Source of the DNA: Clostridia bacterium | GTDB lineage: Bacteria > Bacillota > DAOUPZ01 | Direction: 5' to 3' | Assembly (NCBI GenBank): GCA_030625885.1 | Contig: DAOUPZ010000021.1 | Coordinates: forward strand, 1 to 64,000 | Length of the DNA stretch: 64,000 nt | Part shown: positions 1 to 64,000 of the stretch, one piece after another | Position numbering within the stretch: position 1 is the first letter of the stretch | Layout of the letters: the number at the start of each line of letters is the position of its first letter | Made by a program: the position numbers and the translations under genes | The notes under the pieces: model-generated | Seen by the model: only the letters and a program-made list of their open reading frames with translations | Databases searched by the model: none | Told to the model about the DNA's origin: nothing

Positions 1-201
1 AACTTTTTCGTTACAGTTACCAGCGTTGTTAACTGCAATACCACCGTAGAAATCTAAGTATGCATTACCTTCTGAATCATAAATGTACATATCTTTAGCT
101 TTTACTGCTACGAAAGGCATCCGTGGATACGTTTCGATCATGTACTTCTCGGTCAATTCAATAACTTGCTCTTTTGTTAAACCTACATCTTGTAATTGCA
201 T
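1..201 (-). CDS. Class III aminotransferase, N-terminal fragment
   Basis: The first 67 codons of a gene that runs off the left edge. The translation contains the pattern of a PLP fold-type I class III aminotransferase N-terminus (acetylornithine, ornithine or 4-aminobutyrate type): residues such as YPRMPFVAVKAKDMYIYDSEG, followed by YLDFYGGIAVNNAGN. These enzymes move an amino group from an amine or amino acid to a 2-oxo acid. The start at 201 is chosen because a GCAAAGGGGGA Shine-Dalgarno lies eight bases upstream. The frame stays open about 44 codons further upstream to an ATG near 333, but that stretch lacks family similarity. The PLP lysine is outside the window, so substrate cannot be guessed. 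Confidence 0.85.
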   Translation of the reverse strand, partial: MQLQDVGLTKEQVIELTEKYMIETYPRMPFVAVKAKDMYIYDSEGNAYLDFYGGIAVNNAGNCNEKV

Positions 202-575
202 AATAAAAATCCCCCTTTGCAAATTTGAACTTTTACCTACACATAAACTTAAGCCCTCTAAAAGCTGGCAAAACCAAACTGCAGAACGAGAACCGCACCT
301 CCTTTCTGACACTGTTTTAATTTTTTTATTCATCAGACGGCTTTTCACCCTCTGTCGAATACATTGATAAAAGCTAAAACTAAATTAGTATGATATATAT
401 AAATCAACAATCAAAATATGATCTACAATTATAAGGCACTTAGGTATTCTACATACAGTATTATAATCCTTCTAAAATTTAAAAAAATTTAAACTTTTTT
501 TAATAATTTAATAATAATAAAAAATTACCAGCACAAAAGCAAAATCCGTCTTTTCACATCTATTATTTCATCATA
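202..575. other. Intergenic region upstream of the aminotransferase
   Basis: About 370 bases without a convincing gene. On the minus strand there is a second strong AAAGGAGGTG motif near 298-306 but no start codon at useful spacing behind it. The left-most 150 bases are very AT-rich and presumably hold the aminotransferase promoter, which I could not place with confidence. Confidence 0.4.
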
Positions 576-617
576 CCAAAAGAAAAGATGCGTTTTAAAA
601 CGCATCTTTTCTTTTGG
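576..617. terminator. Perfect palindromic terminator overlapping the methyltransferase stop
   Basis: A 42-base perfect inverted repeat (arms CCAAAAGAAAAGATGCGTTTT and its complement), with A-rich and T-rich arm ends so that it can work in both directions. The stop codon of the methyltransferase gene (595-597) lies in the middle of it, so the last codons of that gene are one arm of the hairpin. Confidence 0.85.
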
Positions 618-1743
618 GCGGCCGCGGCCCAAAATATTGATAATAATCAACTCTAATTTTGCCGTTATAGAGTTTTCGTTTTTTTGTAGCCGGTTTACCA
701 AAAAACCGTTCAAATTCCGGATAAGATGTCAGGATATAGTAAGACCATGTATCCAGATTGCTAAAAACTTTGCCCATCCCTCTATATAATCTTTCTATTT
801 CTTTTAAATTTCCTAAACGTTCACCATACGGTGGATTACAAATAATCTTGCCATACTTTTTCTTAGATCGAAGGTCTGAAACGGGCATCGCTTGAAAATG
901 AATCAACTCATCTACCCCTGCTTCATAAGCATTTTTCCGCGCCATTTTAATCACTTCATTATCGATATCGGTTCCTATAATCTCTAAGGTTTTATCGTAA
1001 TGCGCTAGATCATGCGTCTCTTTTCTTGCCTGACGCCATAAATCTCTAGGCAGCGTTGGCCAATGCTCTGAAACAAATTCGCGATTCATACCTGGTGCAA
1101 TATTTTGACCAATAAGTGATGCCTCAATAGGGATTGTCCCCGATCCGCAAAGAGGATCTATTAAAATGGTATCCGGATGCCAGCGAGATAATAAAATTAA
1201 TGAAGCCGCTAACGTTTCTTTTAAAGGTGCATCACCAGCAGCCTCCCGATAACCTCTCTTATGCAAGCCAACGCCACTCGTATCAATCGTCAAAGTCGCA
1301 ATATCCTTTAATAAAGCAACTTCAATCTTGTATAAAGGCCCTTTTTCTTCAAACCATTGACAATGATATTTTTTTTTCATACTTTCTACGATTGCTTTTT
1401 TGACAATGGCCTGACAATCTGAAACACTAAATAATGTGGAGTTAACAGACTTCCCTTCCACAGGAAAAGTTGCATCTGATGGAATCAATTCAGCCCAGGG
1501 AAGCGCTTTAGTTTGCTCAAAAAGTGATTCAAATGTCGTCGCTTTAAATTCTCCTACTTTTAGTCGAACCCGATCTGCCGTCCGCAGCCAAAGATTACAG
1601 CGACAAATAGCACTTTCATCTGCTTTAAAAGTAACTTTCCCATTTTCAACCGTCACATCTTGATATCCTAAATCTTTTACTTCTTGTGCTACAATTGCTT
1701 CTAAGCCAAAAGTAGATGTGGCAATAAGTTCTACTTGTGCCAT
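595..1743 (-). CDS. THUMP-domain class I RNA methyltransferase (RlmL/YpsC type)
   Basis: A 382-residue SAM-dependent RNA N2-guanosine methyltransferase of the RlmL-N/YpsC family, which acts on 23S rRNA. A THUMP domain covers about residues 45-155. The Rossmann methyltransferase domain follows, with the SAM-binding DPLCGSGT at 196-203 and the catalytic NPPYGERL motif at 303-310. Length is normal for the family. The frame begins with a GTG at 1752, but ATG at 1743 sits five bases behind the GTTAGGTG ribosome site and gives the usual MAQVELIAT start. It is a single-gene unit ending inside its own terminator. Exact target base is inferred from the family only. Confidence 0.92.
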   Translation of the reverse strand: MAQVELIATSTFGLEAIVAQEVKDLGYQDVTVENGKVTFKADESAICRCNLWLRTADRVRLKVGEFKATTFESLFEQTKALPWAELIPSDATFPVEGKSVNSTLFSVSDCQAIVKKAIVESMKKKYHCQWFEEKGPLYKIEVALLKDIATLTIDTSGVGLHKRGYREAAGDAPLKETLAASLILLSRWHPDTILIDPLCGSGTIPIEASLIGQNIAPGMNREFVSEHWPTLPRDLWRQARKETHDLAHYDKTLEIIGTDIDNEVIKMARKNAYEAGVDELIHFQAMPVSDLRSKKKYGKIICNPPYGERLGNLKEIERLYRGMGKVFSNLDTWSYYILTSYPEFERFFGKPATKKRKLYNGKIRVDYYQYFGPRPPKRKDAF

Positions 1744-1891
1744 AAAATTCACCTAACCTTTTATGTTTTTAATTAACTTGACTATTTAGTTATATCCAAT
1801 TATTAATGGTTAAACACACGATCTTTCAGTGGAAAGCGGAAAGGTCGAAGCTAAGGCTGCTGAAAGGGAAAATCAAAAGATTTTAAAAGAT

Positions 1892-1920
1892 AAAACCTTA
1901 GACCTCAAGGCCTAAGTTTT
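1892..1920 (-). terminator. Terminator of the proline symporter gene
   Basis: On the minus strand AAAACTTAGGCC and GGTCTAAGGTTTT pair around a short loop and are followed by T-rich sequence, 27 bases after the putP stop. The stem has a mismatch and a bulge. Confidence 0.6.
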
Positions 1921-1946
1921 TATTATGTTATGATAATCCTTTAACC

Positions 1947-3434
1947 TTATATATTACTGGTTTTAACACTTTCAAACTCTTCAATTATTTCATCACTTGG
2001 CGCTTTATCTAAAAGACTAATCACAATAATGGCAAGTGTAGAAAGTATAAACCCTGGAACAATTTCATAGAGTTCAAAAATACCCCCATGCAATCTCTGC
2101 CATATTAACACGACTAAACCACCCACAATCATACCACCAAGCGCTCCATTTCTCGTCATTCTCTTCCATATCAGCGATAGTATAATAGCTGGACCGAAAC
2201 CAGCACCAAAACCTGCCCAAGCATATGAAACAAGCACCAACACCGAACTATCTGGATTTAATGCCAGTACAAAAGCAATAAGGGCTACTGCTATGACTGT
2301 GAATCGACTGACCCAAACTAACTCTTTATCACTTGCTTCCTTTCTAAATAACGCTTTATACATATCTTCCGTTAAAGCTGAAGCCGTAACCAAAAGCTGA
2401 GAATCGGCTGTACTCATGATCGCTGCTAAAATGGCAGCTAATAAAATTCCCGCTATTACAGTGGGAAAAGTTGTATTCACCATGACCATAAACACTGTCT
2501 CAGCTGCATTTCCTTCTAATACATCCGTCAAATATACTTTTCCTACTATTCCTACAAAAACAGCTGCTGCCAAAGATATAGTAACCCATACCATAGCGAT
2601 TATTCTTGCTTTTTTAATCTCATTAGATGACCTAATGGCCATAAAACGACATAATATATGCGGTTGACCAAAATAACCAGGACCCCATGCCAATAGCGAA
2701 ATGATAGAAATGACTGATAATGCGTTTCCATCAACCGTTGTAAACGGATTTAATAATTCTGGATTTAAGATATTGATGGCATTAATGGTTTCGCCATACC
2801 CTCCTAGTAATTGCATACATGTAATCGGTACAATTAATATGGCAAAGAACATTAACATCCCCTGAAAGAAGTCTGTCCAGCACACTGCCATAAATCCACC
2901 TAAAAATGTATAGGTAATGATTACCAAAGTGCCAACAGCCAAAGCATAAATATAAGACATGCCAAAAACAGTACTAAATAACTTACCGCCTGCAACCAAT
3001 CCTGAAACCGTATAAATCAAAAAGAATACTAGAATCAAAATAGCTGATGTCACTCTGAGAACTTTTGATTTGTCCTTAAATCTATTTTGTAAATAAGACG
3101 ATATCGTGATTGAATCTCCAGCGATTTCCGTATATTTTCTAAGCCGCTTCGCAACAAACTTCCAGTTTAAGTAGGTTCCTAAACCCAATCCAATTGCAAT
3201 CCATATCGCTTCCATCCCACTTCCATACGCATATCCCGGCAAACCTAATAATAACCACCCGCTCATATCAGATGCTTGGGAACTCAGTGCAGTAACCCAA
3301 CTGTTGAGTTTTCGATTACCTAAAAAGTATTCCGCTAAATTTCCTGTTTTTCGGTAATACATTAACCCGATAGACAACATAAAAAGTAAGTATACAACAA
3401 ACGTAATGACAATGCTTAAACCATGACTGCTCAT
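1947..3434 (-). CDS. putP: Sodium/proline symporter
   Basis: A 495-residue member of the sodium:solute symporter family (SSS), full length and close to PutP. It has about 13 hydrophobic segments, and the early PutP signature with YFLGNRKLNSWVTALSSQASDMSGWLLLGLPG around residues 35-67. It imports L-proline with Na+. The ATG is eight bases behind an AGGGAG ribosome site. The gene stands alone, behind a T-box leader (3525-3762) whose apparent specifier is CCC (proline), so expression should rise when uncharged tRNA-Pro accumulates. This regulation and the substrate call support each other. A proline-betaine or pantothenate carrier is a less likely alternative. Confidence 0.93.
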   Translation of the reverse strand: MSSHGLSIVITFVVYLLFMLSIGLMYYRKTGNLAEYFLGNRKLNSWVTALSSQASDMSGWLLLGLPGYAYGSGMEAIWIAIGLGLGTYLNWKFVAKRLRKYTEIAGDSITISSYLQNRFKDKSKVLRVTSAILILVFFLIYTVSGLVAGGKLFSTVFGMSYIYALAVGTLVIITYTFLGGFMAVCWTDFFQGMLMFFAILIVPITCMQLLGGYGETINAINILNPELLNPFTTVDGNALSVISIISLLAWGPGYFGQPHILCRFMAIRSSNEIKKARIIAMVWVTISLAAAVFVGIVGKVYLTDVLEGNAAETVFMVMVNTTFPTVIAGILLAAILAAIMSTADSQLLVTASALTEDMYKALFRKEASDKELVWVSRFTVIAVALIAFVLALNPDSSVLVLVSYAWAGFGAGFGPAIILSLIWKRMTRNGALGGMIVGGLVVLIWQRLHGGIFELYEIVPGFILSTLAIIVISLLDKAPSDEIIEEFESVKTSNI

Positions 3435-3465
3435 CTTTTCATCTCCCTGTATTTAATAATTATCT

Positions 3466-3510
3466 ATAATTAAGCATAAGCATAAGAATGACACGTTTTT
3501 CATTCTTGCT
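3466..3510 (-). other. Additional hairpin between T-box and putP
   Basis: On the minus strand AAGCAAGAATG and CATTCTTATGCTT can pair around a ten-base loop, between the T-box terminator and the putP ribosome site. It lacks a following T-run. It may protect the mRNA or tune translation; its role is unknown. Confidence 0.4.
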
Positions 3511-3524
3511 TACGGTTTAAAAAA

Positions 3525-3762
3525 AACAAAAAACTTCGCCCTAAATATCCTTAGGGACGAAGTTTATCCGCGTTACCACCCTTATTAACTAATTATAAAA
3601 TCAGCTCTCTTAAGAAACATATAACGGTATCACCCGTCTAGATATACCTGCGTTTAATCTAGAAGCTCCAAGCCGGGTTCAATATTCAGAGGATCAGAAA
3701 TCTCTCAGCCCCGGATTCCCTCTCTTAAGATCATAAATATCTACTATCACTTTTCTCAGCTA
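3525..3762 (-). promoter_or_regulatory. T-box riboswitch, apparent proline specifier, upstream of putP
   Basis: Minus-strand leader with the T-box antiterminator sequence AGGGTGGTAACGCGG (3568-3582), followed by a terminator whose arms are ACTTCG.CCCTAA and its complement (3533-3563) and a T-run. Upstream are Stem I features: an AGTAGA near 3741-3746, the AGAGAG region and a loop. The GAA that commonly precedes the specifier (3678-3680) is followed by CCC (3675-3677), a proline codon. Known mechanism: uncharged tRNA binds specifier and T-loop, favouring antitermination. The proline assignment is by position and fits the downstream symporter. Confidence 0.9.
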
Positions 3763-3918
3763 TTTAAATATTATGTATCATTGTCTAATATATTGTAATA
3801 AATATGCAATTGTTTGTCAATTAATTTCCTTAAGTAAATTTTATTCCATTCCGCCAGCGCCAATTCAACCGGCATAAAAACACAACCTAAGTATCTACTT
3901 AAGGAAAGTACTAAAATC

Positions 3919-5094
3919 CTATGATACTAAACTTGACAAAACAGATACCCGTACAATAATACCCTGAAGCCGCTCATTTTCATCAAGAACAGCAATGGGA
4001 TATTTCCCCTCCGTTGCATAAGGTATGAGGTCCTGCAAGTAAGTATCCGGATTTGTTGTATGATAATCATGAATCAAAATGTCCTTTAATTTTCTGTTCT
4101 CCTTAACCGCCTTAATTGCATCATCAATTGTCACAATACCTTGTAATTTTCTATCTTTATCCACAACAAATACGCTAGAAATACCACTTTGTTCCATTTC
4201 TTTAATAGCAATCTTTGGCCCATCTTTCATGGAAATAATCGACGAAGGCTTGAACATAACATTTCTAGCCTGCAGAATTTTTGTGCGATCAATATCTTGA
4301 ACAAAGTTCTGTACATACTCATTAATTGGATTTGCCAAAATCTCATCAGGCATACCGATTTGTTCGATAATACCATCTTTCATAATGGCTACTCGATCAC
4401 CTAATTTAAAAGCTTCATTGATATCATGAGTGATAAAAATAATTGTTTTTTTCAAGTCAGACTGCAAATCTAATAATTCCTGTTGCATCTCTCTTCTAAT
4501 CAAAGGATCTAACGCACTAAAGGGTTCATCCATTAGAAGAATATCTGGATCATTTGCTAAAGCACGAGCAAGCCCTACTCTTTGCTGCATACCACCACTC
4601 AATTCATTAGGATAACTATCTGCCCAACCGTCTAATCCAACCGTATCTAGAGTTTTTTTCGCAATTTTATATCTTTTCTCTCTGGAAATCCCCTTAATTT
4701 CTAACCCATAAGCCACATTATCCAGAACTGTCCGATGTGTAAAAAGGCCAAAATGTTGAAATACCATGCCTACTTTCTTTTGTCTATATTCTCGTAATTG
4801 AGCCTTATTATATTCTACAACATTTTCTCCATCAACATAAATCTTTCCATCTGTTACTTTATTCAATAGATTAAGACAACGAATCAATGTCGATTTACCA
4901 CTACCCGATAAACCCATAATAACAAACATTTCGCCTTCATTTACTTCAAAAGAAGCATCATTCACACCTACTGTATGCCCGTTTTCTTTAAAAATTTTCT
5001 CTTTGGAAACACCATTTTTTACTTTCTTCAAAACTGCTTTCGAATTACGCCCAAATATTTTATATAAATTTTCTACCTTTACTTTAACCGTCAT
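3919..5094 (-). CDS. proV: Betaine/proline ABC importer ATPase with CBS domains
   Basis: A 391-residue ATPase of the ProV/OpuAA family, energising uptake of glycine betaine, proline or related osmolytes. Walker A GLSGSGKST is at 61-69, the signature LSGGMQQRVGLARAL begins at 165, and Walker B ends at D189-E190. A tandem CBS pair fills about residues 270-391; in OpuA proteins CBS domains sense ionic strength or cyclic-di-AMP. A GGGGAAGAT ribosome site precedes the ATG. It is the last gene of a binding protein - permease - ATPase operon, 15 bases behind the permease. The reversed gene order compared with Bacillus opuA is noted but not rare. Confidence 0.93.
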   Translation of the reverse strand: MTVKVKVENLYKIFGRNSKAVLKKVKNGVSKEKIFKENGHTVGVNDASFEVNEGEMFVIMGLSGSGKSTLIRCLNLLNKVTDGKIYVDGENVVEYNKAQLREYRQKKVGMVFQHFGLFTHRTVLDNVAYGLEIKGISREKRYKIAKKTLDTVGLDGWADSYPNELSGGMQQRVGLARALANDPDILLMDEPFSALDPLIRREMQQELLDLQSDLKKTIIFITHDINEAFKLGDRVAIMKDGIIEQIGMPDEILANPINEYVQNFVQDIDRTKILQARNVMFKPSSIISMKDGPKIAIKEMEQSGISSVFVVDKDRKLQGIVTIDDAIKAVKENRKLKDILIHDYHTTNPDTYLQDLIPYATEGKYPIAVLDENERLQGIIVRVSVLSSLVS

Positions 5095-5109
5095 ATCTTC
5101 CCCTACTTT

Positions 5110-5970
5110 CTATTCCGGATACTTAAACCTACTTGCTATCCCTTGAGAAACGCGATCAATAATAATCGCCATAAAGACAATACTGATTCCCGAATTAAAG
5201 CCGCGACCAATATCCAGCCGATTAATTCCTATAAGCACTTCATCTCCCAGCCCTTTTACGCCGATCATGGATGTCACAACCACCATAGACAAGGCCATCA
5301 TGGTTGTCTGATTAATACCCGTCATAATAGTCGGAAGCGCCTGAGGTAACTCTACCTTTATTAAAGTCTGCCAAAAAGAGGACCCGTATGAATGAGCGGC
5401 CTCTACCATTTCTTTGGGAACACGGTGAATACCCAAGCGCGTCAATCTAATCACTGGGGGAACAGCATAAATCGTCGTGGCAAAAACACCCGGTACTTTT
5501 CCCATTCCAAAGAGCATAATAGCCGGAATCAGGTAGACAAAGCTTGGCATCGTCTGCATCGCATCTAAAATCGGTTTTATAACAACACTGACCCGAACAT
5601 TGTAAGCCATTAAAATACCAATAGGAACACCTATAAGAAGTGAAAAAACAACGGATGTCAACACAATTGCTAAGGTCATCATCATTAACTTCCAATACCC
5701 AAATGTTCCAATTAAAAATAGTAATACTGCAAACGTAAACCCTGAACGCGTATTTTTTGTCCGCCATCCCACTATAAACACAATGCCTAACACCATCCAC
5801 CACGGAACCCACATTAATAGTTTTTCTATCTGCAGTAAAAATGCTAATACCCCATTAGAAATAGCCTCAAATACATCTCCATAATTAACCGTTAGCCACT
5901 TAACAAAACGCTCTACATATATCCCTAAATCTAATCGTAAAGTCTCAGGAAATAAACTCATAAGCATCAA
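5110..5970 (-). CDS. proW: Betaine/proline ABC importer permease
   Basis: A 286-residue inner-membrane permease of the ProW/OpuAB family (BPD_transp_1). About six to seven membrane segments are seen, with the EAA-loop region EMVEAAHSYGSSFWQTLIKVELPQALP near residues 190-216, where the ATPase docks. It forms the channel for the binding protein upstream. The start is uncertain: TTG at 5970, ATG at 5967 and ATG at 5961 are all possible and none has a strong Shine-Dalgarno. It follows the binding-protein gene after 90 bases that hold a strong hairpin. Confidence 0.92.
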   Translation of the reverse strand: MMLMSLFPETLRLDLGIYVERFVKWLTVNYGDVFEAISNGVLAFLLQIEKLLMWVPWWMVLGIVFIVGWRTKNTRSGFTFAVLLFLIGTFGYWKLMMMTLAIVLTSVVFSLLIGVPIGILMAYNVRVSVVIKPILDAMQTMPSFVYLIPAIMLFGMGKVPGVFATTIYAVPPVIRLTRLGIHRVPKEMVEAAHSYGSSFWQTLIKVELPQALPTIMTGINQTTMMALSMVVVTSMIGVKGLGDEVLIGINRLDIGRGFNSGISIVFMAIIIDRVSQGIASRFKYPE

Positions 5971-6001
5971 CTCATTTCTATAATAGTTTTTCCAGATGAA
6001 G

Positions 6002-6037
6002 ACAAAGTAGTTGGCTTAAAACAGCCAACTACTTTGT
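6002..6037 (-). other. Intercistronic hairpin between binding protein and permease genes
   Basis: Perfect 15-bp inverted repeat (ACAAAGTAGTTGGCT and complement) with a six-base loop, after proX and before proW. It has no clear T-run, so it more likely protects the 3' end of the binding-protein mRNA or only partly terminates, raising binding-protein levels relative to the membrane parts. Confidence 0.7.
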
Positions 6038-6060
6038 AAACAATATCCTTGTTATCTTAA

Positions 6061-7089
6061 TTATTTGAGCGCTGCTTTAACCTTTTCAGCAGCTTCTGCA
6101 GGAACCCACTGGTTCCATAATTCTTCATGTTCTGTTAAAAACCACTTGGCCGCTTCATCCGTATCCACATCATTTTTCTGCATATAGGCCAACGCTTCAT
6201 TTATTAAAGTATTACCTGTTTGATAGTTTTTCAAAAATTCAACCACATCAGGGGCTTTTTCATCAAAATCCTTATGGGCAGCAACCGTACAGGTATTAGA
6301 TGGAAACTCACATTGATAACCATTATTCCATTTTTCATCACTATAGGGCTCATCTGCCAATAACGTCATATCATATAACCCCATAATCCACGTCGGTTCC
6401 CAATAGTACCCAACCCAAGGCTTCCCTTTTTCAATCGCTTGGACAAGAGAGGCAGCTAATGCCGTATCGGAACCGGGATTGAAATAATTGTAGGTTTTAT
6501 CTAATCCGTAATTTTTTACTTTTTCCTGCATGACTTCATCCATGGAATATCCTGATGGCGCCCCATAAATACGTCCCTTTTCCGGTACTTCGGGATCTTT
6601 AAATAGTTCCCAATATTTTGGCAAATCTTTAACAGATTTTAAATCAGGCGCCATTGGCTCAATCCCCCGCTCAGGGTCACCTTTTATGATATAAGTAGGA
6701 ACATAAAACCCTTGGGCATTATCATTAAAGTTTACAGAAAGTTCTAATATGTCTCCCTTATCCCGCGCTGCAAAATAGGATTCACCATAATTTTCCGTCC
6801 ATGTTTCCATCAATACATCTATATCTCCATTTATAACACCCTGTAAAACAATAGGTGATGATCCCGAAACCACATCCGTCTCATAACCATATCCATTTTC
6901 AATAATGAATTGTGCTACACTATTATGAAAGCGGATACTATCCCACTGCGGATCAGCAAAAAGAATCGTTGGTTTTTCTGCATCCGATGTTGCAGAACTG
7001 CCCCCACACCCTGTAATAGAAAACGTTAAAAGAACAAGTAATAAAACAGTTAAAACCTTAGAGAATTTCATTTTTTTTATATTAATCAT
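6061..7089 (-). CDS. proX: Betaine/proline ABC importer lipoprotein, substrate binding
   Basis: A 342-residue OpuAC-family binding protein. The signal peptide ends in a lipobox (TFSITGCGG, Cys near residue 28), so it is anchored to the outside of the membrane. The mature part has the OpuAC domain, including aromatic residues expected for a quaternary-ammonium cage, for example the WVGYYWEPTWIMGLYD stretch. Start at 7089 has AGGAGG seven bases upstream. It is the first gene of the operon, behind a structured leader with a terminator (7273-7430). Substrate (glycine betaine, proline betaine, carnitine or choline) cannot be told apart. Confidence 0.92.
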   Translation of the reverse strand: MINIKKMKFSKVLTVLLLVLLTFSITGCGGSSATSDAEKPTILFADPQWDSIRFHNSVAQFIIENGYGYETDVVSGSSPIVLQGVINGDIDVLMETWTENYGESYFAARDKGDILELSVNFNDNAQGFYVPTYIIKGDPERGIEPMAPDLKSVKDLPKYWELFKDPEVPEKGRIYGAPSGYSMDEVMQEKVKNYGLDKTYNYFNPGSDTALAASLVQAIEKGKPWVGYYWEPTWIMGLYDMTLLADEPYSDEKWNNGYQCEFPSNTCTVAAHKDFDEKAPDVVEFLKNYQTGNTLINEALAYMQKNDVDTDEAAKWFLTEHEELWNQWVPAEAAEKVKAALK

Positions 7090-7272
7090 TTTTCAGCCTC
7101 CTAATTGTTTTATTTAATTCTACTTTTCTTCCATCACACACATTAAAGAGACGAAGTCATATGCTCAGAAATATATTAATAACCGGTTATATTCATCTAA
7201 ATAAAAATATGATGGAATGACAGAACTCATAAAAATATCACTTTATCATCACCTCCCATAAAGTTAAAAATA

Positions 7273-7430
7273 AAACCCCGTGGTATAGCCTCAATACCTT
7301 CCGGGGTGAAAAACGCAAAATAGAATATAGACTTATCTACGAATCCCTTCTACACTTACAAAGTTAGCTTTCACATTAAAACACAAAAATCACCCTGCCT
7401 TTTCCAACATCCTTAATGTATTTACCCCAT
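7273..7430 (-). promoter_or_regulatory. Structured leader with terminator upstream of proX; class unknown
   Basis: On the minus strand a terminator hairpin (CCCCG and GGTAT paired with ATACC and CGGGG, 7276-7306) is followed by GTTTTATTTTT. The upstream AGGGTGA (7390-7396) can pair with TTCACCCC (7303-7310), which would open the terminator. Further upstream are a small ACAT..ATGT hairpin, and a CTAACTT..AAGTGTAG hairpin near 7348-7366. This is the layout of a transcription attenuator or riboswitch. I tried glycine, FMN, TPP, SAM, lysine, guanidine and T-box patterns by eye and none fits. Confidence 0.55.
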
Positions 7431-7456
7431 ATCATTACACCTAAACCTTAAAATAG

Positions 7457-7489
7457 AAAAAAGGAGTCAGATTATTTCTGATCCCCTTT
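7457..7489 (-). terminator. Terminator of the hydantoinase operon
   Basis: On the minus strand AAGGGGATCAGA pairs with TCTGACTCCTTT (two mismatches), followed by a T-run, about 50 bases after the hyuB stop. Confidence 0.75.
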
Positions 7490-7538
7490 ATGAAAACAAA
7501 TATTTATATCTATATATCATACTTTCACACAATGTAAC

Positions 7539-9110
7539 CTATTTATCAAGACTACCAACTCCACCGCCGCCTGGCGTTTCAATACGAAGAATGCCACCTG
7601 ATTCTATTATCTCACTAAACTTGCCGGGCCGCTCTTGAATCTGTCCATTTTTAATAATGATATTTTTACCTGACTCCCCGGACTCGCCACCCGCTAACCC
7701 ATATGGAAGATGCACACGCCGTTCTGAAATAACCGTCACTTCAGCATCCGTAAGCATGCGCATCTCCCGCACAATGCCGTCACCCCCGCGTTGTTTGCCT
7801 TCCCCGCCTGTATGCCTTCGGATGGCATATTCGTTGACGACAAAAGGGTAACTGTATTCTAACGCTTCTATCGGCGTATTAAGCGTATTCGTCATATGAG
7901 AATGAACAGCATGCTCACCAGTTGTCATGTGGCTCGCCCCCATGCCGCCGCCAATGGTTTCATAGTAAACAAAAGGCCGCTCACTACGCGGGTCCATCCC
8001 CCCAATGGTCACGTTATTCATTGTTCCCTGGCTTGCCGCCGGAATCTGCTCTGGAAGGGCCTTGGCCAATGCACCTAAAATCACATCCACAATACGCTGA
8101 GAGGTTTCCACATTTCCTGCTGCTACCGCTGCGGGAAACACAGCATCCACAATGCTCCCTTTCCGTGTAATCACCTCAATGGGACGCAAGCATCCTGTAT
8201 TTGCGGGAATATCACCTTCTACCAAACAGCGAAATACATACAACACTGCTGAAAGGGTAATCGCATAGACCGCATTCACACTGCCCTTGACTTGGTCATC
8301 GGACTGGCTAAAGTCAAGAATGGCTTGATATCCTTTAATCATAAGACTTAAATGAATCCGAATATCTTTTGTACCCACCCCGTCATCATCTAAATAATCT
8401 ACAAATTCGTAACAACCGTCAGGAATCCTAGTAATGGTTTGACGCATCATTCTTTCTCCATAATCAACGAGATGATGCGCATAAAAATCAACCGTCTCAA
8501 ACCCATATTTTTCAATTAACTCTTTAAGCCGCCGAGCACCCGTCATATTAGCCATAATTTGTGCTGCAAAATCGCCTTCACTTTCCTGCGGTGTACGCAC
8601 ATTATTCAAAATTAGACCCATCAATTTTTCATCAACTCTGCCGTTCTCCACAATTTTCATGGGGGGAATAACAAGCCCTTCTTGATAAAGCGAAGTGGAT
8701 AAGGGCATGGAACCCGCTGTTATCCCCCCCACATCCACATGATGCGCGCGATTAGCAAGATAGAAGACAGGTTTTTTATTACCTTTTGTAAATACCGGTA
8801 CGACAATTGAAATATCCGGCAGATGCGTCCCGCCTTTAAAAGGATCATTTAAAATGACCATGTCTCCTTCTGCAAAATCTGTGTCCGTAATTGCCGCTTC
8901 AAGCGACATCGGCATAGAACCGAGGTGAACTGGAATATGAGCAGCCTGGGCGACCATTTGCCCATCTTTATCAAAAAGGGCACAGGAATAATCCCGCCGC
9001 TCTTTAATATTGGGTGAATAAGCTGTCCGATTTAATGTCATACCCATCTCTTCCGCAATAGAGGAAAATCGGTTTTTAAAAACCTCGAGTAATATTGGAT
9101 TAAATTCCAT
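7539..9110 (-). CDS. hyuB: Hydantoinase B / oxoprolinase family subunit
   Basis: A 523-residue protein of the HyuB family, partner of HyuA in ATP-dependent ring opening of N-methylhydantoin, 5-oxoproline or similar cyclic amides. Family features include the N-terminal NPILLEVFKNRFSSIAEEMG, the SCALFDKDGQMVAQAAHIPVHLGSM stretch near residues 43-67, NDPFKGGTHLPD near 87-98, and the C-terminal GGGVGS. The frame is open to 9137, but ATG 9110 is six bases behind AAGGAGG and gives the canonical MEFNPILL start. It overlaps the end of hyuA by 11 bases, so translation is coupled. Length is normal. Confidence 0.92.
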   Translation of the reverse strand: MEFNPILLEVFKNRFSSIAEEMGMTLNRTAYSPNIKERRDYSCALFDKDGQMVAQAAHIPVHLGSMPMSLEAAITDTDFAEGDMVILNDPFKGGTHLPDISIVVPVFTKGNKKPVFYLANRAHHVDVGGITAGSMPLSTSLYQEGLVIPPMKIVENGRVDEKLMGLILNNVRTPQESEGDFAAQIMANMTGARRLKELIEKYGFETVDFYAHHLVDYGERMMRQTITRIPDGCYEFVDYLDDDGVGTKDIRIHLSLMIKGYQAILDFSQSDDQVKGSVNAVYAITLSAVLYVFRCLVEGDIPANTGCLRPIEVITRKGSIVDAVFPAAVAAGNVETSQRIVDVILGALAKALPEQIPAASQGTMNNVTIGGMDPRSERPFVYYETIGGGMGASHMTTGEHAVHSHMTNTLNTPIEALEYSYPFVVNEYAIRRHTGGEGKQRGGDGIVREMRMLTDAEVTVISERRVHLPYGLAGGESGESGKNIIIKNGQIQERPGKFSEIIESGGILRIETPGGGGVGSLDK

Positions 9111-11091
9111 GATGTTCCTCCTTCTGTTCAATCTCAATGATTAAATTGCCAAGGGCATCAATCATGCCCCTTGTATGGGGTGGAAGTACAATCGTCGATG
9201 AATACTCAATCACAATAGCCGGCCCCTCTATCCTATTTCCATAATGTAAGTGAGTACGATCATATATTGCCGCAGCATATACATTAGAGTCAAAAATAAC
9301 CTCTCGAGTCCCTATTTTGGCCTGCCTTAAGGGTGTACTGGTCGGATTTTCTGCTTTCTTAAGCTCCGGTTTTTGCGACACACCACGTGCTTGCAACCTA
9401 ACATTGACAATCTCTACGTTTTTCCCTTCATGACGGTATCCATATCGTTTTTCATGGGCTGCATGAAAACGCTGGACAAAATCTTTATCAAAAGGAACCA
9501 TGATTTCATAAGATTGACCTTGATAACGCATGTCCAAATACCGCTCCAAGAAAATAGTTTCTTCTTTAAGCCCTTCTGCGGCAAGATCCTTTAGACCTTG
9601 CATTTCCAATTGAGAAAAAAGTTCTTGAAGTATGACTGTATCTACTGTATTTCCCATTAGCATAACCGTCTGAGAATAGTTCCGTATCACATCTGCCATT
9701 AACATGCCCATAGCAGAAAGAATACCGCAATTACGAGGCACCAAAACACGAGGAATACTTAACAGTTGTGCTAAAAATACCGCATGCATACCCCCGGCAC
9801 CCCCAAAGGAAACCAATGTAAATTCACGCGGATCAAAACCTCGTTCTACTGAAATAACGCGAATGGCTCGCTCCATAGCCGTATTAGCGACTGCACATAT
9901 ACCCTCTGCCAACTCTTGAGATGTAATTTGCGCTAATTTTGCCATCCTATCGAAATGAAATAAAAGATGTTGCTCATTTAATGTCATATTGCCACCCAAA
10001 AAATATTCTGGCAATAACCGTCCCAAAAAAAGATTAGCATCGGTTACAGTAATCGCTTCCCCTTTGCCATAACAAATAGGACCAGGGTCTGCGCCGGCAC
10101 TCTCAGGACCAACCGTCAGCGCCCCCCCCTTATCAATCCGCGCAATTGAACCGCCACCCGCACCCACGGTGTGAATATCAATCATGGGAACCCGTACGGG
10201 ATATGTGGAAATCTCAGAATCGACCGTTAGCGGCAAATCACCATCTATGAGGGATACATCTGTAGATGTACCGCCCATATCAAAAGTAATCAAACGCTCA
10301 AACCCAGCTGCACGTCCCATCTCAAAAGCCCCTACTGCACCCCCCGCTGGCCCGGATAGAATGGTTCTTACAGGTTCATGCATGGCTGTCTTAGCATGGA
10401 TTCTTCCCCCATTCGACTGCATAATCACTAGATTTTCTTCATTGACCGTATTGGCAATGCGGCCGATATATCGATGCATAACCGGTGAAACATACGCGTT
10501 AATCAATGTTGTTGACGTTCGTTCAAATTCACGGAATTCTGCTAAAATTTCATGAGATAGGGATACAGACAAACCCCATTCGGATAAGATTTCTCCCATC
10601 CTTTTTTCATGGCTTTCATTTAAAAAAGAGAAAAGAAAAGATACCGCTACGGATTCAACACCTAAGCGTGCAATTTGCTCTGCTACCCTCCGAGCTTCAA
10701 CTTCATCAAAAGGTATCTCTTCCTCACCAGTAGATAGAATTCGCCCTCCAACGCCAAACCGTAATTCCCGGAGCGCAAGATGCGGTTCTCGGTGATAGTT
10801 AAAACTATATAATACGGAACGGTTTTGCCGTCCAATTTCAATCATATCCTCAAACCCTTTGTTGGTAATCAAAGCTGTTCTTGCCCCTTTACGTTCTAAA
10901 ATCGCATTGGTGGCAACGGTCGAACCGTGTACAACCCGAGGGCATTTTTCTTTGGCAATATGAGCAATCCCCTTGAGAACCGCTTCTGCAGGGTCATGAG
11001 GCGTAGATAAAACCTTATACACACCCCATTCTTTCTCATCTTTGTAAATAAAGTCTGTAAATGTTCCACCCGTATCAACACCTATAAGCAC
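9100..11091 (-). CDS. hyuA: Hydantoinase A / oxoprolinase family subunit
   Basis: A 663-residue HyuA-type subunit with the actin-like ATPase fold. The N-terminal phosphate loop DTGGTFTDF is at residues 6-14, the central ATPase motif GGTSTD is in FDMGGTSTDVSL, and the glycine-rich GAGGGSIA follows. It acts with HyuB in the cytoplasm, using ATP to hydrolyse a cyclic amide. The start is GTG at 11091, behind AGGAGGTTGAATT. Both genes are complete. Neighbouring betaine and proline uptake genes make a role in using creatinine- or proline-derived compounds possible, but they are separated by terminators, so this is only inference. Confidence 0.92.
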   Translation of the reverse strand: MLIGVDTGGTFTDFIYKDEKEWGVYKVLSTPHDPAEAVLKGIAHIAKEKCPRVVHGSTVATNAILERKGARTALITNKGFEDMIEIGRQNRSVLYSFNYHREPHLALRELRFGVGGRILSTGEEEIPFDEVEARRVAEQIARLGVESVAVSFLFSFLNESHEKRMGEILSEWGLSVSLSHEILAEFREFERTSTTLINAYVSPVMHRYIGRIANTVNEENLVIMQSNGGRIHAKTAMHEPVRTILSGPAGGAVGAFEMGRAAGFERLITFDMGGTSTDVSLIDGDLPLTVDSEISTYPVRVPMIDIHTVGAGGGSIARIDKGGALTVGPESAGADPGPICYGKGEAITVTDANLFLGRLLPEYFLGGNMTLNEQHLLFHFDRMAKLAQITSQELAEGICAVANTAMERAIRVISVERGFDPREFTLVSFGGAGGMHAVFLAQLLSIPRVLVPRNCGILSAMGMLMADVIRNYSQTVMLMGNTVDTVILQELFSQLEMQGLKDLAAEGLKEETIFLERYLDMRYQGQSYEIMVPFDKDFVQRFHAAHEKRYGYRHEGKNVEIVNVRLQARGVSQKPELKKAENPTSTPLRQAKIGTREVIFDSNVYAAAIYDRTHLHYGNRIEGPAIVIEYSSTIVLPPHTRGMIDALGNLIIEIEQKEEHHGI

Positions 11092-11230
11092 AATTCAACC
11101 TCCTAATCGCTTTTAAAGTATTTTTTCTTAATTTTATCACATTGCATAGGGTCAAACAAACTTTTCCAAGACATATGCCTTGCAATAAAGATTTTGCATT
11201 TAGAATTGCTCTTGCAAACCCGCAATGTAA

Positions 11231-11266
11231 AATCCTTATTATAAACTATACAGTTTAATAAGGATT
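11231..11266 (-). terminator. Hairpin after the ferredoxin-like gene
   Basis: AATCCTTATTATAAACT pairs with AGTTTAATAAGGATT around a four-base loop (two extra bases in one arm). It lies 50-85 bases after the stop of the gene ending at 11316, so it probably ends that transcript. Confidence 0.5.
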
Positions 11267-11315
11267 GGATAAAAAGAAAAAGCAGATGCACTCATTCGGC
11301 AACTGCTAAATCAGC

Positions 11316-12041
11316 TTATTTAATTATACCCTCAACGCCTATGGTAACTTCCTGGTAAGGGAGAATTGTTTTCGCATCCAGCATCGCTTGTTTTACCGCA
11401 CTTACCATACCATTGCAACATGGCACTTCCATTTTAACAACTGTAATACTGTTAATATGATTATTGACGAAAATCTCCGTCAACTTTTCCGTATAATATG
11501 CATTATCGTCCAGTTTTGGACAACCCATTACGACCACACGGTCTTTGATGAAATCTTTATGAAAATCACCATATGCAAAAGCTGTACAATCTGCAGCAAT
11601 CAACAGATCTGCATTTTCTAAATAATCTTCCCGTGGATGAACAAGGTGCAGCTGTACTGGCCATTGGCGAAGTTCAGAAGGCCTCTTACCATCGTCACCA
11701 AGGGGCTCTTGCACTCCTTTTTTTACTGGCTCATCCATTCTATCGATTCGCCTTGCCATTGTTCCCGGGCAACCACCAAGAAGCGTTTTACTTTCCTTAG
11801 CTTTCTTTTCTATCCTACGTTTAACAGCCTCCTCATCATACGCCTCTGCTTCCCGCTCAGTAATCTCTATTGCACCAGTCGGACAAGCCGGCAAGCAATC
11901 ACCCAGCCCATCACAGTATTTATCGCTTACCAATTTGGCCTTACCCTCAACCATTTGAATCGCACCTTCATGACAAGCATTCACACATAACTCGCAACCA
12001 TTACATAACTTTTCATCTATTGTAATAATCTTTCGTTTCAT
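11316..12041 (-). CDS. 4Fe-4S dicluster ferredoxin-domain protein
   Basis: A 241-residue cytoplasmic protein. Two [4Fe-4S] motifs lie at the N-terminus: CNGCELCVNACHEG at about 14-27, and a second, CDGLGDCLPACPTG, at about 43-56. A central LGGCPG precedes a C-terminal half with cysteines (AADCTAF, MGCPKLDD, PCCNGM) typical of a clostridial family of unknown function annotated as ferredoxin or 4Fe-4S binding protein. The conserved cysteines in the second half suggest another metal or redox site. It is monocistronic with a clear RBS. Redox partner unknown; electron transfer is likely, but no reaction should be assigned. Confidence 0.85.
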   Translation of the reverse strand: MKRKIITIDEKLCNGCELCVNACHEGAIQMVEGKAKLVSDKYCDGLGDCLPACPTGAIEITEREAEAYDEEAVKRRIEKKAKESKTLLGGCPGTMARRIDRMDEPVKKGVQEPLGDDGKRPSELRQWPVQLHLVHPREDYLENADLLIAADCTAFAYGDFHKDFIKDRVVVMGCPKLDDNAYYTEKLTEIFVNNHINSITVVKMEVPCCNGMVSAVKQAMLDAKTILPYQEVTIGVEGIIK

Positions 12042-12136
12042 GATTAAACCCTCCTTTAAAGTATCTTGATTTGTAACCCTATTATAATAAAATGATCCAT
12101 AATAATCAGTAACCTATGTTACGAAAAACGTTTTAT

Positions 12137-12189
12137 GGCAACATGGGGACACACCACTCGTACCTCGTGGAATGTCCCCATCTTTCCTT
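12137..12189. repeat. REP-like hairpin element, copy 1
   Basis: Unit beginning GGCAACATGGGGACA and ending CATCTTTCCTT. The inner part folds as ATGGGGACA and CCAC against GTGG and TGTCCCCAT. It is almost identical to 33582-33634 (two differences inside the hairpin). The shape matches REP sequences mobilised by RAYT (REP-associated Y1 transposase) enzymes in other Firmicutes; no such transposase is in this window. Confidence 0.75.
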
Positions 12190-12266
12190 TAACAAGTAAC
12201 AGATGAAAAAATACGTTAGCTATATTCCTATAATCTTATTATGCTTTCCTATAACCTTCAAAAAAT

Positions 12267-12306
12267 ACCTGTAGCTGCTTTCAATTTATTGAAAGCAGCT
12301 ACAGGT
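12267..12306 (-). terminator. Terminator of the two-component/redox operon
   Basis: Perfect 18-bp stem (ACCTGTAGCTGCTTTCAA and complement) with a four-base loop, followed on the minus strand by TATTTTTTG, just after the kinase stop at 12313. Confidence 0.9.
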
Positions 12307-12312
12307 AAATCA

Positions 12313-13722
12313 TTATAAATTCCTATATTTTTTTAACTCAAATCCAAATCTTACCCCTTTATCTACATTTACAGCATAATACTCACTCTGATGCAATTCT
12401 AATATGTTTCGAGAGATTGCCAGCCCCAAGCCCGTTCCCATTTTTACATCCTTCACCTTGTAAAAGCTTTGCCAAATATAGGGCAAATCTTTTAGCGGGA
12501 TAGCCTCACCCGTATTAAACACCGAAACATCTATTCTGTCATCTTTCTGCAACACTCGAACTTGAACCAAACCCTTTTCTTCCGTATGCCGAATCGCATT
12601 ATTTAAAAAGTTAGTGACAACTTGCTCCATTCTCCCTTCATCTGCATAAACTTTAAAATTTCTCAGATCGCTTTCAAATGTTAATTTAATTTCTTTTTCC
12701 AAACAAATTTTTTGATACTTTTCCACAATATGAGCCACACTGCTGATCATATCAAAAGATTTAGGACAAATCTTAAATACACCCGATTCCAGTTGTGATA
12801 AATCCAGCAAATCTCGGATCATTTGGCTCATTTTATGGGTTTCACCTTGAATAACATCGTAGTAATTTAGCTGTTCTTCAAAATCTTCAACAATCCCGTC
12901 AGATAAGGCTTCCGCATATCCCTGAATAACAGAAATAGGCGTTTGCAATTCATGAGAAACCTGTGCCACAAACTGTTTCCGCAAACGATCCAAATTCTTT
13001 TCCTTTTGCAGTTCTTCTTCCAATCTGCCTATGGTCTTTTCCAATTTCTCTGACATCATATTAAATGTCCGTCCTAGATGACCAATCTCGTCTACTCTTT
13101 TTTCATCATATCTCACGGAAAAGTTGAGTTTTTGAATTTCCTGAGCCATCTGATCTAAACGGATTAACGGCTTGGTAACAATCTTCGAAAACAGGAATGC
13201 TAACAAAACAGCAACAATTATGGCAACCAAAATAATATACCCATAAAACCCTTGAATAATGGTTACCGCCTCTCTAATAGAATGAAACGGTATTTGAAAA
13301 ACCAGCCATGCCTCTGGCGTTAATTGTTTCTCATAGATCAACCATTCTACATCTCCAGTTTGCCCAGTCAATTTGTACATTAATGATTGTTGTCCTGCAT
13401 CCAATTTAAACCGCTTCAAAACCCCCCACCCTCTATTACTGCCTCCCGTCATGTAAATCACATCTCGGCTAGAATCTAAAAGTGAGACTTTCCCTCCAAC
13501 ATGCTCCGCGATATCGTCCAACTCTTTGCGTAATGTTTGATCAGATTGAGTCTGATAAATGTCTTGAATATACAGCGCATCTTCTTGAATGGTTTCAATT
13601 TTTTTATCCTCATAATAGTCTGGCAAAAAATATGCTGTTAAAGCCCATCCCAGAAGCAATATCAACCATACCAATCCTAAGAAAATTCCAAACATTTTAA
13701 AGGAAATGGACTGTTTTTTCAT
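12313..13722 (-). CDS. Sensor histidine kinase
   Basis: A 469-residue membrane sensor kinase. A first membrane helix lies at about 11-33, an extracellular sensing region at 34-155, a second helix at about 160-178, and HAMP at about 179-232. HisKA carries the phospho-acceptor His257 in SHELQTPIS. The HATPase domain has an intact N box (NFLNNAIRH) and the GTGLGLAIS glycine box. Its start overlaps the stop of the response-regulator gene by four bases (ATGA), so the two are coupled. Upstream in the same operon are electron-transfer-type genes, so the stimulus may be redox- or envelope-related; this is inference. Confidence 0.95.
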   Translation of the reverse strand: MKKQSISFKMFGIFLGLVWLILLLGWALTAYFLPDYYEDKKIETIQEDALYIQDIYQTQSDQTLRKELDDIAEHVGGKVSLLDSSRDVIYMTGGSNRGWGVLKRFKLDAGQQSLMYKLTGQTGDVEWLIYEKQLTPEAWLVFQIPFHSIREAVTIIQGFYGYIILVAIIVAVLLAFLFSKIVTKPLIRLDQMAQEIQKLNFSVRYDEKRVDEIGHLGRTFNMMSEKLEKTIGRLEEELQKEKNLDRLRKQFVAQVSHELQTPISVIQGYAEALSDGIVEDFEEQLNYYDVIQGETHKMSQMIRDLLDLSQLESGVFKICPKSFDMISSVAHIVEKYQKICLEKEIKLTFESDLRNFKVYADEGRMEQVVTNFLNNAIRHTEEKGLVQVRVLQKDDRIDVSVFNTGEAIPLKDLPYIWQSFYKVKDVKMGTGLGLAISRNILELHQSEYYAVNVDKGVRFGFELKKYRNL

Positions 13723-14396
13723 AGTTTCACCTCAAAACGATAACCTAATCCCCTTACCGTTGACAGGTATTCACTCATTTCCTGAAGCTTTTTCCGCAAC
13801 CGTTTGACGTGGGTATCTACCGTTCGCAAATCACCAAAGTAATCATGTCCCCATACCCCATCTAGTATTTTCTCACGGCTCAACGCAATATTTTTATTAT
13901 TGATAAAGTATACCAATAAGTCGTATTCTTTAGGTGTCAATTCGATCACTTCTTCATTAATAAACACCATATGATATTTTGTATTTATCTTTAAAGTTCC
14001 AAAAACAATTTCATCCTCAAAAGATGTTTTGCCGCTTCTTTTAAGCAGGGCCTTTACTCTGGCAACCAATTCCTTCGTACTGAATGGCTTGGTCACATAA
14101 TCATCAACCCCCAGCTCAAAGCCAAATAATTTATCATTCTCTTCACTTCTCGCTGTTAGCATCATAATTGGAACCCGGCTCTCCCGCCGAATATTGCGGC
14201 AAACTGTCCAACCGTCATACTCTGGAAGCATCACATCTAAAATGACCAGATCAATCTCACTTTCCGACCATCTCTCCATTGCTATTTTCCCGTCTTCGGC
14301 CTCCACGACTTCAAAATCCTCTTTCCTCAAATAAGTAGCGACTAGCTTCCGCAACCGCATATCATCCTCAACAAGTAAGATTTTTAAGCTATTCAT
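13719..14396 (-). CDS. OmpR/PhoB-type response regulator
   Basis: A 225-residue DNA-binding regulator. The receiver domain has acidic residues E10-D12, the phospho-accepting Asp54 in VILDVMLPEYDGW, Thr81 and Lys103 (VTKPF). The C-terminal winged-helix Trans_reg_C domain contains the usual LTPKEYDLL and TVDTHVKRLRKKL stretches. The kinase gene follows with a four-base overlap. The promoter region and targets are not visible; self-regulation of this five-gene operon would be typical. Confidence 0.95.
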   Translation of the reverse strand: MNSLKILLVEDDMRLRKLVATYLRKEDFEVVEAEDGKIAMERWSESEIDLVILDVMLPEYDGWTVCRNIRRESRVPIMMLTARSEENDKLFGFELGVDDYVTKPFSTKELVARVKALLKRSGKTSFEDEIVFGTLKINTKYHMVFINEEVIELTPKEYDLLVYFINNKNIALSREKILDGVWGHDYFGDLRTVDTHVKRLRKKLQEMSEYLSTVRGLGYRFEVKL

Positions 14397-14409
14397 CCAT
14401 GATCACCTT

Positions 14410-15522
14410 CTATTTTTCTGCCTTTTTCAAGGCCTCTTCAACTGCATTTTTTATCGCGTCACTGGTTAATGTTGCCCCGGTGATATTGTCAACATTTACG
14501 GACTGTTTCTCAATAATCAGCAGCGGAATAGATACTATTGGCTCTTCATAATATCCCCGTGATTCATTATGAGATAAAATATCAATATTCACTATTTTAT
14601 CATTATTTATGGTAACGGCTGCCTTAACATCAGATCGATAACCTCTGGCCGTTCCGGTAAAAGTACCCTCATTATATTTTTCAGATATTTTTTCTTCATT
14701 TTGTTCTAAATGATTTTCTAATATTACTTCATGTACGGCTTCTTGTTTTGCTGTATTGGATATTGACGGTTCTTCCTGAGGATTATTAATTAACCGTTGC
14801 AATTCATTCTTAACAGCTGAAAAGGTCAGCCCTTTTTCTGCACAGAAATCACGTACGCTGATTCCTGAATCATTGAAAGAATAGCCAATAACCCTTTCAA
14901 TCTGATCTTTGGTAAGACCCATATCATACAATTCCCCAAATGTCGTTTTCCCCTTTATAGCAACTTCATTTTCTTCATGAACCGAATTCTGGATCGTTGC
15001 CTGCTCTTTTTGAGATTTGGAATCGCTCAAACCCCCAAAATCAATGGTGTGCTTTTCAAGATATTCTAATTGCGCATCTGAAAGATCAGCTTTTTCCTTC
15101 AAAATAGCTACTGCAGCAGCAGGCAAATACGTTTCTTCTTCCATATCATAAGGAAGCCCTGTATAAAGCGCCACAAACAGTCGTACCGAACCTGTTCCAA
15201 TTTCTTCCTCATCTTCCTCACTGATTGCATAATTTTCTTTAACACTTTTACATTGAAAAGTTACCGCATCTATAGCTGTTGGTAATTCAAATGCTTCTTG
15301 TAGATCTTCCAACGATATCGTAAAATTTTTTACAATATCACCAAATGTATATGAACCTCTGATATCCGCCGGATTGCTTTCCCCGGCAAACACCCCTGTT
15401 TGAATCTTAGCCGGAACTTTACTAGACTCCGTTTGCCAGTATCCTAATGATTTAGTTACCCCAATTCCTCCAAATAAAACCACAAAAATAACCACTGCCA
15501 TGGATACAGATTTAATTTTCAT
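14410..15522 (-). CDS. Membrane-anchored FMN-binding (flavinylated) protein
   Basis: A 370-residue exported protein. After an N-terminal membrane segment (about 7-25) come two helical modules with TFGDI/TFGEL starts, then a C-terminal FMN_bind domain. This ends in DNITGATLTSDAI (about 345-357), the site where ApbE-type enzymes attach FMN to a threonine. The frame is open to 15585, but ATG 15522 has GGGGGTG at good spacing and starts at the signal. It overlaps the polyferredoxin gene by 11 bases. The pair resembles NapH/RnfG-like electron chains across the membrane. No ApbE gene is present in the window. Confidence 0.85.
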   Translation of the reverse strand: MKIKSVSMAVVIFVVLFGGIGVTKSLGYWQTESSKVPAKIQTGVFAGESNPADIRGSYTFGDIVKNFTISLEDLQEAFELPTAIDAVTFQCKSVKENYAISEEDEEEIGTGSVRLFVALYTGLPYDMEEETYLPAAAVAILKEKADLSDAQLEYLEKHTIDFGGLSDSKSQKEQATIQNSVHEENEVAIKGKTTFGELYDMGLTKDQIERVIGYSFNDSGISVRDFCAEKGLTFSAVKNELQRLINNPQEEPSISNTAKQEAVHEVILENHLEQNEEKISEKYNEGTFTGTARGYRSDVKAAVTINNDKIVNIDILSHNESRGYYEEPIVSIPLLIIEKQSVNVDNITGATLTSDAIKNAVEEALKKAEK

Positions 15523-16417
15523 TTGCTGCACCCCCATCCACAATATGACCAGCCGTATCCCCAGTTTCCTTACTTCCCATGACAAGTTCTACGGTATCTG
15601 CAACCGGACAAGCATTTTCAGACGTGCATTTCATACAAACAATACATTGATGGTTTCTAATATTTTCTCCTCTGGAAACGGATATATTCATAGGACAAAC
15701 ACGATCACAATTACCACAGGAAATACAAGTTGCCGAATTTCGCCTGATTTTAAATACTTTGAAAAGATTAAACAAACCTAATAATGCGCCATAAGGACAA
15801 AGATATTTGCACCACGGCCTTTCGACAAACAACGAGCTAATGATTGTAATTGCCAGAACAATCAACCCCCCCACAGCAGCTTCACCGTTCCAAAAATTAA
15901 ATAACGCATGATAGGGATCAATATGATTGAATTTTAAGTAACCCACTTTTGCAGTAATATAAATAATCCAAAACAACAAACCATATCTCAAAAAACGTAA
16001 ATATTTATCATATTGATAGGGAATAAAATGATTATATCTTTTTCCGAATATTTTCTTTCCAATACCACTAATCCATTCCTGGAAACTTCCCAAAGGACAA
16101 ATCCAACCGCAGAAAACAGGTCCAAAGCCTATTGCCAAAATAAACATAATAAACATTAAAATAAAGGAAGATTCATGAATCCATTTTACAAACATCCCCG
16201 TTGTCAAATATTTATAAATGCTGACGACACCGCCAAAAGGACACAGTCCATGAAGTGAAGCAGAAGATAACCACGGAATGCCCCCGCCATTTTCCGCCAA
16301 AGTATGATTAACTGCTATTAAACCTATAAGTGCAAAAAAGAATATTTGGATACCTAATCTAATATAATTCTTCTTGTGGATAGAGTTATATTTAACCTTT
16401 CTTTTAAAATCCACCAT
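15512..16417 (-). CDS. NapH-like membrane polyferredoxin
   Basis: A 301-residue membrane protein with about five helices. Early cysteine pairs are LCPFGG and FCGWICPLG, a third is YLCPYGA, and two classical [4Fe-4S] clusters lie near the C-terminus: CISCGNCDRVCPMN and CIVCMKCTSENACP. This is the NapH/NosR-C/MauN-type architecture, passing electrons from the quinone or cytosol to an exported acceptor; here the acceptor is probably the flavinylated protein encoded next. ATG 16417 is chosen because AGGAGGTGATCGT precedes it; the frame is open 13 codons further. Confidence 0.88.
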   Translation of the reverse strand: MVDFKRKVKYNSIHKKNYIRLGIQIFFFALIGLIAVNHTLAENGGGIPWLSSASLHGLCPFGGVVSIYKYLTTGMFVKWIHESSFILMFIMFILAIGFGPVFCGWICPLGSFQEWISGIGKKIFGKRYNHFIPYQYDKYLRFLRYGLLFWIIYITAKVGYLKFNHIDPYHALFNFWNGEAAVGGLIVLAITIISSLFVERPWCKYLCPYGALLGLFNLFKVFKIRRNSATCISCGNCDRVCPMNISVSRGENIRNHQCIVCMKCTSENACPVADTVELVMGSKETGDTAGHIVDGGAANEN

Positions 16418-16439
16418 ACGATCACCTCCTGTAATTTTA

Positions 16440-16467
16440 GCCGGGAAACCAATCATAGCTCCCCGGC
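16440..16467 (-). other. Hairpin between the DUF2680-type and polyferredoxin genes
   Basis: GCCGGGGA and TCCCGGC pair across a short loop on the minus strand, between two genes of one operon. There is a bulge and no T-run, so an mRNA-stability role is more likely than full termination. Confidence 0.4.
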
Positions 16468-16494
16468 GATAAAAATATTTTCTAATAACAATTG

Positions 16495-16998
16495 TTATCT
16501 TGAATTTCTCCCATAGCCTCTACCATATCCTCTTTCCTGATCAGCATTTCCATGAAAACCGGAACCACCTTGCAAATGTAATCCTTCGCCATTTCCATAG
16601 CCCATTCCTCTTCCATTTGTACCTTTTCCGAAACCAATGCCATATTCTCTTCCTAACCGTTGTTCCCCGGGTCCCGCACATTCATGATCTTCAATCGCTT
16701 GTAGTAATTCATCTGCTCTTTCCCGAGTCATGGTGCCTTCTGCCACTCTTTCTTCAATAATGGCTTTTCTACTTTCCAACATTTGTGCTTCAAATTCATC
16801 CAGGTTTCCTGCTTCTTCAGCCAACTGCCCAAAAGTCTTGTCCGTTCCTCTTTCCTCATACGCTTCTTCCACTGTAACGCCTTGTAATCCAGAATAAATT
16901 TCTGCTGGCCGTTTGACCGCATCTGCTGCAAAAGCAGTCGCTCCCAATAGTGATACTCCTAGTAATCCCATTGCCGTTAATTTTGTGATTTTTCTCAT
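16495..16998 (-). CDS. Secreted DUF2680-type protein with glycine-rich tail
   Basis: A 167-residue exported protein. The signal peptide has an AFAA cleavage region near residue 25. A charged helical middle (about 30-110, with LLQAIEDHECAG) fits the DUF2680 family. The last 50 residues are very rich in Gly, Arg, Asn and Tyr and look disordered. It is the first gene of the operon with the polyferredoxin, FMN protein and two-component system, with an AAAGGAGG ribosome site. Function is unknown; homologues are often stress-induced envelope proteins. One cysteine (CAGPG) is present. Confidence 0.75.
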   Translation of the reverse strand: MRKITKLTAMGLLGVSLLGATAFAADAVKRPAEIYSGLQGVTVEEAYEERGTDKTFGQLAEEAGNLDEFEAQMLESRKAIIEERVAEGTMTRERADELLQAIEDHECAGPGEQRLGREYGIGFGKGTNGRGMGYGNGEGLHLQGGSGFHGNADQERGYGRGYGRNSR

Positions 16999-17084
16999 TT
17001 TAATAGCCTCCTTTAAAATTTATGTGTTTCATTTGTTACTTATACTATAACCCACTTCTGTGACAGTTTTATGGCAAGAATATG

Positions 17085-17108
17085 AAAAAACAGCCGTTGG
17101 CTGTTTTT
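17085..17108 (-). terminator. Terminator of the NHLP/permease operon
   Basis: AAAAACAGCC and GGCTGTTTTT pair around a three-base loop, followed by T residues, 24 bases after the permease stop at 17132. Confidence 0.9.
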
Positions 17109-17131
17109 AAAATAAATGATAATCTTTTGAA

Positions 17132-18874
17132 CTACTCCATCTTCAGTTTAAAAGAGATATAGTTAATTCCCGAAATCCGGATATGGCTGACTTCCTGCCC
17201 CATCTTGCTTAATAATACCAATCCTAGCTGATCCAGTTCCTCCTGAGTGGCAAGAGTCATATCTTTTGCTGCTTCGATCCTATCAATCTCATCAGCCGTA
17301 GACCGATCCTGTACTTCCACCGCAATGCCATCCTCTTGCTGAATGAAGGTAAATAAAGTATGATTGCTCAAGCCCTCTTTTTGCTGTATATTGCAAAGAT
17401 AAATAAATACCTCCTCACATAAAAGCTGGAGATTAAGTACCAATTTGTGAGTCAGTTTAAAGCTTTTTTCCATTTCACTGATAAATTCATTCAGTTCTTC
17501 CAAAGCCCCTGTCTCTGACTTTAACTTTAGGTTTAATCTGTGTTTAGGCATTAACTGAAACAGAAAACTTAAAAGAAAGGCAACTGTTCCCCCGGTAGCA
17601 ATTCCATTATTCAGTAAAGGCGCTAAAGCAGGTGGAATAAGGTTTGGAAAAAAGAGATTGTTTTGTGCCACAAACCCCGACCAAAAAGATAAACCGATAA
17701 TCAAAACAGATTGATAATTGACCCCTGAAAGCGTTGCGATCTGAATCCCAGTCACAAAGAGCATCGCTTGAAAAATAAGCATAGATGCTCCCAGTACCGG
17801 CTGGGGTATATTAATAATCAGCATGCTCAGTTTAGGGAAAAAGGCCAGAAAGGCAATAATCGCCGCACCAAACATGCCCACCTGGCGGGAAGCAACCCCC
17901 GTCAACTCAACCATCGCAATATTCCCAGAAAAAGTAGTGTTAGGAACTGTTCCAGCTAACCCTGCCATAAAATTCCCAATCCCATCAGAATAAAGACTTC
18001 CCTGCACACTTTCATAGTCAATCTTTTTAAAATTACGCAGTGATACACGCTGAATGGCCATCGCATCCCCCACGGTTTCTACTGATCCGACAATAGTTAC
18101 AATGATAAAGCTAAGGAGCAATGGTAAATATTCCCTTTTAAGCTCAAATTGAACCCCCGGCCAGCTTCCTCGCGGCAAACCAAAGAACGCTGCTTCCCGG
18201 ACAGAAGATAGATCAACCCTACCTAAAAAAGCAGCCAAAATATACCCTAATATAATCCCAATAATAGGTCCCCACAAACGAATGGTTTTATTACCATAGA
18301 TGGACGCCCCTAATATGATTATGAACGTCACCAAGCCTATCAACAGATTTTCTATAGAGCCATACGCCGGACTTCCGGGTTGCCCCACCCATAAACTAAT
18401 AGCAATAGGAACCAGCGTAACTGGAACCAACATAATCACCACCCCGCCCACCGCAGAGGTAATGATTTTCCGCAAACGTCCAAGAAAATAGGAAAATAAA
18501 AACTCAATGGGAGCCGCCAGCATTGACATAGTAGCCACCAAAGCAAAGCCACCCAGTTCCGCCGCTGAAAGGCTACAGGCCAAAAACGCCCCAGACGTCC
18601 CCATAAACAAGGTATACCCTGAACCAATTTTTCCAACTCGTACTGATTGTATCAACGTCGAAATACTAGTTACGATCATGGACGCAAATACGATATATTC
18701 TATTTCTTGTGCCGGAACATGGACGGCATTAGCAATAATAATCGGTACAACAACAATGCTGCTATAAATCGTCAGCACATGCTGCAATGCCTGAAAAATA
18801 GTGATCATTACAGGTGGCTTTTCATCTACAGCATATAAAAGTGTTCCCGCTTGCTTTGCTTTATCCAATTTCAT
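17132..18874 (-). CDS. NCS2 purine/pyrimidine permease fused to an RsbW-like domain
   Basis: A 580-residue protein. Residues 1 to about 440 form a complete uracil-xanthine permease (NCS2) with about 12-14 helices and the family motif NTTFSGNIAMVELTGVASR. After a short linker, about 457-580 resemble an HATPase_c_2 (RsbW/SpoIIAB) domain: an N-box-like LLCEEVFIYLCNIQ with Glu487-Glu488 but Tyr where the Mg-binding Asn should be, no clear DxGxG box, then the QLGLVLLSKM stretch (549-558) and a final beta strand. It is therefore probably not an active kinase. It closes the peptide-export operon, 70 bases behind the second exporter gene. Substrate not determined. Confidence 0.85.
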   Translation of the reverse strand: MKLDKAKQAGTLLYAVDEKPPVMITIFQALQHVLTIYSSIVVVPIIIANAVHVPAQEIEYIVFASMIVTSISTLIQSVRVGKIGSGYTLFMGTSGAFLACSLSAAELGGFALVATMSMLAAPIEFLFSYFLGRLRKIITSAVGGVVIMLVPVTLVPIAISLWVGQPGSPAYGSIENLLIGLVTFIIILGASIYGNKTIRLWGPIIGIILGYILAAFLGRVDLSSVREAAFFGLPRGSWPGVQFELKREYLPLLLSFIIVTIVGSVETVGDAMAIQRVSLRNFKKIDYESVQGSLYSDGIGNFMAGLAGTVPNTTFSGNIAMVELTGVASRQVGMFGAAIIAFLAFFPKLSMLIINIPQPVLGASMLIFQAMLFVTGIQIATLSGVNYQSVLIIGLSFWSGFVAQNNLFFPNLIPPALAPLLNNGIATGGTVAFLLSFLFQLMPKHRLNLKLKSETGALEELNEFISEMEKSFKLTHKLVLNLQLLCEEVFIYLCNIQQKEGLSNHTLFTFIQQEDGIAVEVQDRSTADEIDRIEAAKDMTLATQEELDQLGLVLLSKMGQEVSHIRISGINYISFKLKME

Positions 18875-18944
18875 CCTCTCCTTTAGCTCATTTCAGTATA
18901 TGAATCATATTATTCATAATCAATCGTCACCATGCCTATTACCG

Positions 18945-21848
18945 CTAGGCAAGCTGCCTTTTAGCCAGTTTAGCAAAAAGGCCTTCCTTGTTAATCAGTT
19001 CTTCATAGGTACCATTCTGCACAATCCGCCCATTATGCAACACATAAATCCGATCCGCATTCATAACCGTACTAAGACGGTGCGCTACTACTACCCGGGT
19101 AGCCTGCAAGTTATCCAAGCTTTCACTGACAATTGCCTGTGTCCGATTATCCAGCGCACTCGTCGCTTCGTCAAAAAAGAGCATATGTGGTTTTTTGACA
19201 ATGGCCCGGGCAATTAAAAGGCGCTGCCGCTGTCCTCCCGACAAAGTACCCGCTCCTTCCGTAAGAAAAGTATGCATCCCCATCGGCATTTGCCTGATAT
19301 CTTCGTCTAATCCAGCCATCCGTGCAGCTTCCCAGGCATCATCCAGCGTCAAATTTGCCGATCCGATAATATTGGTAAAAATATCACCGGAAAGCACTTT
19401 GTCATTTTGGAGAACAACACCAATCTGGCGCCGAACACTTTGAACATCCAGCCCATCTAAACCCTGTCCATCATAATAAATCGCCCCTGACTCAGGTGTT
19501 TCAAAACCCAACAACAACCTAAAAAGCGTTGATTTTCCGCTTCCAGACGGGCCAACAAATGCCACAAATTCACCCGATTTAATATGTACAGAAACATCAT
19601 CCAAAATAAATCTCCCATCTGTTTTATAACGAAAACAGGCATGATTGACTTCAATTTCACCTGCCAGTTCACCGACCTCCGCTTTCGCTTCATCTACTTC
19701 TGGCAATTCCTGCAAAATGACTTTTCCTCGCTCATACAAAGGGATAATATTTAGAAGCATCATCCCAATAGATGACAAAGCAATCATAGCCATTAGGAAA
19801 GAGGTAAATGCAGCATTAAAAGCCAGAAAATTTCCTGTAGACAAGTGCACATTCTGCGAAGAAACATACATGGTGAAAATAATCATTGTCGTTATAACAG
19901 GATATGTCCCATTAAATACTGAGAGATAATTGAAAATCATTCGCAACTTAAAAGCAATTTTCCTCTGAATACTGAATTGTTTTGCCCAAAGATAAAAAGC
20001 TCTGTTCTCTGCACCAGCAACACGAAATTTAGCAATACCATTAATAATCTGGAGCACAAGCCCGGATATTTTTCCTTCAATATCCGCATACAATCGATGA
20101 TAACGTATTTGCCCAACGCTTAAAAGAACTATAACACCTATAAACACGCCCCCTAAAGCAACTGCTGTCCATGCTAACGTCATATCGTAAAAAAACAAAA
20201 CCACCAAATTAAAAAGAGAAATCACACTCGTAAACAACGTAGACATAACCGCACCCGAAAAAGCCTCATGAATCGCATCAATCCCCAGTGCTCTTGTTGT
20301 CAAATCCCCTGCCGTAAAACGTCTAAAAAATGTCACCGGCAATCTTAATAGCCGATCCCAGACCGCTGCCTGCAAAGAAGCATTCATCTTTCCTTCTATC
20401 CGTATCAACGTAACAGCGCGAGTAATTTGAAAGAAAAATGCTGCTAAAGAACCTGACATTAGGAGTACGGTCATCCATATCAACTGTCCCCTTTCTGATT
20501 CCGGGATAATACGATCAAATAATATCCCTGTAGCCACGGGGATCATAATACCTAGCAATCCACCCAAAATACCCATTAAAATCACAGTTAGCATATCTTT
20601 TCTGGCAATATCTTTCATTTCAAATCGGAGTAAATCAACCCAAGTAATTGAACGCGCTGGAAAAGGACGATAAAAACTATAGGCAAGTGGCTTTAACCTT
20701 TCCGCAATTTCTTGGGAAACACGCATTTTTACCTGCTTTTGCGGGTCGATTAACTCATAAGAACTAGAACCCACCGGCAGTAAAGCAACAGGTCTTCCAT
20801 CTTGTTCCATGTAACCAACAAGAGGACCATTATCCCTACACCACCACTCTCCCTTTAAAATTACCTGGCGCATACGAATACGAGAAGCCCGGGCAATATC
20901 TCCCAGGGGGTCGTTCTGTTGTCCACTATTTTTCCCCAACAACTGCGGCACGATTTCAATTTCCATAGCATCACCCACCAGTTGGCAAACCCTCAACAGT
21001 GGATCAGATACACCCTCTTTAAAAGCCTGTGTCTCCTCATTTTCATCCACTACAACAGCTGCCAGTTCTGATAGGGCATCTTCCACAAATTTCTGTTCTC
21101 TTACAGCTTTTTTCCTAAAACGGTTTCCTTCCTTCGCTTCCTGTTCTTTTCTATGCCTCCCAATATACTGCAATACTAGATCATGAAATAAATCCAAAGA
21201 TTCTTCGGCAATATCTTGTTTGATAAAGTCTTCTGTCTTGATAACCTGTAGGTCGCTATCTATATGTGAATATAACCATATCTTCTTATTAAGCGGGTAA
21301 AAAACCGCGTTTTTTACACAAGGCCATTCCGCTCCAATAAAACTCAATTTACCTGACAGCGGCTGAACCCACAGTATCTCTTCCTCTGGTCGAATGAACG
21401 AATTTTTCCCCACACTCAATGTCCCATCAGCACAGACCCGGATAAAATCCTTCGGAGGAATATCCTGATTAACGGCCATAGAAAGTTCGTTTACCCAGCG
21501 CTGGAGCAAAACAGCAATATATTGTTGATATTTCACATCATTTGCTAATGCGAACAATTTGGATTTGGGAATCTTAAGAAGGCGTGTACCAGAAGCACCA
21601 TATGCTAAAAGTCCCATCTCCTCCTCTTTCTGTGGCTTTAACCCAAATAATCCTATGCCTGCTCTTACACGATAAAAATGTCTTAACCTCCCTGACGGCT
21701 TACCATTCCTCATTGGCACAGAAAAAATATCTAATCTTCCGTTCTGAACAATCCACACATACTCTGAATCATTCAATAATAACGGCTTATTGCCCTCTAA
21801 ACATATCATGTCGCCCTCTGCTAAAAAAACATTCCCTATATCAGGCAT
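18945..21848 (-). CDS. NHLP-type peptide exporter, ABC permease/ATPase without peptidase
   Basis: A 967-residue ABC exporter subunit of the NHLM_micro_ABC2 type. The first 400 residues are a large cytosolic region with cyclic-nucleotide-binding-like beta structure. Then six helices of an ABC transporter type 1 domain (about 415-700), then the nucleotide-binding domain with [24 protein letters not shown] and [12 protein letters not shown]. In known NHLP systems it pairs with the C39 peptidase exporter, encoded 32 bases upstream. Both ATP sites look intact. It would help move a modified or plain peptide across the membrane. Confidence 0.9.
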   Translation of the reverse strand: MPDIGNVFLAEGDMICLEGNKPLLLNDSEYVWIVQNGRLDIFSVPMRNGKPSGRLRHFYRVRAGIGLFGLKPQKEEEMGLLAYGASGTRLLKIPKSKLFALANDVKYQQYIAVLLQRWVNELSMAVNQDIPPKDFIRVCADGTLSVGKNSFIRPEEEILWVQPLSGKLSFIGAEWPCVKNAVFYPLNKKIWLYSHIDSDLQVIKTEDFIKQDIAEESLDLFHDLVLQYIGRHRKEQEAKEGNRFRKKAVREQKFVEDALSELAAVVVDENEETQAFKEGVSDPLLRVCQLVGDAMEIEIVPQLLGKNSGQQNDPLGDIARASRIRMRQVILKGEWWCRDNGPLVGYMEQDGRPVALLPVGSSSYELIDPQKQVKMRVSQEIAERLKPLAYSFYRPFPARSITWVDLLRFEMKDIARKDMLTVILMGILGGLLGIMIPVATGILFDRIIPESERGQLIWMTVLLMSGSLAAFFFQITRAVTLIRIEGKMNASLQAAVWDRLLRLPVTFFRRFTAGDLTTRALGIDAIHEAFSGAVMSTLFTSVISLFNLVVLFFYDMTLAWTAVALGGVFIGVIVLLSVGQIRYHRLYADIEGKISGLVLQIINGIAKFRVAGAENRAFYLWAKQFSIQRKIAFKLRMIFNYLSVFNGTYPVITTMIIFTMYVSSQNVHLSTGNFLAFNAAFTSFLMAMIALSSIGMMLLNIIPLYERGKVILQELPEVDEAKAEVGELAGEIEVNHACFRYKTDGRFILDDVSVHIKSGEFVAFVGPSGSGKSTLFRLLLGFETPESGAIYYDGQGLDGLDVQSVRRQIGVVLQNDKVLSGDIFTNIIGSANLTLDDAWEAARMAGLDEDIRQMPMGMHTFLTEGAGTLSGGQRQRLLIARAIVKKPHMLFFDEATSALDNRTQAIVSESLDNLQATRVVVAHRLSTVMNADRIYVLHNGRIVQNGTYEELINKEGLFAKLAKRQLA

Positions 21849-21880
21849 ATAATATCCCTCTCTTCAACTTCACATAATCT

Positions 21881-24085
21881 CTAATTCATACTAATGAGTT
21901 GCTTATAGGGGCCAACCACATCTTTCATTTCCTCATGCGTTCCCCGCTGTACGATTTTTCCCTTATCCAAAACAATAATCTCATGACAATCTCTAATTGT
22001 ACTCAATCGATGCGCAACTATAATACATGTACAGCCACGGCGCCGAATGTAATCGTTAACCTGTCTTTCCGTTTCAGCATCTAATGCACTCGTTGCCTCG
22101 TCAAGGATGAGAATGGTAGGATTCGCTGCCAATGATCGTGCAATTTCCAATCGCTGCAACTGACCACCGCTGAAGTTCCTGCCGTTTTCTTCCAACATAT
22201 GTTCATAGCCATCTTCCCGAGCCAGAATATCACTATGAATACAAGCATCTTTAGCACCATTTATGACCTGAGATTCAGGAATCGTGGTATCCCAGAGTGT
22301 TAGATTGTCCCTAATCGTCCCTTCAAACATACTGATATCTTGATCCACCAACGTTAGAGAATGATTGATCACGGATCGAGGCCATTCATTTCGTGTTTTT
22401 CCATCAAACAATATTTCTCCCGACCAAGGTTGATATAAGCCCGCAATCAATTTGGCAAGCGTTGATTTACCGCTCCCCGAACCACCTACCAACGCTACCC
22501 GATCACCCGGATGCAGTTTTAAATTAAAATTTTCAATAAGAGGAGACTCCAAGCGGCTGTAGCCAAAGGTGACGTTTCGCAATTCAACATACCCATTCAA
22601 TTTACAGGAAATATCTAAATCTTCTGACACGGTTAGCTTATCCTCAACCTGCTTGTCCACAGGATAACGCAACACATCATCCAGACGATTGATATCTCCT
22701 TCCACCTCTTGCAGTTGTCCGCCCAAACTTACCAAGTTGTTCACAGGTGCCATAAAACTAGCCATTAAACTTTGAAATGCCACCAACGCACCCACTGTCA
22801 AATGCCCATTCATAACATGTATACCACCCACTGATAGGATCGCTGTATGATTCAATGCTGTCAGCAATGGCGGCACTGCAGAAAGCAACTGACTGGAAAC
22901 TTCCAGTTCCTGTTCTGAATTAACCAGTTTAGCATGATAGCCAGCCCATTTTGCAAAAAAATCTGACTCTCCGCCACTTGCCTTAAGTGTTTCAATAATT
23001 TGCAAACCTGCCATGGACGTACTAAGCAGCTTTCCCCTTTCCTGCAACAATCTTTGGTTTTGATCAACCCGCCGCCGAGATATATATCTTAAAAAAGCAA
23101 CATTCAATAACGCCATAACAAGGCCGATTAAGGTAAGTGTTATATCATACTGTAACATCAATAACAGAAAAAAAACAATCATCATCGCATCTAAAATATT
23201 CGTTGCCAGCTGCCCGGAAAGTAACCGTGCAATCCGATCATTAAGCAATACGCGGGTTCCTATTTCCCCCCCAAAACGCTGACTAAAAAACTCAATCGGC
23301 AAATGAAGTACATGCCAAAAAAATTTGCTTGATGTACTCAAAGCAAGTTTCATTTCCAAACGCAAAAGATAATACTGTTGTAACCAGGATAATACACCCC
23401 GCAAAACGGCCGTAGCCCCCATCCCCATAAGAAGTGGGAACAACCATTCTTTCATTTCTCCTAACAAGATATGGTCCACAAAAACCTTCGATAATACCGG
23501 AATGACCAATCCGGGAATAACCAAAGCTACGCCCACTAACACAACATAGGTTAATGCCATACCATCACCTGTTAGTCTTCTTTTTAATCCGTTAATAATG
23601 GTTCTTTTTTCACCACCAGGCTTAAAAGCATCACCCGTTTCAAAAGTTAGGACAATTCCCGTAAAGGACTGGTCAAACTCTTCTTCAGAAACAATACGAG
23701 GTCCTACACCGGGATCATTTAAATAAACCCTGCCTTTTTTGAATCCTTCTAAAACAACAAAATGGTTAAAATTCCAGTGAATAATCATTGGACTAGCCAT
23801 TTCCCGTAATGCTGCTGGTTCTTTCCGATATCCCTTAGCAATCAATCCATATTCCCTTGCGGCTTTTATAACATTGCTGGCCTTGCTGCCATCCCGGGAA
23901 ACCCCGCAAGCAAGACGCAATTCTTCCAGAGGAACCAGTTTTCCATAGTAACCTAAGATAATGCCCAGTGCAGCCGCCCCACACTCCACAGCTTCCATTT
24001 GTAACACAGTGGGTGTTTTAACCCGTTTAGGTAATTTTTCTCGATTGTTATTTTGTTTTAACTTTGTTTTTATTTGTATCTGCAT
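21881..24085 (-). CDS. NHLP-type peptide exporter with C39 peptidase domain
   Basis: A 734-residue peptidase/permease/ATPase. The N-terminal C39 domain is complete: Cys35 in [11 protein letters not shown], His108 in NHFVVLEG and Asp124 in NDPG. C39 peptidases cut leader peptides after a double glycine. Six helices follow (about 175-440), then a nucleotide-binding domain with [24 protein letters not shown] and [11 protein letters not shown]. It is the central gene of the export operon, 15 bases behind the HlyD-like adaptor. The likely client is the double-glycine peptide at 28949-29080. Confidence 0.93.
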
Positions 24086-24100
24086 CAGGTTAACAACTCC

Positions 24101-25039
24101 TCAACGGAAAGGAATAATCATTTGAATGGGTCGTTCTTTTTTCACAATAATCGATGACGCACACAGCGTACCACTCGTCATTTTCATATCTGGTCCTTCC
24201 TTTGATGACCATTTATATCCACTCAGCATACCCTCATCGGGTATCAAATCCACGCGCACTTCGATCGGCGCCCCTTTTCCCAATAACATTTGAACCAGTT
24301 CATCTTTTCCTAAAACACGCATCATTTCCCTGTATGTAACCGGATATTTAGAAACTGAAACCACTCTGCCCATCATAAATCCATATTCCTCTTTCTTAAC
24401 AATGGTAGGTGCAATTTGCACATCCATACCGGGCAATATTTTTTTCCCTTCTTCCAGAGGGATATATACAACAGCTTCCAAATTCTTCACCGTATCACCT
24501 TCCAGTTCTAGACTGACAACTGGTGAACCTAAATCAATAAAATCCCCTTTTTGTACCTTTACTTCCAAAACGCGTCCTTCATAGGAACTGACAACTCGAG
24601 AATCTATCTCCAATCTCTCTTTCAAATGATCGATTTCGCGTTCCAATTTATCAGCATTACCGTTAACTATCCCATTTTTGATTTCTTGCAAGTCAAATTC
24701 CATATCACAGATCTGTTCAGTAATTTCTGTATGATCCATTCTCGCAATAACTTCACCTTTATGAACATGATCCCCCGCAACCACTCTAATATCCGCAATT
24801 TGCCCTTCTGAAAGCGCAATAACGTCGGAAATACCGCCGCCTTTAATCAAAACGCCCTGTCCGTTCACCTGAGTGGAAATGGTACCGAATATACTCCATA
24901 AAATGACGCCAATAAGTAAACAACCCAGACCGATCAAAGCCACCCACCCCCGGGGCGTCGTAACAGTCAGTAACTGATCCAGTTGTTCTGGAGACGAGAG
25001 CCGCTCCAATGCTACTTTACGAAATAATTGCTTTTTCAT
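24101..25039 (-). CDS. HlyD-family adaptor of the NHLP-type exporter
   Basis: A 312-residue membrane-fusion-like protein. It has one N-terminal membrane helix (about 33-53), a biotinyl-lipoyl-like half (VIALSEGQIADIRVVAGDHV), a short coiled region (about 115-150) and a C-terminal barrel. It fits the NHLM bacteriocin secretion protein family and would link the two ABC exporters to the outer face. It sits between the binding-protein lipoprotein (42 bases) and the peptidase exporter (15 bases), clearly in one operon. Confidence 0.88.
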   Translation of the reverse strand: MKKQLFRKVALERLSSPEQLDQLLTVTTPRGWVALIGLGCLLIGVILWSIFGTISTQVNGQGVLIKGGGISDVIALSEGQIADIRVVAGDHVHKGEVIARMDHTEITEQICDMEFDLQEIKNGIVNGNADKLEREIDHLKERLEIDSRVVSSYEGRVLEVKVQKGDFIDLGSPVVSLELEGDTVKNLEAVVYIPLEEGKKILPGMDVQIAPTIVKKEEYGFMMGRVVSVSKYPVTYREMMRVLGKDELVQMLLGKGAPIEVRVDLIPDEGMLSGYKWSSKEGPDMKMTSGTLCASSIIVKKERPIQMIIPFR

Positions 25040-25081
25040 CTCAATTTCTATCCTTTCCCAGTCAGATAATTTAAGCTTTAT

Positions 25082-26251
25082 CTACTCCAGTAAGTAATCA
25101 AACGTCCCCTCCTGCACCACTTTTTTAATCACTAATTTATCCGAAACCTCCCCCATCTCATCAAATGTATGGAAGCCGGTCACCCCGGGCCAGATACTGG
25201 TGGTCCGTAACGCAGCCGCTATTTCATCGGGAACAGTAGAGCTCGCCAATTCCATAGCATGGGCAAGCAACATGACCGCATCATACCCCTGGGCTGCCCA
25301 GGCATCAGGCATGTTACCATATTCTTCTGCAAATGCTTTAATAAATTTCCCTACTTTGGGGCGTTTGTCATACGGATTAAATATGGAAGCTACAACTGTC
25401 CCTTCTGCTGCTTCCCCACAAATTTCCAAAAATTCCGGTAAATCCAAACCATCCCCACTGATAATGGGAACCGCAACCCCTTCTTCCCGTAGTGTACGAA
25501 TAAATTCAGCCCCCTCCGGAACCGTATCTGCTACAAAAACACCGTCAAAGTTAAAAATTCGCCATTTATCCAATGTTCGTTTAAACGTTTCATGGTCGCT
25601 TATATTGGTACACCGATCAACAATTGAGATACCTTCTTCCTGCGCCTGGTCCTCAAACGAATTAGCCAATCCCCGCCCGTATTCATTATCCGCATAAACG
25701 ATCACCATCCGTCGACAACCCTTTTCCATAGCAAATTGAGCCATTTGGCTGCCAATTTCCGTATCACTGGGAATACTACGAAAAATACGTTTATAGCCCA
25801 TTTGTGTGAGCTTAGGACTCGTAGAACCCGGTGTCAACATCAAAAGCCCCGTCTTCTCGTAAATTGCTGAAGCCGGCAGGGACACAAAGGAATTACCATG
25901 ACCGATTACAGCTACTATATCCAAATTATCTGCAAAATCCTGCGCTATTGTCATCCCTCTAGTCGTCAAACCTTCATCATCTTGACGTATTAGACGAATC
26001 TTACGGCTCATTACCCCCCCTGTTGAATTAAGTTCCTGTGCTGCCAGTTGAATGCCTTCCCAAATCATATCATTCCGCTTGGAAAAAGGCCAAGCGACGC
26101 CGATTACAATATCCCCTTTTGCTTTTTTAGCCTTGGCAGCCCGCTCACCAGCTAGATCATGCTCACCTAAACAACCTGTCATAAAAATCATGACACAAAT
26201 TAATACCGCTAAAACCTTATATTTCATAGTAAAGTAAGGCTTATTCAACAA
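25082..26251 (-). CDS. LivJ-like type I binding lipoprotein in the export operon
   Basis: A 389-residue lipoprotein. The signal ends in a lipobox (IFMTGC, Cys27), followed by a periplasmic-binding type I fold (Peripla_BP_6) with IGVAWPFSKRNDMIWEGIQLA and PGSTSPKLTQMGYKRIFRSIPSD, as in branched-chain amino acid receptors. The LivHMGF membrane parts are absent. The start is TTG at 26251, nine bases behind GGGAGGAGG; the ATG eight codons later has no ribosome site. As first gene of the export operon it may be a ligand sensor or a receptor for the exported peptide, or serve the NCS2 permease; all three are inference. Confidence 0.85.
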   Translation of the reverse strand: MLNKPYFTMKYKVLAVLICVMIFMTGCLGEHDLAGERAAKAKKAKGDIVIGVAWPFSKRNDMIWEGIQLAAQELNSTGGVMSRKIRLIRQDDEGLTTRGMTIAQDFADNLDIVAVIGHGNSFVSLPASAIYEKTGLLMLTPGSTSPKLTQMGYKRIFRSIPSDTEIGSQMAQFAMEKGCRRMVIVYADNEYGRGLANSFEDQAQEEGISIVDRCTNISDHETFKRTLDKWRIFNFDGVFVADTVPEGAEFIRTLREEGVAVPIISGDGLDLPEFLEICGEAAEGTVVASIFNPYDKRPKVGKFIKAFAEEYGNMPDAWAAQGYDAVMLLAHAMELASSTVPDEIAAALRTTSIWPGVTGFHTFDEMGEVSDKLVIKKVVQEGTFDYLLE

Positions 26252-26367
26252 GTAAGCCTGCCTCCTCCCTTTCGTAAGTTAAGGACTATTACTTAATTAT
26301 ACTAATATTTCCACAATTTAACCTAAAATCCCTTCTATAATACAACAAACCTTCCCTTAATTAAGCA

Positions 26368-27333
26368 TTAATCACTAAGTTTCAACAACACTTTTTTCGC
26401 ATTAGGCTGCAGCGCATGCTTAAACGCTTCTTTAAATTCCCGGAACGGGTAAACCCCTTCAATAAGCGGCCGAACATCAACCAGGCCGTTTCTCAAAAAA
26501 GACAATGCCAGTCTAATATCCCCACAACGCGAACCAACCAAATGAATCTCATCCACGACCACCTTTGCAAGATTAATTTGAGACAGTTCGTGAGATGTCG
26601 TTTTTAGTACAATCGTTCCTTCCGGCCGGACAAATTGGAGCGCATCATTGACACCATCTGCCTGCCCCGTCGCTTCAATTACAATATCAAAATGATGCGG
26701 CAATTTTATATCAGAAGAAACCTGAATAGTATTTATCCCCTGGCTTTTTGCAATTTCCAACTTGCTTTCATGCTTGCCAACCAGCAAAAGATCAGGATTA
26801 TAATGTTTCAAAGCAAGCGCAATTAACAATCCCAGTTTCCCATCTCCTAAAACCAAAACCTTTAAATCGCTGGTCATATGAATTTGCTGACTGATTTCCA
26901 GCGCAGCAGCTAGAGGCTCGGCAAACACAGCTGCTTCAGTAGCAACAATATCATCAACCAGATAAATATTTTTCAAGGGAACCTTAACATACTGAGCAAA
27001 CGCACCATCCATCCCTTTAATCCCTACTGTTTTCCGCGATACACAGTGACGATGATTGCCTTTTAAACACCAGCTGCAAGTCCCGCAGCCACAATTAATA
27101 TCCGCCACAGCTCTTTTACCTTGCCACTCCGGTCGTTGTGGCGCCTTTTCAATAACGCCCACAAATTCGTGTCCGGGTACTCCTGCAAAATCATAATACC
27201 CTCGATAAAGCTCTACATCCGTATTGCAGATACCAGCCATTAACACTCTAATTAATACTTCATCTTCTTCAGGTACCGGTATCGGTTGATCTATAAACTC
27301 AATACGCTGATTTTGAAATTTGATGCATTTCAT
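26368..27333 (-). CDS. Zinc-dependent medium-chain alcohol dehydrogenase
   Basis: A 321-residue MDR-family oxidoreductase acting with NAD(P). Catalytic zinc ligands lie in GICNTDVELYRGY and PGHEFVG; the structural zinc site is CGCGTCSWCLKGNHRHC. The Rossmann part has LVLGDGKLGLL. The frame is open to 27462, but the MDR domain begins at ATG 27333, which has AAAGGAATGGG upstream; the extra 43 residues are not family-like. It lies between the TPR gene and the export operon. The 117-base gap to the export operon holds no strong terminator. Substrate unknown (sorbitol/threonine-type branch). Confidence 0.9.
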   Translation of the reverse strand: MKCIKFQNQRIEFIDQPIPVPEEDEVLIRVLMAGICNTDVELYRGYYDFAGVPGHEFVGVIEKAPQRPEWQGKRAVADINCGCGTCSWCLKGNHRHCVSRKTVGIKGMDGAFAQYVKVPLKNIYLVDDIVATEAAVFAEPLAAALEISQQIHMTSDLKVLVLGDGKLGLLIALALKHYNPDLLLVGKHESKLEIAKSQGINTIQVSSDIKLPHHFDIVIEATGQADGVNDALQFVRPEGTIVLKTTSHELSQINLAKVVVDEIHLVGSRCGDIRLALSFLRNGLVDVRPLIEGVYPFREFKEAFKHALQPNAKKVLLKLSD

Positions 27334-27567
27334 AAATAACCCATTCCTTTCTTGTTTCTTTCTTTTTAAGTTCCACACCATGCATACGGTAACCTTTTTC
27401 ATATTTTTATTAATTGTTATGTTTAACTTTACAACTGACGGGTATATATAAGACAAGCCCAATTAAATATGCAAGAATAATATGGGACAGTCAGTATGAC
27501 AAAAATTCAAATGACTAGAAAGGAGGGAGATTCCTTTAATATGGAATCAACACCACCAAAAACAGAA

Positions 27568-27636
27568 TGAAGAGAACCTTGTGTTAAATACCTCAAGCCA
27601 CTGCTGAGTGAATTTAAAAATACAAGGTTCTCTTCA
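27568..27636. terminator. Long-loop hairpin after the TPR gene
   Basis: TGAAGAGAACCTTGT and its perfect complement face each other across about 39 bases. On the minus strand it follows the TPR gene stop and is trailed by ATTCTGTTTTT. The large loop is unusual for a simple terminator. Confidence 0.55.
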
Positions 27637-27667
27637 TTTTATCCTTCTTTATATTCTCATCTAAATC

Positions 27668-28789
27668 TTATGATGCTTCCTCCGTCGTAAATAACATTCG
27701 GACGCCTTTAATTAGCCGCTTCCCGTCTAGATCCCTTACATTATCAGTGATATAGAGAAAATAACTTTCCCCTGGCTGGTACTGTGCCTCATTTGCCAAT
27801 GCGATCGTCACTTTACGACCTGTTTCATTCATAGTAACAGCTGTTGGTATCAGCATACCCTCTAAATCCTCAATGTAAATATTATCATGATTGATGCTTT
27901 CCAGATCAACAGATACATTAAATTGAACCATCCATTCCTTATTTAAAGAGATATTTTTCTTAACATCATCCCATTTCCTATATTTAATACCGTCTAACGT
28001 ATCATCAATCTTTGCCAGCAGCGCTTCTTTAGCCGCAATAGCTTTTTCATAGGTATCATCCAAAGATAACGCATGATAATAAGCACTTAAAGCCTGTCCG
28101 TCTTTTCCCTGCCCTTCTAAAATCAACCCTTTGTTTTTATATAGTACAGCTTGACTGGTATCTATCCCAATCCCCCTTGTAACAGCGACCATTGCTTCAT
28201 CATATTTCTCAAGATACCATAATGCTTTGGCTTTATTGTTATAAGACAGAGCTATAATATATGGATCGACATCCATGTTTATAATAATATCATATGTATC
28301 CGCTGCTTCCTGGTAACGTTCCAAGGCGATTAACATCATCCCCTTGTAGAAATTATTTTTATCATAAGAGTAAAGTTTAATACTTTCTTCAAAAGCAGCC
28401 AAGGCGCTCTCTGCATCACCCTGCATAAACAGGCAAATTCCTTTCCACTCATAAGGGTTATAATGGGGCTGGATTGCTATTGACTGTTCAAACGCTGCCA
28501 GCGCATCATCAACACGTTTCAGGTAAAACAAACAACCTCCTTTATACGCATAGCACTCTCCATGATCAGGATTTAATGCAATTTCCTGCTCAAATTGCTC
28601 CAAAGCTTCCTGGTATTTCTCTTGTTCATATAAAGCAATGCCATTCTCAAAATAGGTGTTTTCATCCGTCTCTGTTATGTCCACTGTCATTATATCCAGT
28701 TTTACAGGTAACATTTCGTCTGCTGCCAATGCACCCGTTACATTGAAGAATATTGCCAACATCATAATGATGATACATATCCGTTTCAT
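27668..28789 (-). CDS. Exported TPR protein with C-terminal Ig-like (SbsA) domain
   Basis: A 373-residue protein. The signal peptide is at residues 1-22 (ending ALAA). Seven or so tetratricopeptide repeats cover about 42-250, with clear units such as ALEQFEQEIALNPDHGECYA and ALAAFEQSIAIQPHYNP. The last 90 residues resemble an SbsA-type Ig-like domain (Big_5), with WDDVKKNISLNKEWMVQFNVS and PGESYFLYIT. It is probably a surface scaffold. It is encoded directly after the double-glycine peptide, separated by a terminator, with its own GGAGGG ribosome site. A role in the peptide system is possible but unproven. Confidence 0.85.
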   Translation of the reverse strand: MKRICIIIMMLAIFFNVTGALAADEMLPVKLDIMTVDITETDENTYFENGIALYEQEKYQEALEQFEQEIALNPDHGECYAYKGGCLFYLKRVDDALAAFEQSIAIQPHYNPYEWKGICLFMQGDAESALAAFEESIKLYSYDKNNFYKGMMLIALERYQEAADTYDIIINMDVDPYIIALSYNNKAKALWYLEKYDEAMVAVTRGIGIDTSQAVLYKNKGLILEGQGKDGQALSAYYHALSLDDTYEKAIAAKEALLAKIDDTLDGIKYRKWDDVKKNISLNKEWMVQFNVSVDLESINHDNIYIEDLEGMLIPTAVTMNETGRKVTIALANEAQYQPGESYFLYITDNVRDLDGKRLIKGVRMLFTTEEAS

Positions 28790-28921
28790 TTACCATCCCT
28801 CCTAAGTCATTTATACAGCTAAAGTGTTTTTTTTATGAACCATGCATGCGAAAAGAACATGAACTTATCTTTTACATTCAAAAATATCACCATCTCTAAT
28901 ATTCAACCGTTTTCCTATAAT

Positions 28922-28944
28922 AAAAACAGCCTCAGGCTGTTTTT
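28922..28944 (-). terminator. Terminator of the double-glycine peptide gene
   Basis: Perfect ten-bp stem (AAAAACAGCC and complement), three-base loop and T-run, five bases after the peptide stop codon. It marks the small gene as its own transcription unit. Confidence 0.92.
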
Positions 28945-28948
28945 ATTA

Positions 28949-29080
28949 TTAATTAGATTTGCCATAAGGTGGTGGTGTCTCAGGATAACCGCCTGCCACT
29001 TGATCGAGGTCTTTTTCTTCTAACGCCTCATCTTCCAAATTCTTTTTCTCTTCTTTCTTCAGGTCTTCCATGATCTCCAT
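28949..29080 (-). CDS. Double-glycine leader peptide precursor (candidate exported peptide)
   Basis: A 43-codon gene with AAAGGAGGTT directly before the ATG (a second ATG at 29071 is nine bases later). The product has a very acidic/basic, helix-prone leader of 31 residues ending EEKDLDQVAGG, the classic cleavage signal for C39 peptidases. The 12-residue core, YPETPPPYGKSN, follows. A perfect terminator lies five bases after the stop. It lies 4.9 kb upstream of an NHLP-type C39 exporter on the same strand. The core has no Cys, Ser or Thr pattern for lanthipeptides, and no maturation enzyme is nearby, so it may be an unmodified signal or toxin. The leader is shorter than classical NHLP or Nif11 leaders. 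Confidence 0.82.
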   Translation of the reverse strand: MEIMEDLKKEEKKNLEDEALEEKDLDQVAGGYPETPPPYGKSN

Positions 29081-29274
29081 AACCTCCTTTATACTTTGAT
29101 AACAAACCATTGAGTAACCGCATAATATTAATATATGATTTATACCCCTATAATAATATTAACATATATTATTTATAATTAATACCATAAATTAACTTTA
29201 TATACAATAATGTCCTAGTGGATATTAACATTCATTTGAACTCATATTCTATAACATATAGATAATATAAAAAA

Positions 29275-29303
29275 GACAGTTGACAATATCATCATCAACC
29301 GTC
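29275..29303 (-). terminator. Terminator of the DAACS symporter gene
   Basis: GACGGTTGA and TCAACTGTC pair across eleven bases on the minus strand, followed by TTTTTTATATT, just after the symporter stop at 29311. Confidence 0.8.
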
Positions 29304-29310
29304 CTATATT

Positions 29311-30651
29311 TTATGCTTTACAATTTTTCCGTTTTAACTCAAACCCATATGTACTTTCCTTGTCACTTGCAATTAGAGCTGCAGCAGCACAATTAGGATA
29401 AAAATTAATAAGAGTCAATATGGGATCTAAAACAGGATCCAGAGCAATCAAAATGACCACAATAGCTGCCGAAGGAATACCCAGAGGCGATAAAATCATA
29501 CTAATCATCGTAACCGCAATAATTCCGGGTGCACCCGTAGACGCTACTGCTGCCAAAACGGATGTAATAATAATAATTAAAAGGCTTTGCAAATCCAAGT
29601 GATATCCGTACAATTGCGTTGCAAAAATTGAACCCACTGAAAACATTAAAATATCACCATAACGACATAAAGTAACACCCAGTGGAACCGATAAATTGAT
29701 ACGATCTTCGTTAAGCTCTAACCCTTTATGCAAGCCAGTTATGGCAGCAGGAATGGCCGCAAAACTATTCCTTGCTCCTAAACAAATAATAATAACATCA
29801 CCTAATACCTTAAATTGACGCCAATACTTATTAGAAGCAGCCCACCCTATGACTAAAGTACAAACGAAGAATATGGCGACAGCCGCAACATAAACAAGCA
29901 TAACCAGTTTAATAAGAGAAATAAGAATCGTAAAACCAACCTGCGCAAATTGATCTGCCATTAAAGCACATAACCCAAAAGGCAAAAAATACATCGAAAC
30001 ATTAATAAGTTTTTGAAAACCCTCAAAACACCCTTCAAATAGAAGAATTATGTTGTTATAAGCCGGTTCAGAAATAAAATTAATCAATACCCCCAGTACG
30101 ATAAAGAAAAAAATAATCTTTAAATTTTCCCCGTTCGTTAAGGCCGTAAATATATTTTTAGGCACAATATTAATAAAAAAATCTATTAAACCGGGTTTTT
30201 CTTCCTTCTCCAAAAGCGAAGAATCATAGCGGGAATCAATTTCCTTCATAATGGAACCAAATTCCATCTCCTCGCCCCCATTTGCATTTTGCAGCATCAT
30301 AGATCCAATTGTTTTTTGGGTTGCAGTACTTACGGTTAATAACGGCCTAGCTATAAGAGAAACACTAATACTGATTAATGAAGCAGAAAAAAGAAAGATA
30401 ATAAATACCTTTAAAATCTTAGTTAAATACCTGCTTTCATTATGAGATTTTAATAACTTGGCAATACTCACAACGACAGCTGAAGCCATAATCGGAATAA
30501 CACACATTTGCAGAATAGAAAGATAAATATCACCTAACGGTTTAAGATATAATGCAAGATCTTTGAATTTTATACCAATGATAACACCTGCAATCATACC
30601 AGCTAAAATAGCCCAAGGGCTTAACAAAAATGCAAATTTTTCTTTACGCAT
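29311..30651 (-). CDS. Dicarboxylate/amino acid:cation symporter (DAACS)
   Basis: A 446-residue Na+/H+-coupled carrier of the SDF (GltP/DctA) family with eight or so helices and two hairpins. Visible family stretches include AGMIAGVIIGI near the N-terminus and the C-terminal VASTGAPGIIAVTMISMIL followed by ALDPVLDPILTLINFYPNCAAA, where the substrate-binding Asp and Asn lie. GGAGGAATAAGC precedes the ATG. It is encoded 26 bases behind a solute-binding protein, an unusual partner since DAACS carriers do not normally use one. Substrate likely an acidic or neutral amino acid or dicarboxylate. Confidence 0.92.
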   Translation of the reverse strand: MRKEKFAFLLSPWAILAGMIAGVIIGIKFKDLALYLKPLGDIYLSILQMCVIPIMASAVVVSIAKLLKSHNESRYLTKILKVFIIFLFSASLISISVSLIARPLLTVSTATQKTIGSMMLQNANGGEEMEFGSIMKEIDSRYDSSLLEKEEKPGLIDFFINIVPKNIFTALTNGENLKIIFFFIVLGVLINFISEPAYNNIILLFEGCFEGFQKLINVSMYFLPFGLCALMADQFAQVGFTILISLIKLVMLVYVAAVAIFFVCTLVIGWAASNKYWRQFKVLGDVIIICLGARNSFAAIPAAITGLHKGLELNEDRINLSVPLGVTLCRYGDILMFSVGSIFATQLYGYHLDLQSLLIIIITSVLAAVASTGAPGIIAVTMISMILSPLGIPSAAIVVILIALDPVLDPILTLINFYPNCAAAALIASDKESTYGFELKRKNCKA

Positions 30652-30677
30652 GCTTATTCCTCCGCTAAATAAAATAT

Positions 30678-31634
30678 TTATAAATCAGGATTTTTCTCAT
30701 ATATTTCGGGATATTCCTTTATTAAAGTTTTTACGTCTTTTTTTACATCATATGTTTCTAGATAGGTATTAATCCAGGATAACAGGTGAGTACTTTCCCA
30801 GGGTACAGCAATAGCAATCGCATCCTTTTGATCTTTTAACACATACGCAGAAGTATATAAAACCATATCCGGTCTCTGCCTGATAATTTTAGTCACTTCG
30901 TTCTCATCATATATAGCTGCAACAATTTCACCTTTTATAAGCGCATCTGCAACATCAGGCCACGCTTTATATGTCTTAATTTCTGCATTTTCAAATAGTG
31001 TTTTTGCAAACTCAACATAAGAGGTTCCTGCTTCTACACCAATCTTTACCCTGGCTTTTCTTAAATAATGCATTGGATAATCCTCAATATCATGCTTGGC
31101 AGCTTCAACTTTATTAACCAGTAAAGCCTGACGGAAATTAGCATAAGGTTGACTATATCGAATATACTTAGACCTCTCAAACGTCCTGCTAAATTGAGAA
31201 ATAACAACATCCACTTCCCCTTTAGCCACCATTTCAAACAACTCCTGATAACTTTGGGCCTGACGATTAAATTCCGCATCTACATGAAGACAACGGGCAA
31301 TATCTTTCGCGATCTTTACATCTACCCCATAGAGTTCTCCATTTTTATCCCTCATAAAAAACGGAGGTTTATCTTCATAATACATCCCAACGGTTAGCTT
31401 TCCTTTTTCAATAATTTTTTTCATAGCCGGAGCAATCGGTAAATCCTTTATGGTAATTTCTTCTTTAAGTGCCCCTATTTCCTCGCTGTTTTTAAAGATT
31501 TCGCTTTCTTTAATCATACTATCCTCAAAATCATTTTGCTTCGCCTGTATTTTAGCCGTATTTAACTTAATTCCATAAAATCCTAGTAATATAACAATTA
31601 TAATAACAATATACTTTTTATTATTCCACAACAT
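30678..31634 (-). CDS. Membrane-anchored solute-binding protein (SBP_bac_3)
   Basis: A 318-residue protein. An uncleaved-looking N-terminal helix (about 7-22, no lipobox cysteine) and a linker to residue 70 precede a normal-order family 3 amino-acid-binding domain: LTVGMYYEDKPPFFMRDKNGELYGVDVKIAKDIA, DVVISQFSRTFERSKYIRYS, then VKIGVEAGTSYVEFA. No ABC permease or ATPase is nearby; the next gene is a DAACS symporter, so the two may form a receptor-carrier pair. ATG 31634 fits AAGAGG five bases upstream better than GTG 31640. Confidence 0.85.
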   Translation of the reverse strand: MLWNNKKYIVIIIVILLGFYGIKLNTAKIQAKQNDFEDSMIKESEIFKNSEEIGALKEEITIKDLPIAPAMKKIIEKGKLTVGMYYEDKPPFFMRDKNGELYGVDVKIAKDIARCLHVDAEFNRQAQSYQELFEMVAKGEVDVVISQFSRTFERSKYIRYSQPYANFRQALLVNKVEAAKHDIEDYPMHYLRKARVKIGVEAGTSYVEFAKTLFENAEIKTYKAWPDVADALIKGEIVAAIYDENEVTKIIRQRPDMVLYTSAYVLKDQKDAIAIAVPWESTHLLSWINTYLETYDVKKDVKTLIKEYPEIYEKNPDL

Positions 31635-31743
31635 AATCACCTCTTGTTAGTAGCTTTTCACTATAATTAATTACATTATGGTATAAATATACCATAATAA
31701 TTGTACATCACCCATTTTATCAGTAAAATAATTAATTGTAAAT

Positions 31744-31780
31744 AAAAGCGCTACCCCCATTTTTCAGGGGTAGCGCTTTT
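31744..31780 (-). terminator. Terminator of the 5'-nucleotidase gene
   Basis: AAAAGCGCTACCCC and GGGGTAGCGCTTTT pair perfectly around a nine-base loop, 28 bases after the nucleotidase stop at 31808, with a T-rich end. Confidence 0.88.
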
Positions 31781-31807
31781 GCTTTAGCAATTATTTTTAA
31801 TTCAAGA

Positions 31808-33484
31808 TCACTCTTTGGTATCAACAATTCGTCCCTCAACTTGACCGCTAATTTGGCCTTTTTCTTTAATCTCATCCATTAGAACGTCCCGCAACAAACC
31901 ATAACTATTTTCCCATTTGCTATCTTTAAATGTTACAAATCCGTCCTGTCCTCCGGCTAAAAAATCATTGGTAGCCACTGTATAGATCTCTTCCATATTT
32001 ATAGGTTTCCCGTCTATTAGCATTATCTCTGCTACTCTTTCTCCTTCAGGTTTTATGGAATCATACGTAAAATTCAACCCAGATATTTGCAACATCCCTT
32101 TATATAACGTTACACTTTGTTCCAAGACTGCTTTAATTTGAGCACCCGTCATTTTACCGGCAACCATCATATTGTCAAAAGGTAAAACTTTGTATAGATC
32201 TCCCACCGTAATATCCCCTTCAAAAAGATCATTCCTTATACCGCCTTCATTGAAAAATGCTACTTGCGACCCGGTTGTCTCCCGCATCACATCTGTAATC
32301 CAATTGCCAATTGATGATTCATGATCTTTATTTCGCGTTAAATCATGCGCTGCTTTTCCAAGCACTTCCCTTAATAAGGGTTCCAATTCCTGCTTATACC
32401 GTTGAACCATGGCTTGTACTTCTCCATCTGGCACAACAGAGAGATCCCCTTTGCGTACTTCGATGAGCTCAGCATCTTGTTCTACAACTTCCTGCTTTAT
32501 CGTGTTGTAAACTAAAGCAATATGCCCCAGCATCCGTCCATTTTTATACGCTTCAATGACTGGAATATCATTGACTATACCCGCTACCGAATTATGGCTA
32601 TGCCCGCCGATTACACCATCTACCCCTTGAACATTTTGGGCTAGTTCAGCTAGTTGACCGCTAATATGTTTGGTTTGCAAATCCTGCTCACCAGGAATAT
32701 GACCGAGTACAATAATCAAATCAATTCCTTTGGCTTTGATTTCCGGAACCAACTGATTTGTAATCTCTAACGGATCTTTAAATTTATAATCCTTGACATA
32801 TTCCATACTGGTTGTAATAGCTGTTTCTGGCGTTGTTAGGCCAATAACTGCGATTTTCAAACCTTTTCTTTCAATAACCGTATACGGCTTGATCCACTCT
32901 ACAGGCTGATCATCTTCGTAAATGTTAGCAGAAACCACTTCAAATTGAGCCTGCTCTAATGACTGTAAAATGGTTTCAATCCCCCAGTCAAATTCATGAT
33001 TTCCTAACGTCATAACATCATACCCGATCGAGTTCATCATCTCCACTACTGGCTTTCCTCTATGCAAGTTAGAAAGAGATGTCCCTTGAAACACATCCCC
33101 TGCATCTAAAACAAGTGATCCTGCGGGATTCTGTCCTCTGTAATAATCAACATACGTTGCCAATTTTCCAGCGCCTGCTTCCCTGCCGCCTTCTAAAGCA
33201 CCATGGAAATCATTCGTCGTCCATATATCAATGGCTTTTAAGGTTGGAATATGAATTTTTTGCCCCGGAAAAATAAGATTGGGGTTGTTTATACCATTAC
33301 TTTCTGCGAGTTCCTGCCAGGACAGACCGAAATCACGACCAACCCGCCACAATACATCATCTTTTTTTACAACATAACATTCAGAATCACTCACAGAACC
33401 TGCAAAAGCAAATGTAAAACTTGAAAAAATAATGATTAATAATCCTACAACCAGCCAATTGAGTTTACAGAAGTTTTTTTTCAT
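31808..33484 (-). CDS. Exported LysM 5'-nucleotidase / metallophosphoesterase
   Basis: A 558-residue secreted enzyme. Signal peptide at about 1-29, then a LysM domain (about 36-80, YVVKKDDVLWRVGRDFGLSWQEL) that should bind peptidoglycan. A calcineurin-type metallophosphatase domain follows, with metal ligands in TNDFHGA, AGDVFQG, GNHEFDWG and GGHSHN. The C-terminal 5'-nucleotidase substrate domain has NEGGIRNDL and the FLAGGQDGF stretch. It should cut nucleotides or related phosphate esters outside the cell, releasing nucleosides that the importer at 51823-56579 could use. Single-gene unit with a GGAGGCG ribosome site. Confidence 0.93.
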   Translation of the reverse strand: MKKNFCKLNWLVVGLLIIIFSSFTFAFAGSVSDSECYVVKKDDVLWRVGRDFGLSWQELAESNGINNPNLIFPGQKIHIPTLKAIDIWTTNDFHGALEGGREAGAGKLATYVDYYRGQNPAGSLVLDAGDVFQGTSLSNLHRGKPVVEMMNSIGYDVMTLGNHEFDWGIETILQSLEQAQFEVVSANIYEDDQPVEWIKPYTVIERKGLKIAVIGLTTPETAITTSMEYVKDYKFKDPLEITNQLVPEIKAKGIDLIIVLGHIPGEQDLQTKHISGQLAELAQNVQGVDGVIGGHSHNSVAGIVNDIPVIEAYKNGRMLGHIALVYNTIKQEVVEQDAELIEVRKGDLSVVPDGEVQAMVQRYKQELEPLLREVLGKAAHDLTRNKDHESSIGNWITDVMRETTGSQVAFFNEGGIRNDLFEGDITVGDLYKVLPFDNMMVAGKMTGAQIKAVLEQSVTLYKGMLQISGLNFTYDSIKPEGERVAEIMLIDGKPINMEEIYTVATNDFLAGGQDGFVTFKDSKWENSYGLLRDVLMDEIKEKGQISGQVEGRIVDTKE

Positions 33485-33581
33485 TAATACGCCTCCTAAG
33501 TAACCATTATTTATTGCTTAAAAAATATTAAGGTGCTTTATATATAAATTACATTAAAGTTTTTACACCTAGAATTGCTCT

Positions 33582-33634
33582 GGCAACATGGGGACACACC
33601 ACTCGTGCCTCGTGGAATATCCCCATCTTTCCTT
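33582..33634. repeat. REP-like hairpin element, copy 2
   Basis: Same unit as 12137-12189, beginning GGCAACATGGGG and ending CATCTTTCCTT. One change (A for G) breaks the outer stem pair. It is flanked by TAGAATTGCTCT on the left and TGCAAACTTGCAATGTAA on the right, which together match the uninterrupted sequence at 11201-11230. Confidence 0.75.
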
Positions 33635-33820
33635 CGCTTTTCCTGCAAACTTGCAATGTAATTTCTTTATTGCATGACATATATTTATTTCTCACTTGTT
33701 TCAATATCTTCCTGCTTTACCACAAAATATTAACATTCATATTGACTGAAGGCTGCGTTCTTTCCTCTATCATCCTTCTTTTATCTTTTGCCTTACGCTT
33801 TGAGCTTTCAGCCTTTGGCA

Positions 33821-33884
33821 ATCTTTTATCTTTAATCTTTTATCTTTAATCTTTTATCTTTAATCTTTTATCTTTAATCTTTTA
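33821..33884. repeat. 14-base tandem repeat
   Basis: Four full copies of ATCTTTTATCTTTA plus a partial fifth, perfectly in register. No coding potential. Probably slippage-derived. Confidence 0.9.
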
Positions 33885-34014
33885 ACTGTCAATTGTTAAT
33901 TGTCAACTGTTAATTATTAACCCCTTTCCCCTAAAAATTGTATATATGCATGATTCCTTTAAAAATTCGCCATACTTTTAATAAAGCATATAACTCATGA
34001 AAGAGGTGTAAATA

Positions 34015-34869
34015 TTGTATCCAATGAATTTTCCCCCACAGCATCAGGAACAGCATCCCGGTATAGAATCTATCATGGACCCGCGTCCCGTTTCAGAAAA
34101 CCTGAACTATTGCGGTAGTGGTAAACTTTTAAATAAGATAGCCATCATAACCGGTGGAGACAGCGGTATTGGCCGAGCAGCGGCCATTGCTTTTGCTAAA
34201 GAAGGTGCTGATCTTGTCATCCCTTATTTTGATGAACATGATGATGCCCAGGAAACCAAGCTACGCATTGAACAAATTGGGCGCAAATGCCTTCTGCTCT
34301 CAGGAGATATAAGTGAGGAATCATTCTGTCACCAAATTATAGCCCAAACAATAGCAACCTTTAACCACCTTGATATTCTCGTCAACAATGCTGCTGTGCA
34401 ATATACCCAAAACAGTATTGAAGCTATTACGGCGGCACAGTTGGAAAAAACGTTTCGTACCAATATTTTTTCTTTCTTTTATCTTAGTAAAGCTGCATTA
34501 CCCCATTTGAAAAAAGGAAGTTGTATCATCAATACCACTTCTGTGACGGCTTATGAAGGCCATGAACAATTAATTGATTATGCTTCTACCAAAGGTGCCA
34601 TCGTCTCCTTTACCCGCTCCTTATCTCAATCTCTAGCAGGTAAAGGCATTCGCGTCAACGGGGTAGCCCCAGGCCCAATTTGGACCCCACTGATTCCATC
34701 AAGCTTCTCGTCACAGCATGTTGCCACATTCGGCAACAATACACCAATGGGACGAGCAGGACAGCCGGCAGAACTGGCCCCCAGTTACGTATTTCTGGCG
34801 TCCGATGATGCATCTTATATGACCGGGCAAATCCTACATGTTAATGGAGGAACCATGGTAAGCAGCTAA
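34015..34869 (+). CDS. SDR oxidoreductase, YghA/GSP39 subfamily
   Basis: A 284-residue classical-type short-chain dehydrogenase with a 45-residue N-terminal extension (NFPPQHQEQHPGIESIMDPRP) typical of the YghA/YhxC/general stress protein 39 group. The cofactor motif TGGDSGIG is near residues 46-53, NNAA near 123-126, and the catalytic Ser with YASTKGA near 180. TTG at 34015 is six bases behind AAGAGGTG; the ATG three codons later is too distant. It is one of few plus-strand genes and is bracketed by inverted AATTGTCAATT-type repeats, so local rearrangement is possible. Substrate unknown. Confidence 0.92.
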   Translation: MYPMNFPPQHQEQHPGIESIMDPRPVSENLNYCGSGKLLNKIAIITGGDSGIGRAAAIAFAKEGADLVIPYFDEHDDAQETKLRIEQIGRKCLLLSGDISEESFCHQIIAQTIATFNHLDILVNNAAVQYTQNSIEAITAAQLEKTFRTNIFSFFYLSKAALPHLKKGSCIINTTSVTAYEGHEQLIDYASTKGAIVSFTRSLSQSLAGKGIRVNGVAPGPIWTPLIPSSFSSQHVATFGNNTPMGRAGQPAELAPSYVFLASDDASYMTGQILHVNGGTMVSS

Positions 34870-35163
34870 AAAACGGCTTAATCCTTTTTTTAATTGACAA
34901 TTTACAATGCACAATTGACAATTAAAAGATTAAAATCATTAGTAAACTCGTCCAACTTCGCTGAATATTGATGCTTAAGATGGAGAAGCTACAAAGGTTC
35001 ACAGCCACCTTATCGTGACTGTGAACCTCAATATACTTTTTATAAGATATTTTATATTAATTATTAATTTTATTAAAAATTTAACATACTCATAAAGAGT
35101 AACCATTTTATTTTATATAAAAATGTACTATAATTAAAACAACCAATAAATAGGAGGCGCAAA

Positions 35164-35844
35164 ATGAAAACCATAGATATTTCTTCAAAAATCGAAAAGC
35201 CTTTGATAAGTAGATATTCGTTAAAAGAAGAAATTGCGAATAGCATCACACATGGGGTTGGCGTTTTATTTAGTATTGTAACTTTAACCATTCTCTTAGT
35301 TTATGCTATTTGGAATAAAAGTCCTGTTAAAATTGTCAGTTTTAGTGTTTATGGTGTTTGTTCTATCTGTCTATACTTAGCTTCAACGCTATACCATAGC
35401 TTTAGACGTGAAAAACTCAAAAAAATATTCAGGATAATGGATCACTCTTCTATCTATTTATGTATTGCAGGTACATACACACCTATTACTTTGCTTTGTA
35501 TGAAAGGAATATGGGGGTTTAGCCTATTGACAGCTGTATGGACGATGGCTATTGCAGGAATACTTTTCAAAATATTTGCTAAGAACAAGTTAGAAAGATA
35601 TAATGTTATTTCAGTAGGACTCTATATCGCCATGGGTTGGCTTCTTGTAATTGCAATAAAACCAATGCTTCAAATAGTGCCTATAGGTTTTTTAATGTGG
35701 ATATTAGCAGGCGGCTTATTTTATACGATTGGTGTCATTTTTTATATGATTAAAAAAATCCCATATAATCATGCTATATGGCATGCTTTTGTATTAGGAG
35801 GAAGCATCATGCACTTTGAAGGCATATTCCTATATTTAAGGTAA
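35164..35844 (+). CDS. Hemolysin III family (PAQR-like) membrane protein
   Basis: A 226-residue protein with seven membrane helices. Family histidines and motifs are present: ANSITHGVGVLFS, STLYHSFRREK, MDHSSIYLCIAGTYTP and the C-terminal HAIWHAFVLGGSIMHF. Members (YqfA/TrhA) act in membrane fluidity control; a haemolytic role is not general. AGGAGGCGCAAA precedes the ATG. A TATAAT box lies at 35129-35134, 30 bases upstream, with only a weak -35. Confidence 0.92.
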   Translation: MKTIDISSKIEKPLISRYSLKEEIANSITHGVGVLFSIVTLTILLVYAIWNKSPVKIVSFSVYGVCSICLYLASTLYHSFRREKLKKIFRIMDHSSIYLCIAGTYTPITLLCMKGIWGFSLLTAVWTMAIAGILFKIFAKNKLERYNVISVGLYIAMGWLLVIAIKPMLQIVPIGFLMWILAGGLFYTIGVIFYMIKKIPYNHAIWHAFVLGGSIMHFEGIFLYLR

Positions 35845-35902
35845 GGCATATTCAAAAAAATAGCAAATCAGTATGCTCGTCTATTTTGCATCATACTACA
35901 TC

Positions 35903-35944
35903 AACAGGTTCCTCTGATAGAGCTAACTATCAACGGAACCTGTT
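35903..35944 (+). terminator. Terminator of the hemolysin III gene
   Basis: AACAGGTTCC and GGAACCTGTT form the outer stem and TGATAG/CTATCA an inner stem; a T-rich tail follows on the plus strand. Confidence 0.8.
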
Positions 35945-36022
35945 TCTTTTTCTGATATAAAATATCCATAAATTGTTATTTTTTTCCATAAGCCTAACAA
36001 CTTTAATTTAACTGACATCAAT

Positions 36023-36787
36023 CTATTGTTTAGGAAACCGATAATGCCTGACAATATTCGAAATATTTTCATGCCAGTACAATAATGCATCCTGCTCTGT
36101 GGTATGAGGCCCGCCGTTATGAACCATATAGGGTACACCATCGCTTCTTCTTACATCAGATACAATAGCAACATGATTGACAGGCGCCCCAAATACCACG
36201 ATATCGCCACCCTGCCATTCTTTTAAATTGTCACTATCATTAGGAATAATATCAGTGGTTAATGATGTGGCATACTTATCAAAAAATGAAATTAAATTAG
36301 GCACACGGCGAAAATCAATATTAGGGTCTGGTTTACCATCTACCCGTGGATAATCTCCCGTATGCACCTTAATATCTTTATCTATCATATCCTTCAGATT
36401 ATAGCCGCCATTTTTTAATGAACGCCAGATCACATCTGTACACACCCCTTCATCATCAGGAGGATATCCACCTGAATAATAAGCGCTATGATAACGGGGT
36501 TTATTTACAGCGCCTTTTCTCGCTCCCTCTAAAATATCGTCTAAATCTTTGATACCATCCTCATCTTGATCGTGATCAACTTCTACTTTAGGAATATCCA
36601 GATGACATTGATTAACATCACTTTCCTCTATCCCCTCTAATTCATGATTTAAACGATCATCTGTTAGTTCGTTCCATAAATTCCTGATATACAACGAGCC
36701 AATATATATTTTATCCTTATGATAATATAACCCCCAATAGGTACAAGCCAAAATTAAGATACTCAATAATGCTATCTTTTTATGCAT
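36023..36787 (-). CDS. DUF1287 protein, NlpC/P60-like fold, membrane-anchored
   Basis: A 254-residue protein. It has an N-terminal membrane helix (about 5-21). Residues 80-254 fit DUF1287, with GVCTDVIWRSLKNGGY carrying the candidate catalytic Cys, then WQGGDIVVFGAPVNHVAIVSD with the candidate His. This family is thought to be cysteine-peptidase-like. It follows the polysaccharide deacetylase gene by 18 bases, so both may act on the cell wall. AAGGGGGATGTGTT precedes the ATG. Activity is inferred only. Confidence 0.85.
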   Translation of the reverse strand: MHKKIALLSILILACTYWGLYYHKDKIYIGSLYIRNLWNELTDDRLNHELEGIEESDVNQCHLDIPKVEVDHDQDEDGIKDLDDILEGARKGAVNKPRYHSAYYSGGYPPDDEGVCTDVIWRSLKNGGYNLKDMIDKDIKVHTGDYPRVDGKPDPNIDFRRVPNLISFFDKYATSLTTDIIPNDSDNLKEWQGGDIVVFGAPVNHVAIVSDVRRSDGVPYMVHNGGPHTTEQDALLYWHENISNIVRHYRFPKQ

Positions 36788-36805
36788 AACACATCCCCCT
36801 TATAA

Positions 36806-37888
36806 TCATTCATATACATATAACGCCTTATCCCCTAATTTTTCACTATTGATCATTTCCTCATAGCCTTTAGGAACCGAAATACGCTTTGGATTCCCAT
36901 CGGAAATATACCGGCGTTCCGGATGCAGTTCATATTGTTTAAAATACCACCATAAGTCCATCGTATTTCCTTCCGTCCCACAAACGCGAGGTACGTTTAA
37001 TGGTTGAAAATCTTTATGTATTGGCGAAACAAAATAAGGTTTTCTAGGTGCCTCCCTGAGGATCACTCTATGCTGATAAGGCTTTCCATTATATACACCT
37101 TTTTCAACCACGCCTCTTAACCCTTCATGAGGTCGAACACCAAAAGGATATGCAAAATAAACCAGCGATGTTTCCGTAAAAACATCTTGAACCATCTCAT
37201 TGACTTTGCCAATTTCTTCTTCAATCTTCTCCTCTCTCAATTTATCCAACCGAGCATGAGAATAGGTATGATTACCAATTTCATAACCATTTTGCAACAA
37301 ATATTCTAATCTTTGTTTTAACGTCCCTAGCCCTCTACCATTTTTTATAATATCATATTTAAACGGATTGGCATTAATAAAAAATGTTGCGGCCTTACCA
37401 AAGTCGGGGTGCACTTTTGCAAATTGATTCATAATGTCTACCAGACAATCTTGTTCCGGCTTCAATTCACCATCTTCTTCTATCAATGAAAAGGTTGTAC
37501 TCAGTCCATCATCAAACGTTAATACAATGGGTGTATATCCCGGAGCAATGTCTATACTGTTATTCATATAATCTTTCATAGTAACAGGGCAATAGCCATG
37601 CTCATACATGTATTGTAAATCTTTCTTAAACCCTTCTGCGGTTCGCTGATAGATACTCGAAGCATTACTTTTTGCCAGTCCATGATACATTACAACCAGT
37701 ATTTCACCTGCTTCGTTAGGCTGCACTTTTTGATAATCAATTTCCTCTAGTTGGGCTGTTAACCCTTGCTCTGTTTCGTTATTTTGTTCTTGTTGTCCAT
37801 ATTGCATGGCTTGTTTAGAAGCACATCCCGTTATAAGAAGTATACCTAACAACATCATTGGGATAACCTGTAATCTTAGAGTCTTCAT
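36806..37888 (-). CDS. Polysaccharide deacetylase lipoprotein
   Basis: A 360-residue lipoprotein: signal and lipobox (LLITGC, Cys near 22). The NodB-homology domain covers about 70-300, with VLTFDDGLSTTF (catalytic Asp and metal Asp), HTYSHARL (metal His pair) and VYFAYPFG. It would remove acetyl groups from a cell-wall or exopolysaccharide. ATG 37888 is preferred to TTG 37891, both behind AAAGGATG. It is the first gene of a pair with the DUF1287 gene. Confidence 0.92.
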   Translation of the reverse strand: MKTLRLQVIPMMLLGILLITGCASKQAMQYGQQEQNNETEQGLTAQLEEIDYQKVQPNEAGEILVVMYHGLAKSNASSIYQRTAEGFKKDLQYMYEHGYCPVTMKDYMNNSIDIAPGYTPIVLTFDDGLSTTFSLIEEDGELKPEQDCLVDIMNQFAKVHPDFGKAATFFINANPFKYDIIKNGRGLGTLKQRLEYLLQNGYEIGNHTYSHARLDKLREEKIEEEIGKVNEMVQDVFTETSLVYFAYPFGVRPHEGLRGVVEKGVYNGKPYQHRVILREAPRKPYFVSPIHKDFQPLNVPRVCGTEGNTMDLWWYFKQYELHPERRYISDGNPKRISVPKGYEEMINSEKLGDKALYVYE

Positions 37889-38229
37889 CAAACGACATCC
37901 TTTCTAAGCAATCTTGAAATATATTAGCTGCTTTTAAAATAAGTTTATCAAACATTACACGATAGAGCATTACAAAATAGTTACAAAATAACATAATAAA
38001 TGGTAATCATTCATTAGGAAAAAACCAATCCCTTTGGTCGCTGAAAGTAGAAAGTGAGCCTGGGCTGAAGACTCAAGGCAAAAGATAAAAGATGCTAACT
38101 TTTTAGATTAGCATCTTTTATCACTACTTTTTAAATAAATACGGATACATCGTTGCTTTATTCATGAATCACAATCTGATTTGCCCTCGCTTGTGACGGA
38201 TAAGATTCATTAACAAATGAAAAATAGGC
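37889..38229. other. Intergenic region with hairpin and repeat remnant
   Basis: No gene is seen. A hairpin (AAAAGATGCTAA and complement, 38087-38119, nine-base loop) lies about 110-140 bases after the stop at 38230 and may end that transcript. The stretch 38060-38090 (GGCTGAAG.CTCAAGGCAAAAGATAAAAGA) resembles the complement of 33790-33820. Confidence 0.55.
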
Positions 38230-39645
38230 TTAAATTTCAATTCCTTCTTTTATATCCTCATATTTACCCCCTAAAATTTCAGTCGTTACATTAATGGTAA
38301 TATATATTTTATCATATTCATTTTCGCTAGGATTTTCATTTTCTAAATAAACAATCATCCCGTCTTTTCCATATTCAATGCTTTTAATCATTCCTTTTTG
38401 AGAAATAAATGCTTTTTGCTGATCTTTTATCCAAATATTGCGAATCATATTATCCCAATCTACTTTATACCCCAAAGATTCAGAAATAAATCTTATCGGA
38501 ACCAATGTCCTGCTTTCTACTATTTTAGCAGGTACATCAATAGTAACTTCGTTCCCATTGACTACTGCTGTACAGCTTCCAATTTCAAAGCTTATCCGGG
38601 TCTCATTTTTAATTGCCGTAACGGTCTTTGTAACATCATCCCACGTAACCTCTGTTCCTAAAGCTTCAAATATTGCTCTGAATGGAACCAATGTTCTTCC
38701 CTTTTCAATAATCGGTTTTACATCCATTTGTACCGCGTTATGGTTTACAAATACATTGATATCTTTTTTATTTGTTATTGGTTCTACCTTTTCAAATTTA
38801 TAATCCGTATTAAGTTCCAGTAACGTATAGGGATATGTGATGACTTGAGCTACCATTTGGTCTCGCTCAGGTGATTGAACTTCTGAATCCACATATAATA
38901 CCTTTTTGTTATATGGATCATCATATGAAAACAGTTCATTGACAATGATAGAATATCCAGCGGTGCTACATTCCCCTGCAGCAATTAAAACATAATCTTT
39001 GTCATCTACGTTTTTATAATAAATCCCCTTCGTACTATAATGGTTTCGTACCCACCCACTTAATACAACATGATTGGAGATATCATCACTTACTTTTTTA
39101 TAATTCGTAATGCCAATTTTATCTGGATCATGATCAACATCATGCTTTATTTCCGTATCTTCTGGGATAACCGTTATTGAATATTGATGGGTTTCCAGCG
39201 TTACTTCTGCACCTTCAAAGTCTCTATATAAACTAAATGTCAGGGTTGTCGTCCCTTCTTTCTTGGCCTTAAAATTCCAGTAATGAACAGATGGACCACC
39301 AATTAATTGAGGATTAATAATTTCTGAACCATCATCTAAAAAATTGATAATCCCCTGATTATCAATGGTATAATGCCATATATAACCCGTTGTTGCATTT
39401 TCCTCTAACTTCACAGCAAAGGTCTGTCCTGACCTTATATATTTTTCTTCTGTAGTGGTTACATCTATAACGGCAACCGGAAAATCTCCTGCTTCATTTG
39501 CTGCTTCTTGCATAACGTATTCGAGATCGTCATTCTTAATGTTTACATGGTCATTTGCTTTAGCGATTGAAAACATAGATGAAGAAAGAAAAAGCACCCC
39601 CATTACTAATAATAATATAATTTTTTTTGATTTTATCATTGCCAA
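38230..39645 (-). CDS. Exported chagasin-like / copper amine oxidase N-domain fusion protein
   Basis: A 471-residue secreted protein. Signal peptide at about 1-31. Residues about 60-165 fit the chagasin/I42 cysteine-protease inhibitor fold, with the NATTGYIWHY loop and GGPSVHYWNFKAKKEGTTTLTF. A middle region of no known family follows, then a copper_amine_oxidase N1-type module (about 285-400) with two repeats, each having GRTLVPFRAIFEALG or SRTLVPIRFISESLG. The latter is a common surface-attachment or stalk-like module in Clostridia. Starts TTG 39645 and ATG 39639 are both possible. Could inhibit host or self cysteine peptidases, such as the nearby DUF1287 protein; this is inference. Confidence 0.82.
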   Translation of the reverse strand: MAMIKSKKIILLLVMGVLFLSSSMFSIAKANDHVNIKNDDLEYVMQEAANEAGDFPVAVIDVTTTEEKYIRSGQTFAVKLEENATTGYIWHYTIDNQGIINFLDDGSEIINPQLIGGPSVHYWNFKAKKEGTTTLTFSLYRDFEGAEVTLETHQYSITVIPEDTEIKHDVDHDPDKIGITNYKKVSDDISNHVVLSGWVRNHYSTKGIYYKNVDDKDYVLIAAGECSTAGYSIIVNELFSYDDPYNKKVLYVDSEVQSPERDQMVAQVITYPYTLLELNTDYKFEKVEPITNKKDINVFVNHNAVQMDVKPIIEKGRTLVPFRAIFEALGTEVTWDDVTKTVTAIKNETRISFEIGSCTAVVNGNEVTIDVPAKIVESRTLVPIRFISESLGYKVDWDNMIRNIWIKDQQKAFISQKGMIKSIEYGKDGMIVYLENENPSENEYDKIYITINVTTEILGGKYEDIKEGIEI

Positions 39646-39763
39646 TCATCCTCTCAATGTATCGTGAAATTTTTTAATAGACATAACATTAATAATAACG
39701 GAAAAGTAATAAAAACGTTACCATTTGATAAAACATTCTACTAAATAGTAATATTTTCCTTTA

Positions 39764-39817
39764 AGAGAATAAAAATACCTGAAGGTTTTTTTACATCTTC
39801 AGGTATTTTTATTCTCT
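39764..39817. terminator. Terminator of the serine dehydratase operon
   Basis: A perfect 21-bp stem (AGAGAATAAAAATACCTGAAG and complement) around a 12-base loop. A and T runs flank both sides, so it can serve both strands. It ends six bases from the sdaAA stop. Confidence 0.92.
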
Positions 39818-39822
39818 TATCA

Positions 39823-40701
39823 TTAAGACTGAATCTCTTTCTTAAGTTTTTTTCCTGTTGGCGTCGCTGCTATACCGCCTTCTGCCGTTTCACGCAAGGC
39901 ACAAGGCATCGTTCTCCCTACCTCGTACATTGCATGCACCACTTCATCAAAAGGGATGATACTTTCAATGCCTGCCAGGGCCATTTCAGCAGAAATCAAT
40001 GCATTTGCCGTTCCAATCGCATTGCGTTTAGAACAAGGCGCTTCTACCAACCCTGCAACGGGATCACAAATCAGACCCATTAAATTCTTTAAGGCAATAG
40101 CTGCCCCATGAAGCGCCTGACCCGGTGTTCCCCCTTGTATCTCCACGATTGCAGCTGCAGCCATAGCGGCTGCGGAGCCAATTTCAGCCTGACATCCACC
40201 TTCTGCTCCTGATAAACAAGCATTCTTAGCAATGACAATTCCTACCGCGCTCGCCGTTAAAAGACCCTGAACCATTTGTTCGTCAGTAACTTGATGGGTT
40301 TCTTTTATACTGAATAAAACTCCTGGCAATACACCACAGGATCCGGCTGTTGGTGATGCCACAATCCTGCCCATAGAAGCATTGACTTCAAGACAACTTA
40401 AAGCAAAGCTCATTGCCCGAGCCATTGTCAATCCACAGACCGGGTTTATCCTTTCATACCTTTCCCGTAGTTTCCGTGCTTCTCCGCCAATCATTTTCCC
40501 TTGTAGCTTTTCTTGTTCTGTATTCAATCCGCTTTCAATGCTTTCTCCCATAACTTGTAAATGGTTTCGCATAACCCCAATGATTTCTGCTTTTGTTTTT
40601 CCTGATTTACTTTTTTCATATTGGAGCGCAACATCATATATGTGCATATCGTATTGCTGACAAATTTCTAGCAGATCCTGTCCCGTCATTAATTGCATCA
40701 T
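39823..40701 (-). CDS. sdaAA: L-serine dehydratase, iron-sulfur type, alpha subunit
   Basis: A 292-residue catalytic subunit that turns L-serine into pyruvate and ammonia using a [4Fe-4S] cluster. Family cysteines and glycine loops are visible: SPTAGSCGVLPG, AKNACLSGAEGGCQAEIG and LICDPVAGLVEAPCSKRNA. It follows the beta subunit gene by 35 bases, with AAAGGAG ahead of its ATG. Full length. Serine breakdown feeds fermentation in many Clostridia. Confidence 0.95.
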   Translation of the reverse strand: MMQLMTGQDLLEICQQYDMHIYDVALQYEKSKSGKTKAEIIGVMRNHLQVMGESIESGLNTEQEKLQGKMIGGEARKLRERYERINPVCGLTMARAMSFALSCLEVNASMGRIVASPTAGSCGVLPGVLFSIKETHQVTDEQMVQGLLTASAVGIVIAKNACLSGAEGGCQAEIGSAAAMAAAAIVEIQGGTPGQALHGAAIALKNLMGLICDPVAGLVEAPCSKRNAIGTANALISAEMALAGIESIIPFDEVVHAMYEVGRTMPCALRETAEGGIAATPTGKKLKKEIQS

Positions 40702-40736
40702 TTAGATACTCCTTTCATTAAATCACTTTCAATTTC

Positions 40737-41405
40737 TTAGATGGGTTCAAGTACCATCGCATTTAGAATATATTCATTCGCTGTCATTTCCTTAACCGCC
40801 ATATCCTGAATCGTTTCATCCGTTTCTACTATGAGTACAGCTTTCGAAGCCTTGGCCTCCCGAAACAATTTCATAAAAGCAATATTCACTTCGTATTTTG
40901 CAAGAACGGCTGTAATATTGGCTACAACACCCGGATAATCCTCATGATAAGTAATAAGGGTTGTATACTCTCCCTCAAACGCAACGTCCATCCCATTGAT
41001 CTGGGTGATTCTCACTTTCCCGCCGCCAATAGAAGAGCCTATCACCTGCCATTCAACACCAGAAACTGTTTTCATTACAATGTTTACGGTATTAGGATGT
41101 ACTTCCCCCAAATTTTGCTGTTCAAATCCATAGACTATTTGTCTTTGTTCTGCAATCTCAAAAGCATTTCTAATTCTCTCATCATGAGGCAACATACCCA
41201 TAACACCTGCCAGTAAAGCTCGATCCGTTCCATGGCCCTGATACGTTTTGGCAAACGACCCATGCAAATAAAAAATTGCTTCCCTGATTTCTTCTCCCGC
41301 AATTTTTCTCGCCATATACCCAATCCGTGCTGCCCCTGCAGTGTGAGAACTGGAAGGGCCAATCATCACTGGCCCGATAATATCAAATATGCTATATTCT
41401 TTCAT
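40737..41405 (-). CDS. sdaAB: L-serine dehydratase, iron-sulfur type, beta subunit
   Basis: A 222-residue partner of SdaAA. The N-terminal domain has FDIIGPVMIGPSSSHTAGAARIG, which closes over the active site, and the C-terminal half is an ACT domain (about 145-222, TTLITYHEDYPGVVANITAVLAKYEVNI) thought to sense serine. ATG 41405 is chosen since AAAGGG lies eight bases upstream; the frame opens at GTG 41414. It is the first gene of the operon. Confidence 0.94.
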   Translation of the reverse strand: MKEYSIFDIIGPVMIGPSSSHTAGAARIGYMARKIAGEEIREAIFYLHGSFAKTYQGHGTDRALLAGVMGMLPHDERIRNAFEIAEQRQIVYGFEQQNLGEVHPNTVNIVMKTVSGVEWQVIGSSIGGGKVRITQINGMDVAFEGEYTTLITYHEDYPGVVANITAVLAKYEVNIAFMKLFREAKASKAVLIVETDETIQDMAVKEMTANEYILNAMVLEPI

Positions 41406-41496
41406 ACCATTCACCCTTTAGTTTTTCTATTTTTTAATAGCATCAAACAATCTAAGCTAATTTATACTAAATTTTATACACCGTTCATAATATATT

Positions 41497-41532
41497 AAAG
41501 AATCGCGGTAGCTTCTTCTCCGCGACTCTTTT
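41497..41532 (-). terminator. Terminator of the cupin regulator gene
   Basis: AAAAGAGTCGCGG and CCGCGATTCTTT pair around an eleven-base loop on the minus strand, about 50 bases after the regulator stop. One mismatch. Confidence 0.75.
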
Positions 41533-41584
41533 CATTGACTCTTTGATTATTGAATTTAATATAGTTATTTTTCTATAATCCTTA

Positions 41585-42124
41585 TTAAAAATTAGGTGGT
41601 GTACTAATCCATAGTATGAATGCTTTACCTTTACCCGCATTTGAAATATTATGATTCGCATTCGCTTTGTAATAAAAGGAATCCCCTTTTTTTGCTTTCA
41701 ACTTCCTATTTCCAATATGCACATAAATACTTCCACAAATGACATAGCCAAACTCTTCTCCCTCATGAGGATCATCTTCTTTATAACAACCACCTGGCTC
41801 CAATATTAATAAAATAGGTTCCATAGCGTTTTTTTGCGAATTGGAAACGAGCCACCTTAATTCATACTGATTTTCAGAGTCTTGTTTTATAAAGACATCA
41901 TCTTGTGTAAAAACAATCTTTTCTTCTTCTCGGTCATTGAAGAAATTCTGAAGGTTAGTACCAAGACTTTCTAAAATATCAACTAATGTTGCGATCGAAG
42001 GGGATGTTAAATTCCTTTCAACCTGAGAAATAAAACCTTTAGAAAGTTCACTTCTATTAGCTAACTCCTCTTGGGTTAAAGAATGCCTTATCCTTAATTG
42101 CTTAATCTTATTTCCAATATTCAT
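41585..42124 (-). CDS. XRE-cupin transcription regulator
   Basis: A 179-residue regulator. The helix-turn-helix XRE domain is at about 5-60 (IKQLRIRHSLTQEELANRSELSKGFISQVERN). A cupin_2 sensor domain fills about 105-175, with EPGGCYKEDDPHEGEEFGYVICG and the final HNISNAGKGKAFILWISTPP. This is the PuuR/SinR-cupin layout, often controlling amino acid or polyamine use. It lies directly upstream of the serine dehydratase operon on the same strand, separated by a terminator; control of that operon is inference. Confidence 0.92.
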   Translation of the reverse strand: MNIGNKIKQLRIRHSLTQEELANRSELSKGFISQVERNLTSPSIATLVDILESLGTNLQNFFNDREEEKIVFTQDDVFIKQDSENQYELRWLVSNSQKNAMEPILLILEPGGCYKEDDPHEGEEFGYVICGSIYVHIGNRKLKAKKGDSFYYKANANHNISNAGKGKAFILWISTPPNF

Positions 42125-42554
42125 CTCTCACACCTCATTATAATATCCCCGTATATTAAGCTCGTTGTTTAGCAATGCTAAACCTTTTACTATTTTAGTA
42201 TACTTATCCTTTAAAATATATGCAAGCGCATTTATAAATAAAATAAAAATGCGGTCAACAAAAAAAATCTATTTTTTATAAATATTTCCACATGGTACAA
42301 AAAATTATAATCATTATTTTACTAGGTTATAATAAAGATATCAATTTATAAAACAGCAAATAATATAATTAAAAAGTTCATTATTATTTAATTAAAGGAT
42401 ATTATATGATAAAATTAATAGGTGAAAAATAAGCATTCATTTAGTTAATTTGATCATTATGCCTATTAACTAAAATATATAAAGATGTGAAAGTTTATTA
42501 TTTATGGCAACTTTTAATAAATAAATATATATATATAATATGGAGGCGTGTTCT
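42125..42554. other. AT-rich divergent promoter region
   Basis: About 430 bases between the regulator (minus) and the small gene at 42555 (plus). It has a hairpin ATTTAGTTAAT/ATTAACTAAAAT at about 42438-42475 and otherwise very AT-rich sequence. No other gene is visible. Confidence 0.5.
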
Positions 42555-42755
42555 ATGAAATATGGTGACAAATATCTAGGTTATCAAAAAGAAGGTTATA
42601 AGGTGTTTTGGGGCAACACTTCAACTGGTTGGGAAATATTTTGTGAAGAAAACTTAGTAAAACAAGTTGCCTGTACCAACGAAAATAATGAAAAAATTGC
42701 GATGATTGACGCTTTAGAAATAGCCATTGACTATGTTGATTGTCAAATAACTTAA
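42555..42755 (+). CDS. Small hypothetical protein
   Basis: A 66-residue acidic protein, start MKYGDKYLGYQKEG. ATG 42555 has GGAGG eight bases upstream; the in-frame ATG at 42540 overlaps that ribosome site. It has two cysteines and a C-terminal helix (ALEIAIDYVDCQIT). I do not recognise a family. Good ribosome site, a following palindromic terminator and a long AT-rich upstream region support it as a real gene. Confidence 0.7.
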   Translation: MKYGDKYLGYQKEGYKVFWGNTSTGWEIFCEENLVKQVACTNENNEKIAMIDALEIAIDYVDCQIT

Positions 42756-42814
42756 ACCCAAACTAATGTCATTTTTATTCATTTACTGAGTCATATGTAA
42801 AAATAATTTCTAAG

Positions 42815-42864
42815 TTAATAAAAAAATGCCTAATGTTTGCAAACATTAGGCATTTTTTTATTAA
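42815..42864. terminator. Bidirectional perfect palindromic terminator
   Basis: A 50-base perfect inverted repeat with a TGCCTAATGTTTG core and A/T runs on both sides, between convergent genes (plus-strand small protein and minus-strand DHH protein). It serves both. Confidence 0.95.
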
Positions 42865-42870
42865 CTTTTT

Positions 42871-43797
42871 TTAGTTGTCTTTTAATTTTTCAATAATCTC
42901 TTTTAAAGTATCATCGGCTTGAGTATTATCAATCTGGCATGTTCCGGCATTTTTATGACCACCACCACCATACTCAAGCATTAACTCACCTATATTTACG
43001 TTAGAAGTTTTATTAAATATTGACTTTCCAACTGTAAACACGGTGTTTTGTTTTTTTAATCCCCAAATGACTTGAATAGAAATATTCGTTTCAGGATAAA
43101 GCGCATATTTAATAAACCTATTTCCTGGATACATAAGCGCTTCCTCTTTTAAATTAACAACTAAGACATTATCATAAACACTCACATTGTTCTTTATTTG
43201 CTCATTAAATTGATCCTGATATGAAAAATACAAATCAACGCGTTCTTTTACATCAGAAAGCTGCAATATTTCTTCAATTGTATGATCTTTACAGTAGTCA
43301 ATTAAATCCATCATGAGATCATAATTTGAAATTCTAAAGTTTCTAAATCTACCTAAACCTGTTCGAGCATCCATCATAAAATTTAATAGTTCCCAACCCT
43401 TAGGATTAAGAACATCCGCTTTAGTAAACTGAGCAGAATCAGATTTATCAACTGCTTCCATCATTTCTTCAGATACATTGATAAATTTTCCTTTTCCTCC
43501 AAAATGTTCATAAACCACCCTCGCAGCAGATGGTGCATCAGGATCAATAATATGATTTTCTTTTTTCCCTTTCAATCTAATTGTTTCACTTAAATGGTGA
43601 TCAAATGCTAAATGAACACCTTCAACATATGGTAAATTAGTGGTAATATCTTTATCGGTAACTTCAATAATTCCATCTTGCATATCTTTCGGATGAACAA
43701 ATTTTATATCATCTATCAAATCAAGTTCCTTCAATAATACAGCACATACTAACCCATCAAAATCACTTCTAGTAATTAAACGATATTTTATTGACAT
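42871..43797 (-). CDS. DHH-family phosphoesterase
   Basis: A 308-residue protein of the DHH/DHHA1 superfamily (exopolyphosphatase, NrnA or related). Metal-binding motifs are present: ITRSDFDGLVCA near the N-terminus, AFDHHLSE (the DHH motif) near residue 70 and GGGGHKNAGTC near the C-terminus. It should hydrolyse phosphodiester or polyphosphate bonds. ATG 43797 has AAGGAGG six bases upstream and starts at the domain; 22 codons of open frame before it are rejected. Substrate cannot be told. Confidence 0.9.
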   Translation of the reverse strand: MSIKYRLITRSDFDGLVCAVLLKELDLIDDIKFVHPKDMQDGIIEVTDKDITTNLPYVEGVHLAFDHHLSETIRLKGKKENHIIDPDAPSAARVVYEHFGGKGKFINVSEEMMEAVDKSDSAQFTKADVLNPKGWELLNFMMDARTGLGRFRNFRISNYDLMMDLIDYCKDHTIEEILQLSDVKERVDLYFSYQDQFNEQIKNNVSVYDNVLVVNLKEEALMYPGNRFIKYALYPETNISIQVIWGLKKQNTVFTVGKSIFNKTSNVNIGELMLEYGGGGHKNAGTCQIDNTQADDTLKEIIEKLKDN

Positions 43798-44037
43798 AGG
43801 GTACCTCCTTATGAAATTCTTAGTTAATGAGTAAATTATATCAATATATTGCTTTTTTATCAATAAATAATCATTTTTGCATCTATAAAGTTTTTCTGCT
43901 TAAAAAATTTTGCTTTAGGTGAACTAAAATAAAACGCTAGCCTATTCCACTTTGCAAACTAACTATATCCTTTAGATGTGTATGTACTTTCAGTGTACTC
44001 TATATGTGCTTTATATGTGCTTTTATACAAGAAAAAT

Positions 44038-44085
44038 ATAAAAGTTATAGAGAACCATTACGTAATGGTTCTCTATAACTTTTAT
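44038..44085. terminator. Perfect palindromic terminator after the EamA gene
   Basis: A 48-base perfect inverted repeat (GTTATAGAGAACCATTAC and complement, flanked by AAAA/TTTT), 20 bases after the transporter stop. No loop beyond the palindrome centre. Confidence 0.93.
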
Positions 44086-44105
44086 CTTATTATTTTTAAT
44101 ATAAT

Positions 44106-45056
44106 CTAATCCGATGAATTGCGGGTTATCCCTGGTACTAAATTAATCATTAAAATCCCCATAGATACAAATAATAACCCCACAAACATAGACAGGGTCA
44201 GTTTTTCTCCAGGAATAAACAACGTTGATAGAATGGTACCTGATACAGGTATTAAAAATTTATAAAGCGTTACTTCTCCCGCCTTATTGTACTTCAAAAG
44301 CGCATACCAAAGAGAAAATGCAGTTGCTGATAAAAATGCAGCATAGATAAAAAGAATGACCGTTAATGGGGTGAATTTCATTATAACTGCGGTCACTCTT
44401 GACCAGCCAAATAACAGTAAAAATAACGAACCTATAAACATTTGCCAAGCTGTTATTAAAAATGGATGTGATTCTTTTGAAAGCTCCTTGGCCAGCAATG
44501 TGCCCACTGCACTAACCAATCCGGAAATAATCATATAGCCCTCACCTCGAAAAGAAAATACCCATGAAAATTCTTTTCCCCAATTAACAAATAAAATACC
44601 AGCAAAACCCAAGAGCAGACCTAACCCTTTTTTATAGTTCATCCGGTCATTTCTATACAAGAAATGCGCAAAAATAACCACAAAAAAGCTTCCTATTGAA
44701 GAAAGTACCGCTCCTTTCATACCCGTTGTATAAGCCAACCCATTATAGAAAAAGTAGTATAATAGGCTGGTTTGAAATAGGCCCAGCAAAATCACCTTAA
44801 ATCCAATTTTATTTTTAATACTATGATTGATAAGTCTTACTCTTAAGAAAACCTTACAGAAAATAAAAATAAAACAAGAAGCTAACAAAAAACGCATTCC
44901 GGCAAAAACAGTTTTATCAAGTGCATTGGCGGGTATCAACTGCATTTCCGTAAAACTAATCTTTAATACGGGAAATGCACTCCCCCATAATGTACAACTG
45001 AGTACCGCAACGAGAAAAATACCTAATCTATTGGTTAATATCTTTTTATATTCCAT
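44106..45056 (-). CDS. EamA/DMT-family transporter
   Basis: A 316-residue membrane protein with ten helices in two EamA repeats (about 10-145 and 165-305). Family stretches include CTLWGSAFPVLK and GMKGAVLSSIGSFFVVIFAHFLYR. Such proteins usually export amino acids or metabolites. It is 32 bases behind hflX on the same strand and probably shares its transcript. Substrate not known. Confidence 0.9.
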   Translation of the reverse strand: MEYKKILTNRLGIFLVAVLSCTLWGSAFPVLKISFTEMQLIPANALDKTVFAGMRFLLASCFIFIFCKVFLRVRLINHSIKNKIGFKVILLGLFQTSLLYYFFYNGLAYTTGMKGAVLSSIGSFFVVIFAHFLYRNDRMNYKKGLGLLLGFAGILFVNWGKEFSWVFSFRGEGYMIISGLVSAVGTLLAKELSKESHPFLITAWQMFIGSLFLLLFGWSRVTAVIMKFTPLTVILFIYAAFLSATAFSLWYALLKYNKAGEVTLYKFLIPVSGTILSTLFIPGEKLTLSMFVGLLFVSMGILMINLVPGITRNSSD

Positions 45057-45088
45057 TAATTACGCTCCAAATGTGCCTTAATATGCGC

Positions 45089-46393
45089 TTATTTTATTTC
45101 AAACCTATTAAGTTTGGCATATAATATACCATCTAACTCCGCGTCAACCAAAATATATTCATCTTTATACTCTAATTGAAAGACCTGTCCGTCTTCGTAA
45201 ATCTTTGTCAACCATTTACTATGATCATAAGGAATACCCAGCAAAATGCGATATCGCCCCGGAATAAAATGCTGCAGCATTAACTCCATTAACTTTTCAA
45301 ATCCATGTCCCGTTCTTGCAATCACTTCTACAGAAGGATACTCAGAAGATGTAATAACCGGTAAAGTCCCTTGATAACAATCAACCTTATTTAAAACTAG
45401 AATTTGAGATTTGTCATTCATCCCTAACTTATTAATAACGCTCTCCACAACGGCAATTTGTCTTTCAAAATCATCATAACCAGTGTCTACCACATGTAGT
45501 ATAGCATCAGCCGTTTTTACTTCCTCTAACGTAGCTTGAAAAGCTGAAATCAGTTGGTGAGGAATTTTTTGTATAAAGCCAACCGTATCACTAATGTCAA
45601 TTGGATAACCCCCTGGCAGTTCAATACGGCGTAATATGGGATCTATTGTAGCAAATAGTTTATCTTCACCTTTGCGCTCCTCTTTATGGCTCTCTGTTTG
45701 CATACCATATTGCTTAACCAATTCATACTGCAGCGTGGATTTACCTGCATTTGTATACCCCACAATCGCCACAACAGGCACACGAGTCCCTCTTCCTTCA
45801 CGTTGTAATACACGATGTTTACTCACCGTTTCCAGACTCGCTTTAATATCCGTCATCCGATCTCTTATTCGACGCCGGTTTAATTCTAACTTCGTCTCAC
45901 CAGGACCACGGGTTCCAATCCCGCCCCCTTGCCGTGAAAATGTTTGCCCTGTTCCAATTAAATGTGATAATTGATACTGTAACTGAGCAAGTTCAACTTG
46001 CAATTTACCTTCTCGCGTTTGTGCCCTTTGTGCAAAAATATCCAAAATAAGGGTTGTCCGATCAATAATAGGCTGTTTAATCATATGCTCTAAATTCTTC
46101 ATCTGCACACCTGATAATTCATCATCAAAAATAACCAAATCCGCCTCTAACTCTTCTGCTCTCTGAGCAATCTCTTCTACCATACCTTTTCCCACAAAAG
46201 TAGCGGGATGCGGTTTCTCCCTTTTTTGAATAATACGTTCTATTACTTTAGCGCCAGCCGTTTCAGCCAACCGTTCTAATTCATCCAGTGATTGATGGAC
46301 TGGAAATTCATCCTTCAAAAAATAACGATCAACGGCTACTAAAATAGCACGTTCCTGTTTGTTTTCTTCAATTTCATATAATATGATAACCAC
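45089..46393 (-). CDS. hflX: Ribosome-associated GTPase HflX
   Basis: A 434-residue GTPase that rescues or splits stalled and heat-damaged ribosomes. An N-terminal HflX domain with HPATFVGKGMVEEI and the GTP_bdg_M region TRGPGETKLELNRRRIRDR precede the G domain: GYTNAGKST, DTVGFIQKIPHQL, NKVD. Full length. The start is uncertain: GTG 46393 sits immediately behind AGGGA, which is too close to be ideal, and no better ATG is in frame nearby. The EamA gene follows. Confidence 0.93.
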   Translation of the reverse strand: MVIILYEIEENKQERAILVAVDRYFLKDEFPVHQSLDELERLAETAGAKVIERIIQKREKPHPATFVGKGMVEEIAQRAEELEADLVIFDDELSGVQMKNLEHMIKQPIIDRTTLILDIFAQRAQTREGKLQVELAQLQYQLSHLIGTGQTFSRQGGGIGTRGPGETKLELNRRRIRDRMTDIKASLETVSKHRVLQREGRGTRVPVVAIVGYTNAGKSTLQYELVKQYGMQTESHKEERKGEDKLFATIDPILRRIELPGGYPIDISDTVGFIQKIPHQLISAFQATLEEVKTADAILHVVDTGYDDFERQIAVVESVINKLGMNDKSQILVLNKVDCYQGTLPVITSSEYPSVEVIARTGHGFEKLMELMLQHFIPGRYRILLGIPYDHSKWLTKIYEDGQVFQLEYKDEYILVDAELDGILYAKLNRFEIK

Positions 46394-46432
46394 TCCCTAT
46401 ATCACATAACATTCTTTTAGGCATATGAAAGA

Positions 46433-46473
46433 AAATAACAAGCCAAAGATACGAACATACTGACTTGTTATTT
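46433..46473 (-). terminator. Terminator of the ABC-F gene
   Basis: AAAATAACAAG and CTTGTTATTTT pair across a 19-base partly paired loop, after the ABC-F stop at 46584 and before hflX. Confidence 0.65.
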
Positions 46474-46583
46474 TTTTGAATGTGCCTTAACTTAATTTAT
46501 ATTATAACCTATTATCCCTATTACTTGTGATCAGGTTCTCAATAATTAAAAAACGGGTGGTTTTTCAACAAACAAGAACATCC

Positions 46584-48206
46584 CTACTTGCTTTCATACA
46601 GCTTATCGATTGCTTTTTGAGTTGCTTCATTTTCAAAAAATTCATCAAATGTAGTTGATTTATCAAAAACTCCATTTGGCGTTATTTCAATGACTCTATT
46701 TGCAATCGTCTGAATAAACTTATGGTCATGAGATGAAAATAACATCGTACCTGAAAAAGCAATTAGGCCATTGTTAACAGATTGAATAGATTCTAAATCC
46801 AAGTGATTGGTTGGTTCATCAAGAATTATAACATTTGCCCCAGAAAGCATTAATTTTGAAAACATGCATCTTACTTTTTCTCCCCCAGATAGTACATTTA
46901 CCATTTTCAAAGCCTCATCACCAGAAAATAACATTTTACCTAAGAACCCTCTGATAAACGTTTCTGATTTTTCTTCAGAATATTGTCTTAACCAGTCTAC
47001 TAAGTTTAAGTCCATATCAGTAAAATAGTCTGCATTATCTTTTGCAAAATAGGACCTAGACGTCGTGACACCCCACTTAAATGTGCCCTGATCAGGTTCT
47101 ATTTCACCCATTAAGATTTTAAACAAAACCGTTTTTGCCATCTCATTTCTGCCAAGAAAAATAATTTTGTCTCCCTTGCCTACCGTAAATGAAATATTAT
47201 TTAAAACTTTTACCCCATCAATCGTTTTACTTATTCCATCTACTGTTAAAATATCTTTCCCCGCTTCTCTTTCTGGTGTAAACCCCACGAAAGGATATCG
47301 CCTTGATGAAGGTTGAATATCATCTACTGTAATTTTATCTAATGTTTTCTTTCTTGAAGTCGCTTGTTTCGCTTTTGAAGCATTCGAACTAAACCTGGCA
47401 ATAAATGTCTGAAGTTCTTTAATCTTTTCTTCCTTTTTCTTGTTCTGATCCTTCATTAATTTTAATGCTAACTGGCTAGATTCATACCAAAAATCATAGT
47501 TACCTACAAATAATTTTGCTTTCCCAAAATCAATATCTAACATATGTGTACAGACTTTATTTAGAAAATGCCGATCATGTGATACCACAATAACTGTATT
47601 TTCATAGTTTAATAGAAATTCTTCTAACCAGCTGATTGCTTTAAAATCCAAATGATTTGTAGGCTCATCTAGTAAAAGAATATCTGGATTGCCAAAAAGT
47701 GATTGTGCTAATAAAACTTTTACTTTTTCACTACCTTTTAGCTCTTTCATTGTTTTTAAATGTAAATCCTTATTAATTCCTAAGCCCATTAATAACTTTT
47801 CTGCATTTATTTCTGCTTCCCAACCCTCTAATTCTGCAAACTCTGCTTCTAATTCAGATGCCTTTATGCCATCTGTCTCACTAAAATCTTCTTTTTGATA
47901 AAGTGCATCCTTTTCTTGCATTATTTCAAAAATTCTTTTATGTCCCATAATAACTGTATTTAAAACCATGACATCATCAAATTCAAAGTGATCTTGTTTT
48001 AATACCGCTAGTCTTTCACCTGGTGTTATAGATACCGATCCTGTACTCGGCTGAAGCTCACCAGATAATATCTTTAAAAAGGTTGATTTACCTGCACCAT
48101 TTGCACCTATTACCCCATAACAATTTCCTGGCGTAAATTTTACATTGACATCTTCAAATAACTTTTTATCCACGAACCTTAAACTTAAACCTGCAACTGT
48201 AATCAA
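46584..48206 (-). CDS. ABC-F ribosome-associated ATPase (YbiT type)
   Basis: A 540-residue soluble protein with two ABC nucleotide-binding domains and the ABC-F linker (about 240-290), and no membrane part. NBD1 has GANGAGKST, but its signature is LKGSEKVK instead of LSGGE. NBD2 has an altered Walker A (GRNEMAKTV), a normal LSGGEKVRCMFS and LDEPTNHLD in both halves. ABC-F proteins act at the ribosomal E/P site in stalling or antibiotic resistance. The start is TTG 48206, whose ribosome site (48242-48248) is about 35 bases away across a hairpin and a possible leader peptide. A housekeeping YbiT/YkpA-type role is more likely than drug resistance. Confidence 0.9.
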   Translation of the reverse strand: MITVAGLSLRFVDKKLFEDVNVKFTPGNCYGVIGANGAGKSTFLKILSGELQPSTGSVSITPGERLAVLKQDHFEFDDVMVLNTVIMGHKRIFEIMQEKDALYQKEDFSETDGIKASELEAEFAELEGWEAEINAEKLLMGLGINKDLHLKTMKELKGSEKVKVLLAQSLFGNPDILLLDEPTNHLDFKAISWLEEFLLNYENTVIVVSHDRHFLNKVCTHMLDIDFGKAKLFVGNYDFWYESSQLALKLMKDQNKKKEEKIKELQTFIARFSSNASKAKQATSRKKTLDKITVDDIQPSSRRYPFVGFTPEREAGKDILTVDGISKTIDGVKVLNNISFTVGKGDKIIFLGRNEMAKTVLFKILMGEIEPDQGTFKWGVTTSRSYFAKDNADYFTDMDLNLVDWLRQYSEEKSETFIRGFLGKMLFSGDEALKMVNVLSGGEKVRCMFSKLMLSGANVIILDEPTNHLDLESIQSVNNGLIAFSGTMLFSSHDHKFIQTIANRVIEITPNGVFDKSTTFDEFFENEATQKAIDKLYESK

Positions 48207-48241
48207 ATTATTAATTTGTTATACAACGATCTGTATAACAT
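48203..48241 (-). CDS. Possible leader peptide upstream of the ABC-F gene
   Basis: AAGGAGG (48242-48248) is followed at once by an ATG opening a 12-codon frame (MLYRSLYNKLII) whose TGA overlaps the TTG start of the ABC-F gene by two bases. Zero spacing from the ribosome site is unfavourable, so initiation here is uncertain. It contains the hairpin at 48217-48240. Confidence 0.35.
   Translation of the reverse strand: MLYRSLYNKLII
48217..48240 (-). promoter_or_regulatory. Hairpin between ribosome site and ABC-F start
   Basis: TGTTATACA and TGTATAACA form a perfect nine-bp stem with a six-base loop, placed exactly between AAGGAGG and the TTG start. When folded it would bring the two to about eleven bases apart; when open it leaves them 35 apart. 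This suggests translational control. Confidence 0.55.
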
Positions 48242-48260
48242 CCTCCTTTCAGTTTTGAAA

Positions 48261-48296
48261 ATAAAAAATTGCACAATGTGTTGTGCAATTTTTTAT
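48261..48296 (-). terminator. Terminator between ABC exporter and ABC-F genes
   Basis: ATAAAAAATTGCACAA and TTGTGCAATTTTTTAT pair perfectly around a four-base loop. On the minus strand it follows the exporter stop (48382) and precedes the ABC-F leader, so it ends the exporter transcript or attenuates the ABC-F gene. Confidence 0.88.
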
Positions 48297-48381
48297 CTAA
48301 CTCACTAGATTATACAACCTTTTTCAAGATTATTGAATACTTTTTGAAAAAATATATTTCTGAGACAGTTCTTGTGATATA

Positions 48382-50118
48382 TTAAACGTTATCAAATTGC
48401 ATATTATAAAAATAAGCATATAAACCGTTTTGCTCTAAAAGATCACGATGATTTCCTGTTTCTTTAATTCCCTCATCCGTAAGGACAATGATCTCATCTG
48501 CATTTCTAATGGTACTTAATCTATGCGCAATAATTAAAGTCGTTCTGTTTTTTGCTAATTCTTCCAGTGACTTTTGGATAAATCTTTCACTTTCATTATC
48601 TAACGCAGAGGTTGCTTCATCCAAAATTAATATGGTCGGATTTTTCAAAAATACTCTGGCAATGGATATCCGCTGTTTTTGTCCACCTGACAGTTTAACC
48701 CCTCTTTCGCCCACATAACTATCATATCCATCGGTTAATTTAATGATAAAATCATGAATATTGGCTTTCTTAGCTGCTTCTATTATTTCATCATCAGATG
48801 CCTCCGGCTTTCCATAAGCAATATTTTCTTTTATTGAACCGGAAAACATATAAACATCCTGTTGAACAATGCCAATCGCGCTTCTTAAAGACTTTAGTTT
48901 TATGTGTCTTAGATCTATTCCATCTAGGGTCACCATACCCTCATTAATTTCATAAAACCTTGGTATGAGACTGCAGAGCGTCGTTTTTCCGCCACCGGAA
49001 GGCCCAACCAGCGCCACTTTTTTCCCTGACGGAATTTTAATATTAATATGATTTAAAACATTGTGCGCTTCATTATAACTAAAAGAAACATTTTCAAACA
49101 CAATATTGCCCTTGGGATTTGTAAATTCTATCGCATTGGGTTCGTCTTTTATATCAGGTATGGTATTCATAATTTCTAAGAATCTTTCAAAACCCGTTAG
49201 TCCTTTTTGAAACTGTTCTGTGAAATTGATAAGCTTTTGTATGGGATTTAAAAAAATGTTGATATATAAGATATAAACAATAAGATCAGATACCATCAAT
49301 GTACCTGCGTTGATAAACAGACCGCCAGAAAGGATCACAGAAAGATATAATATTCCTTGAAAAAAGTTATTGCCGCTAAAAAACCTTCCCATTATGAAAT
49401 AGCTGTCTTCTTTTGTTTTTAAAAACGCTTCATTCCCTTTACTGAATTTAGCACTTTCTATATCCTCATTAGCAAAAGATTTTACGACCCTTATCCCCGC
49501 AAGACTATCCTGTATTTGAGCATTAACATTTGCTATTTTCTCTCTGTTTTTTTTGAATACACTTTTCATTTTTTTATTATAAAAGTAGGAAAAATACAAC
49601 ATAATAAGTGTAAAAAATATTAAAATAAGCGTTATTCTAACATTGATATTAAGTAATATGATAAAAGCGCCCATTATTTTAAGAATTGAAATGAATAAAT
49701 CTTCCGGTCCATGATGGGCTAGTTCTGATATATCAAAGAGATCTGTAACGACTCTTGACATCAATTTTCCTGTATTCATTTCATCATAATAAGAAAAAGA
49801 TAATTTTTGCAAATGATTAAAAATATCTTCTCTCATATCCGCTTCCATTTTAGCACCCATGATATGTCCCCACGAGGTTATAAAGTACTGGCAAAAATAC
49901 CTGACAACATACAATAAAAATAATATAATTCCTACGTAGAGAATATAACGAATGATTTTGCTGGCATCTGGTAAAGTATAGACATCATTTAAGAGAAACC
50001 TTACAAACAACGGAAACACAAGATCTATTGCCGATAAAGTTAATGCCGCAAACATATCCGCAAAAAACAAATTTTTATAGGGTTTATAATAACTAATAAA
50101 TCCTCTTAGATTATCCAT
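48382..50118 (-). CDS. ABC exporter, permease and ATPase in one chain
   Basis: A 578-residue half-transporter of the MsbA/YknU kind. Six membrane helices (about 15-300) precede a nucleotide-binding domain with [35 protein letters not shown] and the switch His in IAHRLST. It would work as a homodimer, since no partner gene is adjacent. The ATG has only a weak ribosome site. Substrate (lipid, drug or peptide) is unknown. Confidence 0.92.
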   Translation of the reverse strand: MDNLRGFISYYKPYKNLFFADMFAALTLSAIDLVFPLFVRFLLNDVYTLPDASKIIRYILYVGIILFLLYVVRYFCQYFITSWGHIMGAKMEADMREDIFNHLQKLSFSYYDEMNTGKLMSRVVTDLFDISELAHHGPEDLFISILKIMGAFIILLNINVRITLILIFFTLIMLYFSYFYNKKMKSVFKKNREKIANVNAQIQDSLAGIRVVKSFANEDIESAKFSKGNEAFLKTKEDSYFIMGRFFSGNNFFQGILYLSVILSGGLFINAGTLMVSDLIVYILYINIFLNPIQKLINFTEQFQKGLTGFERFLEIMNTIPDIKDEPNAIEFTNPKGNIVFENVSFSYNEAHNVLNHINIKIPSGKKVALVGPSGGGKTTLCSLIPRFYEINEGMVTLDGIDLRHIKLKSLRSAIGIVQQDVYMFSGSIKENIAYGKPEASDDEIIEAAKKANIHDFIIKLTDGYDSYVGERGVKLSGGQKQRISIARVFLKNPTILILDEATSALDNESERFIQKSLEELAKNRTTLIIAHRLSTIRNADEIIVLTDEGIKETGNHRDLLEQNGLYAYFYNMQFDNV

Positions 50119-50430
50119 ATATTTCTATTTAAACTAATTTTAGCGTGCTTTAATTAATTTAAATACCTCCCTCATTTAGTTTTACCTTAAATTATACTAA
50201 AATATTCAAAACTTTCAAGATATTAAAGAGCATCCCTATTCACAAATTGAGATGAGCTTGGATTAATTGACTATTTATATTATTGGTTATTGAAGCCTGT
50301 TTATTCTTCTTCCTTTAGAAGTCAAGTTGCCCTCTAAATACGTACTAAATAAAAAATGGCAGGGTAAGTCCCATACCATTTTTAAATGTTATAGTTTTGA
50401 TTTTACAGGTGTAGAGTAGATGTTCACGTA
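50119..50430. other. Intergenic region with a terminator
   Basis: About 310 bases without a gene. A hairpin at 50351-50383 (AAAATGGTATGGGA..CCCTGCCATTTTTT on the minus strand, with a mismatch) follows the amidohydrolase stop and has a T-run, so it is its terminator. The rest is AT-rich and probably contains the exporter promoter. Confidence 0.6.
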
Positions 50431-51792
50431 CTATACCGTAGGAAATCTATCAGGAAGCACAATGCCCGCTCTTTTATAAATTGATTTCGCCCGTTCTTTT
50501 GCCTCTGCAATAATCGCGTCTTCATCAACTGTCAAAACCTTACGGTTTTTCATAATCCACTTTCCATCACATATCATACTTTCAATGTTATGACTATGCA
50601 TTGAAGTCACAAGATTTGCAATGGTATCGTGAAGCGGCAACATATCGATTGTATTAGGATTAATAATAATAACATCTGCCTTTTTGCCTGGCTCCAAACT
50701 CCCCTGATTTTCCTCATCCAATATGGTTCGTGCCCCATTTATAGTTGCCATTGTAAGAATCTCCTGAGCCTTAACCACTGTAGGATCTAATCTCCAACCC
50801 TTATGGATCAAAGATGTCAGATACATTTCATCAATCATATTCATTCGGTTATTACTGGGTGCGCCGTCTGTACCAATCGAAACACAGATACCCTCTTTTA
50901 ACATATGGGGAACTTTTGCAAATCCGAGGACACGCATCGCCGCCGCCGGATTATGAGATACCTTGACTTGTCGGTCTTTGAAAATCTCAACTTCTTCATC
51001 CGTCAGCCAAACCGTATGAACGGCGAGGAAGTTCTTATCTAAAACGCCCAGGTTTTCAAGATGCTGAACCGTTGTTGCACCCCTTGTTTCCCTAACAAAT
51101 TCAACCTCTTCTTTTATTTCTGCAACATGCATATGCACACCAACATCATACTGATCGGCAAGCGCTTTAGTTCTAATAATTAAATCATCTGTTGCATTGA
51201 AAATGGTTCTTAACCCAAACCATACCTTAACACGTCCATTTGCTGTATTATGAAATCTTTTAATATCTGCTTCCTGAACCTCAAGTTCCTCCTGTGTCGT
51301 CTTTTGCCACAATTCTGGTAAACCTTCACCACAATCCATTACCGATTTTGCCAGAATACCTCTAATACCGGTTTGAGACACCGCTTTAGCCATACCCGAT
51401 ACAAACTGTCCACCTGGTTCTGCAAAAGATGTAACACCGGACTTTATGAGTTCCAGATTACACATTAATGTAGAAATATAGGAGTCTTCTTCTGTCATGT
51501 TGCTTTCATAAGGCCAGATTCTTTCATGCAGCCACGTCAAAAGATTGACATCATCTCCAAGTCCTCTCCCCAACTGCTGCGAGGTATGTACATGCGTATT
51601 AATCAAACCGGGCATAACAATTTTATCCGTTGCATCTACAATCTCAGCATCAGGCTTAACAAGAGCCGGATCAATATGACCCACCGCAACAATTTGATCA
51701 TCTTCAATCAAAACTTCACCCGATTGATAAACCTGTGAATTCTTATCCATGGTCAAAATAAAAGCATTTTTTATATATATCTGTTTCTTCAA
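50431..51792 (-). CDS. Amidohydrolase, probable purine or nucleoside deaminase
   Basis: A 453-residue metal-dependent hydrolase of the AtzA/TrzN/SsnA/MtaD group. The metal ligands are seen in NTHVHTSQQLGRG, HMHVAE, VHTVW and GTDGAPSNN. Members deaminate guanine, adenosine derivatives, 8-oxoguanine or S-adenosylhomocysteine. It is the last gene of the nucleoside import operon, 30 bases behind the second permease, which favours a purine substrate. TTG 51792 has GGGGAGG eight bases upstream. Which purine is not resolved. Confidence 0.9.
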   Translation of the reverse strand: MKKQIYIKNAFILTMDKNSQVYQSGEVLIEDDQIVAVGHIDPALVKPDAEIVDATDKIVMPGLINTHVHTSQQLGRGLGDDVNLLTWLHERIWPYESNMTEEDSYISTLMCNLELIKSGVTSFAEPGGQFVSGMAKAVSQTGIRGILAKSVMDCGEGLPELWQKTTQEELEVQEADIKRFHNTANGRVKVWFGLRTIFNATDDLIIRTKALADQYDVGVHMHVAEIKEEVEFVRETRGATTVQHLENLGVLDKNFLAVHTVWLTDEEVEIFKDRQVKVSHNPAAAMRVLGFAKVPHMLKEGICVSIGTDGAPSNNRMNMIDEMYLTSLIHKGWRLDPTVVKAQEILTMATINGARTILDEENQGSLEPGKKADVIIINPNTIDMLPLHDTIANLVTSMHSHNIESMICDGKWIMKNRKVLTVDEDAIIAEAKERAKSIYKRAGIVLPDRFPTV

Positions 51793-51822
51793 TATTAAAA
51801 CCTCCCCACTGATTTGATTGTT

Positions 51823-52767
51823 TTATCTTGCATCACCAATATAAGGTTTTCCCAAACTTTGCGGATCGCTGCTGCCCTTAGCGGAAAACAATAGAACAAC
51901 TAATGTGACAACATAAGGCAACATCGTTAGATACTGTGACGGCAATTGTATACCAATTGCCTGCAATCTAAACTGGAAAGCATCTGCAGCACCAAAGAGG
52001 AGCGCTGCCAAAAATACACCAATTGGATGGCGTCTACCGAAAATCACAACCGCTAAAGCGATATATCCGCGCCCTGAAGTTACATTTTCCATAAACACAC
52101 CAAGCTGCACCAGCGTTAAATAGGCACCCCCTAATCCTCCCAAAACACCATTGATCATGGCTGCCAAATAACGTATAGTATATACCTTAATCCCCACCGT
52201 GTCTGCTGCCCGCGGATGTTCTCCAACAGCTGTCAGGGACAACCCCCAGGTTGTACCATATAAAAATAGGGTACTTAAAATAATTAGTACATATGATGCA
52301 TACACGATAATATCCTGATTAAAAAAAGCAGGCCCAATAACGGGTATATCACAAAGCATTGGTATCGCAATCTTATGAAACGTACTAATTTGAGGAAAAT
52401 CCGGATTGTTGTTCACCAAAATCTTGAACATAAAGCTCGTTGCACCCAAGATGAACATATTCAAAGCAATGCCTGTGACCGTTTGATCTTTACGCAAACA
52501 TATAGAAAATACTGCATGAATCAAACTAACCATCATACCACCAATCATACCACCAATGAGCCCAAGCCATAAGTTCCCCGTCACATAGGTGGCTGCAAAA
52601 CTAAAAAATGCCCCGGAAAGCATGATGGCCTCAACCCCGATATTCAGTATTCCCGCTTTTTCTGAAAAGGTTTCGCCTAAGCCAGCAAAAATAAGGGGCA
52701 CAGCCATTCTAACACTTGATGTCAAAAAAGTCGTCAAAAATGCCACCGTAAACATCTGTTCCAACAT
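51823..52767 (-). CDS. nupQ: Nucleoside ABC importer permease 2
   Basis: A 314-residue membrane permease (BPD_transp_2) with about nine helices, like Bacillus NupQ/YufQ. Typical stretches are ERAGILNIGVEAIMLSGAF (here SEKAGILNIGVEAIMLSG) and GRGYIALAVVIFGRRHPIG. It pairs with the permease encoded two bases upstream. Substrates of the family are purine nucleosides, mainly guanosine in Bacillus. The symbol is by analogy with nupNOPQ. Confidence 0.88.
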   Translation of the reverse strand: MLEQMFTVAFLTTFLTSSVRMAVPLIFAGLGETFSEKAGILNIGVEAIMLSGAFFSFAATYVTGNLWLGLIGGMIGGMMVSLIHAVFSICLRKDQTVTGIALNMFILGATSFMFKILVNNNPDFPQISTFHKIAIPMLCDIPVIGPAFFNQDIIVYASYVLIILSTLFLYGTTWGLSLTAVGEHPRAADTVGIKVYTIRYLAAMINGVLGGLGGAYLTLVQLGVFMENVTSGRGYIALAVVIFGRRHPIGVFLAALLFGAADAFQFRLQAIGIQLPSQYLTMLPYVVTLVVLLFSAKGSSDPQSLGKPYIGDAR

Positions 52768-52769
52768 TT

Positions 52770-53831
52770 TTATTCGCCCCCCTCTTTGACAGTATTAATG
52801 GTTATCTTTCTCTCTTTAAAAAACATGTCTTTTGCCAGTATTAATAATACGACCAACCCTAAAATAATGAGAATAATGGAAGCTGGTATGCCTAACTGTC
52901 TTTGCATGGTATTTGAACCCACCTGCAATGCAGCAAAACCAATGGCAGAAACCAATACACCAATTGGATGGTTAAAACCCAAAAGCGCAACCAATATAGC
53001 CGTATATCCATTTCCACCCGAAATACCGTCAAGTAATCTGAATTGTATCCCCAGTACTTCTCCCATACCCGCCAACCCGGCGAGCCCTCCACTCAAAAAG
53101 GCGGATATAATGATATTTTTCATAACAGAAATACCCGTACATTTTGCAGCATTTTTGTTAAGACCTACCACGTGGAGTTCATAACCAATCGTCGTTTTAT
53201 GCATGATAAACCACATAAAAAATACCATAAGTAGTGCAATAAGAAATCCAGCATGCAATCTTGTCGGTGGAAGTAATTCAGGTAATCTGGCAGCTTTTTC
53301 AATCATGGGAGATTGAGGAAGATATTCCCCGGGTTCTTTAAGCACCCCTCTAACAACCAAAGCCGTTATATTAATGGCAATATAGTTAAACATGATCGTC
53401 GTTATGATTTCTGATATATTAAACTTTACTTTTAAGATTCCCGGTATCAAAGCCCATAATCCTCCAAAAACAAAGGCAACTATGATTGAAAGAATTAATC
53501 TTAAAGGACCGGGTACCCCCGTTAAAAATATGGATGTTGCCGCAGCACCAATCGCGCCCATATATAGCTGCCCTTCTGCCCCGATATTAAAAAAACCGCT
53601 TTTAAAGGCCACAGCTATTCCAAGACCGGCAAAAATTAATGGTGTTGATTTTACAAAAATTTCAACAAACCCGTTGAGCGTTCCAAAAATTCCGAACAAA
53701 AATGCTTGATAAGCTTTTATGGGGCTTTTATTAGCTGCCATAACCAAAAGTGTCGCAACAATCAATACGATCGAAATAATAACCAGTATGTTTAGCATAT
53801 TATTTTTAATTTTAGCATGATTTTTTATCAT
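52770..53831 (-). CDS. nupP: Nucleoside ABC importer permease 1
   Basis: A 353-residue membrane permease like NupP/YufP, with about eight to ten helices, AFKSGFFNIGAEGQLYMGAIG and GGNGYTAILVALLGFNHPIG. Its ATG overlaps the ATPase stop by four bases (53828-53831), and the next permease starts two bases after its stop, so translation of the block is coupled. Confidence 0.88.
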   Translation of the reverse strand: MIKNHAKIKNNMLNILVIISIVLIVATLLVMAANKSPIKAYQAFLFGIFGTLNGFVEIFVKSTPLIFAGLGIAVAFKSGFFNIGAEGQLYMGAIGAAATSIFLTGVPGPLRLILSIIVAFVFGGLWALIPGILKVKFNISEIITTIMFNYIAINITALVVRGVLKEPGEYLPQSPMIEKAARLPELLPPTRLHAGFLIALLMVFFMWFIMHKTTIGYELHVVGLNKNAAKCTGISVMKNIIISAFLSGGLAGLAGMGEVLGIQFRLLDGISGGNGYTAILVALLGFNHPIGVLVSAIGFAALQVGSNTMQRQLGIPASIILIILGLVVLLILAKDMFFKERKITINTVKEGGE

Positions 53832-55405
53832 CCTTGTTTTGACACCTCCTTCAAATGCGATCCCATAAGGATCCCCTGTTCCTGTACGTCTGAAGGTTGA
53901 TCTAAATGTCCTCCCATCAAGGCTCCCAGCTTTTGCATATCTAAATTTTCATCATTATTCATAATACCCACAATTTGCCCTCCGAACATGACAGCGATCT
54001 GATCAGACAAAATCAGCACTTCTTCTAGATCTGCGGATATCAACAGAACACTCTTATTACTATTTCTCATCTCTGAAAGAAGCATCCTTACATTTTCTGT
54101 TGCCCCAATATCAAGCCCTCTCGTAGGTTGGGAAACAACAATTAGTTCAGGATTTTCATATAATTCACGGGCCAGTATAACCTTTTGTTGATTTCCACCC
54201 GATAGGAGTTTTACGTCTGTTGTCGTATTTGGTGTTTTTATGCTATATGTTTTAATGGCGTTATCTGCCATTTTTATGATCGATTGTCTATTAAGAACTA
54301 AATGCTTTGAAAATGGCTCTTTTTTATAAGAACGCATCATCAAATTGTGTGATACGTCAAGATCCATCACCAATCCATCTTTATGGCGATCATCAGGTAC
54401 ATACGCTATACCTCGATTAAAACGCTCTAAGACGGTTCTTTTATTGATGCTTTCACCACTAAAAACAATTTCTCCATCATCACATTTTCTAATACCGGCA
54501 ATTATATTAGCCAACTCATTTTGTCCATTTCCATCCACGCCTGCAATACCTATTATTTCTCCTCTGTGAATATTAAGGTTAATATGATTAAGCTTTGTTT
54601 CAGATTTCTCTTTCAGTGTTACATTCTTAATACTAAGTAAAAGCTCTCCTTTTGTCTTAACGTCATTTTTTGTCGTATCATCTTTTAGTTCTCGACCAAT
54701 CATGTAAAGTGATAATTCATGAGGATTGGTTTCATTGGTTTTTAGTGAAACCACATTCTTACCATCACGCAAAATGGTGACTCGATCACTGACCTGCATA
54801 ATTTCAGACATTCGATGCGTTATAATAATAATTGCATGACCTTCTTCTTTTAATTTTTGTAAAATATCAAAGAACTCATCTGTTTCCTGTGGGGTCAGCA
54901 CAGCTGTGGGTTCATCAAAAATCAAAAGCTTTGCCTCTCTGTAAAGTGATTTTAATATTTCCACCCTTTGCTGCTCCCCCACCGAAAGCTCGGAAATCCT
55001 CTTATAAACGTCAATCGCCAATCCATATTTATTTGAAAGCAGTTTAATTTGGTTGGTAATTTTTTTATAGTCAATGAAAGGATACCCCTTTGGCTTTAAG
55101 CCTAATATGATATTTTGCAGCACGGTCAGCGTCTGAACCAACATGAAGTGTTGATGAACCATCCCAATCCCTGCTTTAATCGCCTTTCTGGGAGAAGAAA
55201 AGAATACCTTTTTATCATTAATATATATTTCGCCTTCATCTGCAGAATATAGGCCATATAGAATATTCATCAGTGTGGTTTTACCCGCCCCGTTTTCACC
55301 AAGCAAAGCAAGTATTTCACCTTGGTCTACTTCTAATGATACATTTTTGTTGGCGATTACACCTGGAAAGAACTTGGAGACCCCTTCCATTTTTAAAAAA
55401 GCCAT
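53828..55405 (-). CDS. nupO: Nucleoside ABC importer ATPase, double domain
   Basis: A 525-residue protein with two ABC domains. The first has GENGAGKTT, LSVGEQQRVEILKSL and LIFDEPTAVLT. The second has a degenerate Walker A (GVDGNGQNE) but an intact LSGGNQQKVILAREL, as normal for this sugar/nucleoside ATPase subfamily. GGGAGG precedes the ATG. It is separated from the binding-protein gene by 172 bases with a terminator-like hairpin, so it is probably made in smaller amount. Confidence 0.9.
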   Translation of the reverse strand: MAFLKMEGVSKFFPGVIANKNVSLEVDQGEILALLGENGAGKTTLMNILYGLYSADEGEIYINDKKVFFSSPRKAIKAGIGMVHQHFMLVQTLTVLQNIILGLKPKGYPFIDYKKITNQIKLLSNKYGLAIDVYKRISELSVGEQQRVEILKSLYREAKLLIFDEPTAVLTPQETDEFFDILQKLKEEGHAIIIITHRMSEIMQVSDRVTILRDGKNVVSLKTNETNPHELSLYMIGRELKDDTTKNDVKTKGELLLSIKNVTLKEKSETKLNHINLNIHRGEIIGIAGVDGNGQNELANIIAGIRKCDDGEIVFSGESINKRTVLERFNRGIAYVPDDRHKDGLVMDLDVSHNLMMRSYKKEPFSKHLVLNRQSIIKMADNAIKTYSIKTPNTTTDVKLLSGGNQQKVILARELYENPELIVVSQPTRGLDIGATENVRMLLSEMRNSNKSVLLISADLEEVLILSDQIAVMFGGQIVGIMNNDENLDMQKLGALMGGHLDQPSDVQEQGILMGSHLKEVSKQG

Positions 55406-55524
55406 CTGCTTATACCTCCCAAATCATTTCACATTAGAAAACTCGGCTAAAACTGCAACCTTCAGACTGCAGCTCAAGCCAAGTTTTTTATATACACCTA
55501 TACGTTGTCATTTGATAAAAAAGT

Positions 55525-55555
55525 AAAATAGGAGGAATAGCATTCCTCCTATTTT
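55525..55555 (-). terminator. Intercistronic terminator after the nucleoside-binding protein gene
   Basis: AAAATAGGAGGAA and TTCCTCCTATTTT pair around a five-base loop, followed on the minus strand by ACTTTTTT. It lies between the binding-protein and ATPase genes of one operon, so partial read-through is likely. Confidence 0.85.
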
Positions 55556-55577
55556 GTTCCTTAATACAATGCATGAC

Positions 55578-56579
55578 TTAGTTGGTTATTTCTACAACAT
55601 CTGGAACAACCACTTCACCACTAATAATTTTAGATTTAAGGTCAGCAATTTTATCCTTTACTTCAGCAGGTATTTTATCTTCAAAGCCATTGTAGGGCGC
55701 AATATCAATAACCCCTTCCTTCATACCCAACTCATGTATACCGCCTTCAAATGTACCATCAATGACATCCTTTACAGCTGCCCTAATCAATATTGGCACA
55801 TTATAAACCGTGCTACACATAACTGTGTTTTCAGATATAACGTTCTGGTCATAAGAATCGCCTGTTGCTAAAAGACCGTTTTCCTCAGCGGCCTTAATAA
55901 CACCCATACCTGCCTGATTGGCACAATGTGATAGAACATCAGCACCACCATTAATCATAGCCATCGCGGCTTCCTTTGCTTTTGCAATATCAGTAAAAGA
56001 ACCTGTATAAGCTTGAGCAATTTTTATATCTGGATTCACTTCACGCGCACCAATCTTATAACCTTCTACAATTTTAATAAGGGAAGGCCCTTCCAATCCT
56101 GATACCATTCCGATGCTGCCTGTTTTTGACATGCTCGCTGCAAGAACCCCCATCAGATATGATCCTTCTTTACATTTCATAGCATACGAAGCAACATTTT
56201 CTCCCTCAGCTGTCGCTTCTATACAAACAAACTTAGTATCAGGATATTTTTCTCCAACTTTTAAAGCAGGATCACCAAACTGGAACCCATGACCGATAAC
56301 CACATCATACCCTTGAGCAGCATAATCCGTAAATACCGCTTCCATATCCGTAGCTTGTACATTTTCTGTGTATGAAATTTCTGCACCAAATTCTTCTTCT
56401 ACAACCTTAAGTCCTTCATAAGCAACCGCATTCCAGCCACCATCATTAGCGGGCCCGGTTAATGCCAGTGCAACCTTAACCGACGCATTCGCTTCTCCTG
56501 CTGCATTCTCTGAACTACCGCATCCAGTCACACCAAAAATCATACATACAACCAATAAGCTTACCAAAATCTTTTTCAT
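55578..56579 (-). CDS. nupN: BMP-family nucleoside-binding lipoprotein
   Basis: A 333-residue lipoprotein. The signal ends in a lipobox (GVTGCGSSEN, Cys20). The mature part is a BMP/PnrA-type domain: VALALTGPANDGGWNAVAYEGL at its start, the GHGFQFGDPALKVGEKYPD loop, ASMSKTGSIGMVSG and VLSHCANQAGMGVIKAAEENG. PnrA-type proteins bind purine nucleosides. A guanine-type riboswitch (56686-56824) lies upstream, which supports guanosine or another purine nucleoside as the ligand. GGGGGTAGACG precedes the ATG. Confidence 0.92.
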   Translation of the reverse strand: MKKILVSLLVVCMIFGVTGCGSSENAAGEANASVKVALALTGPANDGGWNAVAYEGLKVVEEEFGAEISYTENVQATDMEAVFTDYAAQGYDVVIGHGFQFGDPALKVGEKYPDTKFVCIEATAEGENVASYAMKCKEGSYLMGVLAASMSKTGSIGMVSGLEGPSLIKIVEGYKIGAREVNPDIKIAQAYTGSFTDIAKAKEAAMAMINGGADVLSHCANQAGMGVIKAAEENGLLATGDSYDQNVISENTVMCSTVYNVPILIRAAVKDVIDGTFEGGIHELGMKEGVIDIAPYNGFEDKIPAEVKDKIADLKSKIISGEVVVPDVVEITN

Positions 56580-56685
56580 CGTCTACCCCCATATTTTTTA
56601 TTTTATTTTTATGCATTTGCTCATATAGCATCATGCATATACAAACACAATAAAAATCTAGCATAACCTATATCTCAATCACTAC

Positions 56686-56824
56686 AAAAAAAACTCCCCA
56701 TTTGACATGAGGAGTTTTTTGTATGTAAAAACACATACTACACACAATAAACATCCTGTAGTCTGTAAATTAAGGTTTACAGGTAGAAACTTCCGAACCA
56801 AATTATCGAAATTATACATGATGT
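56686..56824 (-). promoter_or_regulatory. Guanine-class purine riboswitch with terminator
   Basis: Aptamer at 56751-56824: P1 arms ACATCATGTA and TACAGGATGT (one mismatch), then the conserved TATAAT, the TTTGGTTCGGAAG loop, GTTTCTACC and a P3 hairpin with CCTTAA loop, then GACTAC. The C after GACTA is the ligand-pairing base of guanine/hypoxanthine sensors (adenine sensors have T). A terminator (AAAAAACTCC and GGAGTTTTTT, 56688-56720) follows, so ligand should switch off the transporter operon. Confidence 0.93.
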
Positions 56825-56956
56825 TGAAAATACATTATAATGAAATTTATTATATCTCACAATCTGTATTTATCAATATTAACTTTTATTGTACAAGAAC
56901 AACCCTATAATATAATAAAGGGTATAACTTGTCAATAAAAACTATTTCAGTAAATT

Positions 56957-57048
56957 TTAATTCATAATTTCTTTAACTCTACCTACAATACCGTTTTCAA
57001 GCATTACTTTTATGCCATGAGGATGGGTGTAGAAATTTGCGTTTTTAA
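56957..57048 (-). pseudogene. Remnant of a YwbE-like gene
   Basis: The minus-strand frame just after the ygiQ stop reads NANFYTHPHGIKVMLENGIVG and then RVKEIMN before TAA. This matches the conserved C-terminal part of the small YwbE (DUF2196) family, where THPHGIKV.LE.G.VGRV is typical. The N-terminal half, with the KQDQRTGKLT-type motif, is missing, and no start codon or ribosome site is present. The frame is open back into the ygiQ gene without similarity. Confidence 0.65.
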
Positions 57049-57050
57049 TA

Positions 57051-58979
57051 TTAACTTCTTCTAGCTTTATTTTTATTATTCTTTCTGCCCCCATCTTTTT
57101 GTTTGTTTTGTTTAGGTCTATATTTACTACTTGTTCCTTTTACTTTCCCTTTACCCTTACTGTATTCTTTATTATTTGTCTTCCCTTTTGGCTTTATTAA
57201 ACACTTTGGTCCTAAACCAATCAGATCTTTTCTATTCGCTTGGGTTAAAGCAGCATATACCAAATTATAATTTTGAGGGCTTCTATACTGAAGTAAAGCT
57301 CTTTGCATCGCTTTTTCATTTTTGCTTTTAGGAATATAAACTTCCTTCATCGTTAATGGATCTAACCCAGTATAAAACATCGTTGTTGATAGTGTCCCCG
57401 GTGTTGGATAAAAATCTTGAACTTGTTCGGGTTGATAGTGAATATCTCTTAAATACTCGGCTAATTCTATGGCTGCTTCTAATGTGCTTCCAGGATGACT
57501 TGACATTAAATACGGTATAATATATTGTTTTTTCCCTATGCTTTCATTTATTTTATAGAATTTTTTCATAAATCTATCGTAAGTATTCCCTGCTGGTTTT
57601 CTCATGAACTTCAAAACTTTAGGGGAAATATGTTCGGGTGCCACTTTTAATTGCCCACTGACATGATGCATAATAAGTTCTTTAAAAAATGTATCATCCT
57701 TGTCGGCCATAATATAGTCATATCTTAATCCTGAACGTACAAAAACCTTTTTAACATTAGGCAATTTCCTTAATTTTTTAAGTAATTCTAGATATTCACT
57801 ATGATCTACGTCTAAGTTTTTACAGGGTTTAGGATATAAACATTGCTTATTTTTACAAGACCCCACTTTTAGTTGGTTCCCACAAGCAGGGTATCTAAAA
57901 TTAGCAGTGGGACCCCCTACATCATGAATAAATCCCTTAAAATCCTTATGTTTTGTAATTTCTTTTGCTTCTGCTAATATTGAATCCTCACTTCTGCTTT
58001 GTACAATTCTACCTTGATGAAATGTTATAGCACAAAATGAGCAGTTACCAAAACAACCTCTGGAACTTACTATGCTAAATTTAACTTCTTCTATAGCAGG
58101 TATTCCCCCTAAGTTTTCATAAATGGGATGATAATTTCTTTGGTAAGGCAGTGAATAAACCTGATCTAACGCTTCGCGGTTTAAGGGCATTTCTGGTTTA
58201 TTTTGTACAAGGTACTTGTTTGTATGCTTTTGTACTACCGTTCTACCTCTAATAGGGTCTTGCTCTTCGTATTGTATTTTAGATGCTTGTGCATATTTAT
58301 ATTTATCCTCACATACTTCTTTATACGAGGGTATTTCAATATAGTCATATACATTTTCTAAATCAGCTATAAGATAACACGTCCCGGGTATATGCCTAAT
58401 ATATTGTATATCTAATCCATCATTTAAATTATTTGCGATTTCAATAACTTGTTTTTCACTCATGCCATATACTAATAAATCTGCCCCACTATCAATTAAA
58501 ATAGATTTTCTTACTTTATCACTCCAATAATCATAATGCGCAAATCTTCTTAAGCTAGCTTCAATTCCCCCAATTATAATAGGTATATCTTTATATGCCT
58601 CTCTTATTTTATTACAATAAACAATGGTTGCTCTATCTGGTCTTAATCCCATTTTACCACCGGGAGAATAAAGATCTTTTTTCCTTAATTTTTTACTTAC
58701 TGTATAATGGTTAACCATCGAATCCATGTTCCCTGCATTGACCATAAAACCCAATCTAGGTACGCCTAGCTTTATAAAATCATCTATGCTCTTCCAATTA
58801 GGCTGCGCTATTATTCCTATTCTATATCCTGCATTTTCTAAAACTCTAGAAATAATTGCCGTTCCAAAACTATGATGATCTACATACGCATCCCCTGTGA
58901 CTATAATAAAATCTAATTCATCCCAGCCCCTATTTATCATGTCTTGTTTGCTTATTGGTAAGTATTGATTATTTGTCAC
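57051..58979 (-). CDS. YgiQ-family radical SAM protein
   Basis: A 642-residue iron-sulfur enzyme. The radical SAM motif [10 protein letters not shown] (CxxxCxxC) is near residue 320, with SSRG before it. The N-terminal UPF0313 part has [22 protein letters not shown] (here VTGDAY...), and the C-terminus ends in a Lys/Asn/Gly-rich tail typical of the family. It makes a 5'-deoxyadenosyl radical; its physiological reaction is not established. GTG 58979 follows AGCAGGTGAAAGC. The gene end runs straight into a ywbE-like remnant, which may mean that the C-terminal tail was formed by a deletion fusion. Confidence 0.92.
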
Positions 58980-59545
58980 GCTTTCACCTGCTTACATATT
59001 GTTATAATTATTAGGATCTAGTTTATGCCATTTTATTATCATACAAGTATAACATATAAAACTAAAATCAACCAAAGGACTTACAATCCTAATACTTGAT
59101 ATTATTATAAATGCCATTTTGTATTATAAAATTCTTCTTTCCTATAGCTTGTGTATTTTGACATCCGTTTACACTGCAGATATTAAATTTACCAATAAAA
59201 TTTAACGGATTAAGCCATAATATCACTTAATCCGTTTATCAATTTCCACTGATAACTTTTCTTATTTCTAAATATATCTTGACATTCCTTAAAATATTAA
59301 AAGCCGCCGTTACTTGTGGTACGGTTCACCGTATCGTTGAACTGGCGGTTTTTTACGGAGGTTAACATACATTTCTTTTTTATATCACCAATGCCAAAAC
59401 AAAAGTAAGTGAAGAATCTTCATCATCTAAAAATTATTCACCTACATATGAGTCAAGTTATTTTGAAGCGTTGCCTACGAATGGCCGAAACGCTGACGCC
59501 GCGTGAAAGTACTATGACTGCGCTTGCTGTGTTACAAATGGCAAT
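58980..59545. other. Intergenic region with hairpins and a decayed frame
   Basis: About 565 bases between ygiQ and the amino-acid-type importer. It contains a hairpin (AACGGATTAAG and complement, 59204-59236), repeat copy 1 (59301-59356), and a plus-strand open stretch (about 59385-59498, reading KVSEESSSSKNYSPTYESSY and on to NGRNADAA) with no start codon, whose end is locally GC-rich. No intact gene is visible. Confidence 0.55.
59301..59356. repeat. Hairpin repeat flanking the importer operon, copy 1
   Basis: CCGCC...GGCGG outer stem with an inner TACGG/CCGTA stem and T-run on the plus side (A-run on the other). It is the same as 62351-62402 except for one base in the 46-base core. On the minus strand it lies after the solute-binding protein gene and may terminate it. 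Confidence 0.88.
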
Positions 59546-60379
59546 TTACTTTCTTACCAAAAAAGATACACCATCATATGTATAATATGGCTTTGTACCG
59601 ATCCAATTATTGTTTTTAAGTTCCTCAAGGAAAGCAACTTTATTTGCTTCAAAATGACAGAAAATCACATCAATTTTTTTACTGCCCAGAGCTGTAAATC
59701 GCGCTTGGGTTTCAAGTGATACAAACTCAAAATTAATATTCAATAATTTTCCGATTTCTGTAAGGATTGCAACATTATAACCTGCCGGTCGCCCGTCTGC
59801 TGCTATGTAGTCAAGCGGCGCCATATCTCCGCATACGCCAACATAAACAGTTTTAGCGCCTTCAATTTTGGGAATTTCTTTATTTACAGGTTCGTTATCT
59901 GCTGGTAAATTAGTTATCCATTGATCTTCCAATGTTTTCAATGTTCCATTTTCTTGCAAAGCTGTGATTGCTTCATCCAAATCCTCTTTTAATTTTTGGT
60001 CTTCACTACGAACTGCCATAATAATGCTACCTAGAGAATTTCTGTTTGATTCTATTATTTTCAAATTATCATTTCTTTTTAAATGATAATTTGTAACAAA
60101 TGACGGAGTCAAAACTGCATCAATTTTCCCGGTTATTGTAGCCGTTACACCATCCGAGTATCTATTAAAATAAACTACTTGCCCTGGCTCAGCTTCAATT
60201 AAGTCTGATATCATTGCTTCAATATTTTCTGTTGATGCAGCGGGTGAAATCATACCAATAACTTTACCTGCCAAATCCGAAACATTTTCAATTTTTTCTG
60301 TGCTTTCACCACCGCAACCTACCAAAAGCATTGCCATAACCATACTGAGTATAAGTAAAAGTATTGATTTGTTTTTCAT
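59546..60379 (-). CDS. Solute-binding lipoprotein with circularly permuted SBP_bac_3 fold
   Basis: A 277-residue lipoprotein (lipobox AMLLVGCGG, Cys22). The order of the family 3 binding domain is swapped. Residues about 33-165 match what is normally the second half (VSDLAGKVIGMISPAASTEN, FNRYSDGVTATITGKIDAVL, and the usual terminal LKEDLDEAITALQENGTLKT). Residues about 178-277 match the normal first half (KTVYVGVCGDMAPLDYIAADG, YNVAILTEIGKLLNINFEFV, KKIDVIFC and a final SFLVRK). It serves the ABC importer encoded just upstream on the same transcript (permease, then ATPase, then this gene). An amino acid ligand is likely. Confidence 0.85.
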   Translation of the reverse strand: MKNKSILLLILSMVMAMLLVGCGGESTEKIENVSDLAGKVIGMISPAASTENIEAMISDLIEAEPGQVVYFNRYSDGVTATITGKIDAVLTPSFVTNYHLKRNDNLKIIESNRNSLGSIIMAVRSEDQKLKEDLDEAITALQENGTLKTLEDQWITNLPADNEPVNKEIPKIEGAKTVYVGVCGDMAPLDYIAADGRPAGYNVAILTEIGKLLNINFEFVSLETQARFTALGSKKIDVIFCHFEANKVAFLEELKNNNWIGTKPYYTYDGVSFLVRK

Positions 60380-60390
60380 ATGTATTCCCC

Positions 60391-61485
60391 CTATAATTTA
60401 ATATTTATTTTGTTTCGGCCATTTTCAAATAGATGCTCGTGTTTCTTTGATATTTTGCTTACAAGTACCATCCCTAAATTATCAATATCATTACCACCAT
60501 ATTCAAATGGATTAAAATCATCTGCCCGATAAGTTAAATAGATGGAAATTTCATTATTTTCATCTGAATACTCTATTGCAAACGCCATGTCAGGCTGTGC
60601 GCCTTCATAGCATTGTTTAAATATTTCCATCATTAGTTCTTCCAGTAAAAGCTGTATATGATACACCTGTTTTGCCCTCACATTATACTTCTGACAAAAA
60701 ATTTCAATTTGGGCGTTCATACTCACCATATCAAAACCAGTAGACTGTATTTCATAATTAAATATTTTCAGTTTTCTGATAAAAGCCTTTGTTTTTTCCT
60801 TCTTCGGATTGTCAAAAATATCGGCAGGCGTTCCATCTTCATAAATTCCACCTTCGTCCATGTAAAATACACGATCGGCTACGTCTTTTGCAAAGTTCAT
60901 TTCATGGGTAACGATTAACATGGTAAGCCCCATTTTCGTAAGCTTTCTAATAATTCCTAAAACCTCGCAGGTCATGGTTGGATCAAGCGCTGATGTCGGC
61001 TCGTCAAACAACATAATTTCAGGTTCCATGGCCAGGCATCTGGCAATAGCAATTCTTTGTTGTTGTCCTCCCGATAGTTCGCGAGGATAGCTTTTGGCTT
61101 TGTCAATTAAACCAACTGTTGACAGAAGCTCCCGAGCTTTTTGTTTTGCCACATTTCTATCTTGTTTTTTGACCCATATTGGCGCCAACGTAATATTTTC
61201 CAAAACATTTAAATGGGAAAATAGATGAAATCCTTGATACACCATACCCATTTTTTCACGAATTTGATTTAGATTAATTTCTTTTTTGGTTATGTCTGTT
61301 CCATTTATGCAAATAGTGCCCCTATCCGGTTTTTCAAGCATGGCAATAGTACGAAGAAACACACTTTTACCGGTGCCAGACGGACCTATAACTGCGATAC
61401 ATTCCCCCTTATTAATTTGTACATTGATGTTTTTAAGCACTCTCAATTCTCCAAATTGTTTTGATAAATCACTAACTTTAATCAT
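60391..61485 (-). CDS. Amino-acid-type ABC importer ATPase fused to an RsbW-like domain
   Basis: A 364-residue protein. Residues 1-240 are a complete GlnQ/HisP-type ATPase (GPSGTGKSV with Val at the last Walker A position, LSGGQQQRIAIARCL, MLFDEPTSALDP). The usual length is 240. About 248-364 is an added HATPase_c_2/RsbW-like domain: IQLLLEELMMEIFKQC with Glu282-Glu283 but Glu in place of the Mg-binding Asn, a YRADDFNPFE segment at the DxGxPFDP position, DNLGMVLVSKI (335-345) and a final NKINIKL strand. It is probably inactive as a kinase. It overlaps the permease gene by four bases and precedes the binding protein by 11 bases. Confidence 0.88.
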   Translation of the reverse strand: MIKVSDLSKQFGELRVLKNINVQINKGECIAVIGPSGTGKSVFLRTIAMLEKPDRGTICINGTDITKKEINLNQIREKMGMVYQGFHLFSHLNVLENITLAPIWVKKQDRNVAKQKARELLSTVGLIDKAKSYPRELSGGQQQRIAIARCLAMEPEIMLFDEPTSALDPTMTCEVLGIIRKLTKMGLTMLIVTHEMNFAKDVADRVFYMDEGGIYEDGTPADIFDNPKKEKTKAFIRKLKIFNYEIQSTGFDMVSMNAQIEIFCQKYNVRAKQVYHIQLLLEELMMEIFKQCYEGAQPDMAFAIEYSDENNEISIYLTYRADDFNPFEYGGNDIDNLGMVLVSKISKKHEHLFENGRNKINIKL

Positions 61486-62162
61486 ATTGCTTCACCTCGC
61501 TTTTTCCCAATTGAAAATAGGGCATATACGAGATATGACAATCCTAAATAAAGCAGGATCCCAAAAAACAGCGGAAAAAACGGATCGCCTGTTCGTGCGC
61601 CAATGTTATTTACAGTACGTGTTAAATCTGTAATGGTTATATAACCTACCACCGATGTCCACTGAATTATATTGATAATGGTACTTTGATAAACTGGTTT
61701 TGCAATTTTCCCTGCTTGTGGCAAAGTGATTGCAAAAAATGCTTTTGTTTTAGAAAAACCCAACATTCGTGCGGCCTCTAATTGCCTTTTATCAACAGCT
61801 TCAAGTGCCGAACGCATAACTTCTGCAATATGTGCGCCACTGTTTAGAGCAAAGGCGATCACCGCAATAATCACCGGATCAATTCTGCTTTCAGCAAACG
61901 CAACGTAATAAAGTATCATCAACAGAAGTAGTACCGGACTGCCCCGAAGTACCGCTATCATAAGCTGTGAAATTCTTTTAAGGCCTGTTATTTTAGACAT
62001 CCTAAAACAACATAAAATTCCACCCAGAATCGTACCAAACAGTAATCCTAAAGCTGATATTAAAATAGTGACCCGAAGTCCTTTTAAAACAATTAAATAA
62101 GCATCTCCGGCAATTAAGTTTTTCTGAAATGAAGTTATTATTACTTCAAGAAAACTGTTCAT
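61482..62162 (-). CDS. Amino-acid-type ABC importer permease
   Basis: A 226-residue permease of the HisM/GlnP family with five helices and the EAA motif region LEAVDKRQLEAARMLGFSKTKAFFAITLPQA (about 128-158). Full length. It is the first gene of the three-gene operon, with GGAAAGGAAGG before the ATG, and overlaps the ATPase gene by four bases. It should work as a homodimer. Confidence 0.92.
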   Translation of the reverse strand: MNSFLEVIITSFQKNLIAGDAYLIVLKGLRVTILISALGLLFGTILGGILCCFRMSKITGLKRISQLMIAVLRGSPVLLLLMILYYVAFAESRIDPVIIAVIAFALNSGAHIAEVMRSALEAVDKRQLEAARMLGFSKTKAFFAITLPQAGKIAKPVYQSTIINIIQWTSVVGYITITDLTRTVNNIGARTGDPFFPLFFGILLYLGLSYLVYALFSIGKKRGEAI

Positions 62163-62494
62163 GCGTTCCTTCCTTTCCCTGCCCTCTAGAGGTTGCCTAG
62201 CATAAAAAAATCAAATTCTTATGCAAATATAAGATATTAATTCTAACTCATTAGTCGAAAAGCCTCTTTATTTAGCATAATTTAGCAAAAATAATTACTT
62301 ATTGGTAACAATCTCTGCTGTTTAGCAATGCCAATAGGGAGCAATTAAAAACCGCCGTTACTTATGGTACGGTTCACCGTATCGTTGAACTGGCGGTTTT
62401 TATTAGTAACTTATATCGAAAAAACTTGGCAAAAGTATTATTGTCAATTCAACTTTTATAGCCCATTCTTACACTTCTTTTCCATTTGCAAGCC
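62163..62494. other. Intergenic region with repeat copy 2
   Basis: About 330 bases. It holds the hairpin repeat 62351-62402 and otherwise AT-rich sequence, which should contain the promoter of the importer operon near 62180-62300 (not placed). No gene seen. Confidence 0.5.
62351..62402. repeat. Hairpin repeat flanking the importer operon, copy 2
   Basis: Same 46-base core as 59304-59349 with one change (A for G), same orientation, also followed by a T-run. It lies after the helicase gene (minus strand) and before the importer promoter, so the importer operon is framed by direct repeats about 3.05 kb apart. Confidence 0.88.
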
Positions 62495-64000
62495 CTACCT
62501 AATTAACTCAATTTGAACCTGGATTCTCCCATAACTATCTGGAGGATTGGGCGGAGTAATCTTACGAATTCTACATTCATATTTATAACCTCTATCTAGG
62601 TATGTTGAAATATAGCTTGCATATTGTCTTTCAATATATCCAATTTTATTGTTGTAAACGGTATAAACCTCTACTGCATATGGGTCAAACTTATTGTCAG
62701 ATTCTCTTTTTAAAACCAATTTATCGCTTTTTTCGAGATTATATACAAATTTATATCTACCTTCATAAAACACGCCTACAACTTTGGCTGTAATGGTTTT
62801 TATACCTGCTTTCCTCAATTTCAATATCTTGCTATTATATTTAGTTTTATTTCTTATCTCAGTTATTCTACTTAGAGAGTAATCATCAAGAGAATAGTCA
62901 AATATCTTCATAATGTCTTCTGTCATTAGTTCACAGAACCACTTCTTAAAGGTTTTGTATTCATTCGGCATTTCTTCAGAAATATAATACTTTGCTAATA
63001 TTTCAGCTATTATTCGATTTTGTATGCCTAAAGAACAAACAAAAATCGCTGTTATATCATTGACACCATATTTTACCTTTGAAGCAATATACTTATACTC
63101 AGGCAAATAATAAGATAAGTCATAATTATTTTCTACAAAAGTGTGCTCTAATATCTTAATAAACGAATGAATACCCCAAGGTGCTTTCTGAATAAATGTT
63201 TTGTTAACAAAATTATAGAACTGCATATCTTTTTCAAATAAGAAGAAATCTTTAATATCCTCTAGAGGAGAATAGTTTATCCACTTTATAATTGCATCAG
63301 AAAGTTGATAAGATTCTTTTAAAGAAACATGTTCAAAAGATGGCTTTAGTTCATTTGCTGAAAAGCTAATATCAACAATCTTTCCTAAAATTTCTTCAGC
63401 GTCTAGTCCTTCATCGATAATTATACGCATTAATTCTATTGCCTGATTCTCTAGTGTCTCGCAACTTTCAATGTTTAAGCCTGTAGAGTAATATTCCTTC
63501 AGCTTTTCTTTACTATATTTCTCGCTAACATCTTGTATGTATCCAAAAAGATTAGTTGCTATATCTTCTATTAACTCATCATCTTCACTCACTTCGTAGT
63601 AAAGTAATGTCTCTTTAAAAAAGTTAATGAGTTGAGTAACGTTTTCATCATCAACTATTTCTTCACATAAAAGTGCGACTAATTGTGAAAGTAAACTCTC
63701 TAAATTATTTTCATGATGCTCTTCATACCCATTATATATTTTATTTACATCAAATCTTTTAGAAAGTGCATCTTTCATTATCTTATAATATTCTTTTGAA
63801 TTCAGCAATAAGCTCGAAAATGCAGAAACAGAGGCTTCAATATTTTGAGGGTTTTTATATTTTTCAAACAAAGTAAAATGTGGTACAAATATTACATTTC
63901 CCTCGGTTGACCGATATGCTCGCCCTGCTCTTCCACAGATATTCCAATAATCTTTTACTGTTAGATTAATTTCTGTTTGCTGGTCTCGATAATGATTTAC
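62495..64000 (-). CDS. Ski2-like helicase with C-terminal HIRAN domain, partial
   Basis: The last 501 codons of a gene entering from the right edge. The frame is open through TTG 63871 to the window end. The first residues contain a helicase motif VI-like YWNICGRAGRAYRSTEG, as in Ski2/HelY-like DExH helicases (QxxGRAGR). A long helical region without family hits by eye follows. The last 100 residues form a HIRAN domain (about codons 395-501, ITAKVVGVFYEGRY and then SDNKFDPYAVEVY), which binds DNA ends. It is likely a DNA-repair or anti-phage helicase. Motifs I-V lie outside the window. Confidence 0.85.
   Translation of the reverse strand, partial: VNHYRDQQTEINLTVKDYWNICGRAGRAYRSTEGNVIFVPHFTLFEKYKNPQNIEASVSAFSSLLLNSKEYYKIMKDALSKRFDVNKIYNGYEEHHENNLESLLSQLVALLCEEIVDDENVTQLINFFKETLLYYEVSEDDELIEDIATNLFGYIQDVSEKYSKEKLKEYYSTGLNIESCETLENQAIELMRIIIDEGLDAEEILGKIVDISFSANELKPSFEHVSLKESYQLSDAIIKWINYSPLEDIKDFFLFEKDMQFYNFVNKTFIQKAPWGIHSFIKILEHTFVENNYDLSYYLPEYKYIASKVKYGVNDITAIFVCSLGIQNRIIAEILAKYYISEEMPNEYKTFKKWFCELMTEDIMKIFDYSLDDYSLSRITEIRNKTKYNSKILKLRKAGIKTITAKVVGVFYEGRYKFVYNLEKSDKLVLKRESDNKFDPYAVEVYTVYNNKIGYIERQYASYISTYLDRGYKYECRIRKITPPNPPDSYGRIQVQIELIR

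Follow-up and report, generated by a model that had tools for sequence, protein, structure and literature searches.

An NCS2-fold carrier with a degenerate RsbW/SpoIIAB-like tail and its possible link to STAS partner switching

Introduction

Partner switching among STAS proteins, RsbW-type kinases, and SpoIIE phosphatases is known mainly as a means of sigma factor control. A gene for a membrane carrier that ends in an RsbW-like domain raises the question of what such a domain does on a transporter. The gene lies in the window analyzed here, a stretch of 64,000 nucleotides from a Clostridia bacterium (contig DAOUPZ010000021.1, positions 1 to 64,000). The original prediction, made from the letters alone, described a purine/pyrimidine permease whose last residues probably form a noncatalytic interaction domain, and suggested control by a free STAS protein.

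Results and Discussion

The fusion gene

Both the open reading frame and the joining of a carrier to an RsbW-like domain were confirmed, with the minus strand as the coding strand; a plus-strand reading of 17132-18874 was ruled out by stops all along the frame. The gene, designated P0001, is laid out as follows.

17132..18874, minus strand: NCS2::pseudo-RsbW fusion gene P0001, 580 aa, ATG start (ORF call and Pfam)
17675..18802, minus strand: NCS2/SLC23 (Xan_ur_permease) membrane domain, residues 25-400 (Pfam PF00860, E=1.7e-58)
17135..17554, minus strand: predicted RsbW/SpoIIAB-like pseudokinase domain at the C-terminus, residues 441-580 (HATPase_c_2, hhalign, and type-B profile)

P0001 also matched the NCBIfam pbuX-like model (5.5e-85, under that model's cutoff), and UapA, UraA, and SVCT1 are relatives of its carrier domain in the PDB. 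Pfam found no STAS domain in the protein, so it lacks the fused STAS expected of an SLC26/SulP carrier.

Relatives and their distribution

Full-length relatives were recovered by tblastn from plasmids of Azospirillum, Thiodictyon, and Pseudoroseomonas, where "solute carrier family 23 protein" is their sole annotation, and a scan of genome contigs added 15 further loci. A profile (A7) built from these plasmid and contig relatives was then searched in whole-genome samples. Fused carriers were present in at least 26 of 385 Alphaproteobacteria genomes (~7%; three of the 29 matches were unfused) and in at least nine of 369 from Gammaproteobacteria (~2%). Seed genomes are among those sampled. Scoring was limited to the top three candidates of each genome, which makes these counts lower bounds. 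Within the phylum of P0001 itself (398 genomes), no other full-length relative was found among the top three candidates per genome. The survey of NCS2 proteins proposed with the original prediction thus shows that the arrangement is not unique to this locus.

The C-termini fall into two subtypes, type A with the motifs GEALEAL, FDEFNL, and LADRV, and type B with EEALLTLL and LRLLRHxASSVxHQQYHDTD. In a tree calculated from the carrier domain only, P0001 grouped with all 17 type B proteins (SH-aLRT 100). Its highest identity is to L115 (44%), and its nearest relative by tree path is L133, a type B protein and the gene of locus L148. Types A and B occupy separate branches, and the fusion may therefore have arisen twice.

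The tail as a degenerate RsbW-like domain

Homology of the P0001 tail to the HATPase_c_2/RsbW-SpoIIAB family is supported by profile similarity. HATPase_c_2 (PF13581) matched residues 453-563 at 19.8 bits in a scan of the whole protein, and the C-terminus scanned alone gave 24.2 bits (E=3.7e-5), a significant match that nevertheless falls under the Pfam gathering score of 27.4. The tail of L133 does pass this cutoff (31.4 bits, 2.1e-7). A type-B C-terminal profile matched P0001 residues 441-580 at 21.5 bits, and 200 shuffled sequences gave no more than 6.5. When profiles were aligned by hhalign with canonical RsbW-like kinases, the alignment covered the whole domain; the P0001 tail alone gave 3.3e-6 (probability 88%), type B together with P0001 gave 1.9e-7 (94%), and type A tails gave 1e-5 (82%). 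These figures are single pairwise comparisons with no database search behind them; the kinases were taken from the fused-carrier loci and the genome of P0001, and the set included one stray non-kinase ORF (L039), which was left out of the motif comparison. A chance match to the Pfam family was ruled out by the shuffles and the profile comparison.

Other searches were less informative. Against the PDB, the P0001 plus type-B profile ranked anti-sigma RsbW chains first or close to first, but with nonsignificant E-values of 0.5-1.5, a direct sequence search with the P0001 tail gave no match, and the type-A profile returned nothing relevant. Direct similarity between type A tails and the P0001 tail was undetectable; type A was therefore not taken as proof for the P0001 tail, and type B was used instead.

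Alignment with the canonical kinases located the remnant of one ATP-binding box.

17399..17413, minus strand: degenerate N-box, E488-V-F-I-Y492, with Tyr in place of the expected Mg/ATP-binding Asn

The P0001 tail has neither a DxGxG nor a GGLG box. All seven canonical kinases carry E/DxxxN, DxGxF-like, and GGLG-like boxes, and the GGLG box is absent from all 60 fused tails. The initial full-family alignment diverged too much to be scanned for patterns. The rare N- and G1-box pattern matches in fused tails fall outside homologous columns. The original prediction holds here for the RsbW/SpoIIAB-like identity, the Tyr in place of Asn, the unrecognizable DxGxG box, and, as far as motifs can tell, the noncatalytic state. 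Because the ATP-binding boxes are missing, the tail is by sequence a pseudokinase without kinase motifs, and not an RsbW kinase. The same comparison bears on whether the tail could be a membrane-anchored RsbW, an active serine kinase that phosphorylates STAS. Its HATPase_c_2 homology is what would be expected of one, but the N-box Asn, DxGxF, and GGLG are gone family-wide while the canonical kinases encoded nearby retain them; on motifs, this scarcely credible reading was rejected.

Loss of the carrier signature

The TM1 "QH" motif is present in P0001, and phmmer alignment to UapA combined with comparison across the family placed two further positions.

18077..18079, minus strand: Glu266, equivalent to UapA E356, in TM8 (ETVGD), kept
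17924..17926, minus strand: Gly317 at the NAT signature Gln position (UapA Q408), in TM10, context TFSGNIA

The TM10 signature Gln/Glu is replaced in every fused protein (~55) and kept in the unfused NCS2 proteins (~34), with the sole exception of L105, an unfused member whose genome also has fused copies. In UapA, changes at the NAT signature motif abolish or strongly cut purine transport, and Pro at this position marks ascorbate carriers (PMC5972032). The NCS2 fold named in the original prediction stands; because the signature Gln/Glu is lost in all fused carriers, the label "purine/pyrimidine permease" is doubtful, and a nucleobase is not established as the substrate of P0001. A beta-carbonic anhydrase (Pro_CA) gene adjoins the fused carrier at two loci, L164 (8044-9126, minus strand) and L181 (6837-7610, plus strand).

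STAS, SpoIIE, and kinase genes beside fused carriers

Neighborhoods were compared for 52 loci, which together hold 55 fused genes. Their flanks yielded nine STAS genes, and eight of these lie within 1 kb of a fused gene, a zone that makes up 13% of the flanking DNA (binomial p=7.7e-7, uncorrected for kinship of the loci). At seven of the eight loci, the adjoining STAS gene is on the same strand as the fused gene. None of 36 loci with unfused NCS2 genes had a STAS gene in their 1.5-kb flanks. The co-occurrence of STAS genes that the original prediction proposed to survey is seen at these eight loci, often with SpoIIE as the phosphatase. The gene orders, with module domains assigned by Pfam, are as follows.

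L061: dCache-SpoIIE / HATPase / STAS / fused carrier
L168: RR-SpoIIE / HATPase / STAS / fused carrier
L148: LivK-like Peripla_BP_6 protein / HAMP-SpoIIE-HATPase / STAS / fused carrier (type B, nearest relative of P0001)
L053: fused carrier / STAS / RR-SpoIIE-HATPase
L063: STAS / fused carrier / SpoIIE
L179: STAS / fused carrier / SpoIIE
L181: fused carrier / STAS, with HATPase nearby
L164: STAS gene divergent from the fused carrier

A partner-switching module encoded together with the carrier is found at L061, L168, L148, and L053, and not in the window. Assignment of the L063 STAS as MlaB, raised by an mlaC-like gene upstream, was judged unlikely; no mlaC was noticed at the sister locus L179, which has the same STAS/carrier/SpoIIE order.

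If the tail were merely a structural or dimerization domain needed for folding or stability, the STAS neighbors would be incidental. Such a role would sit well with the 47 of 55 fused genes whose 1-kb surroundings lack a STAS gene, and with the lack of one in the window. It does not account for the enrichment of STAS beside fused genes and its absence from unfused ones, nor for the full partner-switch operons that include the fused gene in several branches lying far apart on the tree, and is considered quite unlikely.

A proposed partner switch

The frequent presence of a separate live kinase and phosphatase fits a dead RsbW-like tail as a docking target. Drawing on the observed fusion, tail homology to RsbW-like kinases, loss of ATP motifs, spread of the family, and STAS/SpoIIE/kinase adjacency in relatives, the reading favored here, with moderate confidence, is that the fused carrier forms the transport side of a partner-switching module, in which a free STAS protein, whose state depends on a phosphatase and a kinase, binds the pseudokinase tail and so controls the carrier. 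Phosphorylation of the free STAS would be set by a SpoIIE phosphatase that bears a sensor and by a live RsbW-type kinase; the unphosphorylated form would dock on the tail, as it does on RsbW, and the phosphorylated form would not; docking would then alter the activity or stability of the carrier. Physical binding of STAS, its regulation by phosphorylation, and the direction of the effect are inferred, there being no interaction data. The control by free STAS put forward in the original prediction is strongly supported on genomic grounds by the adjoining STAS gene at eight loci of relatives, often with SpoIIE and an RsbW-type kinase; no partner gene is present in the window.

Several observations weigh against the partner switch. 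The window contains no partner genes, and most fused genes have no STAS within 1 kb, as noted above. The single-sequence Pfam score of the P0001 tail is sub-cutoff, and in profile searches the RsbW chains of the PDB came up only at E ~0.5-1.5. Type A and P0001 tails share no detectable direct similarity, and no predicted fold is available.

The main rival to the STAS-switched output reverses the flow of information. In a transceptor, the carrier would be the input: the substrate state of its NCS2 domain would tune sequestration of STAS by the tail, an anti-sigma factor would be released or retained, and transcription would be controlled. RsbW-like domains classically work through STAS sequestration, and a carrier converted to sensing would be consistent with the missing NAT signature Gln of all fused members. 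However, the SpoIIE phosphatases already bear sensors of their own (dCache, HAMP, and response-regulator domains), which leaves a second input unneeded, and no sigma factors were found among the flanking genes checked by Pfam, a check that covered only part of the flanks. The transceptor is accordingly held to be improbable, and the partner switch with the carrier as its output remains the preferred reading.

The NHLP operon in the window and partners elsewhere

P0001 closes a densely packed minus-strand run of genes, a putative NHLP-exporter operon whose end is probably marked by a terminator-like hairpin.

25082..26251, minus strand: LivK-like periplasmic binding protein (Peripla_BP_6), first gene of the putative operon
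24101..25039, minus strand: NHLP system HlyD-type secretion protein (TIGR03794, over curated cutoff)
21881..24085, minus strand: NHLP peptide exporter ABC1 with C39 peptidase (TIGR03796, over curated cutoff)
18945..21848, minus strand: NHLP peptide exporter ABC2 (TIGR03797, over curated cutoff), 70 bp upstream of the P0001 gene
17086..17108, minus strand: terminator-like hairpin directly 3' of the P0001 gene (consensus match only)

The gaps from the LivK-like gene through HlyD, ABC1, and ABC2 to the carrier are 42, 15, 32, and 70 bp. The terminator scan found 11 candidates with 8.9 expected by chance. LivK/Peripla_BP_6-type proteins also border fused carriers at L148 (4511-5755) and L181 (9740-11032), and the LivK-like protein is possibly a periplasmic sensor. 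NHLP precursor peptides are encoded elsewhere in the same genome (C15:28951-29530 and C24:89018-89233).

NHLP genes also lie near fused carriers in Chromatiaceae (L033 and L052), a link in two distant lineages; most fused-carrier loci are without them. NHLP operons as general hosts of the fusion were dismissed, five annotated plasmid NHLP loci being without it. The Chromatiaceae loci (L033:2482-7503 and L052) hold truncated copies of the carrier together with STAS, SpoIIE, and NHLP genes, the last of these broken in Thiodictyon, and appear to be a decaying or rearranged cluster.

The window showed no gene for a STAS protein, a SpoIIE phosphatase, or an RsbW-type kinase, and the partner of P0001 is inferred to be encoded elsewhere in its genome. 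STAS/SpoIIE candidates are present on contigs C9, C4, C34, C5, and C26. Contig C9 carries a 5TM-SpoIIE / STAS / kinase module, unlinked to the P0001 gene, whose STAS (7e-19) and SpoIIE (4e-38) are the genome's closest to the L148 partners. Contig C4 (L079:6842-8970) carries a CHASE4-SpoIIE / STAS pair that lies 159 bp from the contig end and lacks a kinase gene.

Relation to known systems

The open-access papers searched included none on an RsbW-like domain attached to a transporter (subscription literature was outside the scope), in line with the original prediction, which knew of no described system of this kind. The RsbW/SpoIIAB anti-sigma serine kinases (PF13581) share a homologous domain by profile, and relatives of P0001 encode STAS and a SpoIIE phosphatase nearby; unlike them, the P0001 tail has no ATP-binding boxes and is joined to a carrier, and the loci examined show no evident sigma factor. 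SLC4, SLC23, and SLC26 belong to one superfamily with a 7+7 transmembrane fold (PMC6497670). SLC26/SulP anion transporters thus share the fold superfamily and a cytoplasmic tail from the STAS/RsbW switch, which is a C-terminal STAS in their case; the P0001 family is the mirror image, with the RsbW-like side fused and STAS free. Compared with the NCS2/NAT nucleobase permeases PbuX, UapA, and XanQ, P0001 retains the Xan_ur_permease domain, TM1 "QH," and TM8 Glu, but is 580 aa long with the added tail, and the TM10 Gln/Glu is lost in all fused members. In MlaFB, the free STAS protein MlaB regulates an ABC transporter by binding its ATPase, MlaF (PMC7367683). There too a free STAS acts on a transporter and not on a sigma/anti-sigma pair, but the MlaB system has no RsbW-like domain. 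Partner switches with non-sigma or membrane-sensor outputs (RR-SpoIIE-HATPase with STAS, SiaA-type phosphatases, SypA-SypE) use the same SpoIIE/STAS/kinase cassette, whereas the output of the fused-carrier family appears to be a transporter-linked pseudokinase.

A more speculative synthesis, offered tentatively and judged possible without being the likelier outcome, is that these proteins form a widespread, undescribed class of the NCS2 fold that has moved away from nucleobase transport and is switched posttranslationally by a phosphorylatable free STAS on the pseudo-RsbW tail, as a mirror of SLC26/SulP; in the window it would be tied to an NHLP export operon, and the carbonic anhydrase neighbors hint that some members may carry an anion, inorganic or organic. 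A carrier family with a built-in RsbW side would extend partner switching to direct control of membrane transport, and would offer a natural counterpart to the STAS tail of SLC26 carriers, itself poorly understood. What the fused carriers move is a question prompted by the loss of the signature residue. The idea can be tested directly in cultured species that have complete operons (Pseudomonas lopnurensis, L061).

Other features of the window and genome

A purine riboswitch (56739-56839, minus strand) and a T-box leader (3550-3766, minus strand) are present in the window, neither of them upstream of the P0001 gene. Downstream of the carrier, past the terminator-like hairpin, a two-component system lies beside genes for NapH-like 4Fe-4S, FMN_bind, and ferredoxin proteins (11316-16456, minus strand). 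Elsewhere in the genome, a stressosome-like cluster (C39:687-3430) contains three STAS ORFs with a HATPase_c_2 match nearby.

Follow-up and report, generated by a model that had tools for sequence, protein, structure and literature searches.

Precursor peptides with NHLP or Nif11 (N11P) leaders were described together with the TIGR03794/TIGR03796/TIGR03797 export system (Haft 2010, PMC2887384). There is precedent for one NHLP exporter serving many precursors, and Haft and colleagues, noting that the exporter has a wider distribution than NHLP leaders, anticipated additional types of precursor (PMC2887384). The consensus of PCAT substrates is L(-12)xxxE(-8)L(-7)xxxxGG; the leader binds via positions -7 and -12, while -4 determines specificity, V-4 packing on I137 of LahT (PMC6959990). 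LahT150 cuts Nif11, NHLP and short leaders, and 13 leader residues suffice (PMC6363468). Double-glycine leaders carry three or four conserved residues (PMC7018657).

Here we analysed a stretch of 64,000 nucleotides from a Clostridia bacterium (the window), which encodes an NHLP-type exporter and a formerly uncalled double-glycine precursor. To our knowledge, the cargo of NHLP exporters without a nearby modifying enzyme is not known. The window has the exporter type of NHLP/Nif11 systems, the arrangement of one exporter with many precursors and the leader end ELxxxxLxxVAGG, and two NHLP peptides and one Nif11 peptide are encoded in the same genome. Its peptide differs in a leader of only 28-31 residues that has no NHLP or Nif11 domain, a Cys-free 12-residue core and the lack of a local maturase. 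The likeness to LahA/LahT (PMC6363468) lies in the C39 domain, whose closest PDB relative is 6mpz, and in V-4 with the Ile facing it; LahA peptides are Nif11-type lanthipeptide precursors in one cluster, whereas the window peptide has no lanthipeptide enzyme nearby. With the streptococcal ComAB/BlpAB/RtgAB peptides (PMC7018657) it shares the short leader, the hydrophobic residues at -4, -7 and -12, and an exporter common to several peptides encoded elsewhere. In contrast to those, the window exporter belongs to another subfamily, with a HlyD-like partner and a second ABC subunit, position -15 of the leader is not hydrophobic, and no known pheromone receptor was seen.

The peptide gene and its transcription unit

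The preliminary description had proposed an uncalled small frame encoding a double-glycine leader and a short core, preceded by a strong ribosome site and followed by a perfect terminator. We found this frame on the minus strand, and its translation reproduces the leader end and core as they had been read. We annotated the following features:

28949..29080 (-), double-glycine precursor peptide gene (sequence, leader motif, leave-one-out HMM E 8.7e-7)
29083..29090 (-), Shine-Dalgarno box AAAGGAGG (sequence)
28917..28949 (-), intrinsic terminator hairpin directly after the peptide stop codon (folding energy)
29273..29305 (-), terminator of the upstream SDF symporter gene, separating the peptide's transcription unit

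Translated from 29080, the frame reads MEIMEDLKKEEKKNLEDEALEEKDLDQVAGGYPETPPPYGKSN up to its stop codon, with an acidic leader ending in EALEEKDLDQVAGG followed by the 12-residue core YPETPPPYGKSN. The start codon called for a correction. The Shine-Dalgarno box lies only 2 nt from the ATG at 29080 and 11 nt from an in-frame ATG at 29071, so that a 40-residue product (MEDLKKEEKK...) appears at least as likely as the 43 residues originally given. The second ATG has an additional GGAG 3 nt upstream.

The leader carries L-12, D-8, L-7, V-4 and GG at -2/-1, with Asp at position -15. Four of the 12 core residues are proline, none is Cys, the net charge is 0 and there is no hydrophobic or amphipathic stretch. 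Within short ORFs with an acidic leader, the motif L...[DE]L..[VIM][AST]GG is found a single time in the window and in none of 150 simulated second-order Markov sequences of 64 kb each. A looser leader motif was found at 0.07 per 64 kb in these sequences and once in the window; a similarly loose scan of about 50 kb from other parts of the same genome found none. The gene at 28949-29080 is a genuine double-glycine precursor gene.

The peptide stop codon runs into the hairpin (28949-28917, minus strand), which has a 15-bp perfect stem and a TGA loop. Its folding energy of -17.5 kcal/mol (z -7.0) was equalled by no shuffle, in agreement with the perfect terminator claimed before. Since the symporter gene has its own terminator (29305-29273) and the TPR gene starts 160 bp further downstream, the peptide gene forms a transcription unit by itself. 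It is not co-transcribed with the exporter, which we counted against the exporter reading.

Sister peptides and family searches

Searches of the same genome with the peptide, a degenerate DNA pattern and a profile recovered seven further short-leader precursors. Four additional precursors have longer NHLP- or Nif11-type leaders. These are:

contig 15, one short-leader sister, core IADGDWYSPNYEEDMLEKLKAAAGK
contig 23, two short-leader sisters, cores NYQAVPTAPC and GVIRPPKPDAPGGQ
contig 29 (locus L040, 9486-9656), short-leader sister in a prophage, core AFPTAVNDQITDAVTQ
contig 31, three tandem short-leader sisters, cores RLTREDLNRTIII, RIDPPGRKYLRP and VDENSPEDGMLYGFIPQDK
contig 15, two NHLP peptides above the TIGR03793 cut-off
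contig 23, one Nif11 peptide above the TIGR03798 cut-off
contig 24, putative NHLP-like peptide with an 8-residue core

The genome thus encodes at least 12 precursors, the eleven other than the window peptide being scattered over five other contigs. L-12, L-7, V/I-4 and GG are present in all twelve and an acid at -8 in 11. A leave-one-out profile built from the other seven short-leader peptides recovers the window peptide with E 8.7e-7 among 3667 segments. The cores of the twelve are hypervariable, 8-25 residues long, and only two contain Cys; YPETPPPYGKSN is common to no other peptide, and the cores of most sisters are just as small and polar. The prophage-borne sister has a ParB/DNA methyltransferase gene as its neighbour, with terminase and portal genes not far away, and had no match in phage records.

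The window peptide itself had no match in Pfam or PHROG, and its NCBIfam matches concern leaders only and fall below the cut-offs. The NHLP leader family TIGR03793 gave no match at E 1. The Nif11 leader family TIGR03798 reached 13.6 bits (E 0.061, leader end only; cut-off 32.3 bits) and the XyeA triceptide precursor family TIGR04495 18.3 bits (E 0.0019; cut-off 33 bits). There is no XyeB-type maturase beside the window peptide, as the only SPASM protein of the genome is encoded on contig 23.

No orthologue of the core was found in the phylum draw of 398 other genomes or in plasmid records, where the whole peptide also had no match. The eight-peptide profile matched 3 of the 398 genomes, none with a like core, as compared with 10 of 50 genomes that have a related exporter (Fisher p 2.8e-8). 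The open frames in those ten genomes are 85-207 residues long, the size of long-leader precursors, and we rejected them as the same peptide type; the enrichment therefore ties the leader end to the exporter, not the window peptide type.

Exporter, neighbouring genes and related loci

The export genes of the window form a compact row:

21881..24085 (-), NHLP exporter with C39 peptidase, TIGR03796 NHLM_micro_ABC1 (1134.6 bits, cut-off 853)
18945..21848 (-), second ABC subunit of the NHLP exporter, TIGR03797 (963 bits, cut-off 709)
24101..25039 (-), HlyD-like secretion protein of the NHLP system, TIGR03794 (347 bits, cut-off 156)

The exporter is the sole protein of the genome above the TIGR03796 cut-off. 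The nearby C39 exporter with a complete triad had been correctly recognised in the preliminary description: its catalytic Cys35, His108 and Asp124 are all present, in one copy in the genome. Among PDB structures, the C39 domain is closest to LahT150 (6mpz, E 2.9e-48), PCAT1 (7e-11) and ComA being far more distant, and I137 of LahT, which faces position -4, is conserved as Ile144. The window leader agrees with the published PCAT consensus at -12, -8, -7 and -4 (PMC6959990), and it shows the hydrophobic residues at -4, -7 and -12 followed by GG that characterise PCAT substrates (PMC6959990, PMC7018657). A hydrophobic residue at -15, which is found in many but not all PCAT substrates and is not strictly defining, is absent. 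These residues and the LahT150-like domain support the proposed fit between precursor and exporter. Given a single exporter, a LahT-like C39 domain and the leader signature, export of the window peptide by this exporter is the natural reading; judging from the sequences, the peptide is most likely cleaved and exported by it in trans, and all twelve precursors probably leave the cell by the same route.

The remaining neighbours of the peptide gene are:

27668..28789 (-), secreted TPR + Big_5 protein, next gene downstream of the peptide (contig 23 homologues also adjoin double-glycine peptides)
26368..27462 (-), zinc-type alcohol dehydrogenase-like protein (conservation in related exporter loci not seen)
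25082..26251 (-), Peripla_BP_6 solute-binding protein (conserved upstream of HlyD in related exporter loci)
29311..30651 (-), SDF-family symporter, DctA/GltP-like (in 12 of 80 related exporter loci)
30678..31640 (-), SBP_bac_3 solute-binding protein, paired with the symporter

By alignment, the genome encodes four TPR/Big_5 proteins, three of which adjoin double-glycine peptides, two of these within one contig 23 cluster; the fourth (contig 12) has no such peptide beside it. Over its length, the TPR/Big_5 protein of the window shares 39 percent identity with the one beside GVIRPPKPDAPGGQ, and the NYQAVPTAPC peptide adjoins a papain-lectin-TPR-Big_5 protein. Proline makes up 4/12, 4/14 and 2/10 residues of the three TPR-adjoining cores. 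Binding of a short extended core peptide in the TPR groove is an attractive guess. Other sisters have other neighbours: the gene immediately downstream of the contig 15 short-leader peptide encodes a dCache chemoreceptor, the three contig 31 peptides precede a HAMP-GAF hybrid histidine kinase, which CheR follows in turn, and the contig 24 peptide lies after an S-layer-type protein. The contig 23 cluster (L035, 2816-13321) contains three double-glycine peptides, the papain-lectin-TPR-Big_5 protein and a TIGR04064 radical SAM maturase, together with a MarR-like regulator, an RCC1-repeat protein and lipoprotein-like genes.

We compared 80 related exporter loci, which were retrieved by similarity to a single exporter and do not count as independent. 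Among these, 65 have room for a Peripla_BP_6 protein upstream of HlyD, and 44 of the 65 carry one there on the same strand within 3.5 kb. The word 'periplasmic' is absent from the paper describing the system (PMC2887384), and this protein may be an unrecognised component of NHLP export. Eight of the 12 symporter-bearing loci also have a detectable SBP_bac_3 protein, and the pair encoded at 29311-31640 recurs in Peptococcaceae, Paenibacillaceae and Muiribacterium inside NHLP exporter loci (L048, L050, L058, L061, L067, L070, L087 and L109). The nearest relative of the window symporter is a paralogue on contig 12 of its own genome (57 percent) that lies outside any exporter locus, so the link between symporter and exporter is evidence from neighbourhood, not from orthology.

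Double-glycine peptides, some with short leaders, lie directly before the SDF symporter in Cohnella and Paenibacillus and, as in the window, directly after it in a Muiribacterium locus; short-leader ones are neighbours of NHLP exporters or of the symporter in loci from Cohnella, Paenibacillus and Spirochaetes. The Cohnella and Paenibacillus peptides (L058, L109) resemble the window peptide in the short acidic leader, the Cys-free charged core and the position beside symporter and SBP_bac_3, but their cores are unrelated and 28-44 residues long, and there is no TPR/Big_5 protein. Another recurrent precursor beside NHLP exporters, seemingly without a family name, has a leader end like DELxDxxLDMVAGG and a short polar core starting with [LVT]N (L046 3631-4011, L047 9894-10205, L049 6860-7273, L082 12791-13102, L083 14980-15225, L084 12470-12787 and L091 15443-15700). 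In two Paenibacillus NHLP loci (L060 18461-21680, L065 17039-20432), GNAT and ketoacyl-synthase genes come after those for the peptide and the symporter, which suggests fatty-acylated products.

Proposed function and alternative readings

We propose, with a probability of about 0.72, that the single NHLP-type C39 exporter takes the short-leader double-glycine precursor as a substrate and secretes a core with an extracellular role. For this, the leader helix (L-12, D-8, L-7, V-4) would dock onto the C39 domain, Cys35 would cut after GG and the 12-residue core would be pumped out, the same exporter serving at least eleven further precursors. The core would probably leave unmodified, because it contains no Cys and no modifying enzyme is encoded nearby, and it could serve extracellularly as a signal or as a ligand that binds a partner, perhaps the adjoining secreted TPR protein. 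We infer cleavage and export with more confidence than the unmodified state, the signalling role and the TPR partner. The signal-peptide role suggested earlier is plausible on the basis of core size and neighbours; the neighbours mix several gene types, and part of this pattern could be chance.

The statement that no maturation enzyme is nearby holds within the window; elsewhere in the genome, the one SPASM radical SAM protein, a TIGR04064 Nif11-peptide maturase (605 bits, cut-off 519), lies on contig 23 between two double-glycine peptides and beside homologues of the window's TPR/Big_5 protein. This arrangement would suit a modified RiPP, with the core altered in trans before export, by this maturase or another enzyme, to yield a small natural product. 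PapB/SCIFF-type thioether chemistry requires Cys, and YPETPPPYGKSN offers none for a Cys-thioether radical SAM RiPP (ranthipeptide or sactipeptide), whereas Nif11 cores beside TIGR04064-like enzymes have Cys. As the leader also lacks a Nif11 domain (13.6 bits against the TIGR03798 cut-off of 32.3), modification by TIGR04064 is unlikely. Precursors of NHLP systems are mostly modified (PMC2887384) and the leader resembles XyeA weakly (E 0.0019, below cut-off), but with no maturase seen within the window, and a genome-wide search that covered SPASM radical SAM enzymes, we regard modification of any kind as rather unlikely.

A small bacteriocin or microcin, released through the NHLP exporter against competitors, is less probable still. 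Such exporters are annotated as bacteriocin exporters, and the precursors are numerous with hypervariable cores; a core of 12 residues with net charge 0 and no hydrophobic or amphipathic stretch speaks against this role, as do the equally small and polar cores of most sisters and the lack of any obvious immunity-like gene beside the peptide gene. The missing orthologues and the unshared core would also fit a decayed, non-functional remnant of a larger cluster, an explanation that the intact frame, the Shine-Dalgarno box, the terminator and the complete leader signature make very improbable.

Secretion of the core through the single exporter remains our preferred reading. The window peptide would then be a new substrate type for an export system already known, related to NHLP/Nif11 precursors but with a short leader and a tiny core. 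That an NHLP exporter can have many precursors was known before (PMC2887384); what sets the present case apart are leaders that are short and lack a domain, tiny and mostly Cys-free cores with no maturase encoded locally, and the recurrent association with secreted TPR proteins. More speculatively, and rather unlikely, one NHLP exporter might broadcast a dozen or more tiny (8-25 residues), mostly Cys-free peptides, most with a gene for a surface or sensory protein as neighbour (secreted TPR/Big_5 protein, chemoreceptor, hybrid kinase or S-layer protein), as modular signalling. Of the further precursor types expected for NHLP exporters, the finding names one, with a short leader and a tiny core, that gene callers and leader models have missed. 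If the TPR proteins or sensors encoded next door bind the cores as ligands, this would be an arrangement of many signals and one exporter.

Follow-up and report, generated by a model that had tools for sequence, protein, structure and literature searches.

A gene in the window, i.e., the whole 64,000-nucleotide stretch of Clostridia DNA that was analysed, encodes a solute-binding protein (SBP) in which the two halves of the SBP_bac_3 domain stand in swapped order. We read this protein, with a probability of roughly 0.8, as a natural circularly permuted SBP_bac_3 lipoprotein that is the receptor of the ABC importer encoded in the same operon. Judged from its sequence, it is a permuted variant of the family and not an ordinary member. 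Permutation recurs within the family and keeps company with an RsbW-like domain carried by importer ATPases, and both observations go beyond what the initial annotation of this DNA had claimed.

Swapped halves in a three-gene operon

The SBP gene is the last of three genes in a tight operon on the minus strand, after those for a permease (61482-62162) and an ABC ATPase (60391-61485). The permease and ATPase genes overlap by 4 bases, and a gap of 11 bases separates the ATPase gene from the SBP gene. When the operon was scanned for promoters and terminators, the counts came close to the shuffled mean. The features are as follows:

59546-60379, minus strand: SBP gene, 277 amino acids, with ATG at 60379 and stop codon at 59548-59546 (open reading frame reading)
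60317..60379, minus strand: signal peptide (residues 1-21), then lipobox Cys22 (LLVGCGG); motif found by eye, without a signal-peptide tool
59909..60298, minus strand: 'C' half, residues 28-157, lobe 2 and C-terminal helices, placed first (TIGR01096 positions 121-250; half-profile C 1-117 at residues 34-155; strands and helices of the model)
59855..59908, minus strand: linker, residues 158-175, between the former C-terminus and the former N-terminus (gap between the two profile matches)
59549..59854, minus strand: 'N' half, residues 176-277, N-terminal lobe 1, in second place, with the hinge strand as its end (SBP_bac_3 positions 3-68; half-profile N 2-84 at residues 179-267)
60394..60765, minus strand: C-terminal domain of the ATPase, RsbW-like, with Glu in place of the N-box Asn (EELMME) (PF13581, E 0.0051; hhalign with RsbW, E 8.6e-11)
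60766..61485, minus strand: GlnQ/TcyN-like ABC ATPase domain in the operon of the SBP (PF00005, 8.5e-38; NF007027 GlnQ, 5.9e-87, below cut-off)
61482..62162, minus strand: permease of the polar-amino-acid type (PF00528, 5.8e-16; TIGR01726 above cut-off)

The SBP is thus a predicted lipoprotein. The initial annotation had placed the normally C-terminal half of SBP_bac_3 first and the N-terminal half second, and the Pfam, TIGR01096 and PDB alignments agree on this order. Pfam SBP_bac_3 (PF00497) matches the protein with an E-value of 2.7e-19 and 69.7 bits, above the curated cut-off of 26.4, in two stretches, the better of which places residues 180-245 on profile positions 3-68. With TIGR01096 (E 1.2e-24), residues 28-155 correspond to positions 121-250 of the 250 in the model. 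In the PDB sequence match 4zv1, residues 27-155 are equivalent to 106-231 of the chain and residues 177-242 to 11-76. The profile and PDB alignments hence show the normally C-terminal part first and the N-terminal part second; the native order of lobe-1 N half, lobe 2 and C-terminal helices is not kept, with C observed at 34-155 and N at 179-267. The halves are complementary and map to non-overlapping regions of the profile, which excludes that they are partial repeats of the same half. Chance, a frameshift and misassembly were ruled out, since the same order is found in an ortholog (G306, L010), which has 54-55% identity to the window SBP and the same operon, and in many further proteins. As a control, a native-order SBP of the same window (row window_30681) was called native by the same procedure. 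This SBP-like protein is encoded elsewhere in the window and forms a long branch in the tree described below.

The AlphaFold2 model (pLDDT 87.7, pTM 0.82), made from an alignment of 23 proteins, all of them permuted, contains every element of a two-lobe SBP, arranged in the permuted order. The predicted fold is complete, but its topology is not the normal one: the strand order is permuted and corresponds to that of 2b4l, an OpuAC-like glycine-betaine SBP. The top two Foldseek matches to the model were OpuAC of B. subtilis, which also gave the best rows with VIA-align 2. For 2b4l, 220 residues were aligned in order, model 22-277 on 5-259, with Z 12.3 and rmsd 4.5. The OpuAC entries aligned over 208-220 residues across the chain (Z 10.9-12.3), whereas ordinary amino-acid SBPs aligned in order over only about 165-185 residues (Z 10.4-11.3); since the Z margin of OpuAC over the other rows is only about 1 unit, weight is put on the aligned length. 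A native-order protein (L090) was modelled without an alignment and reached pLDDT 36.8, and the fold search was thus made without a native-sibling control. OpuAC fits the window protein best in the order of its elements but belongs to another sequence family. The glycine-betaine SBP model, which we take to be PF04069, was not listed for the window protein at E-values up to 1, with the reservation that weak matches may be filtered. Circular permutation among glycine-betaine SBPs is reported in the CPSARST paper (PMC2395249).

A solved example of a natural permuted lipoprotein SBP is TpMglB-2 (Tp0684) of Treponema pallidum, termed 'Type Ic / Cluster Bc' (PMC4990184). According to that paper, TpMglB-2 bound glucose and changed shape, and relatives exist in gut Gram-positives (PMC4990184); thus, a permuted SBP can work. 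The window protein resembles TpMglB-2 in being a lipoprotein SBP with a natural circular permutation. However, TpMglB-2 is a sugar SBP of type I, cluster B, whose cut lies inside the N lobe and which has a fourth crossover, whereas the window family is SBP_bac_3, cut at the hinge and with several independent cuts in the family. In sequence the window protein is not a TpMglB-2-like sugar SBP, since its best Pfam and NCBIfam matches are amino-acid SBP models. The literature found on permuted SBPs consists of TpMglB-2, the glycine-betaine case and engineered permutants. No report of natural permutation in SBP_bac_3 was found among the listed titles and abstract openings of the open-access literature, which leaves most subscription papers outside.

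Relatives, cut points and repeated origin

Of 398 sampled genomes from the phylum of the window, with only 6 candidates scored in each, 33 have a match at E ≤1e-25. Permuted proteins were read from open reading frames in 12 of the 398, including the genome of the window itself, and the ATPase search added one further genome (G206); this number is a lower bound. The window subfamily, group I, occurs in 3 of the 398. A contig scan of named genomes found no relatives with the single window protein as query, and at least 71 loci with alignment A2 (one degenerate pattern; not a survey). Permuted SBPs were found in Selenomonadales, Anaerovibrio, Lachnospiraceae, Oscillospiraceae, Ruminococcus and Synergistota, largely from rumen and gut. 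In 16 such genomes, 57 of the 64 window-protein matches, among the matches listed, cross the C-N junction. Among the matches listed, a Synergistaceae genome has 20 matches, another Synergistales genome 13 and a Selenomonadales genome 7, the Synergistota numbers being those of the single genomes behind the loci. The window subfamily is thus multi-copy in rumen Synergistota and Selenomonadales. Permuted SBP genes also form tandem arrays, with five consecutive genes on contig 117 of G401. Runs of 3-5 such genes are seen in rumen Synergistota (L109, L111, L115, L116 and L117), and no ABC transporter lies alongside the arrays of L109 and L115. In Synergistota and Selenomonadales, many copies of group I have no transporter genes near them, and some of these lone copies may be sensors.

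All loci gathered together contain 161 distinct SBP-bearing frames, of which 65 are permuted, 95 are native and 1 is cut by a contig end. Relatives of the order read in the window protein thus exist in numbers. The loci were collected with permuted queries, so the 65:95 ratio gives no prevalence. The permuted frames comprise 51 CN, 2 CNC, 8 CN-permease and 4 tandem CN chains (the pairing of units in the tandems is unsettled), and the native ones comprise 93 NC, 1 NC-permease and 1 NCNC. Tandem NCNC (L035) and CNCN-permease proteins are both present, and one long chain of 1260 amino acids (L112) reads CNCNCNCN-permease. On a contig labelled as a Bacteroidaceae MAG, a triple CNCNCN-permease is encoded (L045:4188-7172); this operon type was otherwise seen here in Bacillota and Synergistota, and either transfer or a binning error may be asked about. 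The genome of the window has a second operon of like type, apparently with one gene cut by contig ends: the start of contig C27 (L007) carries a signal peptide and a C half, and the end of C32 (L006) carries N-C-N-permease and an ATPase with an RsbW-like domain. The joining of the two ends rests on geometry only.

Judged from the alignments, permuted SBPs have at least three cut points. In most of them the cut lies at the hinge. A second point follows the first lobe-2 helix (L012, L015, L016), and a third is in the middle of lobe 2 (L048:1507-2352). In L028 and L029, the cut is shifted by a few residues. The C half of diverged group-I members begins late in the profile; since the starts line up in alignment A3, this is ascribed to divergence and not to an extra cut.

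A quick maximum-likelihood tree was built with both halves in native order, from 51 permuted and 47 native rows (98 in total, reduced from 165 units by leaving out any row that shared >70% identity with one already kept). Some long rows were flagged in this tree. Before the AU test window_30681 was removed, which left 97 rows. With window_30681 the tree needs 11 label changes, at least 4 of which are forced by well-supported branches, and without it 10. Grouping of the permuted rows into a single clade is rejected by the AU test (p 3e-51, 97 rows). A single origin of all permuted SBPs is hence rejected for the 51 permuted rows, and it is also rejected for 48 rows, when the three rows cut in lobe 2 are set aside.

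The strongest single case is a permuted protein of 267 amino acids (G079) and a native one of 254 amino acids (G115), which form a syntenic pair in different genera of one GTDB family, with an identity of about 80% half by half (82% for N and 79% for C). The common neighbours, named by eye, are comF-like genes before, and a permease gene and a ribosome hibernation factor-like gene after. The third genome of this GTDB family has neither the permuted nor the native gene. For the permuted proteins of group II, native relatives reach an identity of up to 67%. By inference, permutation probably arose when a gene was duplicated in tandem and the copies fused, after which the leading N half and the trailing C half were lost. 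Tandem chains of the NCNC and CNCN types, which could be the starting material, are present among the loci. A natural circular permutation is mostly regarded as a rare and ancient event; here, one widespread family has apparently been re-cut several times, and the native and permuted pair at about 80% identity makes the origin and the cost of permutation testable on near-identical natural proteins. Domain searches that rely on order under-describe such receptors.

Binding pocket and proposed mechanism

Amino-acid SBPs presumably clamp their ligand with an Asp of lobe 2 and an Arg of lobe 1 that follows the T-E-E motif. In the alignment with 4zv1, the Asp of ordinary amino-acid SBPs corresponds to Pro91 of the window protein. 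The Arg is without a counterpart; the sole Arg in the last 36 residues is R276. The window protein thus lacks the amino-acid clamp, and its subfamily is also without the usual clamp residues. Titles of LAO entries in the PDB show D11, Y14, S72 and D161 as mutated positions. Group I keeps D185, D190 and nearly R227, and group-specific residues are conserved across its 19 proteins. In group II, many permuted relatives keep both clamp residues and the usual motifs. From this loss it is inferred, on sequence alone, that the ligand of the window protein is probably not a standard amino acid, or else is bound in another way. GlnPQ/HisJ/LAO-type amino-acid SBPs, which we take to be cluster F, belong to the same sequence family in both halves and work with the same type of permease and ATPase. 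The window system differs from them in the swapped order of the halves, in the missing Asp and Arg of the clamp, and in an ATPase with an RsbW-like domain.

From the predicted fold, the new termini would be placed where the hinge is first crossed. From the anchor, the chain would run through lobe 2, the second hinge and the C-terminal helices of lobe 1, and then through the linker into the rest of lobe 1 and the hinge strand. The two-lobe clamp would still close on its ligand, with the lipid tether and the C-terminus both near the hinge and not on lobe 1. The permease would move the ligand and the ABC ATPase would drive transport. The RsbW-like extension would most likely be a regulatory dock for a partner-switching protein of the STAS, RsbW or RsbU type. 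Sequence and computation support the swapped order, the complete predicted fold, the operon, the relatives, the several cut points, the multiple origins and the association with the RsbW-like domain; ligand binding, transport, the regulatory role and the route by which the permutation arose are inferences.

The RsbW-like domain and rival explanations

The initial annotation also put an RsbW-like ATPase in the operon, which proved right in substance: the last 124 residues of the window ATPase are related to RsbW with an hhalign probability of 97 (E 8.6e-11). PF13581 (HATPase_c_2) matches 8 of 9 such domains, at best with 9.3e-06; the value for the window, 0.0051, is below cut-off. A PDB sequence search with the profile of the domain gave one match only, at E 0.32, which has no meaning. 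An N-box Asn and a G1-box Asp, residues assumed here to hold Mg-ATP in RsbW-type kinases, are missing from the window domain, which has the motifs EELMME and TYRADDFNPF. Only 3 of the 15 fused domains retain the N-box Asn, and the extension is mostly degenerate, with its ATP-binding residues largely lost.

Full-length fused ATPases number 14 distinct proteins. Twelve are encoded beside a permuted SBP and one beside a contig-cut SBP (C32, in the genome of the window); the remaining one (G360) has no SBP nearby, and its genome has two permuted orphans. The fifteenth is part of a 916-residue chain in G245. In total, a permuted SBP is adjacent or fused in 13 of the 15, and a native SBP is adjacent in none. 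The domain is absent from all 52 ATPases that neighbour a native SBP, and 18 ATPases beside permuted SBPs are also without it. For four fused ATPases (one in G206, and two plus the 916-residue chain in G245), the query was the domain only and not an SBP. The 916-residue protein (L158:2112-4859) is a whole ABC importer in one chain, permuted SBP-permease-ATPase-RsbW-like, and because it joins all four parts they are considered to be functionally tied. A precedent for a partner-switching-type domain acting on an ABC ATPase is MlaF-MlaB, in which a STAS protein is bound to the ATPase (PMC7367683). There, STAS is a small protein of its own on a lipid transporter, whereas in the window the amino-acid-type ATPase itself carries the RsbW-like domain. 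A fusion of an RsbW-like domain to an ABC ATPase was not found among the listed titles and abstract openings of the open-access literature, most subscription papers being outside it.

The swapped order could instead be that of a decaying remnant of a tandem N-C-N-C fusion that lost its outer halves and has no working clamp. The NCNC and CNCN-permease proteins would supply its raw material, and the canonical pocket residues are indeed lost. However, the signal peptide and lipobox are intact, the operon is tight, the ortholog at 54-55% identity has the same order, group-specific residues are conserved in 19 proteins, genomes hold many copies, and the fold is confidently predicted, so that a remnant is considered very improbable. 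It is also improbable that the protein is an obligate domain-swapped dimer, each clamp being built in native order from two molecules. Nothing in hand excludes such a dimer, as the prediction was of a monomer only, but the single chain is predicted with confident and complete strands and helices, and a single-chain fusion of C-N-permease-ATPase exists.

Another possibility, doubtful but not to be dismissed, is that the system is a signalling receptor first, in which the SBP reports its ligand through permease and ATPase to the RsbW-like domain and a STAS partner is then captured or set free by that domain, with transport secondary or absent. Gene neighbourhoods speak for it: one gene run (G408) contains RsbU (with dCache, HAMP and SpoIIE phosphatase domains), RsbW, STAS, three permuted SBPs, a permease and a fused ATPase; in G400 (L117), an RsbU-like and an RsbW-like gene come, in the same order, ahead of three permuted SBPs and a permease (without a Pfam scan); a divergent STAS gene adjoins the operon of G133; and there are orphan SBP arrays. 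Against this, the ABC domain and permease resemble those of ordinary importers, neither a STAS nor an RsbU gene was seen in the flanks of the window operon (open reading frames of 55000-64000, without a profile scan), and there are no data on partner binding. Conservation of STAS at every operon was rejected as a rule, since L111:16859-17353, taken for STAS by eye, matches the cobalamin adenosyltransferase family. The reading of the window protein as an importer receptor may be extended, only tentatively, to an import-and-signal class of ABC systems with permuted SBPs (single, tandem or permease-fused) and an ATPase carrying a degenerate RsbW-like domain. Ligand capture would be reported to, or gated by, a STAS/RsbW/RsbU circuit, and the tethering at the hinge that comes with permutation would enable this coupling, hence the presence of fused ATPases here only with permuted SBPs. 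If the RsbW-like link is functional, nutrient import would be joined to partner switching in anaerobic gut bacteria.

Attachment of RsbW-like domains to transporters is, going by profile matches, a wider habit. In the window itself, a xanthine/uracil permease (17138-18874, minus strand; PF00860, 1.7e-58) has a C-terminal HATPase_c_2-like domain (E 0.00084). MATE transporters of L144 and L133 have an RsbW-like domain fused to them, and the profile of the domain also matches an EamA protein (L111:6820-8625) and dicarboxylate symporters (L121:5122-6762 and L041:5749-7401). At L120:4490-5728, a protein of 413 amino acids with phosphatidylglycerol lysyltransferase-like and STAS domains is encoded directly after a permuted SBP.
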